Shown: piece after piece, positions 1 to 44,456 of the stretch
Layout of the letters: every line of letters begins with the position of its first letter
Position numbering within the stretch: the first letter of the stretch is position 1
DNA from: Eubacteriaceae bacterium
GTDB lineage: Bacteria > Bacillota > Clostridia > Eubacteriales > Anaerofustaceae
Assembly (NCBI GenBank): GCA_017551505.1
Contig: JAFZLL010000024.1
Coordinates: 1 to 44,456 of the forward strand
Length of the DNA: 44,456 nucleotides
Direction: 5' to 3'
Position numbers and translations under genes: made by a program
The notes under the pieces: generated by a model
What the model saw: the letters and a program-made list of their open reading frames with translations, nothing else
Told to the model about the DNA's origin: nothing
The model's database searches: none

Positions 1-141
1 GAATACGCCGAGAAAAACGGCTATTTCGAAGAGAACCCTTACACCAGGCACTATCCCAAGGAGGAGCGCCGCCGCAGGGAAGCCGAAGAGAGAGCGAAGA
101 AGGAAGCCAAGAAAAAGGCCATGGAAAAATACAGGAAGTAA
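1..141 (+). CDS. C-terminal tail of an unknown protein (5' end outside window)
   Basis: An open frame enters from the left edge in frame 1 and ends at TAA 139-141, giving 46 residues. The visible tail starts EYAEKNGYFEENPYTRHYPK and then becomes a highly charged helix-forming run of Arg, Lys, Glu and Ala (EERRRREAEERAKKEAKKK), ending MEKYRK. Such Lys/Arg-rich tails occur on many nucleic-acid-binding or membrane-associated proteins, so no function can be assigned. An intrinsic terminator follows 20 bases later, which supports this being a real gene end. Confidence 0.7.
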   Translation, partial: EYAEKNGYFEENPYTRHYPKEERRRREAEERAKKEAKKKAMEKYRK

Positions 142-160
142 CACCGGAGAGGATCAATCC

Positions 161-186
161 AGCACGCGTGCCTGCGTGCTTTTTTA
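161..186 (+). terminator. Intrinsic terminator after the left-edge gene
   Basis: A perfect 7-bp stem AGCACGC / GCGTGCT (161-167 with 174-180) and a 6-base loop are followed directly by a run of T from 180. It ends transcription of the gene entering from the left, so maf probably has its own promoter in 187-336, though I see no convincing one there. Confidence 0.8.
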
Positions 187-336
187 TTGCCGCATATGCT
201 TTTGTCAAAGCCGGTAATACCGTCTGGTGCCGAAAGGATCTTCATGTTAGAATATGCGACAGTATCCGTTAGAAATTTAATTAAAAAAAGAGGGAAAAGC
301 TGGTCTTTCCGGCCTGTGTTCGTAAATAATATTATT

Positions 337-912
337 ATGAAAAAGACAATACTGGCAAGCGCCTCGCCAAGAAGGAAAGAGCTGATCGCGTCGCTCCCGA
401 TACAGATCGTATCCATCATTCCCGCACAGAACGAGCTGCCTTATCAGAAGCGCCTTTCCCCGGAGCAGAATGTCGCAGCCATCTCAGCCGCCAAAGCAGA
501 GAACGTATCGGAGATAGCTGCCGGGACAGAATATGATCTCATCATCGCTGCCGATACCATCGTCGTCATCGATGACAGGGTCCTCGGAAAACCCAGAGAC
601 GGGATGGAAGCCATCAGCATGCTGTCCTGCCTTTCAGGACGCACGCACCAGGTCTATACGGGCGTAACGATCCTGTCAAAAGACAGGAAGATATCCTTTG
701 CGGAAAAAACCGATGTCACGTTCAACCCCATGAGCGGGGATGAGATATTAGATTATGTCAAATCGGGGGAGCCGATGGATAAGGCCGGTGCTTACGGGAT
801 ACAGGGCAAAGCCAAATTATTCATCAAAGAGATCAAAGGAAGCTACGAAAACGTGATCGGACTTCCTGTCGCAAAACTCTACCGTGTGCTTTCAGCCGAA
901 CAGCTGATATGA
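337..912 (+). CDS. maf: Maf-like nucleotide pyrophosphatase
   Basis: 191 residues, normal Maf length. Maf enzymes hydrolyse dTTP, UTP or modified nucleotides to monophosphates in the cytoplasm and are thought to keep non-canonical nucleotides out of nucleic acids; some affect septation. The N-terminus ILASASPRRKEL is the family signature, the catalytic-base region IIAADTIVVIDD lies near residues 67-78, and LSGRTHQVYTGV follows. The start at ATG 337 is chosen because the signature must begin within a few residues of the N-terminus; the frame is open upstream to 187 but that part is unlike Maf. No good Shine-Dalgarno precedes this ATG, which is unusual in this window. Confidence 0.93.
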   Translation: MKKTILASASPRRKELIASLPIQIVSIIPAQNELPYQKRLSPEQNVAAISAAKAENVSEIAAGTEYDLIIAADTIVVIDDRVLGKPRDGMEAISMLSCLSGRTHQVYTGVTILSKDRKISFAEKTDVTFNPMSGDEILDYVKSGEPMDKAGAYGIQGKAKLFIKEIKGSYENVIGLPVAKLYRVLSAEQLI

Positions 913-1028
913 TGAAAATGCGCAGAATTCAAACGATGCACGCTGACAAAAGCCGAGACCTGTTCCGCCTGATCAGACCGGTCCAAGTGCCGGTGATCTG
1001 AAGTCTTCTAAAGGATGAATGCGTTCCA

Positions 1029-1053
1029 ATAAAAAAAGCCGGCAAATGCCGGC
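1029..1053 (-). terminator. Terminator of the sigma-like/HEPN-CBS operon
   Basis: On the minus strand two GCCGGC arms (1048-1053 and 1038-1043) separated by ATTT are followed by seven T. It lies 60 bases after the end of the CBS gene. The 913-1115 stretch otherwise holds no gene. Confidence 0.8.
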
Positions 1054-1115
1054 ATGATCGCAGCGTACGGTATCCTCATCGGGATAGGATCGATGATCCC
1101 TTTATGGGACGCGGA

Positions 1116-1829
1116 TCACAGCATCTCTCTGAATGTATTCTTTGCCGAGAGCATATCCCAGGGGGTGAGCATCCCCTTTACCTTTCCCCCGGACCGCCCG
1201 GACTCAGTCAAAAAAACGATCACGAGCCGCTTTTTTCCTTTTTTATCTGAAAACATCTTTTCCACCGCTACCGGTGAGGCCTGGGGCGAGGCGAAGTCGA
1301 AGTATTCCCCGCTGTGTGCGTTTATCGAAAGGAACTCCTCGAAATCCCCAACTTTTGTCGCCTCTGAAAGCAGTGCTCCTCCGTATTTAAGTGCATAGGA
1401 AAGGAGGGTCGATATACTGAACACGCCTGTAAGCTTCCCTTCATCGATGATCGGCGCGTGGGAAAAACCCTTCTCGGACATCGTTGACACGGCCTGCTTG
1501 ACAGCGGTATCTCTGGACACCGTGAAGATATTCTTTATGGCCAGATCATTGGCAGTCAAAGGGTATTCGATCGTTTTTACGATAGCTCTCAGGTCTTCGA
1601 TCACTTCGTCCGATGGCTGGAACACATACTGCCCGTTTTCTACCGGATAATGCGTCAGCACGTTCCTCATCTCCCTGCAGATATCGAGCCTGTCCTTAAA
1701 GACCGCGCCTTCTCTGGAATTCAGGAAACGAAGCACGCAGTTTTCATATTTGTCCCCGGCTCTTCCGTATTTTTCGAAGAGCACTCTTTCAAGTTCCTTA
1801 TAAAGGTTAAGGAATTCATCGGCATTCAT
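1116..1829 (-). CDS. HEPN-like plus CBS-pair protein
   Basis: 237 residues. Residues 1-90 are all-helical and carry RNVLTH (Arg55, His60), an R-x4-H motif of the kind used by HEPN ribonucleases and HEPN structural relatives. Residues 97-155 form a clear CBS domain (IKNIFTVSRDTAVKQAVSTM then FSHAPIIDEGKLTGVFS) and 160-237 a second, more diverged one (KKRLVIVFL, GMLTPWDML). CBS pairs usually sense adenine nucleotides. The start is ATG 1827-1829: GAGGTG lies 5 bases upstream, while a GTG three codons earlier overlaps that ribosome site. It is the second gene of an operon, 37 bases after the sigma-like gene. That it is a nucleotide-controlled RNase or RNA-binding protein is inference; the HEPN call rests on one motif and predicted helices. 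Confidence 0.75.
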   Translation of the reverse strand: MNADEFLNLYKELERVLFEKYGRAGDKYENCVLRFLNSREGAVFKDRLDICREMRNVLTHYPVENGQYVFQPSDEVIEDLRAIVKTIEYPLTANDLAIKNIFTVSRDTAVKQAVSTMSEKGFSHAPIIDEGKLTGVFSISTLLSYALKYGGALLSEATKVGDFEEFLSINAHSGEYFDFASPQASPVAVEKMFSDKKGKKRLVIVFLTESGRSGGKVKGMLTPWDMLSAKNTFREML

Positions 1830-1866
1830 GAAAGTCACCTCAATGGCGATTATACCACATCTTGAC

Positions 1867-2328
1867 CTATATCTTTCGCTGCGGCAGATACTTCATTATT
1901 ACCTTTAAAGCCTCTGCATGCTTTCGGTAGATATTGCGCGATGAGTAGCCAACCCTGTCGGCGATCTCATCCCAGACCATCCCGTCAAGGTAACGCAGCA
2001 TAAGGATCTTGCGGTAGAACGGATCCTCGACCTTCATGATCGCGGACGAAATCTCGTCGTATACCTCACTGAGTTCTATCAGCTGCCCTATCATCCTGTC
2101 TTTAAGAGCAATCAGAGCGGCATCACCGGTCATTGCCTCCTTATGCATAAGAGAGCTGTCCGTGCCGGAAAGGCGCGCGACTGCTCTTTCAAGTCTGTTT
2201 ATACTGTCGTTCAAAAGCCCGATATCGATCCCCATATTGACCGCACGCGAAAGATATTCCTTCGCATTTTGGACATTAGTGCTGTCCCACCTCGTATTAA
2301 CGGTAACGGACATGTTTTTCACCGTCAA
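1867..2328 (-). CDS. Phage-type sigma-like transcription factor (DUF1492/ArpU-like)
   Basis: 153 residues from TTG 2326-2328. The C-terminal half, near residues 105-150, has a sigma region-4-like helix-turn-helix: RKILMLRYLDGMVWDEIADR, then VGYSSRNIYRKHAEALKVI. The N-terminal half is helical (NAKEYLSRAVNMGIDIGLLN). This layout matches small RNA-polymerase-associated activators common in Firmicute prophages. The TTG start is supported by GGAGGT 9 bases upstream; an in-frame ATG at 2313 with only GGTG before it is the alternative (148 residues). It is first in an operon with the HEPN/CBS gene. No phage genes flank it, so it is an orphan or domesticated copy. Family placement is from motif recognition only. 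Confidence 0.7.
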   Translation of the reverse strand: MTVKNMSVTVNTRWDSTNVQNAKEYLSRAVNMGIDIGLLNDSINRLERAVARLSGTDSSLMHKEAMTGDAALIALKDRMIGQLIELSEVYDEISSAIMKVEDPFYRKILMLRYLDGMVWDEIADRVGYSSRNIYRKHAEALKVIMKYLPQRKI

Positions 2329-2350
2329 TCCACACCGACCTCCGATTATT

Positions 2351-2364
2351 CGAACTTATGTTCT
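2351..2364. promoter_or_regulatory. LexA-like (SOS) box
   Basis: CGAACTTATGTTCT contains the dyad GAAC-N4-GTTC typical of Gram-positive LexA (DinR) boxes. It sits just downstream of the -10 element of the minus-strand promoter, over the expected transcription start, where a repressor would block transcription. The outer bases deviate from the Bacillus consensus as I remember it, so this is a candidate. Confidence 0.5.
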
Positions 2365-2369
2365 ATATA

Positions 2370-2398
2370 ACTATATCACCGAATGCTCTGCCGGTCAA
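2370..2398 (-). promoter_or_regulatory. Sigma-A promoter of the sigma-like/HEPN-CBS operon
   Basis: On the minus strand TTGACC (2393-2398), a 17-base spacer and TATAGT (2370-2375): each box is one base off consensus. The start point would fall near 2363, inside the LexA-like box, about 35 bases before the TTG start. Confidence 0.75.
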
Positions 2399-2538
2399 GG
2401 ATATTCACTGTATCAGGCAGTAAAAACATGTCCGACAGCCAGCTCATTTGGATCTGTCCGGGAGCACTGAGCGGCATATACGCTGCCCGTACAGCCGCAC
2501 CCTCCGGATATCATCGATAGGCCGGATATTTCCGGCAA

Positions 2539-2564
2539 TAAAAAAAGCAGCCCGCAAAGGCTGC
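2539..2564 (-). terminator. Terminator of the small lipoprotein gene
   Basis: On the minus strand GCAGCC (2559-2564), loop TTTGCG and GGCTGC (2547-2552) are followed by a long T run. It begins 16 bases after the lipoprotein stop. A second small dyad, GCCGGA/TCCGGC, lies beside it at 2521-2536. Confidence 0.75.
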
Positions 2565-2579
2565 CGAAAGACCACGGTT

Positions 2580-3128
2580 TTACAGATCGATCCACATGGA
2601 AGACCGGAGATATCCTTTAGCCTCCGCCGATGGCTGGCCTTCCTTCATGATTATCGTATCGGCGTATTCAAGAAAAGTCTCTTCAAGGCCGGATCTGTCG
2701 TCAGCGTCTCCGATAAACGTGAACATATAAAAGCCATCCCAGCCCTTGCGCATCGTTGCCAAGAAGAAGTGTTCTTTCCCATCCACTTCGGCAGTATATG
2801 CGATATAGTCGTAGTCTCCCCTGGTTTTAAGGTCGCTTTGGACCATCCCATTGCTTCTCAGTACCAGTGAAACATACTCGTCGATGTCTGATGCCTCGCT
2901 CAAGCCGACCACGGAAAGCTCCTCGAAAGTCTCCTTATATACTACCAGCATCTGGTTTCTCCCGTCAAAGCAGCTCTCAGCCCCTTCCACAGTCTGGGCA
3001 TCGAAATTCTCCGGCATCGTTATGGAATAGCCCGGGGTCTCATATACTGCGGTCTTCCGTGATTCCGCACATCCTGCCGCGCACGAAGCTATAATTATCA
3101 ATATCAATAATATGGCTGTTTTTTTCAT
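2580..3128 (-). CDS. Small exported lipoprotein
   Basis: 182 residues. The first 20 are a lipoprotein signal: Lys2-Lys3, a hydrophobic core of Ile and Leu, then CAAGC with Cys20 as the probable lipidated residue. The mature part (YSITMPENFDAQ; YDYIAYTAEVDGKEHFFLAT; DGFYMFTFIGDADD) resembles the single-domain PsbP/DUF1795-like fold of lipoproteins that carry a short transport-stress or fitness function, but I do not recognise a specific family. The start has GAGGAA 7 bases upstream. It is a single-gene unit with its own promoter and terminator. Confidence 0.8.
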   Translation of the reverse strand: MKKTAILLILIIIASCAAGCAESRKTAVYETPGYSITMPENFDAQTVEGAESCFDGRNQMLVVYKETFEELSVVGLSEASDIDEYVSLVLRSNGMVQSDLKTRGDYDYIAYTAEVDGKEHFFLATMRKGWDGFYMFTFIGDADDRSGLEETFLEYADTIIMKEGQPSAEAKGYLRSSMWIDL

Positions 3129-3160
3129 CTGTATATTCCTCGATAGAATAACTGAATAGA

Positions 3161-3189
3161 ATTATACACTATCCCTCTCCCATCGTCAA
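3161..3189 (-). promoter_or_regulatory. Sigma-A promoter of the small lipoprotein gene
   Basis: On the minus strand TTGACG (3184-3189), exactly 17 bases, then TATAAT (3161-3166), about 32 bases before the ATG. Confidence 0.85.
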
Positions 3190-3258
3190 ATCTGTAGACA
3201 GACAGGCTTTTATCTCCATATGCCGATCAGCCCTTACGCTGCCTTTGAAAAGACGCAT

Positions 3259-4143
3259 TCACGAGGCCGTGCTGTTCGGCCCGATGAATCTTTCCCTTAC
3301 ATACTTGATGGATCTGTCCACCAGCTTATTGAAAGTCTCCTCATCTCCTGCGGCTTCCCTGATGTATCCGTATTCATCCATCGTTCCGCTGCCGTGGGGC
3401 ACCGCGTACGCGCCTGCGTCGCTGCCTACGCCCACATTGGCTCCGAGTCTGATTGCCTTAACGATGTTGCTGAAATCTTCATCCGAGATTTTTTTCACGA
3501 CGTCATGAGGATATCTCTCTGTCCTTAGGAGGTTGGTCTGCGTTGAGATAGTCGGCACCCAAAGGGTACCGCTCTGAGCCAGATATGAGATCGCGTCGTC
3601 ATCCATGTAACTGCCGTGTTCAACGGAGTCGACCCCTCCTTCAACGGCATTTTTCACATTCTGCGCCCCGTTCGTATGGCTCATGACCGCAAAACCTTCT
3701 CCGTGGGCGATATTGACCAATTCTTTTATCTCGCTGACCGTAAGAGCTCCCTCGGTTATCACGCCGTAGACTCCGAAGTCCAAGAGCCCCGTAGTCATGA
3801 TCTTCACGAAATTGCCGCCGCGTTTTTTTATCTGTTTGACATAATCCTCAAATTCTTTATAAGTCGAATACGGAAAGCCGACAACAGACCCGTAGTAACC
3901 CTTATGATGCAGCGCGAAGATAGGGGTGATGTACTCTATACCGTACTCCGGGGCTATCGTTTGGGCGTATTCTCCCACGCCCGCAAAATCTCCTCCGTCT
4001 CTTATAAAGGTTATGTCATAGTCTTTATAAGTCTGCAGGACGCTCCTCACATACTCTTTATCGACACCGTCCTTATGTCTGTCCATAGCTTTGCGGTAAT
4101 TGACGGCGTCCATTATCACATGTTCATGCAGCTCAGCATACAT
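3259..4143 (-). CDS. Short amidohydrolase-family metal-dependent hydrolase
   Basis: 294 residues, about 100 fewer than usual because the N-terminal beta-sandwich is absent and the protein begins almost at the first metal-ligand motif. Visible active-site elements of an imidazolonepropionase/prolidase-type amidohydrolase are HEH (His6, His8), Lys114 in NFVKIMTTG (likely the carbamylated bridge), His156 (VMSHTNGA), His176 (SVEHGS) and Asp242 (GVGSDAGA). It should hydrolyse a C-N bond of a small cyclic or amide substrate in the cytoplasm; the substrate is unknown. AGGAG lies 12 bases before the ATG, a long spacing. The gcvH terminator hairpin lies immediately upstream, so expression may depend on read-through. 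Confidence 0.85.
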   Translation of the reverse strand: MYAELHEHVIMDAVNYRKAMDRHKDGVDKEYVRSVLQTYKDYDITFIRDGGDFAGVGEYAQTIAPEYGIEYITPIFALHHKGYYGSVVGFPYSTYKEFEDYVKQIKKRGGNFVKIMTTGLLDFGVYGVITEGALTVSEIKELVNIAHGEGFAVMSHTNGAQNVKNAVEGGVDSVEHGSYMDDDAISYLAQSGTLWVPTISTQTNLLRTERYPHDVVKKISDEDFSNIVKAIRLGANVGVGSDAGAYAVPHGSGTMDEYGYIREAAGDEETFNKLVDRSIKYVRERFIGPNSTAS

Positions 4144-4163
4144 GTCAGTCTACATCTCCTGTC

Positions 4164-4192
4164 AAAAAGCAGGGCGGGTTTCCCCGCCCTGC
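4164..4192 (-). terminator. Strong terminator after gcvH
   Basis: On the minus strand a perfect 10-bp G/C-rich stem, GCAGGGCGGG (4183-4192) with CCCGCCCTGC (4169-4178), a 4-base loop and TTTTT. It closes the one-carbon operon and sits directly in front of the amidohydrolase ribosome site. Confidence 0.9.
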
Positions 4193-4217
4193 AGAATATC
4201 ATTGATTTGGTGAAGAA

Positions 4218-4592
4218 TTATTCTTCTTCGGGAAGCTGAGCTTCGTATTCCTCTGCTGTCATCAGTCCGTCGACATCAGCGGCCTTGAATTCAACGATCC
4301 AAGCTCCGTACGGATCCTCATTGATGTTCTCCGGGCTGTCGTCCAGATCCTCGTTGACTGCAACGACGGTTGCTTCAAACGGGAGGGAGAGGTCGATATC
4401 GGTCTTGGTGCTTTCAACTGTGGAGAAGGTCTCTCCGGCGCCGAAAGTCGCGTCAACATCAGGCAGTTCAACATAGTTGATATCGCCGAGCTGATCCTGT
4501 GCATAATCTGTCAGTCCGACCTTGACGGTGTCGCCGTCAACGGCAAACCAAAGGTTATCAGCATTATACTTGAGTTCCTTGGGGAAATTCAT
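4218..4592 (-). CDS. gcvH: Glycine cleavage system H-like lipoyl protein
   Basis: 124 residues. H protein carries a lipoyl group that shuttles aminomethyl and reducing equivalents between P, T and L proteins. The lipoyl site is Lys63 in TVESTKTDIDL, in the lipoyl-domain frame VGLTDYAQDQLGDINYVELP before it and NINEDPYGAWIVEF after it. The bases around Lys63 encode an unusual stretch (STKTDIDLSLPFEATV rather than the common SVKAASD type). AAGGAG lies 8 bases before the ATG. It is the last gene of the operon, 82 bases after lpd. No gcvP or gcvT is near; a stand-alone gcvH with lpd inside a Wood-Ljungdahl locus is also known from acetogenic clostridia, where its role is not settled. Confidence 0.92.
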   Translation of the reverse strand: MNFPKELKYNADNLWFAVDGDTVKVGLTDYAQDQLGDINYVELPDVDATFGAGETFSTVESTKTDIDLSLPFEATVVAVNEDLDDSPENINEDPYGAWIVEFKAADVDGLMTAEEYEAQLPEEE

Positions 4593-4674
4593 TCTTTTAT
4601 CTCCTTATCTTTTTTTTTCATGGTAAGGGGATGTGATCCCCTTGCCATTTTTCATCTGGATATATCAGGTTCTA

Positions 4675-6057
4675 TCAACCTTTGTTGATAGATAGTCCGT
4701 GCAGGTCATGGAGTGCTTCCATGACAGCTTCGCCCATGGTCGGGTGCGGATAGATCGCCGCGCCGATCTCGGTCGCTGTCTGGTGATAGAAGACGCCGTT
4801 GGTCAGTACCTGCATCATATCGGTAGCTCTTGCTCCGACGATAGCAGCACCGATCAGCACATCGTTCATGTCTGTGATGACCTTAACGAAGCCTGCAGTG
4901 TGTCCGCTGGCGATAGCTTTTCCGAGGCCCTTGAAATCGAACTTGCCGACCTTGTATTCCTTGCCTGCGGCCTGGAGGGATGCTTCGGTCTCGCCGACCT
5001 GAGCGATCTCGGGGTTGGTGAACACGCAGCTAGGAACAGCATGGTATTCGACCTTCCTGCCGGCACCGAAGATATTATCGACTGCGAGAATCCCTTCCCA
5101 GGAGGCTACATGAGCCAGCATGATCGGAGTGGAGACATCGCCGATGGAATATACGTTGTCGTAATTGGTCTGCAGGAATTCGTTGACCTTTACTCTGCCC
5201 TTGTCTGTCATAACGACACCGGCTTCTTCGAAGCCGCAGCCTTCGGTGAAGGGACGGCGTCCGATAGCGACCAATGCGTAGTCAGCCGTGAGCTCTTTGC
5301 CGCTTTCGAGGGAAACGGTCACGTTGTCGCCGTTATCCACGGCGCCCTTGACTCTCTCTCCCAAAACGACGTTGATCTTGTCTTTCTTGAACTGTCTCTG
5401 GAGCTGTTTTGCAACATCCTCGTCCATCGTGGGCAGCAGCTGCTTTCCGCCCTGCACAACGGTGACTTCGGTGCCCATCTTGCCAAAGAACTGTCCGATC
5501 TCGACGCCGATGACGCCGCCGCCGATGAGGATCATCGACTTGGGGGCTTCTTCGAAATCGAGTATCTCATCGCTGGTGATGATGCGCTTCTTGTTGTAGC
5601 CCATCGTGGCAGGAGTTGTGGGAACGCTGCCTGTTGCGATGATGATGTAATCGGCCTTGACGGTCTCAACAGTGCCGTCATCCTTGGTCACATCGATGGT
5701 GTTGCGGTCAACGAGCTTACCGAATCCGTTGACGACAGTGACCTTATTCTTCTTCATTAAGAAAGCAACGCCGTTGACGATCGTAGAGACGACTTTCTTT
5801 TTTCTGTCCTGGATGTACTTGAAATCTATGGTAACATCGCCGTTGATGTTGATGCCCAGATCTTTGGCATTCTCAACAGTTTCGAGTGTATCATAGCTGG
5901 CGAGGAAGGCCTTGGTGGGTATGCAGCCTCTGTTCAGGCATGTGCCGCCGAATTCTCCCGTAGCTTTTTCAATCAGTACAACTTCAGCGCCCCTTTTGGC
6001 AGCATAAATCGCCGCTTCGTATCCGCCGGGGCCGGCGCCCAATACAGCAATTTTCAT
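4675..6057 (-). CDS. lpdA: Dihydrolipoyl dehydrogenase
   Basis: 460 residues, full length. This FAD enzyme reoxidises dihydrolipoyl groups with NAD+. The N-terminal FAD fold shows VLGAGPGGYEAAIYAA; the redox disulfide is Cys40/Cys45 in GGTCLNRGCIPTKA; the NAD fold shows ILIGGGVIGVEIGQFFGKMG; and the C-terminal dimer-interface dyad is His-Pro-x-x-x-Glu in AIYPHPTMGEAV. It lacks an N-terminal lipoyl domain, so it needs a separate carrier, most simply the neighbouring GcvH. GAGGAA precedes the ATG. It starts 14 bases after metF, in the same operon. Confidence 0.96.
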   Translation of the reverse strand: MKIAVLGAGPGGYEAAIYAAKRGAEVVLIEKATGEFGGTCLNRGCIPTKAFLASYDTLETVENAKDLGININGDVTIDFKYIQDRKKKVVSTIVNGVAFLMKKNKVTVVNGFGKLVDRNTIDVTKDDGTVETVKADYIIIATGSVPTTPATMGYNKKRIITSDEILDFEEAPKSMILIGGGVIGVEIGQFFGKMGTEVTVVQGGKQLLPTMDEDVAKQLQRQFKKDKINVVLGERVKGAVDNGDNVTVSLESGKELTADYALVAIGRRPFTEGCGFEEAGVVMTDKGRVKVNEFLQTNYDNVYSIGDVSTPIMLAHVASWEGILAVDNIFGAGRKVEYHAVPSCVFTNPEIAQVGETEASLQAAGKEYKVGKFDFKGLGKAIASGHTAGFVKVITDMNDVLIGAAIVGARATDMMQVLTNGVFYHQTATEIGAAIYPHPTMGEAVMEALHDLHGLSINKG

Positions 6058-6071
6058 TATCTATTCCTCGA

Positions 6072-7013
6072 TTAGAATCCAGCCTTTTCAAGGATAACGG
6101 GGACGTTCTCTTCAGCACCGATGGCCATGATGTGTGCACCGTGTGCGAGGCCCTTTTCCTTGATCTCTGCCAGGAACTCGGCTGCCATGATGATTCCTTC
6201 TTCTTCCTGGTTCTTGGACTGCTTCTTCTTGACGTCCTTGTCCTTGGGATCGAATCCTTCGGGAAGTCCGTTGTTCTTTGCGGCGTTCAGTCTGTCGATC
6301 TGGTCCTGGGGGACTCTGATGCCGGGGACATTGTTGCTCATGTATTTTGCCATGGCAGCGGTCTTCAGGGGGATGATGCCCGCCATCAGGTATACGCCGT
6401 ATTTCTCTGCCATTTCCATGAAGGGCTTCATCGGCTCTGCTTCATAAACGCCCTGTGTCTGGAAGAACTTGGCACCTGCTTCAATCTTCTTCCTCATCTT
6501 GATGAGCTGAAGCTCTACAGGCTCATAAACCGGGGTCACGGAAGCGCCGAGATAGTAGTAGGGAGGATTGCCGACGAGCTCGTTGCCGCCGCAGTCATGT
6601 CCTTCCATCAGCTGTACAGCTGCCCTGAGGATACCGACGGAGTCGAGGTCGTATACGGGCTTGGATTCCGGGCAGTCGCCGACGGTCGGGTGGTCGCCGG
6701 TGAGAGCAAGGATGTTTTCGATACCGAAAGCAGCAGCATCCATGAAGTCGCCCTGGATAGCCATTCTGCTTCTGTCTCTTCCGGTCATCTGCAGTACGGG
6801 CTCCATGCCTGCCTGCTTGATCATGATGCACAGTCCGAGAGAAGAAGCCTTGAGGGAGGAGGACTGGTAATCCGTAACGTTGCAGGCCTCGACCTTGCCG
6901 CGCAGCTGTTCTACGACTGACATCTGATGGGAGAAATCAACGCCCTTAGGAGGCGCCATTTCGGCCGTGATAGCGAATTTTCCGCTTTCGAGTGCTTTCT
7001 GAAGATTACTCAT
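6072..7013 (-). CDS. metF: 5,10-methylenetetrahydrofolate reductase, catalytic subunit
   Basis: 313 residues. It reduces methylene-THF to methyl-THF with a flavin in a TIM barrel. ITAEMAPPKG near residue 15 holds the conserved active-site Glu, followed by CNVTDYQSSS, LQMTGRDRSR and ILALTGDHP, all typical of the family; FFQTQGVYE lies in the second half. The region near residues 255-275 has a charged insert (DPKDKDVKKKQSKNQEEEG). Its ATG overlaps the end of metV by 8 bases, so the two are translationally coupled, as expected for the MetVF complex of acetogens, in which MetV links MetF to an iron-sulfur electron supply. Confidence 0.95.
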   Translation of the reverse strand: MSNLQKALESGKFAITAEMAPPKGVDFSHQMSVVEQLRGKVEACNVTDYQSSSLKASSLGLCIMIKQAGMEPVLQMTGRDRSRMAIQGDFMDAAAFGIENILALTGDHPTVGDCPESKPVYDLDSVGILRAAVQLMEGHDCGGNELVGNPPYYYLGASVTPVYEPVELQLIKMRKKIEAGAKFFQTQGVYEAEPMKPFMEMAEKYGVYLMAGIIPLKTAAMAKYMSNNVPGIRVPQDQIDRLNAAKNNGLPEGFDPKDKDVKKKQSKNQEEEGIIMAAEFLAEIKEKGLAHGAHIMAIGAEENVPVILEKAGF

Positions 7014-7662
7014 TTGCTTTCTCCTCTTTGAGATTTATGGTCGCGGGATAAAGATTGATCTTGTGTCCCTTATCATCGTTAGAAACCTCTAACTTATCAA
7101 GCTGACCGAACTTCTTTAATCTGTTGTAGATCAGGATCCATGCGCAGTCAACATCGGGGTTGGTCTCGCACTTGCCGTTCTTGGCTCCGCCGCAGGGGCC
7201 ATTGACAAGGCTCTTAGCGCACTTGGTGATGGGGCAGACGCCTGCCGTTCTTCCGAGAACGCAGTCTCCGCACATCTTGCATGCCTGGGAGAAGAGGGTG
7301 ACCCTTTCGATCTCGCCGAGGAACATGGTGTCGCTGGCGGGGTAAACAGGAACGTCGACGTTTCCGGCCATTGTCTGGACACCGTCACCGCAGCTCATTA
7401 CGAGCACTGCGTCATACGGAGTATCCTTGAAGGGCTTGAGTTCCTTTTTGACATTGTTCTTATTGCATCCGATCTCACAAACCACCGTTCCGACAACTTC
7501 GAATCCATTGGCTGTCAGTGTCTCGGCCATAGCTTTAACTTCGTTCTCACCGCCGGTCCTGGAAACTGTCGAGCATTCCGCGCAGCCTGTGATAAGAACT
7601 TTCTTGGCGCCCTTGAGGCTTTCAAGGACATCTTCGAGTTTCTTGCTCTTTGTAATGATCAT
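7006..7662 (-). CDS. metV: MetV-type cysteine-rich partner of methylene-THF reductase
   Basis: 218 residues. It is annotated in acetogens as the MTHFR C-terminal or MetV subunit. The first half (VLITGCAECSTVSRTGG, VVCEIGCNKNN, VLVMSCGDGVQTMA) contains Cys pairs and a glycine-rich turn. The second half has ferredoxin-like cysteines: CKMCGDC, CPITKC, NGPCGGAKNGKC and a late Cys in DVDCAW, enough for one or two Fe-S clusters and possibly a Zn site. It probably passes electrons to MetF. It begins 20 bases after folD and ends inside the metF start. Confidence 0.93.
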   Translation of the reverse strand: MIITKSKKLEDVLESLKGAKKVLITGCAECSTVSRTGGENEVKAMAETLTANGFEVVGTVVCEIGCNKNNVKKELKPFKDTPYDAVLVMSCGDGVQTMAGNVDVPVYPASDTMFLGEIERVTLFSQACKMCGDCVLGRTAGVCPITKCAKSLVNGPCGGAKNGKCETNPDVDCAWILIYNRLKKFGQLDKLEVSNDDKGHKINLYPATINLKEEKANE

Positions 7663-7682
7663 TTTTAGTTTACCTTTCTAAA

Positions 7683-8588
7683 TTATAATAATCCGTTGAG
7701 CATCTTGCAGCCCTTGATCAGGTGCTTGGTCAGCAGAGCGGAGGTGATAGGTCCGGTTCCGCCGCCGCATCCCGGGGTAGCGGATGTGATCATGGCAGCC
7801 TTCTCTGCGCATTCTTCAACGCAGTCTCCGGTTCTGATCTTCTTGCCCTTTTCATTGAGCACGAAGTTGCCGTCCTTATCCTTCTTCTGAGCCATAGCAA
7901 CGTCGATAACGATCGTGTTGTCGCCGAGCATGTCGGGGGTGACCATTCCGTAACGTCCGGTAGCTGTGATGACGATATCAGCAGCCTTGCACTTCTCGGC
8001 CAGGTTCTTGGTCTTGGAGTGGCAGATGGTAACGGTCGCGGAAGCACTTGCCAGCATCATTGCCATCGGCTTGCCGAATACAACGCTTCTGTTGATGACG
8101 ACTACGTCTTTGCCGACGAGGTCGATTCCGTAGTAATCGAACATCTCCATAACGCCTTCCGGTGTGCAGGGAGAGAATCCTCTGACGTCATCGATCATGA
8201 GCTTGCCGAGGTTTGTCGGGTTCATGGCGTCGGGGTCCTTGAGGGTGTTGAGAGCATACTTGATCTCTTCTTCATCAAGCTGTGCAGGAAGGGGCTTGAA
8301 TACGAGGATACCTGAAACGTTCTTATCATTGTTGAACTCATTGAGGGTAGCCATGAATTCTTCCTGGGATACATCCTCGGGGAATACCCTGTTTTCGAAA
8401 TCGATGTCAACGTTGTTGACGGTACTGATGATTCCCTTTTCATAGGAAATCGAACCGGGGTCTTCACCAACTCTAAGCACGACCAGCTTGGGGTTGATTC
8501 CTTTTGCCTTAAGCTCGGCAGCGTCTTTCTTTGCCTGATCCAGGATAGCCTGGGCGACATCTTTTCCGCTGAGTAATTTTGCGGTCAT
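7683..8588 (-). CDS. folD: Methylene-THF dehydrogenase FolD, probably lacking cyclohydrolase activity
   Basis: 301 residues. FolD normally oxidises methylene-THF and hydrolyses methenyl-THF. The fold is clear: GEDPGSISYEKG, GILVFKPLP, LKDPDAMNP, GFSPCTPEGVMEM, VINRSVVFGKP and a C-terminal TPGCGGGTGPIT. Against the E. coli enzyme, Tyr50 is kept (Tyr49) and Asp121 is kept (Asp120), but catalytic Lys54 is replaced by Ile53 and Gln98 by Phe97. In the human homologue the lysine is needed for cyclohydrolase activity, so this copy is probably dehydrogenase only. The nucleotide-binding loop VINRS resembles the NAD-linked monofunctional yeast enzyme, suggesting NAD use. FchA, encoded 47 bases upstream, would supply the cyclohydrolase step. 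Confidence 0.95.
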   Translation of the reverse strand: MTAKLLSGKDVAQAILDQAKKDAAELKAKGINPKLVVLRVGEDPGSISYEKGIISTVNNVDIDFENRVFPEDVSQEEFMATLNEFNNDKNVSGILVFKPLPAQLDEEEIKYALNTLKDPDAMNPTNLGKLMIDDVRGFSPCTPEGVMEMFDYYGIDLVGKDVVVINRSVVFGKPMAMMLASASATVTICHSKTKNLAEKCKAADIVITATGRYGMVTPDMLGDNTIVIDVAMAQKKDKDGNFVLNEKGKKIRTGDCVEECAEKAAMITSATPGCGGGTGPITSALLTKHLIKGCKMLNGLL

Positions 8589-8635
8589 TTTAATCCTCCT
8601 GTTATATGTATTATTTAATTAGGTATATTGCTTGA

Positions 8636-9268
8636 TTATTTCTGAAGTGTCTTCCAGACGTTCATGTAGATCTCGTCGCACTTCTTCATGCCGTCAGTTA
8701 CCAGAGGCTCGACTTCTTCACGTATCTGCTTGACATATTCGGCATCTTTGATGCTGTTGATGTTGATGACGACGTTCAGCCAGCCGCCTGTGATGGCTCC
8801 TCTGAGCAGAGTGACGCCAACGCCTACATCGGACAGAGCGAGGGAGGATCCCTTCACTGAAAGCTCTTCCATAAGGGCGATGACCTTATAAGAGGTCTTT
8901 ACGATATCAACGGGAACGCTGCAGGCGACCTTCAGGCATTTTTCCATGACTTCTGCCTTGTGAGCCTTTTCCTCTTCGGTTCCTGTCGGAAGTCCGTATG
9001 CCTTGGAAAGGGGCAGGAAGTTCTCGGCATCCTGGTCGATCATGCCGATCAGGCTGTCCTTGATCTCGTTGGCTTCCTTCATTATTCTCTGAATATCATC
9101 CTCATACTGGGCGTATTTTTTCTTGCCCGTGGTCAGATTGCAGACCATTCCTCCGAGGGCTGTTCCTAAAGCTCCTGCAAGGGCAGATACTCCGCCTCCT
9201 CCGGGCACGGGATCTTTGGAAAATGTGGCGTCGGTGAATTCTGTTACCGGCTTTTCCGCGTACTTCAT
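8636..9268 (-). CDS. fchA: Methenyltetrahydrofolate cyclohydrolase (cyclodeaminase family)
   Basis: 210 residues, the length of single-domain FchA. It hydrolyses methenyl-THF to 10-formyl-THF. Family marks are the N-terminal DPVPGGGGVSALAGALGTAL loop, MVCNLTTGKKKYAQYE, the central DQDAENFLPLSKAYGLP and C-terminal DVGVGVTLLRGAITGGWLNV. The protein is nearly all helical. AGGAGG precedes the ATG. It is the first enzyme gene after folT (121 bases, no clear terminator between) and is followed by folD. The altered FolD active site makes this gene the likely sole source of the activity in the cluster. Confidence 0.94.
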   Translation of the reverse strand: MKYAEKPVTEFTDATFSKDPVPGGGGVSALAGALGTALGGMVCNLTTGKKKYAQYEDDIQRIMKEANEIKDSLIGMIDQDAENFLPLSKAYGLPTGTEEEKAHKAEVMEKCLKVACSVPVDIVKTSYKVIALMEELSVKGSSLALSDVGVGVTLLRGAITGGWLNVVININSIKDAEYVKQIREEVEPLVTDGMKKCDEIYMNVWKTLQK

Positions 9269-9389
9269 GTTGTTCCTCCTGAATAAAATGTTTGTTTTTA
9301 CAGCCGGACGATATGTCCGATATCAGCGCCGAGGCGCATTGTATGATATTTTAGGGTTTCCCCACTGTACCGATGGTTAATTGTTTTTG

Positions 9390-10181
9390 CTACTGCAGTT
9401 TCTTTACCTGTTTTTCGAGCACCGGATATACCAGCATCACGAGCAGCGAGTAAAGAGGTATGGACAGGAAGCTCTGGAATATCTTGATGGCATAGGTGAT
9501 GGGCAGCTTCCAGCCGTACATGATGGCAAGAGCGGTCCCTTCGATGAGTATATAGCCGCACAGATACGCGCAGGTCACTGCGAACAGGATGGCTGCCGTA
9601 GTCTCCGGATCCAGTCTTTCTCCTCCGACTTTCTTCTTCGAAGCCATGAGGATGACCACTATCGAATAGAAGATAAAAGCAGCAAAGATCGCGCCGATCA
9701 CCCACCATGCCACCGGCGTCCATTTAAGAGATCCGGGAGAGACGACGGATACGACCCCGCCCTCCAGTTTTATGGACTTCGTAATGACGAAGAGGGAGAT
9801 GACTATTACAAGCAGTACGACATATGCGCAGACGTTCAGCACGTTCCATTTTGCTTTAACGCCTTTTCTCTTTGCATTAAAGACGAGTCCGGGGATCATG
9901 CCGACTACGGCAACGGCGATGGTGATGAACGGGTTCCAAGCTCCGTCAGGGGCGATGAGGAATCCGCCTACGTCGACGACGATGCCAACCAGGGCGCCCC
10001 AGATGGGCCCGAGGATTGTGCCTGCGATCAGAACGGGCACCGGGATGAAGCTTAGACGAACTGTGGGTAAAAGCTTGAATGATAAGGGCTTTAAAGCTAA
10101 AGCCATTGCGGCGAGCAGCGCCGCGAGCACCAGTTTAAGCGTTTTTCCGCTTATGTTGGCTCTGTTGGGGTTTGTGGACAT
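9390..10181 (-). CDS. folT: ECF transporter substrate-binding subunit, probably for folate (FolT)
   Basis: 263 residues, integral membrane. After a short polar start, LVLAALLAAMALALKPLSFK begins the first of about six membrane segments; RLSFIPVPVLIAGTILGP and WGALVGIVVDVGGFL form the conserved S-component core. The stretch near residues 120-160 is a longer loop than usual, making the protein larger than the typical 170-200 residues. S components capture a vitamin and work with shared ECF energising subunits encoded elsewhere. Folate specificity is inferred from the THF riboswitch in the leader and the folate-dependent neighbours. AAGGA lies 7 bases before the ATG. Confidence 0.88.
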   Translation of the reverse strand: MSTNPNRANISGKTLKLVLAALLAAMALALKPLSFKLLPTVRLSFIPVPVLIAGTILGPIWGALVGIVVDVGGFLIAPDGAWNPFITIAVAVVGMIPGLVFNAKRKGVKAKWNVLNVCAYVVLLVIVISLFVITKSIKLEGGVVSVVSPGSLKWTPVAWWVIGAIFAAFIFYSIVVILMASKKKVGGERLDPETTAAILFAVTCAYLCGYILIEGTALAIMYGWKLPITYAIKIFQSFLSIPLYSLLVMLVYPVLEKQVKKLQ

Positions 10182-10201
10182 CTAAATTTCCTTTCTGAGA
10201 T

Positions 10202-10320
10202 AAAACCCCCGCTTGTTAGCGGAAGCGGCAAGGTATCGCGATCGAAATCATAATCGTTATTTCGTCTTCGGCCACGGACTACTTCCCATCCCGTGTAACT
10301 TGACGCACCTTACCTACTCT
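10202..10320 (-). ncRNA. Tetrahydrofolate (THF) riboswitch
   Basis: The leader of folT on the minus strand begins AGAGTAGG and carries the landmarks of the THF aptamer as I know them from the S. mutans folT RNA: GAGUAG at the 5' side, GCGU-AAGU, GGGAUGGG, a CGAAG turn and UCCGCU at the 3' side. Supporting helices are GGUAAGGU with ACCUUGCC (one G-U pair), CACGG with CCGUG, and CGAAAU with AUUUCG. The aptamer spans roughly 10218-10320 and is followed by a terminator-like hairpin and the folT ribosome site. It should sense reduced folate and adjust folT, and possibly the genes read through beyond it. Confidence 0.85.
10204..10225 (-). terminator. Terminator-like hairpin in the riboswitch expression platform
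   Basis: On the minus strand CCGCT and AGCGG (with two further G-U pairs possible) enclose AACA and are followed by GGGTTTTA. Its 5' arm overlaps the conserved UCCGCU of the aptamer, so aptamer and hairpin should exclude one another. The T run is short, so termination may be partial. Confidence 0.55.
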
Positions 10321-10323
10321 AAA

Positions 10324-10352
10324 AATATATTGCTGAAACCCGTTAGGGTCTA
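10324..10352 (-). promoter_or_regulatory. Probable promoter of the riboswitch-folT transcript
   Basis: On the minus strand TAGACC (10347-10352), 17 bases, then TATATT (10324-10329). The expected start falls at the first bases of the aptamer. The -35 overlaps the methyltransferase stop codon. Confidence 0.5.
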
Positions 10353-11165
10353 AGCCTGTTTTTTGGGGCCGATGATGCCTTTGCGGAATGCCCGGTTGAA
10401 TTTCCTTCCGCTGGTATCCTTTCCCGAAAGCGCTTCGCTTGCGAATATGACTCCCAGCATATCCCTGTCGGTAGGATCCATTATGGCGGAATCGAGCCCT
10501 GCGTGTATCGCCATTGCCATGCAGTTCTGGTTGACGATCTTCCTCAGAGGCATATCGAAGGAAATATTCGAAATCGCCCCTGTGATCTTCACTGCGGGAG
10601 CGTATTCCTTGATCCTGAGGATGCATTCCTCGAAATCAAGCTGTGCGGTGGGCATGGTCGAAAGCGCCATGACACACGGATCGATGTGGAAATTCTCCAG
10701 CGCGACCCCGTATTTGTCCGCCTTGTCGATCATCCTCTTTGCGATCTCTATCTTCTTATCGTTTTTGTTAGGGATACCGTCCTTATCGCAGGTAAGCCCT
10801 ATCACCTGCCAGGGCGTGCCGGCGATGAGCGGGAAGATGGTCTCGCATTTAGTGCCTTCCTCGTTGACGGAATTGAGCATGCCCGGCTTATTGACCAGCC
10901 CTTCTTCAAAGACCCTCTTTAAGAGGAATTCATTCGGTGAATCCACACACAGAGGAAGCTCTGTTGCCTGCTGAACGGTCTCGATCAGCCATTTCAGAGC
11001 ATCGTATTCCTCGTCCGCCGAAGTGGAGGCGCACACGTCAATAAAACTCGCGCCGGCTTCCGTCTGGGAGACGGCCCTTTTCATGATAAAATCAGCGTTC
11101 CTTTCCTCTATGGCTTTCTTCACCGAGGGGATAGTACCGTTGATTTTTTCTCCGATAATGATCAT
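10350..11165 (-). CDS. AcsE/MtgA-like methyl-THF:corrinoid methyltransferase
   Basis: 271 residues, a single pterin-binding TIM barrel of the dihydropteroate-synthase fold. It starts MIIIGEKINGTIPSVKKAIE, very close to Moorella AcsE. Pterin-binding residues sit in CVDSPN (residues about 74-79), LNSVNEEG, IDPCVMAL and GAISNISFDMP. It transfers a methyl group between methyl-THF and a corrinoid protein in the cytoplasm. The direction is undecided: AcsE feeds CODH/ACS, while MtgA-type and O-demethylase MT2 enzymes move methyl groups from corrinoid to THF. No acsCD genes are near and a corrinoid activator is divergent, so the second role is at least as likely. It is transcribed ahead of the folT-fchA-folD cluster. 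Confidence 0.9.
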   Translation of the reverse strand: MIIIGEKINGTIPSVKKAIEERNADFIMKRAVSQTEAGASFIDVCASTSADEEYDALKWLIETVQQATELPLCVDSPNEFLLKRVFEEGLVNKPGMLNSVNEEGTKCETIFPLIAGTPWQVIGLTCDKDGIPNKNDKKIEIAKRMIDKADKYGVALENFHIDPCVMALSTMPTAQLDFEECILRIKEYAPAVKITGAISNISFDMPLRKIVNQNCMAMAIHAGLDSAIMDPTDRDMLGVIFASEALSGKDTSGRKFNRAFRKGIIGPKKQA

Positions 11166-11197
11166 GTTTCACTCCGTTATTCTAATGGGCGGAAGTC

Positions 11198-11239
11198 ATT
11201 CCATACATAGACCCACCTTTGGTAATTATACTATGGAAT
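11198..11239. promoter_or_regulatory. Inverted repeat in the methyltransferase/activator divergent region
   Basis: ATTCCATA (11198-11205) and TATGGAAT (11232-11239) are perfect 8-base inverted arms 26 bases apart, flanking the -10 box of the minus-strand methyltransferase promoter. It could be a pair of regulator half-sites or a leader hairpin; no regulator gene is adjacent. Confidence 0.4.
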
Positions 11240-11255
11240 CATTCAATTGTGGCAA
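11225..11255 (-). promoter_or_regulatory. Candidate promoter of the AcsE-like gene
   Basis: On the minus strand TTGCCA (11250-11255) and a consensus TATAAT (11225-11230), with a rather long 19-base spacer. Confidence 0.5.
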
Positions 11256-11353
11256 TATTTTTTGGCAAAACCCGTTTTTTGAATCAACATACCCCCGCTT
11301 TTTGGGTAAATCCATTTGGATAAGATAATGCGTTTTATTTCAGAGCCTTAAGC

Positions 11354-11382
11354 TTTACTTTTTTTGAGTTTTCCCGTATAAT
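11354..11382 (+). promoter_or_regulatory. Promoter of the corrinoid activator
   Basis: TTTACT (11354-11359), 17 bases, TATAAT (11377-11382). The start would lie near 11389, about 30 bases ahead of the ATG and its AGGAGG at 11409-11414. Confidence 0.65.
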
Positions 11383-11418
11383 TACAACGTATTTGCACGA
11401 TATCATCCAGGAGGATTT

Positions 11419-13263
11419 ATGAGCACAGTAACAGTTACTTTTTCGTTCGACGATAACAAGACCTATGAGGCCGAAAGCGGACTTCTTCTTTCCAAGATCT
11501 GCGAACTGGCCGGCTATCCGCAAGACCTGGTCTGCGGCGGGAAACAGAAATGCGGCAAATGCGCAGTGCGCATTATCGACGCCGACGGCGAGGAAAAGAC
11601 CGTCCTTTCATGCGCGACAAAAGTCACCCAGCCGATAACCGTTGAGAAGATCTTCAACAGGGCAGACAGGAAGGTGCACGTCCTGACTTCCAATACTGCT
11701 CTTGACTGCAATATCAACCCGAGCCTTGGATCCATCACGCTTGAAGAAAAAGACATAAATCCTGATCACTGCATGAGTTTCGAGAAAGCCCTCAGAAACA
11801 ACTTCAAGATCGAGATGAATTACAACGTCGTCAAAAAGCTTTCGAACGTGATATCCCCGGACGAGCCGAACAGGAAATTCACTTTCGTTACTTTCAATTC
11901 CAGGGCTATCGACGTCAACTTCGACGATGACGACTCCATTTACGGTCTGGCTATTGACATCGGCTCTACAACAGTCGCCGCATATCTGTATGACATGAAC
12001 ACTGCGACCCTTCTCGGCACCCATTCCTCTCTGAATGGACAGACAGCCCTCGGCGCAGACGTTATCAGCCGCATCCAGTACACGATCGACAACTTCCCGG
12101 ACGGGGCGGTGACCATGCAGAAGATGGTATGCGATACGATCAATAAGCTTATCGAGGAGATAAGGGAAGAAAATCAGATCAATACGGACCGCATCTACCA
12201 TGTCGTGCTCTGCGGAAACTCGACCATGCAGCATCTCTTCCTAGGTCTTTATCCGAAATATCTCGGCAAAGCCCCATTCGCTTCCACCACTCACGACATC
12301 GTTGAGATAGATGCCAGGGACGTTCCTCTGAACCTGAACCCGTACTGCAAGGTCACGTTCCTCCCGCTTTTGGGAGGATACGTCGGAGCAGATACCACGG
12401 GAGTCCTCATCAGCCTGCCGGACGACGGCGAGGCGAGACTCGCCATGGATCTGGGGACCAACGGGGAACTTGCCTGCGGCACCAACGACCGTTATAATAT
12501 CGCGTCCACTGCATGCGGACCTGCCCTGGAAGGCGCCGGGCTCTCCTGCGGAATGAGAGCGGCGGATGGAGCCATCCAGTACTTCAAGATCGATCCCGAA
12601 AAGAAAGACATCTCCCTGATAGACGTCATAGGGGACGTTGAACCTACCGGTATCTGCGGCTCGGGCATCATAGACATCCTTGCAGAGCTTATCCGCAACG
12701 GCATAATAAACCGCAAGGGGAAGATGCTCTCCAGAGAAGAATACGAAGAAAAATTCGGCGCAGACGCGCTTTCTGCCAGACTCGAAAAAAGGGAAGGCGG
12801 CAAATACGGGATGAACAGCTTCCTGATCTACCGCAGTGAGACCAGCGAGGTCTACTTCACTCAGATGGACTCCAGGGCAGTGCAGCTGGCCAAAGCCGCT
12901 ATTATGGCAGGGTGCGAGCTTCTGATAGGCCTGTACGGCAAAGGCGCCGGGACATTGAAGGAGGTCTGCCTGGCCGGAGCATTCGGAAACTACCTTGACA
13001 CAGAGAACGCCCAGTACATCGGCTTGTTCCCGAAGATCGAAGGGGTACCCACACGTTCGATCGGAAACGGCGCCGGTACGGGCGTACAGATGTACCTTCT
13101 TGATAAAGGCTCAATTAAAAAATGCCGCAATATCCAGAAGAACATATATCATGTGGAGCTCAATGAGCTTCCGGACTTCAATACGGTATACGCCAGGCAG
13201 ATGGATTTCATCAACGCTCCAAAGGATCCGGACGACGAAGAGGATGAGGAGGATGAAGAATAA
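11419..13263 (+). CDS. Reductive activator of corrinoid proteins (ASKHA ferredoxin protein, RACo/RamA-like)
   Basis: 614 residues. These proteins use ATP to drive an electron onto an oxidised Co(II) corrinoid and return it to active Co(I). Residues 1-85 are a plant-type [2Fe-2S] domain with Cys39, Cys45, Cys48 and Cys65. After a linker the ASKHA ATPase follows: LAIDIGSTTVAAYLYD near 176, VLCGNSTMQHLFLG near 270, AMDLGTNGELACG near 343, TACGPALEGAGLSCGMRA, GICGSGIIDILAEL and VCLAGAFGNYLD near 530. The protein ends in a very acidic tail, DPDDEEDEEDEE. AGGAGG precedes the ATG. It is monocistronic, divergent from the AcsE-like gene, with a strong terminator behind it, so it probably serves several corrinoid methyltransferase systems. 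Confidence 0.93.
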   Translation: MSTVTVTFSFDDNKTYEAESGLLLSKICELAGYPQDLVCGGKQKCGKCAVRIIDADGEEKTVLSCATKVTQPITVEKIFNRADRKVHVLTSNTALDCNINPSLGSITLEEKDINPDHCMSFEKALRNNFKIEMNYNVVKKLSNVISPDEPNRKFTFVTFNSRAIDVNFDDDDSIYGLAIDIGSTTVAAYLYDMNTATLLGTHSSLNGQTALGADVISRIQYTIDNFPDGAVTMQKMVCDTINKLIEEIREENQINTDRIYHVVLCGNSTMQHLFLGLYPKYLGKAPFASTTHDIVEIDARDVPLNLNPYCKVTFLPLLGGYVGADTTGVLISLPDDGEARLAMDLGTNGELACGTNDRYNIASTACGPALEGAGLSCGMRAADGAIQYFKIDPEKKDISLIDVIGDVEPTGICGSGIIDILAELIRNGIINRKGKMLSREEYEEKFGADALSARLEKREGGKYGMNSFLIYRSETSEVYFTQMDSRAVQLAKAAIMAGCELLIGLYGKGAGTLKEVCLAGAFGNYLDTENAQYIGLFPKIEGVPTRSIGNGAGTGVQMYLLDKGSIKKCRNIQKNIYHVELNELPDFNTVYARQMDFINAPKDPDDEEDEEDEE

Positions 13264-13667
13264 TCCTCGGCGAACGTATTTGACGAAAAGCCGATCCCGG
13301 TCAGCCGGGACCGGCTTTTTTCAAGCCATCCGTTATTGCACCGAGGCATGCATGATCCGGCTGATGAAGTGATGTCTCATTTTCTCCGTACGGGCTTCGA
13401 CCTCGTCTTGTGCGCACAGTCATTTCATCGATCTCAAATATCCGCGTTCAAATCATATATTTATCCCTGTATTTCAGTCTTCGGATCGCCTAATGCTGTC
13501 ATTCGGCTGAATGTTAGCTTAGGCTATCGTTTTATTCTGGATTAAAATAGCACCACTTTCGCTGATTATATGATAAACTGAAATAACATCCGAGTCGCTC
13601 AAAACCAGTGACATGGGAAGTGTTACCCTTGCGGTTACTACTAGAGAAAGAGGGATTTTCCAAAACT
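13264..13667. other. Intergenic stretch without a recognised gene
   Basis: About 400 bases between the corrinoid activator and the glycosyltransferase. The first 60 hold the activator's terminator. The rest has no open frame with a credible ribosome site and protein-like composition on either strand, and no riboswitch I recognise. It is locally A/T-richer from about 13430 on, with A/T patches near 13540 and 13570 that may contain the glycosyltransferase promoter, but no clear -35/-10 pair stands out. Confidence 0.6.
13290..13321 (+). terminator. Terminator of the corrinoid activator
   Basis: GCCGATCCCGG (13290-13300), loop TCAG and CCGGGACCGGC (13305-13315) form an 11-position stem with a single A-C mismatch, followed by six T. 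Confidence 0.88.
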
Positions 13668-14780
13668 ATGAAAATACTCATATTGACTTGCTCCACAGGC
13701 GAAGGGCACAATTCTGCGGGAAAAGCAATATTGGAACAGGCTGAAAAACACGGTGACTCCTGCGAGATGGTGAATGCTTTCCAATTCCTGCCGAAGGGAG
13801 AGGCAAAGATCGTCACCAAAGGCCACAGTTTCATAGCGGCAAATATACCCAAAGTCTTCGGAGCAGGCTATAAAGCCGCTGAGAACGTATCCCAAAAGGT
13901 CATTTACGCCCTCTGTGCGCAGGGAGCCGGCAGGATATACAGATTTCTGCAGCAAGGAGGGTACGATATCATCATCTGCGTGCACGTGATCTCTGCTCTC
14001 ATGATCACTCATGCAAAAAAGAAGTTCCGTATCCCCCAGCCGGTCTGCTTTGTCGCTACTGATTATTCTGTCGTGCCCGGCATAAAAGAAACGAATATGG
14101 ACGCATATTTTATCCCTGTGGGGTTCAAGGAAAAGTTCGTATCTTCCGGCATACCGGAGCGCCTGATCTGCGAAACAGGGATCCCCGTGGGCGAACGGTT
14201 CTATATCAAGCACGATAAAAACGAGGCCAGGAGATCTCTCGGCCTTCCTGAAGATAAAAAGATCGCCATGCTGATGTGCGGGAGCATGGGGTGCCGCTTA
14301 ATGGTCTCCATCGCCAGGCTTTTTTCCGAGATATCCGGTCCCGATCAGATGCTTGTGATCATCTGTGGGAACAATAAGCGCGTCAAAAACCGTCTTCAGG
14401 AGGAGAACCTTAAGAATACCTTGGTGGTCGGATATTCCACCAAGGTCGATGTGTATATGGATGCCGTTGATCTGCTTATCTCGAAGGCAGGAGGGCTCAC
14501 TTCTACAGAGGCTCTTTCCAAAAGGCTGCCGACACTTTGCGTTAACATAATTCCGAATCTCGAATCCCAGAACCAGGATTATATGGTCGACAGAGGCTTT
14601 GCGATGGGCGTTGACAAAGCCGATGAAGCTGCAGCTGCAGCATGCGAGCTGCTCGGGAACGATGAAAAGCTCTCGGAGATCAGGCATAACATAGAAACGG
14701 GTTTTATCGAGGATTCGGCCGCATATCTGTACCGCTGTCTGCCAGCGCTTTTAAAGCCCGTAAACGAAAATCTGCGATAA
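13668..14780 (+). CDS. MGDG-synthase-type glycolipid glycosyltransferase (GT28)
   Basis: 370 residues. It belongs to the processive diacylglycerol glycosyltransferase/MurG-like family, which adds sugars from UDP-sugars to diacylglycerol at the inner membrane face. The N-terminal acceptor domain starts MKILILTCSTGEGHNSAGKA, the family signature; the C-terminal donor-binding domain shows MLMCGSMG and, near residue 270, DLLISKAGGLTSTEALSKRLP, where the Glu typically contacts the nucleotide sugar. The start at ATG 13668 is set by the signature; a purine-rich AGAGGG lies about 14 bases upstream, further than usual. It leads a plus-strand group with divIC and tatD. Whether it makes glycolipid anchors or membrane lipid cannot be told from sequence. 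Confidence 0.88.
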   Translation: MKILILTCSTGEGHNSAGKAILEQAEKHGDSCEMVNAFQFLPKGEAKIVTKGHSFIAANIPKVFGAGYKAAENVSQKVIYALCAQGAGRIYRFLQQGGYDIIICVHVISALMITHAKKKFRIPQPVCFVATDYSVVPGIKETNMDAYFIPVGFKEKFVSSGIPERLICETGIPVGERFYIKHDKNEARRSLGLPEDKKIAMLMCGSMGCRLMVSIARLFSEISGPDQMLVIICGNNKRVKNRLQEENLKNTLVVGYSTKVDVYMDAVDLLISKAGGLTSTEALSKRLPTLCVNIIPNLESQNQDYMVDRGFAMGVDKADEAAAAACELLGNDEKLSEIRHNIETGFIEDSAAYLYRCLPALLKPVNENLR

Positions 14781-14850
14781 TGCCGGTTTTTTAAGGCCGA
14801 TACAGCAGAGGGATGGATAACAGACATACGATCCCAAGAAGGTGAAAAGG

Positions 14851-15150
14851 ATGAGCTCAAAGCCGAACAGAAGAAAGAACGATATCACCACACGCATATG
14901 CACTTTCCTGATGGTCCTCATTACAGCGGGATTCTGCTTTGCCATGGTGAATAACTATATTGAGAAGCGCCGGCTCACAGCCGAGAGGGATTCGGTTCTC
15001 AGGGATATCGAAGAGCAGGAAGAGCTGATGATCCTCTATAAGGAGGAGCTTGCCAAGGTCGGCACCGACGAATACTACGAATACATGGCCCGTAAATATC
15101 TGGGCTACATATACCCGGATGAGCATATCCTGATATACGACATAAGATGA
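14851..15150 (+). CDS. Septum formation initiator (DivIC/FtsB-like)
   Basis: 99 residues from ATG 14851; AGAAGG lies upstream at suitable spacing, while a GTG three codons earlier overlaps that site. A short basic cytoplasmic segment (SSKPNRRKND) leads to one membrane helix (ICTFLMVLITAGFCFAMVNN, residues about 15-36), then a coiled coil (EKRRLTAERDSVLRDIEEQE) and the closing motif ARKYLGYIYPDE, the usual end of DivIC. These bitopic proteins join FtsL and DivIB in the division complex. Its stop overlaps the tatD start (ATGA), so the two are co-translated. Confidence 0.88.
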   Translation: MSSKPNRRKNDITTRICTFLMVLITAGFCFAMVNNYIEKRRLTAERDSVLRDIEEQEELMILYKEELAKVGTDEYYEYMARKYLGYIYPDEHILIYDIR

Positions 15151-15965
15151 CTATGATAACAGACGTACATATGCACTTGACAGACGAAGCCTTTAACGAG
15201 GACAGGGACGAGATAGCGACATCTCTATCCAAAAACGGTGTAAAGTGGGCAATAACCAGCGGTTATGACACTAAAAGCAATTATCTGTCAGTCATTCTGG
15301 CCAGTTGGCACTACAACATCTACGCAACGGTCGGCATGCACCCTGAAACAGCTGACGAATATGACAAGGCCTTTGAAAACAATCTGAGAGAATTCTGCAC
15401 CAACGAGAAGGTCGTTGCGATCGGGGAGATCGGACTGGATTACCACTATGAAGACAACCCTCCCAGAGACATACAGAAGGATACTTTTCTAAAACAGCTG
15501 GTCCTGGCGCATGAACTGATGAAACCTGTCGTCGTACACTCCAGAGATGCTGCAGAGGATACTTTCGAGATGCTCAGGGATAATCTTCCAGAGAGAGGTG
15601 CCGTGCTCCACTCATTTTCACAGAGCAGCGAAATGGCTAAACGATATATGGAGATGAATGTCATGTTCTCGATCTCAGGCGTGGCTACTTTCAAGAATTC
15701 CGCCAAGGTCCGCGAAATGATAGAAACACTGCCGGTCGAACGCATCCTGATCGAGACAGACAGCCCTTACATGACGCCTGTTCCGAACCGGGGCAAACGC
15801 AACTGCCCGGCCTATGCCTCATTGACAGCCAGGACCGTCAGCGAGATCAAGGGAATGGACTACGGGGAATTCTGCGCTCAGGTCATCTCAAACGGAGAAA
15901 GGTTTTTCAAGATACTGCAGCGGGAACCGAAGAAGGAACGGTTCAAATTCAGGTTATTCAGCTGA
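15147..15965 (+). CDS. tatD: TatD-family metal-dependent hydrolase
   Basis: 272 residues. TatD proteins are TIM-barrel DNases/phosphodiesterases with two divalent metals. Ligands are visible: the HMH pair in ITDVHMHL, Glu in AIGEIGLDYHYE, His in PVVVHSRDA, His in VLHSFS and Asp in IETDSPYMTP. The ATG at 15147 overlaps the divIC stop by four bases; a second in-frame ATG two codons later is possible. There is no separate ribosome site, consistent with coupling. Pairing with divIC is unusual but may be simple operon packing. A strong hairpin follows the stop. Confidence 0.94.
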   Translation: MTMITDVHMHLTDEAFNEDRDEIATSLSKNGVKWAITSGYDTKSNYLSVILASWHYNIYATVGMHPETADEYDKAFENNLREFCTNEKVVAIGEIGLDYHYEDNPPRDIQKDTFLKQLVLAHELMKPVVVHSRDAAEDTFEMLRDNLPERGAVLHSFSQSSEMAKRYMEMNVMFSISGVATFKNSAKVREMIETLPVERILIETDSPYMTPVPNRGKRNCPAYASLTARTVSEIKGMDYGEFCAQVISNGERFFKILQREPKKERFKFRLFS

Positions 15966-16012
15966 ATGATATTGTCCGGGAAATGTATTCCCCTGACAGG
16001 ATGAGACGTCTA

Positions 16013-16042
16013 AAAAACTGCGGAAGCTGCTCCGCAGTTTTT
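16013..16042. terminator. Bidirectional terminator between tatD and the PP-loop gene
   Basis: AAACTGCGGA (16015-16024) and TCCGCAGTTT (16031-16040) form a perfect 10-bp stem with A-rich and T-rich flanks, working for the convergent genes on both sides. Confidence 0.88.
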
Positions 16043-16052
16043 CTGTTTTCGT

Positions 16053-16751
16053 CTATTTCTTTCCCACATAGCCCATTACGGCGTGTATGATACGCTCATC
16101 TGCTTCCGGGATCTTTCTTGTAAGGGATTTTACCAGTTCCTTCATCTCTTCCCTTTTTGTTGCCCCGTCTGCCGGACAGAGGCTGTCGATCACCGGTATG
16201 GAGAGCCTGTTAGTCGCATAGATCGTTTCCTTTTCCCTAAGATAGATCAGAGGCCGGATGACGGTGATGTTCTTTACATCCAGCAGCGTCACCGGGCTGA
16301 AGGTGTTCACCTTCCCATTATAGAGCATCTCCATCAGGAATGTTTCTATCAGGTCATCGGCATGGTGCCCCAAAGCCAGCTTATTGCAGCCGAACGCGAC
16401 CGCAGCGTTCACTAATGCCCCGCGTTTCATCTTTGAACACAGAGCACAGGGATTTTTCTCCCTGCGCTCTTTAAATATCACTTCTCCTATATGAGTCGGC
16501 ACGATTTTCAGATCGACATCTATTCCCCGGCAGAACTCCTCTAATGGCGTAAAATCCGCCCCGAAGCCAAGATCGACCGCTATAGCAGTGAGGCTGAACT
16601 TCTGCGGGGAGAATCCCCGAAATGCAGCTAAAGCCTTAAGCATGAGCATGCTGTCTTTTCCGCCGGATACGGCGACGGCGATATGATCGCCATCGTCGAT
16701 CATATGATAATCATCCGATGCACGGCGCAACTTGGATAAAATGTGTTTCAA
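16053..16751 (-). CDS. TtcA-like PP-loop ATPase, tRNA 2-thiocytidine biosynthesis
   Basis: 232 residues. TtcA-type proteins adenylate a tRNA base and insert sulfur using an Fe-S cluster. The PP-loop is SGGKDS at 29-34; the cluster cysteines are Cys101 and Cys104 (PCALCSKMKRG) and Cys191 (SLCPADG), and LGHHADDLIETFLM near 127-140 is typical. The start appears to be TTG 16749-16751, because the conserved lead-in KLRRASDDYHMIDDGDHI is in frame and no ATG comes earlier. GAGG lies unusually close (about two bases). The gene begins 4 bases after the stop of the giant coiled-coil gene and is probably translated by coupling to it. Clostridial members may modify another target. Confidence 0.85.
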   Translation of the reverse strand: MKHILSKLRRASDDYHMIDDGDHIAVAVSGGKDSMLMLKALAAFRGFSPQKFSLTAIAVDLGFGADFTPLEEFCRGIDVDLKIVPTHIGEVIFKERREKNPCALCSKMKRGALVNAAVAFGCNKLALGHHADDLIETFLMEMLYNGKVNTFSPVTLLDVKNITVIRPLIYLREKETIYATNRLSIPVIDSLCPADGATKREEMKELVKSLTRKIPEADERIIHAVMGYVGKK

Positions 16752-16755
16752 TTCC

Positions 16756-19700
16756 TCACAGGCTTTCTAACAGCGAGCCGCCTTTTTTATTCTCTTCCTC
16801 AGCCTTCTGGGAGGCAACTCTCATGGCTTCTTCCTGCTGGCGCAATAGCTGGGAGTTCCTGATAGCGTATTCCTGATCCGCTAAAGCTTTGCGTTTTTCC
16901 TCCAGACGGCGGGCGGCTTCGACACGCTCTTTTTCGAGATCTGCTATATTGCTCTCAACAGCTTTCGCTTTCTCGGCACGCTTTGCTGCCTCCTGCTGCT
17001 GACGCAGCATCTCTATCTGCTGCAGTCTCTCGCGTCTTGCCTCCTCAGCCAGCTGTTCGCGCATGGCTTTCTGTCTTTCAGCCTGGGTATTGATGTCTTC
17101 AATGCGCTGCTTGCGGGCTTCTTCGGCCTTTTTGAGTTCCTCGGCCTTCTTTTCCTGCTCTGCCCTTATCAGGTTCAAACGCAGCTCTTCCGCTCTCTGT
17201 GCAGCTGCCTGGGCCTCATGCTGCTTGCGGACTTTATCCAGCTCATCTTCCTGCCGTTTCTTGGCTTTCTCCAATTCTGCGAGCTGCTGCTGCCTGGCTT
17301 CTCCCAGCTGGCGCTCCTGGAGCAGTCTTTCCCGTTCCAGATCATCGGCTTTCTGAGCCAATTCGTCCTTTAATTTTGCTATGCGTTCTTCCTCGGCTCT
17401 GGATGCTTCCTCGATCTGGCGTTTTTTCTGTTCGGCCTCTTCGGCCTGCTCCGCCTTCAATCTGGCGATACGCTCCTCTTCGGCCCTGGATGCTTCTTCG
17501 AGTTCGCGCTTCTTCTGTTCGGCTTCCTGAGCCTGCTCCGCCTTCAACCTGGCGATACGCTCCTCTTCGGCCCTGGATGCTTCTTCGAGCTCGCGCTTCT
17601 TCTGTTCGGCTTCCTGAGCCTGCTCCGCCTTCAACCTGGCGATACGCTGTTCCTCGGCTCTCGTTGCGGCTTCGAGCTCGCGCTTCTTCTGTTCGGCTGC
17701 TTCCGCCTGCTCTGCCTGAAGCTTCGTCAAACGTTCCGCCTCTTCCTTGGCGGCAGCCTGAAGCCTTTCAGACTGCAGACGTCTTTCCTTTTCCAGAGCA
17801 TCAGCCTGCTTAGCCTGTTCCATCTTCAGTTTTGCCAGTCTTTCAGCTTCTGCCTTCTGGGCTTCAATCTGAGCTTCGTTCTGACGGCGTGCTTCTTCGA
17901 GAGCCTGTGCATTCCTTATCTGTTCTTCCTTGATGGCTTTCAAACGGGCTTCTTCTGCTCTCTGTGCGGCAGCTTCCTTTTCATATTGCTCATGCACTTT
18001 AGCCAATTCTTCTTCATGCCGCTTCTTTTCAGCTTCCAGTTCCTGCGCTTGCCTGTTCTGCTCAGCCCTGAGTTCCTTCAAACGCTGCTCTTCGGCCCTT
18101 ATAGCCGTCTCGATCTGACGCTTCTGTTCTTCGACTTCCGCAACCTGCTGAGCCTTTAATTTGGCGATGCGCTCCTCTTCGGCTTTAACAGCCTCCTGGA
18201 GCTGGCGCTTCTGCTCTTCGACCTCTTCAACCTGCGCCGCTTTCAGGCCGGCGATGCGCTCCTCTTCGGCTTTAACAGCCTCCTGGAGCTGGCGCTTCTT
18301 CTCTTCGACCTCTTCAACCTGCGCCGCTTTCAGGCCGGCGATACGTTCCTCCTCGGCTTTAACGGCTGCCTGGAGCTGGCGCTTCTGCTCTTCGGCTTCC
18401 GCAGCCTGTTGTTCCTTTAATTTGGCGATGCGCTCCTCTTCGGCTTTGACAGCGGCCTCGAACTGGCGCTTCTGCTCTTCGACCTCTTCATCCTGCGCTG
18501 CTTTCAGGCTGGCGATACGCTCCTCCTCAGCGCGCTGGGATGCCGCGATCTCTTCCTCATGCTGTTTATTTACCTTCTGCAGGGCTTCTCTCTGCTGGCG
18601 CTCGATAGCCAGCTGCATTTCCTGAGCTTCCTCTGCCTGCTTTATCGCTGCAGCTTTCCTGGCCTGTTCCTCTTCGATAGCTTTTAAGCGCTCTTCCTGG
18701 GCTTTCTGTGCCGCCACATTTATTTCGTGCTGCCTCTTAGCCTCTTCCAATTCTGCCCGCTGAGCTTCCAAAGCGCGCTGCTGCTCTTCCAGTTCCCTGA
18801 CATGAGCTTCTCGCTGACGTGCGAACTTCTCGCTCATATCACGTATGTTCTTTTCCTGGAAATTCTTTGCTTCCTCAATGGCGCGTCTTTGTTCTTCGAT
18901 GCGTGCCATCTGTTCTTCGATGCGGACCTGCTCGCTGTTCTTAATGCTTTCCAGCTCGGCACGCTTTTTTTCGAATTCCTGATCATGCCTGGCCATGCTT
19001 TCCTCGAAGGCTTTTCTCTGCTCTTCAAGCTTGGCCTTTTCTTCCCTGATACGTTGGCTCTCAGCGTCGTAAGCCTTCTTTTCGTCTTCCAGCTTCCTGG
19101 CTTCTTCGCTCTTCGTGGCCTCAAGCTTCTCGCTCATCTCCCGGAGCATACGCTCTTGCTCGGCGCGCTGGGCATCCATAGCCCGTTTTTCTTCCTCGAG
19201 GGCAGCCATCTGGTCTGCCAGGCGCTGCTTTTCACTTGTGTGGAGAGCTTCTATCTCCCTGAGCTTCTTTTCATATTCCGCCTGCTGAGCGGCCTTGTCT
19301 GCCTCGAATTTCTTTTTCTGCTCTGCCAACAGCTTCGTTTCTGTATTCTTGAGGTTCTGCAGGGCGAGGTATTCATCCTCAATCTGTTTCTGTCTGGCCA
19401 GATTCTCTCTGTCCAAGGCCCTGCGTTTTTCCTCGATCTCGATGGCTTCGGATTCCTTAAGTGCTTCCAGCGCCTGATGTTCCTGAGCAAGCTGCTGCCT
19501 CTTTTCCTCGGCGCCTTCCTCCAGAGCTTTGCGCTGTTCTTCAATATACTTTAACTGAGCCCTTCTCTCGGCTTCCAGATCAGCCTGCTGGCTTGCCAGC
19601 TCATCCAATTGGCTGGCTCTCTCCTTCTGGAGACGCTCCCTCTCCATCTCGATCTTATGGATCTCTTCCTGATGCTCTTCGAGAAGTCTTGCCTTTTCCT

Positions 19701-22700
19701 TTTCGATCTCCTCTTCGGACTTGCGCCTTTCTTCTTCGGCGATGCGCGCGGCTTCCTTCTGTTTTATCAGTTCATTGCGCTCCTTATAGAGTCTCAGAGC
19801 GTCCTCCTGCTCGATCTCCAGTCTGTTCCTTTCTTCTTCGATGATCTGACGGCGCAGCCTCTCCTCTTCGGTCCGACGGAGGCTTTCCCTTTCCTGCTCG
19901 CGGTATTTCTCCAGTTCCGCTCTTTCTTTAGTAGTGAGTCCGTCATCACGGCGCGAGAACCTGAATTCGTCCAGATCGTCGTCATTTATCAGGGAGCGCC
20001 TGTTCCCGGACAACCTCGAATCGATCGACCGGCTTATACTGCGTCCCATATTCGGTGAATCCGAAGGGGTTATATCATCCACAAGGATATCGGGGTAGCG
20101 GCTGCTCCGGCGCGCGGTGTAACGTTCATCGCTCCTCATCTCCCTTTGATCCATCTGCACATATCTGCGCAGCAGGTCTCTTTCCATATCCTCAAGATCC
20201 TTCGTCTTTGTGGATAGGTTCATGTACATCGATTTAATATCGGTTACTATCGAATCGAGTATTTCTTTCTTTCTTATACCTCCAAGGACCTCGTTGACCG
20301 TTTTGTCGGTGCGGTCCTCGCTGCTGTTCTTGCGGCCAGATTTGCTGTCGTCCATTGTATGGATCACCTCTTGTGTCTCTTCTTCTTCTGCCGGCGTACT
20401 GTTATCGATCTGTTGAGGCTCGCCGATCACCTGTTCATCTGTCTGTTCATCTGCCTGTCCGTCGCTTCCCGGATCAGCGGATACCGCCGCTTCTTCTGCT
20501 TTAACTGCTTCTTTTACAAACACGGATTCTTCCGGCAGGATAACGACTGCAGGTTCAGCCTCGACCGCTTTTTCAGGTTCCTGTGCGGGAACGGGTTCTT
20601 CGGGCAGGACAACGTCTGCAGGCTCAGCCTCGACCGCTTTTTCAGGTTTCTGTGCGGGAACGGGTTCTTCGGGCAGGACAACGTCTGCAGGCTCAGCTTC
20701 GGCATTGGCCATAGCTTCCTCTGCGGTCCTCTGCGCCTCGGCGGCTTTCAGCTCCGCATTCTCAGCCTTTATCCTGACATCCTCTGTCTCGCGCTCCATC
20801 ATTGCTATAAGGCTGTCGATCTGCTGCTGCTTGTCAGTGATCAGCTTCTCGAGATTATCGATCCTGCGCTGCAGTTCGTCGGTGATCGCGTCTTCCACCT
20901 GCTCTTCCACTGAAGGATGCCTTCCCTTAAGGTCGTCCTCCAAGTCGAGCGAGAATAGCTCGTCCGGCTCGCCCATCGGCTGGTTCATCACCCTTTCGAT
21001 GATATCCTCGTCGCTCTCCGGAGCGTCCTGGCTGTCAGGGATCAGTACCGCTTCCTGTATCTGATTCAAAAACTCTTCGTTCGAATCGGAAAGATCGATC
21101 TGGCTCGCTCTGAAGAAAGCGGATACACTGTCCTCATCATCTTCATCGTCGTAATCATCGTAATCATCAAAGACCATCTGAGGCTTTGCGTTGAAATCAA
21201 AGCCGCCTGAGGATATACTGTCTGACTGCAGTTCGGCCGACAGGCGATCCATCGGTGTGGATGTGTCCTCTTCGGCTGCCTTTTCTTCTGTCTGGTCTTC
21301 TGTCTTTTCCTCCGCCTTCTCTGCCGTTCCCAAAGGCAGGGCGGTGCTTTCTTCAGTATCTTCAGCAGGCCCGCCTGCGAGAGGCAGCACCGGAGCTTCC
21401 GCCGATGAGGGCATTGCTTCCGGCATATGCTCTTCTGCAGCAGGCGCATTCTCGAATTCGTCAAAGGAGAACGGTACAGCTTTATCTTCGGGCTGCATCT
21501 CTTCGGCAGAGCGTTCCTCCGGCATATCGTCAGAGGCCGATCCCGCACTGTTTCCTTCTTCGGCGGCAATTTCCCGGGGAATATGGCTCTCCTGGTCCGC
21601 CGGCACTGCAGCTTCTTCCGGATCCAGCACCGGGGCGGCGTCATATTCGGCTGCAGGTCCTGCAGTCTCGGTCTTTTCGTCACCGGCCTCGTCGTTCTGG
21701 ATCTCGCTGACCGGAGGAGCCTCCGTCTTTTCAGGAACGGCTTCGGATACCGGCGTCCCTGAGTCTTCCGCTTCCTGAACAGGCTGCGGTGATCCTTCGG
21801 CAGCATCAGTATCAGACTCTCTGATAAGATCGTCATTCATGATGATCCTGAAGGCGGGAGGCGCCTCCTGGATGACCTTTTCAGCCGCGGCCTCGGCGAG
21901 CTGTGCTTTCTCGACGGGCAGGTCGATCGTCTCATCGATCAGCCCGCTTAAAAGGTCTCCGCCGTCTAAAAGATCCGGAAGAGCATCCTGCATTGCGGGC
22001 AGCTGGACGTCAGGTCCGGCGTCGGTCCCGGACTCCGGTGCTTCCCGAACCGTCACAGATGCTTTTTCGGCAGCATCCTGCCCGTCGGTCGGAAGATCCA
22101 GATCCATCAGCGCGGATGAGACCAGCGTACTGTCCCCGACAGATACATCCACGCCGAGGTCGTCAGGCAGGTCATAATCGAAATTCATGTCCAGCAGATC
22201 GATGGATGAATCTTCCCCGTCATTGAAATCATAGTCGTCATATAATTCCGGCTGGAGCTCGTTTGCTCCCACACTGCCGTTATCCTCAGCAGCGCCTGTG
22301 TCCTGCAGCTTCTTCACTCTCAGCACGCCGGTGTCAGCAGCGGCAGCGGCAGCCGTTGCAGGCACCTTTTCACCCTCATCATTTAAAGCGCTGACTGTAT
22401 AGAAGCCCTCACTGCTGTTCTCTGCAAGGGCCGGCCTCTCTTCCGTATATCCTTCCTCTCCGGCAGATCCGTCACCGATGTTATCTGCAGAGTAGCCGGG
22501 AACGGCATTCCCGTCATATTCATCATCATACTCGTATTCATCATCGTATTCGTATTCATCGTCATATTCGTCGGGCTCGCTCCTCATCAGGAACCTGACC
22601 ATAAGACCAAGCCATGTATCCCAGACCAGGCTTATTCCGAAAGGCACTAGATTATCTCTGAGGTTGACGTTGAAGCCGAGGACCGCGGCCGCTCCGGCAC

Positions 22701-22944
22701 CGACATCGGCCATGACGATACCCAGAACGTCCAGGAAGACGCTGCGGGCCGGATCCAGTGAATACATCCAGAAAGCAATATAGACTGCTATTTTTATCGC
22801 CACCAGTATATGGAAGATGTTCACGAACGCTTCCGCAACGTTTATGCCCGCCACTACGGAGGCGTAATAGGCGACAAAATAACCCAGTATCAGCGTCACC
22901 GCGTCCACTATGATCATGATTATTCTTTTAATCCACGAGTTCAT
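16756..22944 (-). CDS. Giant membrane-anchored coiled-coil protein with tandem repeats
   Basis: 2062 residues, by far the longest gene here; function unknown. Residues 1-125 contain four predicted membrane helices (about 7-31, 38-62, 70-95, 100-120), loosely like the membrane part of CapD/EpsC-type proteins. A Tyr/Asp/Glu repeat (about 127-147) follows, then some 850 residues of acidic, Pro/Ala/Glu-rich, low-complexity sequence including a 23-residue repeat near 742-810. From about 1000 to 2050 the protein is continuous Glu/Lys/Arg/Gln/Ala helix with two blocks of 29-residue repeats (about 1450-1620 and 1740-1855). It ends KKGGSLLESL. GAAGGA lies 8 bases before the ATG and a good promoter lies upstream. 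A scaffold or spacer running from the membrane into the cytoplasm is the simplest reading; orientation is inferred. Confidence 0.9.
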   Translation of the reverse strand: MNSWIKRIIMIIVDAVTLILGYFVAYYASVVAGINVAEAFVNIFHILVAIKIAVYIAFWMYSLDPARSVFLDVLGIVMADVGAGAAAVLGFNVNLRDNLVPFGISLVWDTWLGLMVRFLMRSEPDEYDDEYEYDDEYEYDDEYDGNAVPGYSADNIGDGSAGEEGYTEERPALAENSSEGFYTVSALNDEGEKVPATAAAAAADTGVLRVKKLQDTGAAEDNGSVGANELQPELYDDYDFNDGEDSSIDLLDMNFDYDLPDDLGVDVSVGDSTLVSSALMDLDLPTDGQDAAEKASVTVREAPESGTDAGPDVQLPAMQDALPDLLDGGDLLSGLIDETIDLPVEKAQLAEAAAEKVIQEAPPAFRIIMNDDLIRESDTDAAEGSPQPVQEAEDSGTPVSEAVPEKTEAPPVSEIQNDEAGDEKTETAGPAAEYDAAPVLDPEEAAVPADQESHIPREIAAEEGNSAGSASDDMPEERSAEEMQPEDKAVPFSFDEFENAPAAEEHMPEAMPSSAEAPVLPLAGGPAEDTEESTALPLGTAEKAEEKTEDQTEEKAAEEDTSTPMDRLSAELQSDSISSGGFDFNAKPQMVFDDYDDYDDEDDEDSVSAFFRASQIDLSDSNEEFLNQIQEAVLIPDSQDAPESDEDIIERVMNQPMGEPDELFSLDLEDDLKGRHPSVEEQVEDAITDELQRRIDNLEKLITDKQQQIDSLIAMMERETEDVRIKAENAELKAAEAQRTAEEAMANAEAEPADVVLPEEPVPAQKPEKAVEAEPADVVLPEEPVPAQEPEKAVEAEPAVVILPEESVFVKEAVKAEEAAVSADPGSDGQADEQTDEQVIGEPQQIDNSTPAEEEETQEVIHTMDDSKSGRKNSSEDRTDKTVNEVLGGIRKKEILDSIVTDIKSMYMNLSTKTKDLEDMERDLLRRYVQMDQREMRSDERYTARRSSRYPDILVDDITPSDSPNMGRSISRSIDSRLSGNRRSLINDDDLDEFRFSRRDDGLTTKERAELEKYREQERESLRRTEEERLRRQIIEEERNRLEIEQEDALRLYKERNELIKQKEAARIAEEERRKSEEEIEKEKARLLEEHQEEIHKIEMERERLQKERASQLDELASQQADLEAERRAQLKYIEEQRKALEEGAEEKRQQLAQEHQALEALKESEAIEIEEKRRALDRENLARQKQIEDEYLALQNLKNTETKLLAEQKKKFEADKAAQQAEYEKKLREIEALHTSEKQRLADQMAALEEEKRAMDAQRAEQERMLREMSEKLEATKSEEARKLEDEKKAYDAESQRIREEKAKLEEQRKAFEESMARHDQEFEKKRAELESIKNSEQVRIEEQMARIEEQRRAIEEAKNFQEKNIRDMSEKFARQREAHVRELEEQQRALEAQRAELEEAKRQHEINVAAQKAQEERLKAIEEEQARKAAAIKQAEEAQEMQLAIERQQREALQKVNKQHEEEIAASQRAEEERIASLKAAQDEEVEEQKRQFEAAVKAEEERIAKLKEQQAAEAEEQKRQLQAAVKAEEERIAGLKAAQVEEVEEKKRQLQEAVKAEEERIAGLKAAQVEEVEEQKRQLQEAVKAEEERIAKLKAQQVAEVEEQKRQIETAIRAEEQRLKELRAEQNRQAQELEAEKKRHEEELAKVHEQYEKEAAAQRAEEARLKAIKEEQIRNAQALEEARRQNEAQIEAQKAEAERLAKLKMEQAKQADALEKERRLQSERLQAAAKEEAERLTKLQAEQAEAAEQKKRELEAATRAEEQRIARLKAEQAQEAEQKKRELEEASRAEEERIARLKAEQAQEAEQKKRELEEASRAEEERIARLKAEQAEEAEQKKRQIEEASRAEEERIAKLKDELAQKADDLERERLLQERQLGEARQQQLAELEKAKKRQEDELDKVRKQHEAQAAAQRAEELRLNLIRAEQEKKAEELKKAEEARKQRIEDINTQAERQKAMREQLAEEARRERLQQIEMLRQQQEAAKRAEKAKAVESNIADLEKERVEAARRLEEKRKALADQEYAIRNSQLLRQQEEAMRVASQKAEEENKKGGSLLESL
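17378..17725. repeat. In-frame 87-bp tandem repeats, block A
   Basis: Four units of 87 bases in exact register start at 17378, 17465, 17552 and 17639 (marked by GCGATACGCTC-type sequence). Each encodes 29 residues of the type ELEEASRAEEERIARLKAEQ followed by AQEAEQKKR on the minus strand. The middle copies are nearly identical at DNA level, indicating recent duplication or gene conversion. Confidence 0.92.
18077..18598. repeat. In-frame 87-bp tandem repeats, block B
   Basis: Units begin at 18164, 18251, 18338, 18425 and 18512, always 87 bases apart, with a diverged unit before the first. Each encodes 29 residues of the type QLQEAVKAEEERIAGLKAAQ then VEEVEEQKR. The 18164 and 18251 copies are the most alike. 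Same unit length as block A but a different consensus. Confidence 0.92.
20514..20720. repeat. In-frame 69-bp tandem repeats
   Basis: About three units of 69 bases encode EAEPADVVLPEEPVPAQKPE plus KAV on the minus strand (23 residues). Two copies are almost identical; the third has diverged. It lies in the disordered acidic region, before the coiled coil. Confidence 0.85.
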
Positions 22945-23013
22945 ATCCGTTATCCTTCATCTTTATATGTATGCTGAGGGCATGACAAAACAAGGCGTAT
23001 AATATTTCATTTT

Positions 23014-23043
23014 ATTATATCACCGCATTCGAACATAAAACAA
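23014..23043 (-). promoter_or_regulatory. Promoter of the giant coiled-coil gene
   Basis: On the minus strand TTGTTT (23038-23043), 18 bases, TATAAT (23014-23019), leaving a leader of about 60 bases. The gene is thus expressed apart from the PBP operon upstream. Confidence 0.65.
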
Positions 23044-23063
23044 GTTTTTTCACAATATGAAAC

Positions 23064-23090
23064 AAGGGGCTTCACAGGATGAAGCCCCTT
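23064..23090 (-). terminator. Terminator of the protease/PBP operon
   Basis: AAGGGGCTTCA (23064-23074) and TGAAGCCCCTT (23080-23090) make a perfect 11-bp stem beginning 23 bases after the PBP stop. The T run on the minus strand is interrupted (GTTTCATATT). Confidence 0.75.
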
Positions 23091-23112
23091 GGTATCCGTA
23101 TTTATCTCGCAT

Positions 23113-25578
23113 TTATTGCCCGGATCCCTCCGGTGTATCCAGCGGATCCTCTCCGGGCACGCACTCGGCACAGACGGCCGTGGGAGCCCCTCCCTTGCTG
23201 CCTCCTATATACTCTCCGCCGAAAAGGTCCACCTTGCTCCAGTCAAATATCGTTTTTGTCACCTCAGGGCAGTTGCCGTTCGGCAGCAGACCGGTAATCT
23301 CGCATACTGTAATGGTATATTTTGCATCCTTCAGATGATCCACGGCTTCCGTCCCCTCGATAAGCCAGTCGCCTTTTTCTCTGTCATAGACCAGCCCTTC
23401 GGGTCTTTCCGGAAGCGTGGCGCTCGGCAAGTTCTTCGTGCTGTAGAACTCTGTAAAAGTGTCCTTCCAAAGGCCGGCAGGCCCGTAAGAGGTATTTCCG
23501 CCCACACTGCCGTAGCGGATGACATAGGTATGCCCGTCTACGCTCACGCGCTGCACGTCGTAGCCGATCCAGAAAGCACCGGCATACTCCGCGGTATAGC
23601 CGCAGAACCACGCACAGACGTTGTTGTCAGTGGTCCCGGTCTTTCCGGCTACTTCCTGGCCGCTGAGGGATATCCAGGTCGTTCCGCCGCGCACGACATT
23701 CTTCAGTACGCTTGTCACCAGCCATGCGGTCTGCTCGCTTATGACCTGCACTTTTTCCTGATTGGGAGTCAGTATCACGATACCCCTTGAATCGGTGACG
23801 TACCTGTAGAAGCTGGGCGTGATGCGGTAGCCTCCGTTGGGGAACGTGGTATAGGCGTCGGCCATTGCCAGCGGAGTCTGCCCGTAAGTATAGCCTCCGA
23901 GGGCAAGGGACGCGGAGTTGTAATCCGCGGGGGTCAGTTCAAGTCCGAACTTGAGCGCGTATGCCGCGGAGACCTTGTCTCCCTGGCATTTTTCAGCCTG
24001 TATAGCCACCATGTTTATCGAACGGGTCAGAGCTTCGCGTATGGTCATCGGGCCGTTGGTAACTCCCCCGCCCGCATTGGCCGGTTTCCAGGCGCCCCAC
24101 TGGATCTTTGCGTCTGCAAACACATCGGCCAGAGTGATATTCCCGGAATCTATGCCGGAGGCATAGACCGTAAGGGGCTTTGTGGAGGAACCTACCTGGA
24201 ACTTCTGCAGCCCCCTGTTCATCGTGAGGTTGCCGTTCTTCTCGCGTCCCCCGATGATCCCGACCACGTATCCGGTCTTATTCTGTATCACGGCTCCGCC
24301 GAGCTGCGGAATGTAATTGATCTCATCTCCCGTAGATTCGCTGAGCGCCTGGCTGGCAGCCTTGGCTGCCGAATTCTGGGGATAGAAATTGCTGTCGTCC
24401 GCAGCCACATGATCCAGGGCAGTCTGGATATCAGGGTCCACCGTGGCGTATATCTTCAGCCCGCCGTTCGTTACGAGCTCGGTGGCGTCTGCCCTAGTAT
24501 AGTTGTATTCCACCATGAGGTCATTTATCACCTGAGCATAGACAGCATCGGTGAAATACGTATAATCGGCATTGTGCTGAGGCGCAGTGAGCCCGACCAG
24601 GTTGCCGCTTATCTCCGCAAGAGCTATCTCGTATTCTCCGCGGGAGATATGTCCGAGTTCCAGCATCTTCGCGCACACCAGCTTGGCCCGTTCACGATTG
24701 GCATCCCCGAGCTTGATCACATTATTGCCGTTGGCATCCTCTGTACGCGCCAGATATGTATTCCCGTCGGAATCGGTCTCATATACATACGGTGAATACG
24801 CAGTAGGCGCTTTCATTATGGCCGCAAGGACACATGCCTGCGCAAGGTCGATCTCATCGGAATGGAGGCCGAAATAAGTACGGCACGCGGACTCGATCCC
24901 CCATGCGTAGCTCAGGTTGATCTTATTGAGGTAAGCTCCCAGTATCTGGCGCTTGTTCAATACCTTTTCCAGCTGGTAAGCCAGCTTCCATTCCATTACC
25001 TTTCTGCGGATCGTCGTCTCGCTGGTAAGGTGGGTCTGCTTTATGAGCTGCTGTGTTATGGTAGAACCGCCGCTTCCGGAAGTGGAACGCGTGAGCAGCA
25101 CCTGTATCACGGCCTTCAGCGTGCCCCTGATATCGATGCCTAAGTGGGAATAGAACCGCTGGTCCTCGATGGAGACGAAAGCCATCTGTATGAGCTCCGG
25201 GACCTCGTCGATCGTAACGGTCTCCCTTTTTTCGCTCGTTTCCAGCTGCTGGTAGAAATCATCGTTGATATCGTAGATGGTGGTAGCGTCGACAAAAGTG
25301 AACCTGTCCAGATCCACGTCCGGCGTTTCGGCCATCCAGGTGGCCAGCAAAGTGAAGCCGCCCACCCCTACAAGGAAACCGAAGGCGATGAAGAATGCGA
25401 GCATGCGCGTGAGGAACGTGGCCAGGCGGCTCCTCACCTTCGCCTTGCCGTTTCCTTGTTTTGCCGCACGGCGTTCTTTCGGACTGCTGCCTCCGGAACG
25501 CGGCTTTATCTTAAGGACCCTGTTGCCCACACGGAGTCCGGTATTCTTTTTCAAATCACGTTTCTTGTTTTTCTTCAA
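23113..25578 (-). CDS. Class A penicillin-binding protein (second copy)
   Basis: 821 residues. A bifunctional peptidoglycan glycosyltransferase/transpeptidase of the outer membrane face. After a basic cytoplasmic start, one membrane anchor spans about 55-81. The GT51 domain shows SIEDQRFYSHLGID (Glu138), GGSTITQQLIKQTHL and RRKVMEWKLAYQLEK. The transpeptidase has the catalytic Ser464-x-x-Lys467 (GSSTKP), Ser520-Ile-Asn522 and KTG at 646-648 (VAGKTGTT). A tail of about 60 residues ends in acidic Asp/Glu/Pro/Gly. The start is TTG 25576-25578, because the ATG seven bases upstream runs into a stop after two codons. It is 83 bases after its larger paralogue. Confidence 0.93.
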   Translation of the reverse strand: MKKNKKRDLKKNTGLRVGNRVLKIKPRSGGSSPKERRAAKQGNGKAKVRSRLATFLTRMLAFFIAFGFLVGVGGFTLLATWMAETPDVDLDRFTFVDATTIYDINDDFYQQLETSEKRETVTIDEVPELIQMAFVSIEDQRFYSHLGIDIRGTLKAVIQVLLTRSTSGSGGSTITQQLIKQTHLTSETTIRRKVMEWKLAYQLEKVLNKRQILGAYLNKINLSYAWGIESACRTYFGLHSDEIDLAQACVLAAIMKAPTAYSPYVYETDSDGNTYLARTEDANGNNVIKLGDANRERAKLVCAKMLELGHISRGEYEIALAEISGNLVGLTAPQHNADYTYFTDAVYAQVINDLMVEYNYTRADATELVTNGGLKIYATVDPDIQTALDHVAADDSNFYPQNSAAKAASQALSESTGDEINYIPQLGGAVIQNKTGYVVGIIGGREKNGNLTMNRGLQKFQVGSSTKPLTVYASGIDSGNITLADVFADAKIQWGAWKPANAGGGVTNGPMTIREALTRSINMVAIQAEKCQGDKVSAAYALKFGLELTPADYNSASLALGGYTYGQTPLAMADAYTTFPNGGYRITPSFYRYVTDSRGIVILTPNQEKVQVISEQTAWLVTSVLKNVVRGGTTWISLSGQEVAGKTGTTDNNVCAWFCGYTAEYAGAFWIGYDVQRVSVDGHTYVIRYGSVGGNTSYGPAGLWKDTFTEFYSTKNLPSATLPERPEGLVYDREKGDWLIEGTEAVDHLKDAKYTITVCEITGLLPNGNCPEVTKTIFDWSKVDLFGGEYIGGSKGGAPTAVCAECVPGEDPLDTPEGSGQ

Positions 25579-25661
25579 CTCATTCCCGCCTTGAACTTAC
25601 ATCCCAGGGCAAAGCCTGCCGCACAGCCTATCGACCCGTCATCCATTTCCCGACCGCTTCG

Positions 25662-28600
25662 TCAGGGATTGCCCGGCTCCTCCGGCTCCGTTTCTTTCCT
25701 GACGAAAAATGCCTCTATGACATGATCGCCGGAAAGATTGGTGAATTCATATTCCCCTACCGCGCCTACGGAGACGCCGTCAACCAACACATCGGACAAT
25801 TCGTGTTCATCGTCGGGGATTATGTAGTATTTCACGTCCGTCCCTTCGGAATACGTGCCGCTGGCAGTTATTGTGCCGCCTCCCTTTTGGTGATTCTCAT
25901 CCCAGGCGTTAGCGGTTATGGTGTACTGCCCGGCCGTGCAGTTGACGGTAAAGCTCGATGTGACGGTATATTCGAATGCTGTTCCGATATTATAGCTCTT
26001 GCTGACAGTGACCGTAGCAGAGGTGGACTGCATATGGTTAAGCGACGAGACGGTGATCTTGCCCTTCTTGTAGGTGACCGAGAAGTTCGATTCATCCGAG
26101 CATTTCACCTCGAGGTCGTCCGAAAGGTTTGCGCAGCTGCCGTTTCCGAACAGTTCCCTGACATATACATGCAGCGGCTGTCCTGTCCGCATGGCTATGG
26201 CGGAACCGCCGGATATCCTTTCCTCTTTGAGGTCCGGAGTGAGCCCGAAATACAGCTCGCTCACTGTGGACGCTGCAGTATGCGCGGTGCATGTCGCAGT
26301 GGGGACAAGGTATTCGGAATATCCCTTGATGGTGTATTCCTTATATTCCTTTCCCCCGTAGACCATCCATTCCTCCGGGTCTATATACAGCATCACCTTT
26401 CTCGTGGAAGGGCATCCTGCCGTAGCCAGAAGCCCTGTCTCGGTGCACACGTCTACCTCCACATGCACGTCATCGACGTCGGACGGGTAAGTGCCGTCCA
26501 GGAAAAATTCCGAATGCACTTTTGAGCCTCTCGGGTCGAGCTCTGAAAGCTCTCCCGGGATCTTGCCGGACGCGCCGTCTATCGTCGCGCTGAAAACGCC
26601 CGAACCCGGCATCTTCGGCAGCGATTTGGACGGAAGCTTCTTATCCTTGTAAAACTGATTGAACACAGCCTGCCAGAAATGAGCCGGCGAATTGGCGCCG
26701 CCTCCTCCCGTGACTCCGATCCTCAAGTCGTAGGTATGCTTGTTTATCGTCAGCTTCTGGGCGTCATAGCCGAACCAGAAGGCTCCGGAATAATCCGCTG
26801 TAAAGCCGCAGAACCATGCGCAGACGCGCTTATCCGTGGTCCCGGTCTTGCCCGCGATCTCCTGTCCGGCAACGCTTATGGTCGTGGTCCCGCCCTTCAC
26901 GACGGATTTCAATATATCAGTAGTCAGCCATGCAGTCGCCTCGCTTATCACCTGCACGGTGTCCTGGACCGCTTCCAGCAGCACGTTGCCTTCGGAATCG
27001 GTAACATATCTGTAGAACGTAGGCGTGATGCGGTAGCCTCCGTTGGGGAACGTGGTATAGGCGTCGGCCATCGCCAGCGGGGTCTGCCCGTAGGTATAGC
27101 CTCCGAGAGCAAGCGCCGCGGCATTGATGTCGCTGCCGCCTTCCCAGACTATGTCCAGTCCGTACCTTTCACCGTATTCGGCGCCTTTTTCAAAGCCCAG
27201 GGCATTTTCCACCTGCACTGCCACTATATTGACCGAGTTGGACAGTCCCTGCCTTACCGAGATCAATCCCTGGCAGGATCCCGCGTCGCCCGGCTTCCAT
27301 CCCCCGAAAGACAAAGGCACGTCCGCGAACATGGTCGCAGGAGTTACGACTTTTTCCTCCAGAGCCGGGGAATAACAGGTCAGAGGCTTTGTCGACGAAC
27401 CTGTCTGGAACTTCTGCAGTCCGCGGTTCATCGTCAGGTTCCCCACCTTCTGCCGTCCTCCGATGATCCCGCAGACGTAACCTGTCCTGTTTTCTATGAC
27501 AACCCCGCCTACTTCGGGCTTGAAGCTAGCCTCTTCTCCAGTGGCTTCGCTCATGGCCGCTTCCGCGCTCTTGGCTGTGGAAGACTGCGCAGGGAACCTG
27601 GCGTCATCGGCAGCCTGATCCTCCATGGCTTTCTGTATCGCCGGATCCACGGTGGAATGTATCACGAGCCCGCCGTTTAACAGCAGGTTCGCGGCATCGG
27701 ACTGGGAAAGCCCGTATCTTTCCATAAGGTCGTTCAATACCTGGGAGTAGACCGCATCCGTGAAATAAGTGTATTCCGTGGTGAACTTAGGCACGATAAG
27801 CCCGACGGTATTGTTGTCGAGGGCGGCAAACGCGATATCCCGCTCGCCCCGGCTTATATGGCCCAGCTCGTACATCTTGTCCACGACCAGCTTTGCCCTG
27901 TCGCGGTTATGCTCGGACAGCACGATCACGGTATTGCCGGCTTCGTCGGTGGTCCTGGCAAGACGGGAATTCCCCTCCTCGTCGGTCTCGTAGACGTACG
28001 GGCTGTAATAGCTCGGCGCTTTCATGATCGAAGCGAGCACTGAGGCCTGGGCCACCGAGAGCTCATCGCAATGAAGGCCGAAATACATCTGGGACGCGGA
28101 TTCGATCCCCCATGCGTAGCTCAGGTTGATCTTGTTGAGATATATCTCCAGGATCTGGCGCTTGGTGGCAGTCCTCTCCAGCTCGTAAGCCAGTTTCCAT
28201 TCCATGACCTTCCTCTTGATCGAGGTCTCGCTGGTAAGGTGGGTCAGCTTTATGAGCTGCTGGGTTATCGTTGAACCTCCGCTTCCGGAGGTGGAACGGG
28301 TCAGCAGCACCTGGATTATGGCTTTCAGAGTACCTCTTACGTCCACGCCGAAGTGGGAATAGAAACGCTGGTCCTCGATGGAGACGAAAGCCATCTGGAC
28401 GAGTTCCGGGACCTTTCCGATCGACACCGGATCCCTCATCTCGCTGGTCTGCAGCTCCTGATAGAAATTATCGTTGATATCGAGCACAGCCGTGGCGTTG
28501 ACGAATTCGAACTTGCCGGGATCCAGTTTAGGGGCTTCGGACATCCATGACATCGCGAGCCCGGCCCCGCATACCCCGACGACGAAGCACACCGAGATGA

Positions 28601-28868
28601 CGGCGACGATCAATCCTACGAAGATCCTGAGCCAGACATTTTTGATGCGGTGCCGTTTTCTGCGGGGACCGCGCGTCTTTGCCGCGGTCCTGCTCCTGGC
28701 CTTCGACGATCCACCGTTCTTTTTGGAAGGAACTTTCTGCCCGCTCTCCGGCTTGTCACCGGTATAGCCGGCTTCCCTTTCAAGCTCCTCCGTATTGAGT
28801 TCTTCGGCGCCGTTACCGCTGACCCGGATATTATTCTTTTTAGGTTTTCTTTTTATTTTTCTTGCCAA
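25662..28868 (-). CDS. Class A penicillin-binding protein with long C-terminal extension
   Basis: 1068 residues. Same layout as the next gene: basic N-terminus, membrane anchor about 79-108, GT51 domain (SIEDQRFYSHFGVD, Glu near 165; GGSTITQQLIKLTHL), transpeptidase with GSSTKP (Ser near 491), SNSVN and AGKTGTT (Lys near 675). The last roughly 240 residues have no counterpart in the paralogue: they contain Thr/Ser-rich beta-strand sequence and a module reading VLVDGVSVGAVGEYEFTNLS with GDHVIEAFF, typical of small extracellular beta-sandwich repeats, then ETEPEEPGNP. That part may bind wall polymer or a partner. The start is TTG 28866-28868 with GGGAGG 6 bases upstream. Confidence 0.93.
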   Translation of the reverse strand: MARKIKRKPKKNNIRVSGNGAEELNTEELEREAGYTGDKPESGQKVPSKKNGGSSKARSRTAAKTRGPRRKRHRIKNVWLRIFVGLIVAVISVCFVVGVCGAGLAMSWMSEAPKLDPGKFEFVNATAVLDINDNFYQELQTSEMRDPVSIGKVPELVQMAFVSIEDQRFYSHFGVDVRGTLKAIIQVLLTRSTSGSGGSTITQQLIKLTHLTSETSIKRKVMEWKLAYELERTATKRQILEIYLNKINLSYAWGIESASQMYFGLHCDELSVAQASVLASIMKAPSYYSPYVYETDEEGNSRLARTTDEAGNTVIVLSEHNRDRAKLVVDKMYELGHISRGERDIAFAALDNNTVGLIVPKFTTEYTYFTDAVYSQVLNDLMERYGLSQSDAANLLLNGGLVIHSTVDPAIQKAMEDQAADDARFPAQSSTAKSAEAAMSEATGEEASFKPEVGGVVIENRTGYVCGIIGGRQKVGNLTMNRGLQKFQTGSSTKPLTCYSPALEEKVVTPATMFADVPLSFGGWKPGDAGSCQGLISVRQGLSNSVNIVAVQVENALGFEKGAEYGERYGLDIVWEGGSDINAAALALGGYTYGQTPLAMADAYTTFPNGGYRITPTFYRYVTDSEGNVLLEAVQDTVQVISEATAWLTTDILKSVVKGGTTTISVAGQEIAGKTGTTDKRVCAWFCGFTADYSGAFWFGYDAQKLTINKHTYDLRIGVTGGGGANSPAHFWQAVFNQFYKDKKLPSKSLPKMPGSGVFSATIDGASGKIPGELSELDPRGSKVHSEFFLDGTYPSDVDDVHVEVDVCTETGLLATAGCPSTRKVMLYIDPEEWMVYGGKEYKEYTIKGYSEYLVPTATCTAHTAASTVSELYFGLTPDLKEERISGGSAIAMRTGQPLHVYVRELFGNGSCANLSDDLEVKCSDESNFSVTYKKGKITVSSLNHMQSTSATVTVSKSYNIGTAFEYTVTSSFTVNCTAGQYTITANAWDENHQKGGGTITASGTYSEGTDVKYYIIPDDEHELSDVLVDGVSVGAVGEYEFTNLSGDHVIEAFFVRKETEPEEPGNP

Positions 28869-28900
28869 TTCCAGCCTCCCTTTCGATAGTCAGGATATGG

Positions 28901-30139
28901 TCATCTGCCCATTTTTTTCCTGACGACCTCTATGGCCTTTTTAAGCTGTGTGTCATCCTCTTCCGGAATGGTCTCTATGACTTTGTTGCGGTACTCCTCC
29001 GGCAGCTCGACGATATAATCGGGAGTGATGCCTATGCCGTGGATCTTCGTGTCGTTGGGTCCGAAGTACTCGCAGAAGGTATATTTGTAAAGGCTGCCGT
29101 CAGAGAGGGGCAGCAGTATCTGCATTATCCCTTTGCCGAAGGTCTTGGTGCCGACGATCTCGGCCGCATTGTTGTCCTTCAGGGCGATGGACAGTATCTC
29201 CGAGGACGACGCCGAATAACCGTCGACCAGGAGCACCAGGGGTATGCCCAGGGATTTCCCGTCGGATTTATAGACGGTCTTCTCGCCTGCCTTGTTCTTC
29301 GTATAGATGATGGTAGTCTTGGGAAGAAGGCTGTCAGCGATATTCACGCACTCGCTCACGTCCCCTCCGGGGTTCTGCCTCAGGTCGAGTATCAGTCCTT
29401 TCATCCCCTGGGCCGTCAGCTCATCGACTGCCTCGGTGAACTGGTCGAAAGTGTTGGTCTCGAATTCCGATATATAGATATAGCCTATGTCCGAACCTAT
29501 CATGCGGCTGGAGACATAGACCAGGTCGATTGACTTTCTGACGATGGTCTTGGTCAGGTATTCCCCGTCGCGGTAGATCTCCAGGGTGACGCTGGTTCCG
29601 GTCTCTCCCCTGATATATGTGACGGCGACCGAGATATTGGTGTTCGTGATGTCGTGGCCGTCTGCGGCTACGATGACGTCTCCCGGCTGCATCCCTGCGT
29701 CGAAGGCCGGTGTATCCTTGAAGACTTTCGTCACGGAGACGTTGCCGTCATCGTCGTTCATTATCTGTACCCCGATGCCGGAATAACTGCCCGAGAGCGT
29801 AGTCTGGTATTCCTTGTATTCTTCCTGCGTCATGTATTCGGCGTAATCGTCGCCGATGCCTCCCATGAGCCCCTTGAAGATGGAATCCCACATCTCGTCC
29901 TCGTCGATATCCCAAAGGTAGTTCTCCCTGAGTTCCCCTATGAGGTAGACGAGCTTTTTGACGTTGGCCGAGGTCTCCTTGTCGGTCTGCGTGTCCACCA
30001 CGACCGAGCCTCCTCTGAAGACGGGATAGTATTTGCAGATAAGATAAGTCCCGAGATTGGTGACGATCAGCAGCAGCATCACGATCAGCACCCATGCGAC
30101 GGCGCTGTTGTTCCTGTTATTCCTGTTATTTTGCCACAT
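28901..30139 (-). CDS. S41 C-terminal processing peptidase (CtpA-like)
   Basis: 412 residues. One N-terminal membrane helix (AVAWVLIVMLLLIVTNLGTY, about 13-34) anchors it outside the cell. A PDZ domain follows (SGIGVQIMND, AFDAGMQPGDVIVAADGHDI), then the S41 protease core: GLILDLRQNPGGDVSE, the nucleophile Ser in VDGYSASSSEIL and the Lys in GTKTFGKGIMQ. Such proteases trim or degrade exported proteins, including wall-synthesis factors. It is the first gene of an operon with the two PBPs (32 bases before the next start), suggesting shared work in wall assembly. Confidence 0.93.
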   Translation of the reverse strand: MWQNNRNNRNNSAVAWVLIVMLLLIVTNLGTYLICKYYPVFRGGSVVVDTQTDKETSANVKKLVYLIGELRENYLWDIDEDEMWDSIFKGLMGGIGDDYAEYMTQEEYKEYQTTLSGSYSGIGVQIMNDDDGNVSVTKVFKDTPAFDAGMQPGDVIVAADGHDITNTNISVAVTYIRGETGTSVTLEIYRDGEYLTKTIVRKSIDLVYVSSRMIGSDIGYIYISEFETNTFDQFTEAVDELTAQGMKGLILDLRQNPGGDVSECVNIADSLLPKTTIIYTKNKAGEKTVYKSDGKSLGIPLVLLVDGYSASSSEILSIALKDNNAAEIVGTKTFGKGIMQILLPLSDGSLYKYTFCEYFGPNDTKIHGIGITPDYIVELPEEYRNKVIETIPEEDDTQLKKAIEVVRKKMGR

Positions 30140-30206
30140 AGAGTATTCCCCTGTTTGCCGTTATGTTTATTCGGGGGCTTACGGCCTCCCTGATTCCATT
30201 AGATGT

Positions 30207-30236
30207 ATTATACCATAAGAGCGCCCTGTGCGACAA
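30207..30236 (-). promoter_or_regulatory. Promoter of the protease/PBP operon
   Basis: On the minus strand TTGTCG (30231-30236), 18 bases, TATAAT (30207-30212), about 68 bases before the protease ATG. Confidence 0.65.
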
Positions 30237-30319
30237 AACAGGACGATTAAAATGGGTGTTTAATGGTGCTCCAATGTAGCGGCGGGACAAGGGCCTGCCG
30301 GTTCCCGGGCCCTGCATTC

Positions 30320-30354
30320 AAAAAGGAAACGCAGTCCCGCGGGACTGCGTTTCC
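30320..30354 (-). terminator. Terminator of purD-purL
   Basis: A perfect 30-base palindrome (30325-30354: GGAAACGCAGTCCCG and its complement), followed on the minus strand by five T. It starts 29 bases after the purL stop. Confidence 0.88.
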
Positions 30355-30382
30355 CTGAAATGCCGTTTGCGTAAAACCGTTT

Positions 30383-33300
30383 TTATTTGAAATACTCCGC
30401 CGCGGAAGCGAACAGGCCCATATCATACCTGCCCGGGACGTTTTTATAGAGGTTCTCCCCGGTCCTTTCCGTATGCCCCATCTTTCCGAAGATCCTTCCG
30501 TCCGGAGAGGTTATCCCTTCGATGGCTCTCATGGACCCGTTGGGGTTAAACTGGATATCGTTCGTCGGGTCGCCCATCTTATCCACATACTGCGTGGCGA
30601 TCTGGCCCCTGCCGGCGATATCCCCGAGGAGCTCGTCGGTGATGATGAAGCGCCCTTCGCCGTGGGAGATAGGCACTGTGTATACCTCTCCGACCTTCGT
30701 CTTCATCAGCCACGGGGACCTGTTGGATGCGATCCTGATATCCACGAGCTTGGACTGGTGGCGCCCGATCGTATTGAAGGTGAGCGTCGGGCAGTTCTCA
30801 TCCGCATCGATTATCTCCCCGAACGGGACCAGGCCCAGTTTTATGAGCGCCTGGAAACCGTTGCAGATGCCGAGCATCAGCCCGTCCCTCTCCTTGAGCA
30901 GCTCGTTGACCTTGTCCGAGATCTCGGCGTTGCGGAAGAAGGCGGTGATGAACTTGCCGCTGCCTTCCGGCTCGTCTCCTCCGGAGAAGCCGCCGGGGAT
31001 CATGATGATCTGGTTGCGCGCTATATGCCTCGCGAATTCCGCGACGCTTTCCGCCGTCTTGGCGGCTGTCAGGTTATTGATGACGAAGACGGTCGGCTCT
31101 ATCCCGGCCTTTTCGAAAGCCATTGCGGAATCGTACTCGCAGTTCGTGCCCGGGAAGACGGGGATGAGGACTCCCGCCCGGCCTGTTCCCCTGCGGGGGA
31201 GGATACGCTCTGCCGCCCCGGCTGTGTAGGCGGGGATCTTTTCGTCGGATGTCACGATATTGCACGGGTAGACTTCTTCCAGCTTGCCTTCGTAAACGCT
31301 GACCAGCTCGCCGAGAGCGATCTCGTCTTTGCCCAGTATTATCGCCCGGCGTTCTGTCGTCTCGCCGAGCCTGATGCCTTCATGAGTATGCTCCGCCATC
31401 TCCAGCACGAGGGAGCCGTAGCGGTATGAGAATATGTCGGACATATCGATCCCGTCCGCGAACCTGAAGCCGATCATGTTGCCGATGGCCATCTTCATGA
31501 CCGCTTCCGCGATCCCTCCGTAGCCTATGCTGTATGCTCCGACGGCCTTGCCCGACTTCATCAGCTCACAGGCTTTGGCGCACAGGTCCCTGACGCTCTG
31601 CGCTTCAGGCAGTCCGCTGCCGTCATATTCGGGCTTCAGCCATATCAGTTCGTGTCCGGGGGCCTTGAACTCCCCTCCTTTTATCTCGCCTGCAGTCCCG
31701 GTCGTGACAGCGAAGGAGATGAGGGTGGGGGGCACGTCGATATGCTCGAAGGTGCCGCTCATGGAATCCTTGCCGCCGATAGCGGCCACTTTGAATCCGC
31801 TCTGCGCCTTGAAGGCGCCGAGCAGGGCGGACAGTGGCGCGCCCCATCTTTCGGGCGAATTCCCGGGTTTGCCGAAGTATTCCTGGAAAGTAAGGTATGT
31901 GTCGTCCAGGCTCGCTCCGGAAGCGGCCAGTTTGGTCAGGGACTCGGTTACCGCGAGATACGCACCGCTGAAGGGATCCGCCTCGGAGATCGTCGGGTTG
32001 TACCCGTAGCTCATCACGGAGACGGTGTCGGTATCACCGTGTTCGACAGGCAGTTTATGGACCATGGCCTGTATGGGCGTCCTCTGGTATCTGCCGCCGA
32101 AGGGCATGAGCACGCTCCTCGCGCCGATAGTCGAGTCGAACCTTTCGGCCAGCCCCCTCTTGGAGCAGACGTTAAGATCGCCTGCAATTGCTATATATCT
32201 CTCGGCGAAGCTGCCGGCAAGATGTCTGTCGTAGCCGGCGGGCACCGCGGTCCTGATCGTGATGTGCTTCTCGGCGCCGTTGGTGGACAGAAAGCTCCTG
32301 TCAAGGTCGACTATCGTCTTGCCGCGCCAGTGCATCGTCATCCTTCCCTTGTCGGTGATGGTCGCTACGATCGTGGCTTCGAGGTTCTCGCTGTCCGCGT
32401 AGGATATGAACTCATCGGCGTCTCCTGCCGCGACGACCACAGCCATCCTTTCCTGCGACTCGCTTATGGCGAGCTCCGTGCCGTCAAGCCCCTCGTATTT
32501 CTTCGGGACCCTGTCGAGGTCTATATCCACGCCGTCGGAAAGCTCCCCGATGGCGACGGAGACGCCTCCTGCTCCGAAGTCGTTGCAGCGCTTGATGAGC
32601 CTTGCGGCCTCTTTCTTGCGGAAGAGCCTCTGCAGCTTCCTTTCCTCGGGGGCGTTGCCCTTCTGGACCTCCGCCCCGCAGGTCTCCAGGGAGGCAGTCG
32701 TATGCGCCTTGGAGGAGCCCGAAGCCCCGCCGATGCCGTCACGGCCAGTCCTTCCGCCCAGCAGTATCACCACATCGCCGGGCTGGGGCTCGAGCCTTAC
32801 GACATTTTCCGCGGGGGCGGCGCCGAGCACGGCCCCGACCTCCATGTGTTTTGCCACATAGCCTTCATTGTAAACTTCGTCCACTATGCCGGTAGCGAGC
32901 CCTATCTGGTTGCCGTAGGAGGAATAGCCCGCGGCGGCTCCCGTAACGAGCTTCCTCTGGGGCAGCTTGCCTTCGAGGGTCTCTTCCACAGGGGTAAGCG
33001 GGTCGCCCGCGCCCGTGACCCTCATCGCGGCATATACGTAGCTGCGCCCCGACAGGGGATCCCTGATGGCGCCCCCGATGCAGGTCGCCGCGCCGCCGAA
33101 AGGCTCGATCTCCGTCGGGTGGTTATGGGTCTCGTTCTTGAACAGCAACAGCCAGTCTTCGGGACTGCCGTTCACGTTCACCTTGATCTTGACGGTGCAG
33201 GCATTTATCTCGTCGCTCTCGTCCAGGGCATCGAGCATGCCCTGGGCCTTGAGCATCTTCGCGGCGATGGTGCCGATATCCATCAGGCATACCGGTTTTC

Positions 33301-34078
33301 CCTCGCGCCCGAGTTCCTTCCTCGCCTCAAGGTATTCTCCGTATGCGCGCTGCAACTTATCGTCGGAAAATTCTATATCGTCGATGATGGTATTGAAAGT
33401 CGTGTGGCGGCAGTGGTCGGACCAGTAGGTGTCGATGACCTTGATCTCGGTTATCGTCGGTTCCCTGTGCAGGGACTCGAAATAATCGCGGCACATCCTG
33501 AGGTCGTCCACATCCATTGCCAGGTCCCTCTCGCGGATGAATCCGGCCATCCTCTCCTCGCCGAACCCGCAGAACCCTTCGATCACTTCCACGTCTGCCG
33601 GAGTGTCGTAGGCGAAGTCGAGGTTGTCAGGCTTCTCCATAGAGGTGAGGCGGCTGTCGACCGGGTTGATTACGTGCTTCTTTATGCGCTCGACGTCATC
33701 TTCGCTCAGCTCCCCGTAAAGGACGTATACCTTGGCAGTCTTTACCGTGGGACGCTCGAGACGGGACATGATCTGTATGCACTGGGCCGCGGAATCCGCC
33801 CTCTGGTCATACTGTCCGGGCAGGTATTCCACTGCGAAGACCGCTGCGGCTCCCTCGGTGTCGATGTCCTCGGAGTATTCATCCACCTGCGGTTCCGCAA
33901 AGATGCTGGTCACGCTTTTTTCAAACAGATCCTCGCTGAGCCCCTGGGCGTCATAACGGTTGACGAGCCTCAATTCCCTTAATCCCGTTATGCCGAGGAA
34001 AGTGCGTATCTCCTCCTTCAGGTTCTTGGCCTCTACAGCCAGCTCGCCGCGTTTCTCAACATATACCCTGTAAACCAT
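30383..34078 (-). CDS. purL: Phosphoribosylformylglycinamidine synthase, single chain
   Basis: 1231 residues. It makes FGAM from FGAR, ATP and glutamine (step 4 of purine synthesis). The N-terminal PurS-like part is MVYRVYVEKRGELAVEAK, the synthetase core includes DTYWSDHCRHTTF, FKNETHNHPTEIEPFGGAAT and CNDFGAGGVSVAIGEL, and the C-terminal class I glutaminase has VFPGTNCEYDSA, the nucleophile Cys near 1072 (MLGICNGFQ) and His/Glu near 1202/1204 (GHTERTGEN). This is the large fused form rather than separate PurS/PurL/PurQ. Its ATG shares one base with the purD stop (TAATG), so translation is coupled. Confidence 0.96.
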   Translation of the reverse strand: MVYRVYVEKRGELAVEAKNLKEEIRTFLGITGLRELRLVNRYDAQGLSEDLFEKSVTSIFAEPQVDEYSEDIDTEGAAAVFAVEYLPGQYDQRADSAAQCIQIMSRLERPTVKTAKVYVLYGELSEDDVERIKKHVINPVDSRLTSMEKPDNLDFAYDTPADVEVIEGFCGFGEERMAGFIRERDLAMDVDDLRMCRDYFESLHREPTITEIKVIDTYWSDHCRHTTFNTIIDDIEFSDDKLQRAYGEYLEARKELGREGKPVCLMDIGTIAAKMLKAQGMLDALDESDEINACTVKIKVNVNGSPEDWLLLFKNETHNHPTEIEPFGGAATCIGGAIRDPLSGRSYVYAAMRVTGAGDPLTPVEETLEGKLPQRKLVTGAAAGYSSYGNQIGLATGIVDEVYNEGYVAKHMEVGAVLGAAPAENVVRLEPQPGDVVILLGGRTGRDGIGGASGSSKAHTTASLETCGAEVQKGNAPEERKLQRLFRKKEAARLIKRCNDFGAGGVSVAIGELSDGVDIDLDRVPKKYEGLDGTELAISESQERMAVVVAAGDADEFISYADSENLEATIVATITDKGRMTMHWRGKTIVDLDRSFLSTNGAEKHITIRTAVPAGYDRHLAGSFAERYIAIAGDLNVCSKRGLAERFDSTIGARSVLMPFGGRYQRTPIQAMVHKLPVEHGDTDTVSVMSYGYNPTISEADPFSGAYLAVTESLTKLAASGASLDDTYLTFQEYFGKPGNSPERWGAPLSALLGAFKAQSGFKVAAIGGKDSMSGTFEHIDVPPTLISFAVTTGTAGEIKGGEFKAPGHELIWLKPEYDGSGLPEAQSVRDLCAKACELMKSGKAVGAYSIGYGGIAEAVMKMAIGNMIGFRFADGIDMSDIFSYRYGSLVLEMAEHTHEGIRLGETTERRAIILGKDEIALGELVSVYEGKLEEVYPCNIVTSDEKIPAYTAGAAERILPRRGTGRAGVLIPVFPGTNCEYDSAMAFEKAGIEPTVFVINNLTAAKTAESVAEFARHIARNQIIMIPGGFSGGDEPEGSGKFITAFFRNAEISDKVNELLKERDGLMLGICNGFQALIKLGLVPFGEIIDADENCPTLTFNTIGRHQSKLVDIRIASNRSPWLMKTKVGEVYTVPISHGEGRFIITDELLGDIAGRGQIATQYVDKMGDPTNDIQFNPNGSMRAIEGITSPDGRIFGKMGHTERTGENLYKNVPGRYDMGLFASAAEYFK

Positions 34079-35346
34079 TATCGTTTCGCCTCCAGCGCTC
34101 TTTTGCCTATATCCCTGCGGTAATATGCGTTCTCGAACCTTATCTTCCTGGCCTGTACATATGCAGTATCGATGGCCTCCCTCAGCGTCGGGGCCGTCAC
34201 GGTCACGCCGAGCACTCGCCCTCCGGAAGTGACGAGCTTCCCGTCGGCCTCCTTTACCCCCGCGAAGAATACCTCGGCCTCGAGGCCCTTATCGATCACG
34301 ACAGGATAGCCTGTCCTGTATTCGCCGGGATAGCCTTCGCTCGCCATGATGACGCAGCAGGCCGCCCCCCTGTCGTTCACGACCTCCGTTTCCTCCAGGG
34401 TGCCGTACCTGACCGCCTTCATTATCGTGAACAGGTCGCTTTTGAGCAGAGGCAGGGTCACCTGCGCTTCGGGATCGCCGAAGCGGCAGTTGTACTCTAT
34501 GACCTTGGGCCCCTGGGGGGTCAGCATGAGCCCGAAATACAGGCAGCCCCTGAAGGTGCGCCCTTCGGCGTTCATCGCATTCACCGTCGGAAGGAATATC
34601 GTCTCCATGCAGGTCTTTTCGATGTCCGGGGTGTAATAGGGGTTCGGCGCGATGGTGCCCATACCGCCGGTGTTGAGTCCTTCGTCATTGTCGAGGGCCC
34701 TCTTATGGTCCATCGAGGAGATCATCGGTTTGACCGTCTTGCCGTCCGTAAAGGCAAGGACGGACACCTCGGGGCCGGTCAGGAATTCTTCCACGACGAC
34801 GTGCGCCCCGCTTTCGCCGAATTTCCTGTCCTCCATGATGGATCTGATCGCTTCGCGCGCCTCGTATTCATCGGCGGCGATTATGACGCCCTTGCCCTTG
34901 GCAAGGCCGTCGGCCTTTATGACGGTGGGATACGTGTTTTTCCCCTTGATATATTCAAAAGCCTTGGCGGGATCGTCAAATACCTCGTAATCCGCCGTAG
35001 GTATGCCGTACTTTTTCATCAGCCCTTTGGAGAATACCTTGCTGCCCTCGATCTCGGCAGCCTTCTTGTCCGGCCCGAAGCACGGCACCCCGGCAGCCTC
35101 AAGGGCATCCACCATCCCCATGACCAGCGGATCATCGGGGGCGACTACGGCGAACTCGATCCTGTTGTTCACCGCGAAATCCACCATCCCGGGGATATCG
35201 TCCGCGGCAACGCCCACGCATACGGCGTCCTTCGCAATCCCCGCATTCCCGGGCAGCGCGTACAGCTCGGTTATCTCGGAGGACTCTTTCAGCTTCTTGA
35301 TGATGGCGTGCTCGCGGCCGCCTGAGCCGACTACCATTACTCTCAT
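34078..35346 (-). CDS. purD: Phosphoribosylamine-glycine ligase
   Basis: 422 residues. It joins phosphoribosylamine and glycine with ATP to form GAR. The N-terminus MRVMVVGSGGREHAI is the PurD signature and fixes the start at ATG 35344-35346, with GGGG 9 bases upstream; the frame is open for 17 more codons but without homology. The ATP-grasp part shows TYPTVIKADGLAKGKGVIIA, MISSMDHKRALDNDEG and the loop NTGGMGTIAPNPYY; EYNCRFGDPEAQ holds metal-binding residues. Only purD and purL are here; the other pur genes must be elsewhere. Confidence 0.96.
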   Translation of the reverse strand: MRVMVVGSGGREHAIIKKLKESSEITELYALPGNAGIAKDAVCVGVAADDIPGMVDFAVNNRIEFAVVAPDDPLVMGMVDALEAAGVPCFGPDKKAAEIEGSKVFSKGLMKKYGIPTADYEVFDDPAKAFEYIKGKNTYPTVIKADGLAKGKGVIIAADEYEAREAIRSIMEDRKFGESGAHVVVEEFLTGPEVSVLAFTDGKTVKPMISSMDHKRALDNDEGLNTGGMGTIAPNPYYTPDIEKTCMETIFLPTVNAMNAEGRTFRGCLYFGLMLTPQGPKVIEYNCRFGDPEAQVTLPLLKSDLFTIMKAVRYGTLEETEVVNDRGAACCVIMASEGYPGEYRTGYPVVIDKGLEAEVFFAGVKEADGKLVTSGGRVLGVTVTAPTLREAIDTAYVQARKIRFENAYYRRDIGKRALEAKR

Positions 35347-35479
35347 TTTCAGACCCCTTATATTCTTTTTTATTGCGATCATTGCAGGCGCGGCCAAGTG
35401 GACAGATGGACCGCACCCAATTTAATATACTACTCTTTGCCCTTAATTACCACCAGGGAGGGAAGAATAATCGCGGCGG

Positions 35480-35518
35480 GAGATAATAAAAGAGAAGAGG
35501 CTGCAGCTTCTTCTCTTT
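35480..35518 (-). terminator. Terminator of the MFS transporter gene
   Basis: AAAGAGAAGA (35489-35498) and TCTTCTCTTT (35509-35518) with an inner GCTGCAGC make a long hairpin, followed on the minus strand by TTTTATTAT. It begins 26 bases after the transporter stop. Confidence 0.8.
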
Positions 35519-35544
35519 ATAATAAGCCTGACATGCCCGGCGCT

Positions 35545-36969
35545 TCAGCCCTGCCGTGCCTCGCCGGCTTCCCTTCTTGCATTTTCCCTGGCATAGAATA
35601 CCGCGTCTTCATCCTTGATCTTGTAGCCTGCCAGTATCACGAGCCCGATAATGCGGGTGACCAGCGGGACGAAGCAGTAGATATCCATGAAAAGATCGGC
35701 GAATCTCGTGAAGTCCGGGGACGTCCTGTCTATGACGCCGTCCAGCATCATCTGGTTGAAACGGTCGAAACCTATCCATGCGAGCACATAGCCGGACAGA
35801 CTGCGCCCGATGAGGCGTCCGATCTTCATCAGGATATTGGACATCGAAACGCACAGGGTCCTGTAGTCCCTGCCCGTCTTGTAATAGCCGTATTCGCCGA
35901 TATCCAGGTAATAATTGATACCGAAACCCGCCGTAAGGTAATTGAAAGCGGAGGAGACCACCGAGAATGCAGTCATGAACCATATGCTCTTCAGCCCTGT
36001 ATATCTTAAGGCGATATACAGGACGGCGCCGAGGCCGATAGACAGCTTCATGGCCTTGATCTTCCCCATCTTCCTGCCTATGGACGGGATGAACAGCGAG
36101 AACAGGAACCCCACGAAGGTGGTGATCCCGGATGAGACGGAGTAATACTGGTACTTGTCCATAATAAGCTTCCAGTAATACATGCCCATCCCGCCGACTA
36201 TCAGCATGCCCACCTGGCGCACCAGCTGGCTGGCCGCGTAGACGATCATCTGGTCATTGCCCGCTATGGCATCCCACATATCCTTCACGGAGTATTTCTT
36301 TTCCGGCGCGGCGGAGGAGGCCTGTTCGTCGTATTCCCGCGTGTATCTGGTCAGTATCGTGGTCCCGAGAACGAGCGCGAGACAGTATATCGCGCACACT
36401 ATGGTATAGCCGCTCGCCTCGTTGCCGGAAAGCCTCCCGAAGAAGGTGATCAGAGGGAGCGTCGAGAAGCTCAGGATTATGGTCCCGGCAGCGGAGACCT
36501 GGGCCCTCCTGGTGGTCAGGCGGATGCGGTCCTCCATATTGAATCCGCCTATGGCGGCTATTATGCCGTTCTGGGCGGTGGACATGAAGTTCATGGAACC
36601 GTGCATGGTGATATAGCACACCGATATCACGATCATCCTCACTGCCAGGGACAGCCCGGAGGTATCGATGAACTGCCCCACTGCGCCGAACATGACGAAC
36701 CAGCGGAAGAAATTCAGCCAGGGCAGGTATTTGCCCTTCTTGAATTTAACGATGTCTATGAGCCCTCCCGCCAGCAGGCTGAGGATGATATCCAGGGTCA
36801 TGGAGACCAGGTATACGGTAGCCATCATCGCCGCCGTGATGCCGAGATATGTGGTCATGAAGATGGACAGATATGTGTCCGGTATGTGTATCGCGTAGCT
36901 CTGGAACGTGGCAGCGGCCGCATAAGCGTTTACCGCGGCATTGGAGATGCTCTTCCTCTCTTGTTTCAT
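35545..36969 (-). CDS. MFS transporter, glycoside-pentoside-cation symporter type
   Basis: 474 residues, about 12 membrane segments. GPH-type features are the polar AYAAAATFQSYAIHIPDTYL opening, the cytoplasmic loop with AGGLIDIVKFKKGKYLPWLN and the second-half MGKIKAMKLSIGLGAVLYIA. These carriers take up sugars, glucuronides or other small solutes with H+ or Na+. The start at ATG 36967-36969 is supported by AGAGGT 9 bases upstream; the frame extends 16 codons further without a ribosome site. It is divergent from the URO-D-type methyltransferase, so it may import that enzyme's methylated substrate. The substrate cannot be read from the sequence. Confidence 0.88.
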   Translation of the reverse strand: MKQERKSISNAAVNAYAAAATFQSYAIHIPDTYLSIFMTTYLGITAAMMATVYLVSMTLDIILSLLAGGLIDIVKFKKGKYLPWLNFFRWFVMFGAVGQFIDTSGLSLAVRMIVISVCYITMHGSMNFMSTAQNGIIAAIGGFNMEDRIRLTTRRAQVSAAGTIILSFSTLPLITFFGRLSGNEASGYTIVCAIYCLALVLGTTILTRYTREYDEQASSAAPEKKYSVKDMWDAIAGNDQMIVYAASQLVRQVGMLIVGGMGMYYWKLIMDKYQYYSVSSGITTFVGFLFSLFIPSIGRKMGKIKAMKLSIGLGAVLYIALRYTGLKSIWFMTAFSVVSSAFNYLTAGFGINYYLDIGEYGYYKTGRDYRTLCVSMSNILMKIGRLIGRSLSGYVLAWIGFDRFNQMMLDGVIDRTSPDFTRFADLFMDIYCFVPLVTRIIGLVILAGYKIKDEDAVFYARENARREAGEARQG

Positions 36970-37000
36970 TTCAGATATACCTCTTTGCAATAATAAATTG

Positions 37001-37006
37001 ATTATA
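37001..37006 (-). promoter_or_regulatory. -10 box of the MFS transporter
   Basis: Consensus TATAAT on the minus strand 32 bases before the ATG. The -35 region (TTGTTC at 16 bases) is poor, suggesting activator dependence or weak transcription. Confidence 0.45.
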
Positions 37007-37060
37007 AAATATTTCATACCACGAACAAAGTGCTGAAACGGCAGTTAGCAGCACCGGCCC

Positions 37061-37080
37061 TGTTGACAGCCCGGTCAACA
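37061..37080. promoter_or_regulatory. Operator-like palindrome over the methyltransferase -35 box
   Basis: TGTTGAC (37061-37067), six bases, GTCAACA (37074-37080): a perfect 7-base inverted repeat that contains the TTGACA box of the plus-strand promoter. A repressor bound here would block RNA polymerase. It differs from the TetR-type boxes at the right edge, so another regulator is expected. Confidence 0.6.
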
Positions 37081-37091
37081 TGATATATAAT
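37063..37091 (+). promoter_or_regulatory. Consensus sigma-A promoter of the URO-D-type methyltransferase
   Basis: TTGACA (37063-37068), exactly 17 bases, TATAAT (37086-37091): both boxes perfect. The start would be near 37098, giving a leader of about 60 bases. Confidence 0.9.
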
Positions 37092-37156
37092 ATATTCAGA
37101 TTCAAATAAATATTCAATATTATCCGCGTAAGGGGCGGATGGAAAGGGAGTATCAT

Positions 37157-38272
37157 ATGACTTACAAAAGACCGGTGTATGATGAGAACGCACCGATGGA
37201 AGAGACCGCGATGGCCTTTTCCAACGCAAAAGTGAAGATCCCCAAGATCACCGATTACCCGATGGATGTAAGGGAAAACTTTTTCCGCGCGGCGGAAAGG
37301 AACCACCCGATGTGGGTCCCCATATCCACGACGGACATGCAGAACGTGAGCACGATGGAGGTCACCAACGTTCCTTCGGCCGGCCCGGGCGGCGGAGGCT
37401 CGATGTGGGGCTCCCAGGAAAGGATGGACTTCACGGATGACTTCGGCTGCGTCTGGACATATGTTCCTTCGGCGGGAGGGCCGATGCTGAACATCAACGT
37501 ACCGCCGGTAGTATCGGATATCACCAAGTGGGAAACACAGGTGAAGTTCCCCGACCTGAGCAAGAACGACTACATAGGCGCACAGGAAAACTTCGTCAAA
37601 AACACATGGAACAGGAATAAGGTCACGCACATCAACATCGGGCAGAGCTGCACGGAAAGGCTCGTAGCTCTGATGGGCGGATATGCTCAGGCGATGGTGG
37701 CGATGGCGGAGGAGCCCGAGGCCGTCGCAGATTTCCTTATGGCCTTCGCTGATTTCACGATCGAATCCTATGACAAGATGACCCAGCTGTGGACGCCGGA
37801 TTTCGTGACCTACCACGATGACTGGGGCACAGAGAGGAACACCTTCTTCTCGGAGCAGTTCATGGAGGATATGGTATTCGAACCCCACAAAAAGATCATC
37901 AGCCACATCAAGAGCAAGGGCAGGACGAAGTTCGAGCTGCACTGCTGCGGCAACATCAAGAGGTTCGTGCCTTACATGATCGAGCTCGGCATCGACTTCA
38001 TGCAGATCCAGAGAAGGGCCAACGATATGCCCGCCTTCAAGGAAAAGTGGGGCGATCAGATCGGCATGAACGCAGGGCTCGAAGGAATAGACAGGACACA
38101 GCCGGTCTCCAAGGAGCAGCTCTTCGACGCGATCCACAAGACCGTCGATATCTACGCACCGAAAGGCGGCCTGTACACCTCCGTGTATTCGCAGGATCCG
38201 AAACTTCAGTATGAAGGAACGATGGAGCTTTACTATTACAGCAGAGAGCTGTATGATAAAGAAAACGCTTGA
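37157..38272 (+). CDS. URO-D-family corrinoid methyltransferase (MtaA/O-demethylase type)
   Basis: 371 residues. It has the uroporphyrinogen-decarboxylase TIM barrel used by Zn-dependent methyltransferases that move methyl groups to or from corrinoid proteins. FVTYHDDWGTERNTFFSEQF (about 217-236) is the family signature, and FELHCCGNIKRF gives the zinc pair His262-x-Cys264. The usual third ligand, a Cys near the C-terminus, is not seen; the matching region reads GGLYTSVYSQ. The N-terminal 30 residues and a Gly-rich GPGGGGSMWGS loop (76-86) are extra. The start at ATG 37157 has AAAGGGAG 7 bases upstream. With its divergent carrier it probably demethylates an imported methoxy or methylamine compound. 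It is not a heme-pathway HemE. Confidence 0.88.
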   Translation: MTYKRPVYDENAPMEETAMAFSNAKVKIPKITDYPMDVRENFFRAAERNHPMWVPISTTDMQNVSTMEVTNVPSAGPGGGGSMWGSQERMDFTDDFGCVWTYVPSAGGPMLNINVPPVVSDITKWETQVKFPDLSKNDYIGAQENFVKNTWNRNKVTHINIGQSCTERLVALMGGYAQAMVAMAEEPEAVADFLMAFADFTIESYDKMTQLWTPDFVTYHDDWGTERNTFFSEQFMEDMVFEPHKKIISHIKSKGRTKFELHCCGNIKRFVPYMIELGIDFMQIQRRANDMPAFKEKWGDQIGMNAGLEGIDRTQPVSKEQLFDAIHKTVDIYAPKGGLYTSVYSQDPKLQYEGTMELYYYSRELYDKENA

Positions 38273-38287
38273 TCGCTTAAAAATGCT

Positions 38288-38318
38288 CCCGCGCGCTGTC
38301 AGGCGCGCGGGTTTTTTT
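38288..38318 (+). terminator. Strong terminator after the methyltransferase
   Basis: CCCGCGCGC (38288-38296), loop TGTCAG, GCGCGCGGG (38303-38311), then seven T. The ribosome site of the next gene begins only a few bases later. Confidence 0.9.
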
Positions 38319-38333
38319 ATTTGGGAGGACGTT

Positions 38334-38969
38334 ATGGCAGTGGAATTCAAAACTTACATCCCGGAAAACGGGGAGATCAGAGCCGCCGTTTACCTGATCG
38401 GGGACAAAGGCGGCGAGCAGTTCGCCAAATATCCGGAAAACGGGGTGATGATAGTCTGCGTTTCGGGCATCGACTGGAACAGGGACCTTTCGCCGTGGGA
38501 AGCGCCGCGGGCCTTCAAAGGCGAGGAGGATTTCTCCGGCGGGGCGGACCGGTTCGCCGGGATACTGGAGGATACCGTCATCCCGCAGGCCGAGGAAGGG
38601 CTCGCCATCAAGGAAAGGTATATCGCCGGATACTCTCTCGCAGGGCTCTTCGCGGCCTACGCGCCTTTCGTGACGGACAGGTTCACCGGCTTCGCGTCTG
38701 TCTCCGGTTCCATGTGGTATGACGGCTTCATCGATTTTATAAAGACACACGAGACTGCCGTGCCTGTGAAGAAAGCTTACTTTTCATTGGGGGACAGGGA
38801 GAAGAATACGAGGAACCAGAGGATGGCTGTGGTCGAGGACTGCGCCGAAGCAGCCTGCGCGCTCTTCATGGAACGCGGCGCGTCTGCGGTATTCGAGCTC
38901 AATGAAGGCAACCACTTCAAGGACGAGCAGCTCAGGGTGCTCAAGGGCATCGATTTCCTGGTCGGATAA
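38334..38969 (+). CDS. Small alpha/beta-hydrolase esterase
   Basis: 211 residues. The nucleophile elbow AGYSLAG (G-x-S-x-G, near residues 103-109), an Asp in YFSLGDREKNTR and a His in ELNEGNHFKDEQ complete a hydrolase triad; the sequence recalls enterochelin-esterase-like and acyl-esterase proteins but is shorter. No signal peptide. GGGAGG lies 5 bases before ATG 38334. It lies 61 bases after the URO-D-type gene with a strong terminator between, so it is either weakly read through or has a promoter inside the upstream gene. It might remove an ester from the imported substrate; that is a guess from position. Confidence 0.8.
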   Translation: MAVEFKTYIPENGEIRAAVYLIGDKGGEQFAKYPENGVMIVCVSGIDWNRDLSPWEAPRAFKGEEDFSGGADRFAGILEDTVIPQAEEGLAIKERYIAGYSLAGLFAAYAPFVTDRFTGFASVSGSMWYDGFIDFIKTHETAVPVKKAYFSLGDREKNTRNQRMAVVEDCAEAACALFMERGASAVFELNEGNHFKDEQLRVLKGIDFLVG

Positions 38970-39046
38970 GACCAGTCTTTTTTGAAACGCGCCGGACAGG
39001 GGACGTACATCCCGTGCCCGGTCTGCGGAGCGCAAAAAAAAAACGG

Positions 39047-39117
39047 AGCGGGCGAAGGGAATCGAACCCTCGTAATCGGCTTGGGAAGCCGACGCTCTGC
39101 CATTGAGCTACGCCCGC
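39047..39117 (-). tRNA. tRNA-Gly (anticodon CCC)
   Basis: 71 bases fold into a full cloverleaf on the minus strand: acceptor GCGGGCG with CGCCCGC, D stem GCTC with GAGC, anticodon stem TCGGC with GCCGA around loop TTCCCAA, and T arm with TTCGATT. Anticodon CCC reads GGG. The discriminator is T and CCA is not encoded (CCG follows). A run of ten T follows directly on the same strand and probably ends transcription. Confidence 0.96.
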
Positions 39118-39174
39118 GTGTATACCGCTGTAGCCATAATACGTCACGGCGGTGTTTTTTTCAAGGATATTCTG

Positions 39175-39963
39175 TCATTTGACGATATATATCTTCAATG
39201 CCCTGCGTCCGAACACTATGGCCTCCCCGTGGGTATTGAAGAAGATATCTATACGGTTACCGCTGATCGCGCCTCCCCTGTCCTGCACCTCGAAGACCCT
39301 GTCGAAATAAGGTATGTATACCAGCGTGCCGAAAGGGATATCCTTTGCAGCGGCCAACGTGTATCCCGCAGTCGCCCTTGAACCGTTCGCGGTGATGCCA
39401 GATGCGTTTTCGCCGCAGCATATCTCGCAGGGGCAGTATCCGGAAGCGTTGACATCCATCTCCCTGACAACCTCGTAGATGCCTGCGGGCGTCTCTATCA
39501 GCCCTCCCGAAGGGACTGAAAAATGCTGGGACTTTCCGCGGAAGGAATAGCCCGTGGCCTTTTCCCTTGCGAGCAGTTTGGCATTGGCCTGCCTGCGGGC
39601 ACGGGCAAAAGCTTCCATGGCCGAGAGCTCCATCTGACCCGATATCCCGGTCACCGGGCCGGATATGTTCTCCGCAGAAAGAGAACCGCGCCGTATCTCT
39701 ATGATCTCGCCGTCACGGACATATTCCGAAAGAGGGGCGCTGAGGGTATCGGTGCTGTCCAACATGATGCCCGCGGCAGCCAGCGCATCGCCCACACGGC
39801 TCCCGTAGCCCAGCGAAACGACGGCCATATCGTTTCCGTCCATGACAGTTACCGACATGGCGCTGAGGGAAGAAAAGGTAAGCGCCGCCGAAACAGCGAT
39901 CAGCAGCGTGATGAGCACCGTGTATATGTATCTGGTTGCGTAGTCAGCGGAATTCAGCCTCAT
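39175..39963 (-). CDS. 3D-domain cell-wall protein (YabE/YuiC-like)
   Basis: 262 residues. One N-terminal membrane helix (IYTVLITLLIAVSAALTFSS, about 13-32) places it outside the cell. A small beta domain like the DUF348 modules of wall proteins (VVSLGYGSRVGDALAAAGIM) follows, then a helical linker, and from about 170 a double-psi barrel 3D domain: GITANGSRATAGYTLAAAKD, PFGTLVYIPYFDRVFEVQDR, GNRIDIFFNTHGEA with the Asp residues typical of lytic transglycosylase-like members. Two Cys pairs (YCPCEICCGEN) sit just ahead. It lacks the G5 domain of full YabE. No Shine-Dalgarno is seen before the ATG. A peptidoglycan-remodelling role is inferred from the family. Confidence 0.88.
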   Translation of the reverse strand: MRLNSADYATRYIYTVLITLLIAVSAALTFSSLSAMSVTVMDGNDMAVVSLGYGSRVGDALAAAGIMLDSTDTLSAPLSEYVRDGEIIEIRRGSLSAENISGPVTGISGQMELSAMEAFARARRQANAKLLAREKATGYSFRGKSQHFSVPSGGLIETPAGIYEVVREMDVNASGYCPCEICCGENASGITANGSRATAGYTLAAAKDIPFGTLVYIPYFDRVFEVQDRGGAISGNRIDIFFNTHGEAIVFGRRALKIYIVK

Positions 39964-40142
39964 GAGAGAATATTAATATCCATCCGATGAAAAAACAAGG
40001 AATAGGGGGAAAAATATCCGATTGAGCCGGGCAGGCGGATAAAAAGGACGAAGCACGAGGCAAATGCCCATAAGGCAGTTTTGAGGCAGTACCGATCCTG
40101 GCAGCTGCCCGGGCGATCGTAAATGCAGCAAAATACCTGTGT

Positions 40143-40148
40143 TATAAT
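40143..40148 (+). promoter_or_regulatory. -10 box of the radical SAM pair
   Basis: Consensus TATAAT about 48 bases before the GTG start. The -35 region is poor. Confidence 0.4.
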
Positions 40149-40195
40149 TTATGTACACACAAACCATTATGGAATAAAAGATGCGGAGATAAACT

Positions 40196-41098
40196 GTGAA
40201 GCCATCTATATTTTTGCATTTTGCCGCTTTCGGCATCAAGACGATCCTCTTCAGGAAGACTTCGCCGATCCTCGGCACTGTGATCGTGACAGACAGATGC
40301 AACCTGCATTGCAAGCACTGCTCCGTCAACAATATCACAGGGATCGTCCATCCGTATGAACAGATCAGACAGGAGATGCAGCAGCTGTTCGATATGGGCG
40401 TACGCATCCTGTTCTTCTGCGGCGGCGAGACATTCCTGTGGAAATACGGCGAACGCACGCTGAGAGACCTGGTCGTCGAAGCAAAGGAGATGGGGTTCCT
40501 CATCGTCAATGTCGTCACGAACGGCACGTTCCCCATCGACCTCCCGGAAGCAGACCTGATCCTGTTGAGCCTGGACGGAGACAGGCAGCGACATAATGAG
40601 ATCCGCGGAGACACCTACGATACCATCATGAAAAACATCGGCAACGCTACCGCGGACAATATATGCTTCTATATGGCTGTCAATCAGATCAACAAAGACT
40701 GCATACGTGATGTATGCATTACTGCCAGGGACACGAAAAACGTCCGCGCAGTATCGTTCAATTTCCATACCCCGTACCCGGACACGAAGGAACTGGCTCT
40801 GAGCAGGGAGGAAAAAGCCCGGTGCTGTGATATGATAGCCCAGATGATGAGGGAAGGAGCGCCGGTCTTCAACCTGAAGAGCGCGTTCCCTTATCTCATA
40901 GACAACCGGTTCCCTACCCCCTGCTATCAATGCGTGGTGATAGAGAACGGAAAGGTGTCTGTCTGCGGGCGCTGCATAGATATTCCAGGCCTCTGCGAGC
41001 AATGCGGATACTTCTTTGTCGCCGAATATACGCTGCTGTTCAGAGGCAATCCCAAAGTGATATTCGAGATGCTCAATACATACTTGAAGTACATTTAG
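40196..41098 (+). CDS. Radical SAM protein with C-terminal SPASM-like cysteine cluster
   Basis: 300 residues from GTG 40196; GGAG lies 7 bases upstream and no ATG fits. The radical SAM cluster site is Cys35-x3-Cys39-x2-Cys42 (TDRCNLHCKHC) and the SAM-binding motif is CGGE at 75-78. The C-terminus has six further cysteines: Cys243, 246, 257, 260, 267 and 270 (CYQC, VCGRC, LCEQC), like a SPASM/twitch site for auxiliary Fe-S. Such enzymes often modify peptides, sugars or cofactors; the substrate here is not evident. It overlaps functionally with the next gene: its TAG is part of that gene's ribosome-site region and only 8 bases separate them. Confidence 0.88.
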   Translation: MKPSIFLHFAAFGIKTILFRKTSPILGTVIVTDRCNLHCKHCSVNNITGIVHPYEQIRQEMQQLFDMGVRILFFCGGETFLWKYGERTLRDLVVEAKEMGFLIVNVVTNGTFPIDLPEADLILLSLDGDRQRHNEIRGDTYDTIMKNIGNATADNICFYMAVNQINKDCIRDVCITARDTKNVRAVSFNFHTPYPDTKELALSREEKARCCDMIAQMMREGAPVFNLKSAFPYLIDNRFPTPCYQCVVIENGKVSVCGRCIDIPGLCEQCGYFFVAEYTLLFRGNPKVIFEMLNTYLKYI

Positions 41099-41106
41099 GT
41101 GACGAT

Positions 41107-42360
41107 ATGGGTTTCATCACAAGCTTGACGAGGATGTGGCTCACGCGGACGGCGAAGCCATTTACCTTCAAAAATGAATATGACCAAATGTTGCCGTTTG
41201 CGGAATGCGAGAGCCTCGGGCTGTATGTCCATATCCCTTTCTGCAAAAGGATCTGCAACTTCTGCCCTTACTGCAAGGTGCTGTATTCAGCCGAATCCTG
41301 TGACAGATATATCGATCACCTGATCCGGGAGATCCACATTGTGGGCAGCCAGCATAAAGGGCGGAAAAAAGTGACCAGCCTGTATTTCGGCGGAGGAACC
41401 CCGGCACTTGCCGCCGAGCGCATAAAAGAGATCATAGATGCGCTGAACGAGCATTTCATCATCACGGAGGGGATCGGCCTGGAGCTCCACCCCGACAATG
41501 TGAATGTAAAAGTGCTGCGGCAGCTGAAGGACGCGGGAGTAACGAAGATCAGTATCGGCATCCAGTCATTCTGCGACAAGTACCGGAAGATCCTCGGCAG
41601 AAGGGACATCGATACTGAGGAAATGAAAGCTGCTCTGTCGGCCGTTCCCTTCGAGACCGTTTCCATGGATTTCATCTTCGCATTGCCCGGGCAGACCTAC
41701 GACGATCTGAGGAGCGATATCGATCAGGCTTTTTCATCAGGCGCAAACCACGTCGCCATATACCCGTTCATCGATTTCACTTTTACGGAAAGCCCCGTCG
41801 GCGCAATGCCCAAAAGAGAAAAGCGGGAGCTTATGGATGCCATCACGCAGTACTACCTTGACAGGGGATATTCTCGCGGCTCCATCTGGACGTTCTCAAG
41901 CGAACAGAATGCCGGATACTCATCCATGACCAGGGAGAACTTCATCGGCTTCGGCTGTTCTGCCGCGAGCCTGTTCAAGGAGCAGTTCAAGATCAATACC
42001 TTCGATGTGGATTCCTACTGTGAAAGGATCCGCTCCGGCAGCCTCGCCACATCCCTGACGATCCGCTTTACGAAAAGGCAGCGGATGGTCTACTGGCTGT
42101 TCTGGACGGCATACAGTACAAGAGTGGATCCGAATGATTTTCAACGATTCTTCGGAGTGCCGCTGGAAGAAATGTACGGCTTTGAGCTTTGGGCAGCAAA
42201 GCGATTGGGGTTCATCAAAGAACATGACGGTATCTACGAAATGACACTGAAGGGCGCCTTCTACTATCACTACTACGAGAATTACTACACACTGTCTTAT
42301 ATCGACAAGATGTGGGGCATAATGCGCAAAGAGGCATTCCCTGAGCAGATCGTCCTGTAA
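41107..42360 (+). CDS. HemN/HemW-like radical SAM protein
   Basis: 417 residues. The opening LGLYVHIPFCKRICNFCPYC gives the cluster site Cys46, Cys50, Cys53 plus Cys56, and GGGTP (95-99) is the SAM-binding strand. ELHPDNVN, KISIGIQSF and MDFIFALPGQTYDDL are the same blocks as in coproporphyrinogen dehydrogenase and the heme chaperone HemW. The C-terminal part (from about 300) is aromatic-rich and unlike standard HemW. AGGTG lies 5 bases before ATG 41107. The tight pairing with a SPASM-like radical SAM gene and the absence of other heme genes argue against simple heme synthesis; a cofactor- or natural-product-type reaction is possible. Confidence 0.88.
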   Translation: MGFITSLTRMWLTRTAKPFTFKNEYDQMLPFAECESLGLYVHIPFCKRICNFCPYCKVLYSAESCDRYIDHLIREIHIVGSQHKGRKKVTSLYFGGGTPALAAERIKEIIDALNEHFIITEGIGLELHPDNVNVKVLRQLKDAGVTKISIGIQSFCDKYRKILGRRDIDTEEMKAALSAVPFETVSMDFIFALPGQTYDDLRSDIDQAFSSGANHVAIYPFIDFTFTESPVGAMPKREKRELMDAITQYYLDRGYSRGSIWTFSSEQNAGYSSMTRENFIGFGCSAASLFKEQFKINTFDVDSYCERIRSGSLATSLTIRFTKRQRMVYWLFWTAYSTRVDPNDFQRFFGVPLEEMYGFELWAAKRLGFIKEHDGIYEMTLKGAFYYHYYENYYTLSYIDKMWGIMRKEAFPEQIVL

Positions 42361-42469
42361 AAGGACGGCGATAGGCGGACATGCGGCAAGACCGGAGAAG
42401 AAGCCGCAAAAGCACCCGTATATGCCATGACCCGACCGGATCCATCCCGTTGAATGGACTGACGGAACA

Positions 42470-42501
42470 TAAAAACGGCATGACCGTTAGATCATGCCGT
42501 T
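42470..42501 (-). terminator. Terminator of the tetR-lipoprotein transcript
   Basis: AACGGCATGA (42474-42483) and TCATGCCGTT (42492-42501), a perfect 10-bp stem; on the minus strand TTTTT follows. Because the radical SAM pair converges on it, it may act in both directions, but the plus side has no T run. A weaker plus-strand candidate lies at about 42513-42555. Confidence 0.75.
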
Positions 42502-42562
42502 CCCGAAAACCATAAAACTGTCTTTTGAGGGGGGCCAACCGCCGTCCTCAGTTTTTTCGCGC

Positions 42563-43543
42563 CTAGAGCTCGTCGCCGTAATCTGCGGCCACATTGAACG
42601 AAAGGGTCGTCCCGTTGTCGACGAGATCCCACCCGGTGTATTCCGCCAGCCTGACTCCGTTGGCTCCGAGCAGGTAGTTATAGATGACGGTGATATATGT
42701 CCTGCCTATCTCAAGTTCGTCGAAATCGTACAGTTCCGGACTGATGCCCGTGAGATCGAGGTGGCTGTTCTCGCCCAGAATAATGGTGATGGACCCTCCG
42801 TTAAAGGCTATGTCGCCGGTCAGCGCGAGGGTCTTGCCGTCCGCCACAGTGATCTTGACTGCCTGTGACAGCATGATGTCGCCTATATCGGCGGAGGTGT
42901 CCTCAGTGATCTCCAGGGTATCCTGCTGGTCCTGATACCCGCTCAGAAAATCGCGCACCCTTTGGGTGGCGCGCAGCGAATAAGACTGCGGGGTAAGGTA
43001 TTCATATGAAAAACTCACAGATCCGTCAGCTGAATCCTCGGCATATGTCTCCGTATATCTTTCGGGAGAATTCGGCAGGCTGATGCCTTTCACCCTGGAA
43101 GCGTCCTTTGCAACGGATATGATGATGAGGAAGAAATCCTCGCCGCCGTCTATCATCGCCTGCCTGTCCGCCTTTTCAACGGCAAGCCCGGCCAGGTCGA
43201 CCGTATTCGTCTCCCCCGGCGCACTGTCGGTGATAACGATGCCGTATGCGGTGAACTGGAAGCGCCCGCTTAAGGCCAGGCTGTGCCCGTTCAGGTCTAT
43301 CGTCTTCCCTCTGGTGATCGAGATGCTCCCGACATTTTCGACCATATCGGACGAAAGCGTATAGGAAACTTCTTCGCTGGCCAGGAACTCGGCCAGGGTC
43401 TCATGGGAATCCACGGGGATCTGAGGCGGGTTTATGTCCGGTTTGTCACCGCCCTCCTCCTTCCCATCCTTTACGCATCCGGCGCAAAGTCCGAGCAGCA
43501 CCGTTGCAGCCAGCAGCAAAGCTATAAGCTTCTTGTTCTTCAT
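42563..43543 (-). CDS. Exported lipoprotein with beta-rich repeat body
   Basis: 326 residues. MKNKKLIALLLAATVLLGLC then AGC is a lipoprotein signal with Cys23 as likely anchor, followed by a Gly/Lys/Asp/Pro linker (KDGKEEGGDKPDINPPQIPV). The body alternates strands with turns such as GKTIDLNGHSLALSG and, later, GKTLALTGDIAFNGGSITII, resembling two related beta-helix-type segments. Specific function is not recognised. The start at 43543 has AGAGAGGG close upstream; the frame is open 18 codons further, into tetR. It lies 22 bases after tetR on the same transcript. Confidence 0.85.
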   Translation of the reverse strand: MKNKKLIALLLAATVLLGLCAGCVKDGKEEGGDKPDINPPQIPVDSHETLAEFLASEEVSYTLSSDMVENVGSISITRGKTIDLNGHSLALSGRFQFTAYGIVITDSAPGETNTVDLAGLAVEKADRQAMIDGGEDFFLIIISVAKDASRVKGISLPNSPERYTETYAEDSADGSVSFSYEYLTPQSYSLRATQRVRDFLSGYQDQQDTLEITEDTSADIGDIMLSQAVKITVADGKTLALTGDIAFNGGSITIILGENSHLDLTGISPELYDFDELEIGRTYITVIYNYLLGANGVRLAEYTGWDLVDNGTTLSFNVAADYGDEL

Positions 43544-43565
43544 GATCCCTCTCTGTAAAGCCTGT

Positions 43566-44273
43566 TTATCTGACATCTTCCGAATCTTCCTCTTCATCGT
43601 ACAGGTCCCCCAGGTCTGTCAGCAGGAAATCCTCCAACACCGAATAGGACAGGTATTTCCTGTCGAGCCCGTTCACGAACCGTTCGACATCGTCACCGTG
43701 ATAAGGCCTTTCTATCCTGACGATGCCGTAAACAATATTGGTCATCTCCTCCACGGCCTTTGAAACGCTGACATCCCCCCTGTAGGCCGCCTTGGCAAGT
43801 ATATCCGCAGACGCGCCGAGAAGCATGGAATACAGACGATACTCGATGTCGTTCGCCGCGTAGTTCCAGTTCATGAGGTTGCGGAATATCTGGGTGTAAT
43901 AATCATTGCCCACCGAATCGTAATCCCGCCGGGATGCGTTAGAAAATTCGCTCAGAAAACGGAAAAGGTTGGAATCGTTCCTGCAGTAATAGAAATACGC
44001 TGTCCAGTAGAACAGGAGCGCTTCGTCACAGTCCGCACTCAGATTCTCCTCTTCGAGATACTTTTCCGTTATCCTCAGTATGCCCTTGAGGAAACGCCTG
44101 ACAAGTACCGTGGCTATGTCCGCCTTGTTCTTGAAGCGATGGAACAGTGCGGGGTGCGTTATCCCGCTCTTCTCGGCGATAAGCCTCATCGTAGTGGCTT
44201 CAAAGCCTATATCGTAAAACAGATATGTTGCGTTATTAATCAGAGTTTCCCTGCTGTTCTTTCTCTCTGCCAT
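43566..44273 (-). CDS. TetR-family transcriptional regulator
   Basis: 235 residues. The N-terminal DNA-binding domain is clear: RETLINNATYLFYDIGFEAT, TMRLIAEKSGITHPALFHRF and KNKADIATVLVRRF, with the recognition helix near residues 38-47. The rest is a helical ligand/dimer domain of no recognised specificity, ending in an acidic tail (YDEEEDSEDV). It is divergent from the gene at 44419, and two matching boxes over that promoter are its likely operators. No Shine-Dalgarno precedes the ATG, and the -10 box ends six bases before it, so the message may be leaderless. Confidence 0.92.
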   Translation of the reverse strand: MAERKNSRETLINNATYLFYDIGFEATTMRLIAEKSGITHPALFHRFKNKADIATVLVRRFLKGILRITEKYLEEENLSADCDEALLFYWTAYFYYCRNDSNLFRFLSEFSNASRRDYDSVGNDYYTQIFRNLMNWNYAANDIEYRLYSMLLGASADILAKAAYRGDVSVSKAVEEMTNIVYGIVRIERPYHGDDVERFVNGLDRKYLSYSVLEDFLLTDLGDLYDEEEDSEDVR

Positions 44274-44279
44274 GTGTCC

Positions 44280-44285
44280 ATTATA
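44280..44285 (-). promoter_or_regulatory. -10 box of tetR
   Basis: TATAAT on the minus strand, followed by GGACAC and then the ATG; transcription would begin at or next to the start codon. No good -35 is visible in the A/T-rich stretch behind it. Confidence 0.55.
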
Positions 44286-44320
44286 GCATCATCCGGGAAA
44301 AAAAACGTAAAAAAGTAAAA

Positions 44321-44338
44321 AAGTTACCAAAGTAACTT
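44321..44338. promoter_or_regulatory. TetR operator candidate 1
   Basis: AAGTTACCAAAGTAACTT is a near-perfect 18-base dyad (7-base arms). It overlaps the -35 of the plus-strand promoter and contains the 12-mer TTACCAAAGTAA, shared with box 2. Confidence 0.8.
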
Positions 44339-44365
44339 GACAAGGCAGAGTGGAGGGTGTATAGT
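44337..44365 (+). promoter_or_regulatory. Sigma-A promoter of the right-edge gene
   Basis: TTGACA (44337-44342), exactly 17 bases, TATAGT (44360-44365): one base from full consensus. Flanked by the two TetR-type boxes. Confidence 0.88.
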
Positions 44366-44380
44366 GTGATCGTGGTGAGG

Positions 44381-44392
44381 TTACCACGGTAA
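44381..44392. promoter_or_regulatory. TetR operator candidate 2
   Basis: TTACCACGGTAA, 57 bases (centre to centre) from box 1 and just past the expected transcription start. The two boxes share TTACCANNGTAA. Confidence 0.7.
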
Positions 44393-44418
44393 AAGAATAA
44401 TAAAAGGGAGATATATAA

Positions 44419-44456
44419 ATGGCAAAATTAGATGAAGTAAAGACAGCAGTAGAAAA
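44419..44456 (+). CDS. N-terminus of a TetR-controlled gene, possibly a corrinoid protein
   Basis: Only MAKLDEVKTAVE is inside the window before it runs off the right edge. AAGGGAG lies 8 bases before the ATG. The promoter and paired operators say it is strongly expressed when derepressed. The opening resembles that of small B12-binding corrinoid proteins (a helix of the form M-x-K-L-x-E-[IV]-K-x-A-[IV]), and such a protein is otherwise missing from this methyltransferase-rich window, but twelve residues cannot settle it. Confidence 0.5.
   Translation, partial: MAKLDEVKTAVE

Follow-up and report, generated by a model that had tools for sequence, protein, structure and literature searches.

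The locus described here raises the question of whether DNA damage, in an uncultured clostridium of the Eubacteriaceae, switches on a phage-type transcription regulator together with a protein that joins a HEPN-like domain to a pair of CBS domains (hereafter HEPN-CBS). A sequence-only reading of the window, that is, of the whole stretch of 44,456 nucleotides analysed, had proposed a possible SOS-controlled operon of these two genes, and the parts it listed, namely the promoter, the dyad, the sigma-like gene, the gene with the RNxxxH motif and the CBS pair, and the terminator, are all found on the minus strand (Table 1). The dyad lies directly 3' of the -10 element of P1. The regulator has a TTG start codon, and a relative has GTG at the same codon; as for HEPN-CBS, its open reading frame lies within 1838-1116 and the ATG at 1829 is the likely start, hence the numbering of R55 and H60 stays as first given. 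The gap between the regulator stop codon and this ATG is 37 nt, with no terminator between the genes and a single one common to both. Upstream, at 2580-3128 of the window, is a lipoprotein gene that has a separate terminator (2565-2546).

Table 1. Features of the regulator/HEPN-CBS locus (window positions) and of the lexA locus of the same genome
Feature	Position	Strand	Basis
Promoter P1, TTGACC-17-TATAGT, with TG before the -10 (extended)	2370..2398	-	sequence
Predicted LexA box AGAACATAAGTTCGA, GAAC-N4-GTTC dyad at 2363-2352, over the expected start point	2350..2364	-	sequence
DUF1492/sigma-70 region-4-like phage-type regulator, 153 aa, TTG start	1867..2328	-	profiles + AF2
P2, putative promoter of HEPN-CBS inside the unit, with extended -10 TGG-TATAAT	1849..1857	-	sequence
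HEPN-like (1-90) and CBS-pair (91-237) protein, 237 aa, ATG 1829, GAGGTG ribosome-binding site	1116..1829	-	
Intrinsic terminator, GCCGGCATTTGCCGGC-TTTTTTT	1038..1053	-	sequence
lexA and divergent LysM YneA-like gene, with intervening box	L002:1047-1500 (own genome)		

Regarding the dyad, one GAAC-N4-GTTC is observed in the window against 0.69 expected by chance, and about half of the shuffled windows contain one; since a single dyad in 44 kb is at the level of chance, independent support was needed. It came from the rest of the genome, whose 1.56 Mb hold only 12 perfect GAACN4GTTC sites, two of them located in promoters: that of the regulator operon and that of the gene for a Y-family DNA polymerase, where the box reads TATAATTAGAACATGAGTTCGA. 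A box of the form GAAC-N4-GTTY is common to recA, lexA and the Y-family polymerase of this genome. In the recA promoter, AGAACGTATGTTTGA follows TATAAT at the position occupied by the box at P1 (arrangement TATAAT-7-GAACGTATGTTT); the lexA gene is present, and CGAACATTTGTTT lies between it and the divergent LysM (YneA-like) gene. At recA, the polymerase gene and the regulator operon the box stands just 3' of the -10, and a search of the genome for this combination returned these three sites and one intragenic match, on contig C50, which was rejected as a LexA site and read as chance. The raw count of the combination did not exceed that of a reversed-pattern control; therefore, the evidence for a link with LexA lies in the position of the sites and not in their number. 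The form of the boxes at recA, lexA and P1 is that of the Clostridial/Bacillus LexA regulon (GAACN4GTTC/GTTT): in the available text of PMC4234289, the recA and lexA boxes of C. difficile are GAAC....GTTT and that of B. subtilis is GAACN4GTTC. The regulator operon would be an accessory target of LexA, absent from the C. difficile regulon table entries in that same text.

A congener, G006 (60% identity), keeps the promoter, the box and the gene order, so that the expectation of finding the dyad in an orthologous promoter was borne out. The orthologous promoter (locus L016) is TTGACT-17-TATATT, and its alignment with P1 shows identity in TTGAC, in the extended -10 letters GTGATATA and in the two arms of the box; in the box itself, 8/8 arm positions agree and 1/4 of the spacer. 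When promoter-linked boxes were searched in G006, recA, the Y-family polymerase and the regulator operon appeared again, the remaining matches being repeats or sites without a fitting downstream gene. A reading of the dyad as a palindrome arisen by chance or as a site for some other repressor, unrelated to SOS, is highly improbable: the shuffled windows and the raw genome counts, which are not enriched, agree with such an origin, but the position and flanks of the box match those at recA and at the Y-family polymerase, and in the congener the box has been kept although its spacer has diverged. The genome thus has a LexA gene and a host box of the form GAAC-N4-GTTY, and the same box lies over the promoter and start of this operon and is kept in the ortholog; from these sequence data, LexA very probably controls P1, as had been proposed.

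The first gene of the operon had been described as a phage-type sigma-like gene, a description that the profile searches uphold. The protein matches Pfam Sigma70_r4_2 (7e-7) and DUF1492 (2e-5, over the cut-off), as well as phrog_36 (2e-19 over residues 17-148). Its AF2 model has a region-4 helix-turn-helix (HTH) on a long two-helix arm; the region-4-like part spans residues about 102-145 only, sigma region 2 is absent, and Foldseek gave no significant full-length match, with only region-4 fragments fitting. A complete sigma-70 factor was rejected because region 2 is absent. Matches to the regulator occur class-wide in 37/391 genomes, with 99% identity in its own genome and 25-37% in the others; many of the loci inspected adjoin phage helicase, HNH or terminase genes (read from translations), and annotated phages carry the homologue as a transcriptional regulator or RinA-family activator. 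The homology with the phage DUF1492/phrog_36/ArpU-RinA-like late regulators is full-length, with a similar AKEYLSxA N-terminus and region-4-like HTH; unlike these, the regulator described here lies outside a prophage, has a LexA-box promoter, and carries a genus-specific N-terminal extension (MTVKNxSVTxNTxWDS, common to the genus and missing in most phage copies). Its surroundings contain maf, lipoprotein, amidohydrolase and glycine/folate metabolism genes (read from translations); over the first 9 kb of the window none of the genes was recognised as phage-derived, and among these near neighbours the regulator gene is not in a phage late-gene context. Given a region-4 HTH without region 2 and the phage homology, the regulator is, on profiles and model, of the domesticated phage late-regulator type and not a complete sigma factor. 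UviA of Clostridium perfringens, which is induced by UV, offers a parallel: it too is a clostridial factor of sigma type, small in size and connected with DNA damage. It drives a bacteriocin and belongs to the TcdR-type sigma group (PMC10467148), whereas the present regulator is without region 2.

As for the second gene, the R-x4-H motif noticed in its N-terminal domain stood up to comparison: an alignment of 22 homologues shows no variation at R55, N56 or H60, and RNxxxH is present in nearly all homologues phylum-wide, mostly as RNAIVH. In the AF2 model of HEPN-CBS (mean pLDDT 89.7) the N-terminal domain is all-helical, with helices at 2-21, 28-36, 45-60 and 74-88, and the motif (55-60) falls at the end of a core helix. 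None of the Pfam HEPN models matched the protein over its cut-off; the weak, sub-threshold Pfam matches of the N-terminal domain included HepT-like, Ribonuc_2-5A, HEPN_Swt1, HEPN_Cthe2314, DUF4145 and HEPN_RiboL-PSP. An hhalign comparison with HepT placed RNxLxH on RNILVH, with a weak score of 14.7, a value to be compared with 50 column shuffles of which none exceeded 7.8, and a profile search of the PDB with the N-terminal domain alone gave nothing significant. The Foldseek and VIA lists for the HEPN-CBS model were filled by the CBS domains, with no HEPN structure among the entries, and have no bearing on the fold of this domain. The invariant motif, the weak profiles biased towards HEPN, the register with HepT and the helical model together make a HEPN domain probable, not proved. 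A protein of family DUF6548 with the motif RNNLVH, encoded in the same genome (contig C59, L152:1399-2070), is a distant relative of the N-terminal domain, and it is possible that DUF6548 is a HEPN family as well.

The presence of two CBS domains was also substantiated: the first matches Pfam CBS (2.9e-14), both are recognised by fold, and in a structure search with the AF2 model the pair folds like AcuB and DarB (Z 13-15). The nucleotide motif GxxTxxD is kept, with T222 and D225 conserved in the 22-homologue alignment. The pair also resembles SriC/SriD, archaeal ribosome-bound CBS proteins (PDB 9zni), a likeness worth considering beside the translation genes that adjoin HEPN-CBS in other genomes.

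Those other genomes bear on how far HEPN-CBS depends on the regulator. In the scan of genome contigs, a query with a single protein gave no match and an alignment-based query gave matches, whose neighbouring genes were named from reading translations. Ruminococcus-type genomes (L025-L036) have the run trmL, ABC-F, HEPN-CBS, mnmA; in Acutalibacter/Scatolibacter-type genomes HEPN-CBS comes after an RNase M5-like gene, an order read at L031, L038 and L046; in Anaerofustis it precedes a TRIC-type channel gene, and in other genomes it follows a znuC/znuB-like pair. The run in the Ruminococcus-type genomes suggests a connection with translation or tRNA, and the trmL, mnmA, ABC-F and RNase M5 neighbours hint that the protein has a core function in translation or in the maturation of RNA. 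In all the loci seen outside the genus, the regulator and the LexA-box promoter are absent; judged by these sequences, HEPN-CBS elsewhere is usually a core-type (housekeeping-type) gene without a LexA box. The adjacency of the two genes was confirmed in both genus members examined, the only place where the pair was seen, and did not extend to the homologous loci outside the genus. A candidate box, GAACTATTGTTC, upstream of HEPN-CBS at L039 and L042, with a similar one at L041, was rejected because it lies inside the upstream transporter gene. No HEPN-CBS was found in viral contigs, and a match labelled 'Listeria phage' was set aside as to phage origin: it is an unannotated, unverified contig of 2.2 kb with lspA-like and pseudouridine-synthase-like genes, and is therefore probably bacterial DNA.

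Within the genus, HEPN-CBS has an element of its own. In both members the regulator gene ends with the sequence GATGTGnTATAAT in its last part (L016 about 887-900 in G006); the match of the P2 TATAAT between the species was read directly from the sequences, as MAFFT did not put the elements in register. Sequence and conservation make P2 a likely second promoter, which weakens the SOS dependence of HEPN-CBS: with its own conserved extended -10, this gene is probably boosted by SOS and not solely controlled by it. Thus, the label of an SOS-controlled operon fits the regulator in full but HEPN-CBS just in part, since the latter has this -10 and elsewhere usually lacks the LexA box. In G006, moreover, about 600 bp separate the two genes, including a minisatellite, and this makes their co-transcription uncertain there. 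The minisatellite (L016:930-1146) is made of 12/24-bp units (CATGCCCAAAGT); a lipoprotein gene in G006 that looks similar to the one at 2580-3128 of the window sits on the opposite strand.

These data could be read as two neighbouring units, the box serving the regulator alone, as a prophage relic under LexA, and HEPN-CBS being a core gene driven by P2, with read-through incidental. The solitary HEPN-CBS genes outside the genus, the extended -10 conserved directly upstream of it in both members and the repeat-bearing gap of G006 all speak for this arrangement, which is possible, if on the unlikely side: gene order and direction were kept in the two species though both proteins differ at 40-50% of their residues (the regulators are 50% identical), and in the window the short gap without a terminator and the common terminator also weigh against it.

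The reading preferred here, and moderately likely from sequence and analogy, is a two-gene unit repressed by LexA, made of the regulator and a basally expressed, damage-boosted HEPN-CBS that would be a gated RNase. In the undamaged cell, LexA, whose binding we infer from the box, would occupy the +1 of P1 and block transcription, and P2 would still provide basal transcription of HEPN-CBS. Upon DNA damage, the RecA-driven cleavage of LexA would open P1, giving the regulator and, by read-through to the common terminator, extra HEPN-CBS. The latter would act as a dimeric HEPN ribonuclease, its predicted activity set by an adenine nucleotide as the presumed ligand of the CBS pair, and would trim RNA or slow translation during DNA repair, while the regulator would act at promoters that are its putative targets.

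The closest known system is DS-11 (NF053863), a one-protein anti-phage system of CBS and HEPN domains validated in 2026, in which the HEPN residues as well as a tyrosine of the CBS part are required for defence (PMC13092281). HEPN-CBS shares with it the CBS pair, the HEPN domain and the proposed gating of an RNase by adenine derivatives; it differs in its N-terminal HEPN, in being a core-type gene in Bacillota, and in its link here to SOS. Membership of DS-11 was rejected: the NCBIfam model matches the CBS part only, scoring 21.2 bits where the cut-off is 260, and because it is the N-terminal third of the model that aligns with this part, the two domains seem to stand in the opposite order. 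A module for defence or abortive infection is conceivable, in which phage attack or replication stress would induce the pair, the regulator would mimic or interfere at phage late promoters, and HEPN-CBS would cleave RNA in the way suggested for DS-11. Prophages are usually triggered by SOS, the regulator has its homologues among phage late regulators, and DS-11 is a precedent for a defence protein that needs both domains; but PADLOC matches in the analysis were noise only, the likeness to the DS-11 model is confined as just described, and the neighbourhood is metabolic in the window and in relatives consists of tRNA-modification, RNase M5 and transport genes instead of defence islands, which makes such a module improbable.

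As for novelty, this is reduced, because HEPN-CBS fusions were already known and the pairing with the regulator is confined to the genus. Fusions of the same two domains were predicted in 2013 to be nucleotide-responsive RNA degraders (Anantharaman et al. 2013, PMC3710099); the available text of that work gives examples from Pelobacter and cyanobacteria, some with an HD domain, and in it neither a regulator partner nor SOS control is mentioned. Among the papers searched, none joined HEPN, a CBS domain and LexA; HEPN-CBS proteins are widespread in Bacillota, and no description of their function there was found. Apart from DS-11, we know of no trigger or role for a HEPN-CBS protein.

In conclusion, returning to the LexA-repressed unit, a stronger version of it can be put forward tentatively, as a rather doubtful proposal: a two-part SOS effector, in which damage would deploy the domesticated phage activator and the nucleotide-gated HEPN RNase together. 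If true, the damage signal would reprogramme transcription and trim RNA or translation in one step, and the RNase would be subject, through the CBS pair, to a check by energy state or alarmone. The conserved LexA box ahead of HEPN-CBS offers a concrete and testable link between DNA damage and control at the RNA level, and in this genus a phage late-gene regulator appears to have come under SOS control by its host.
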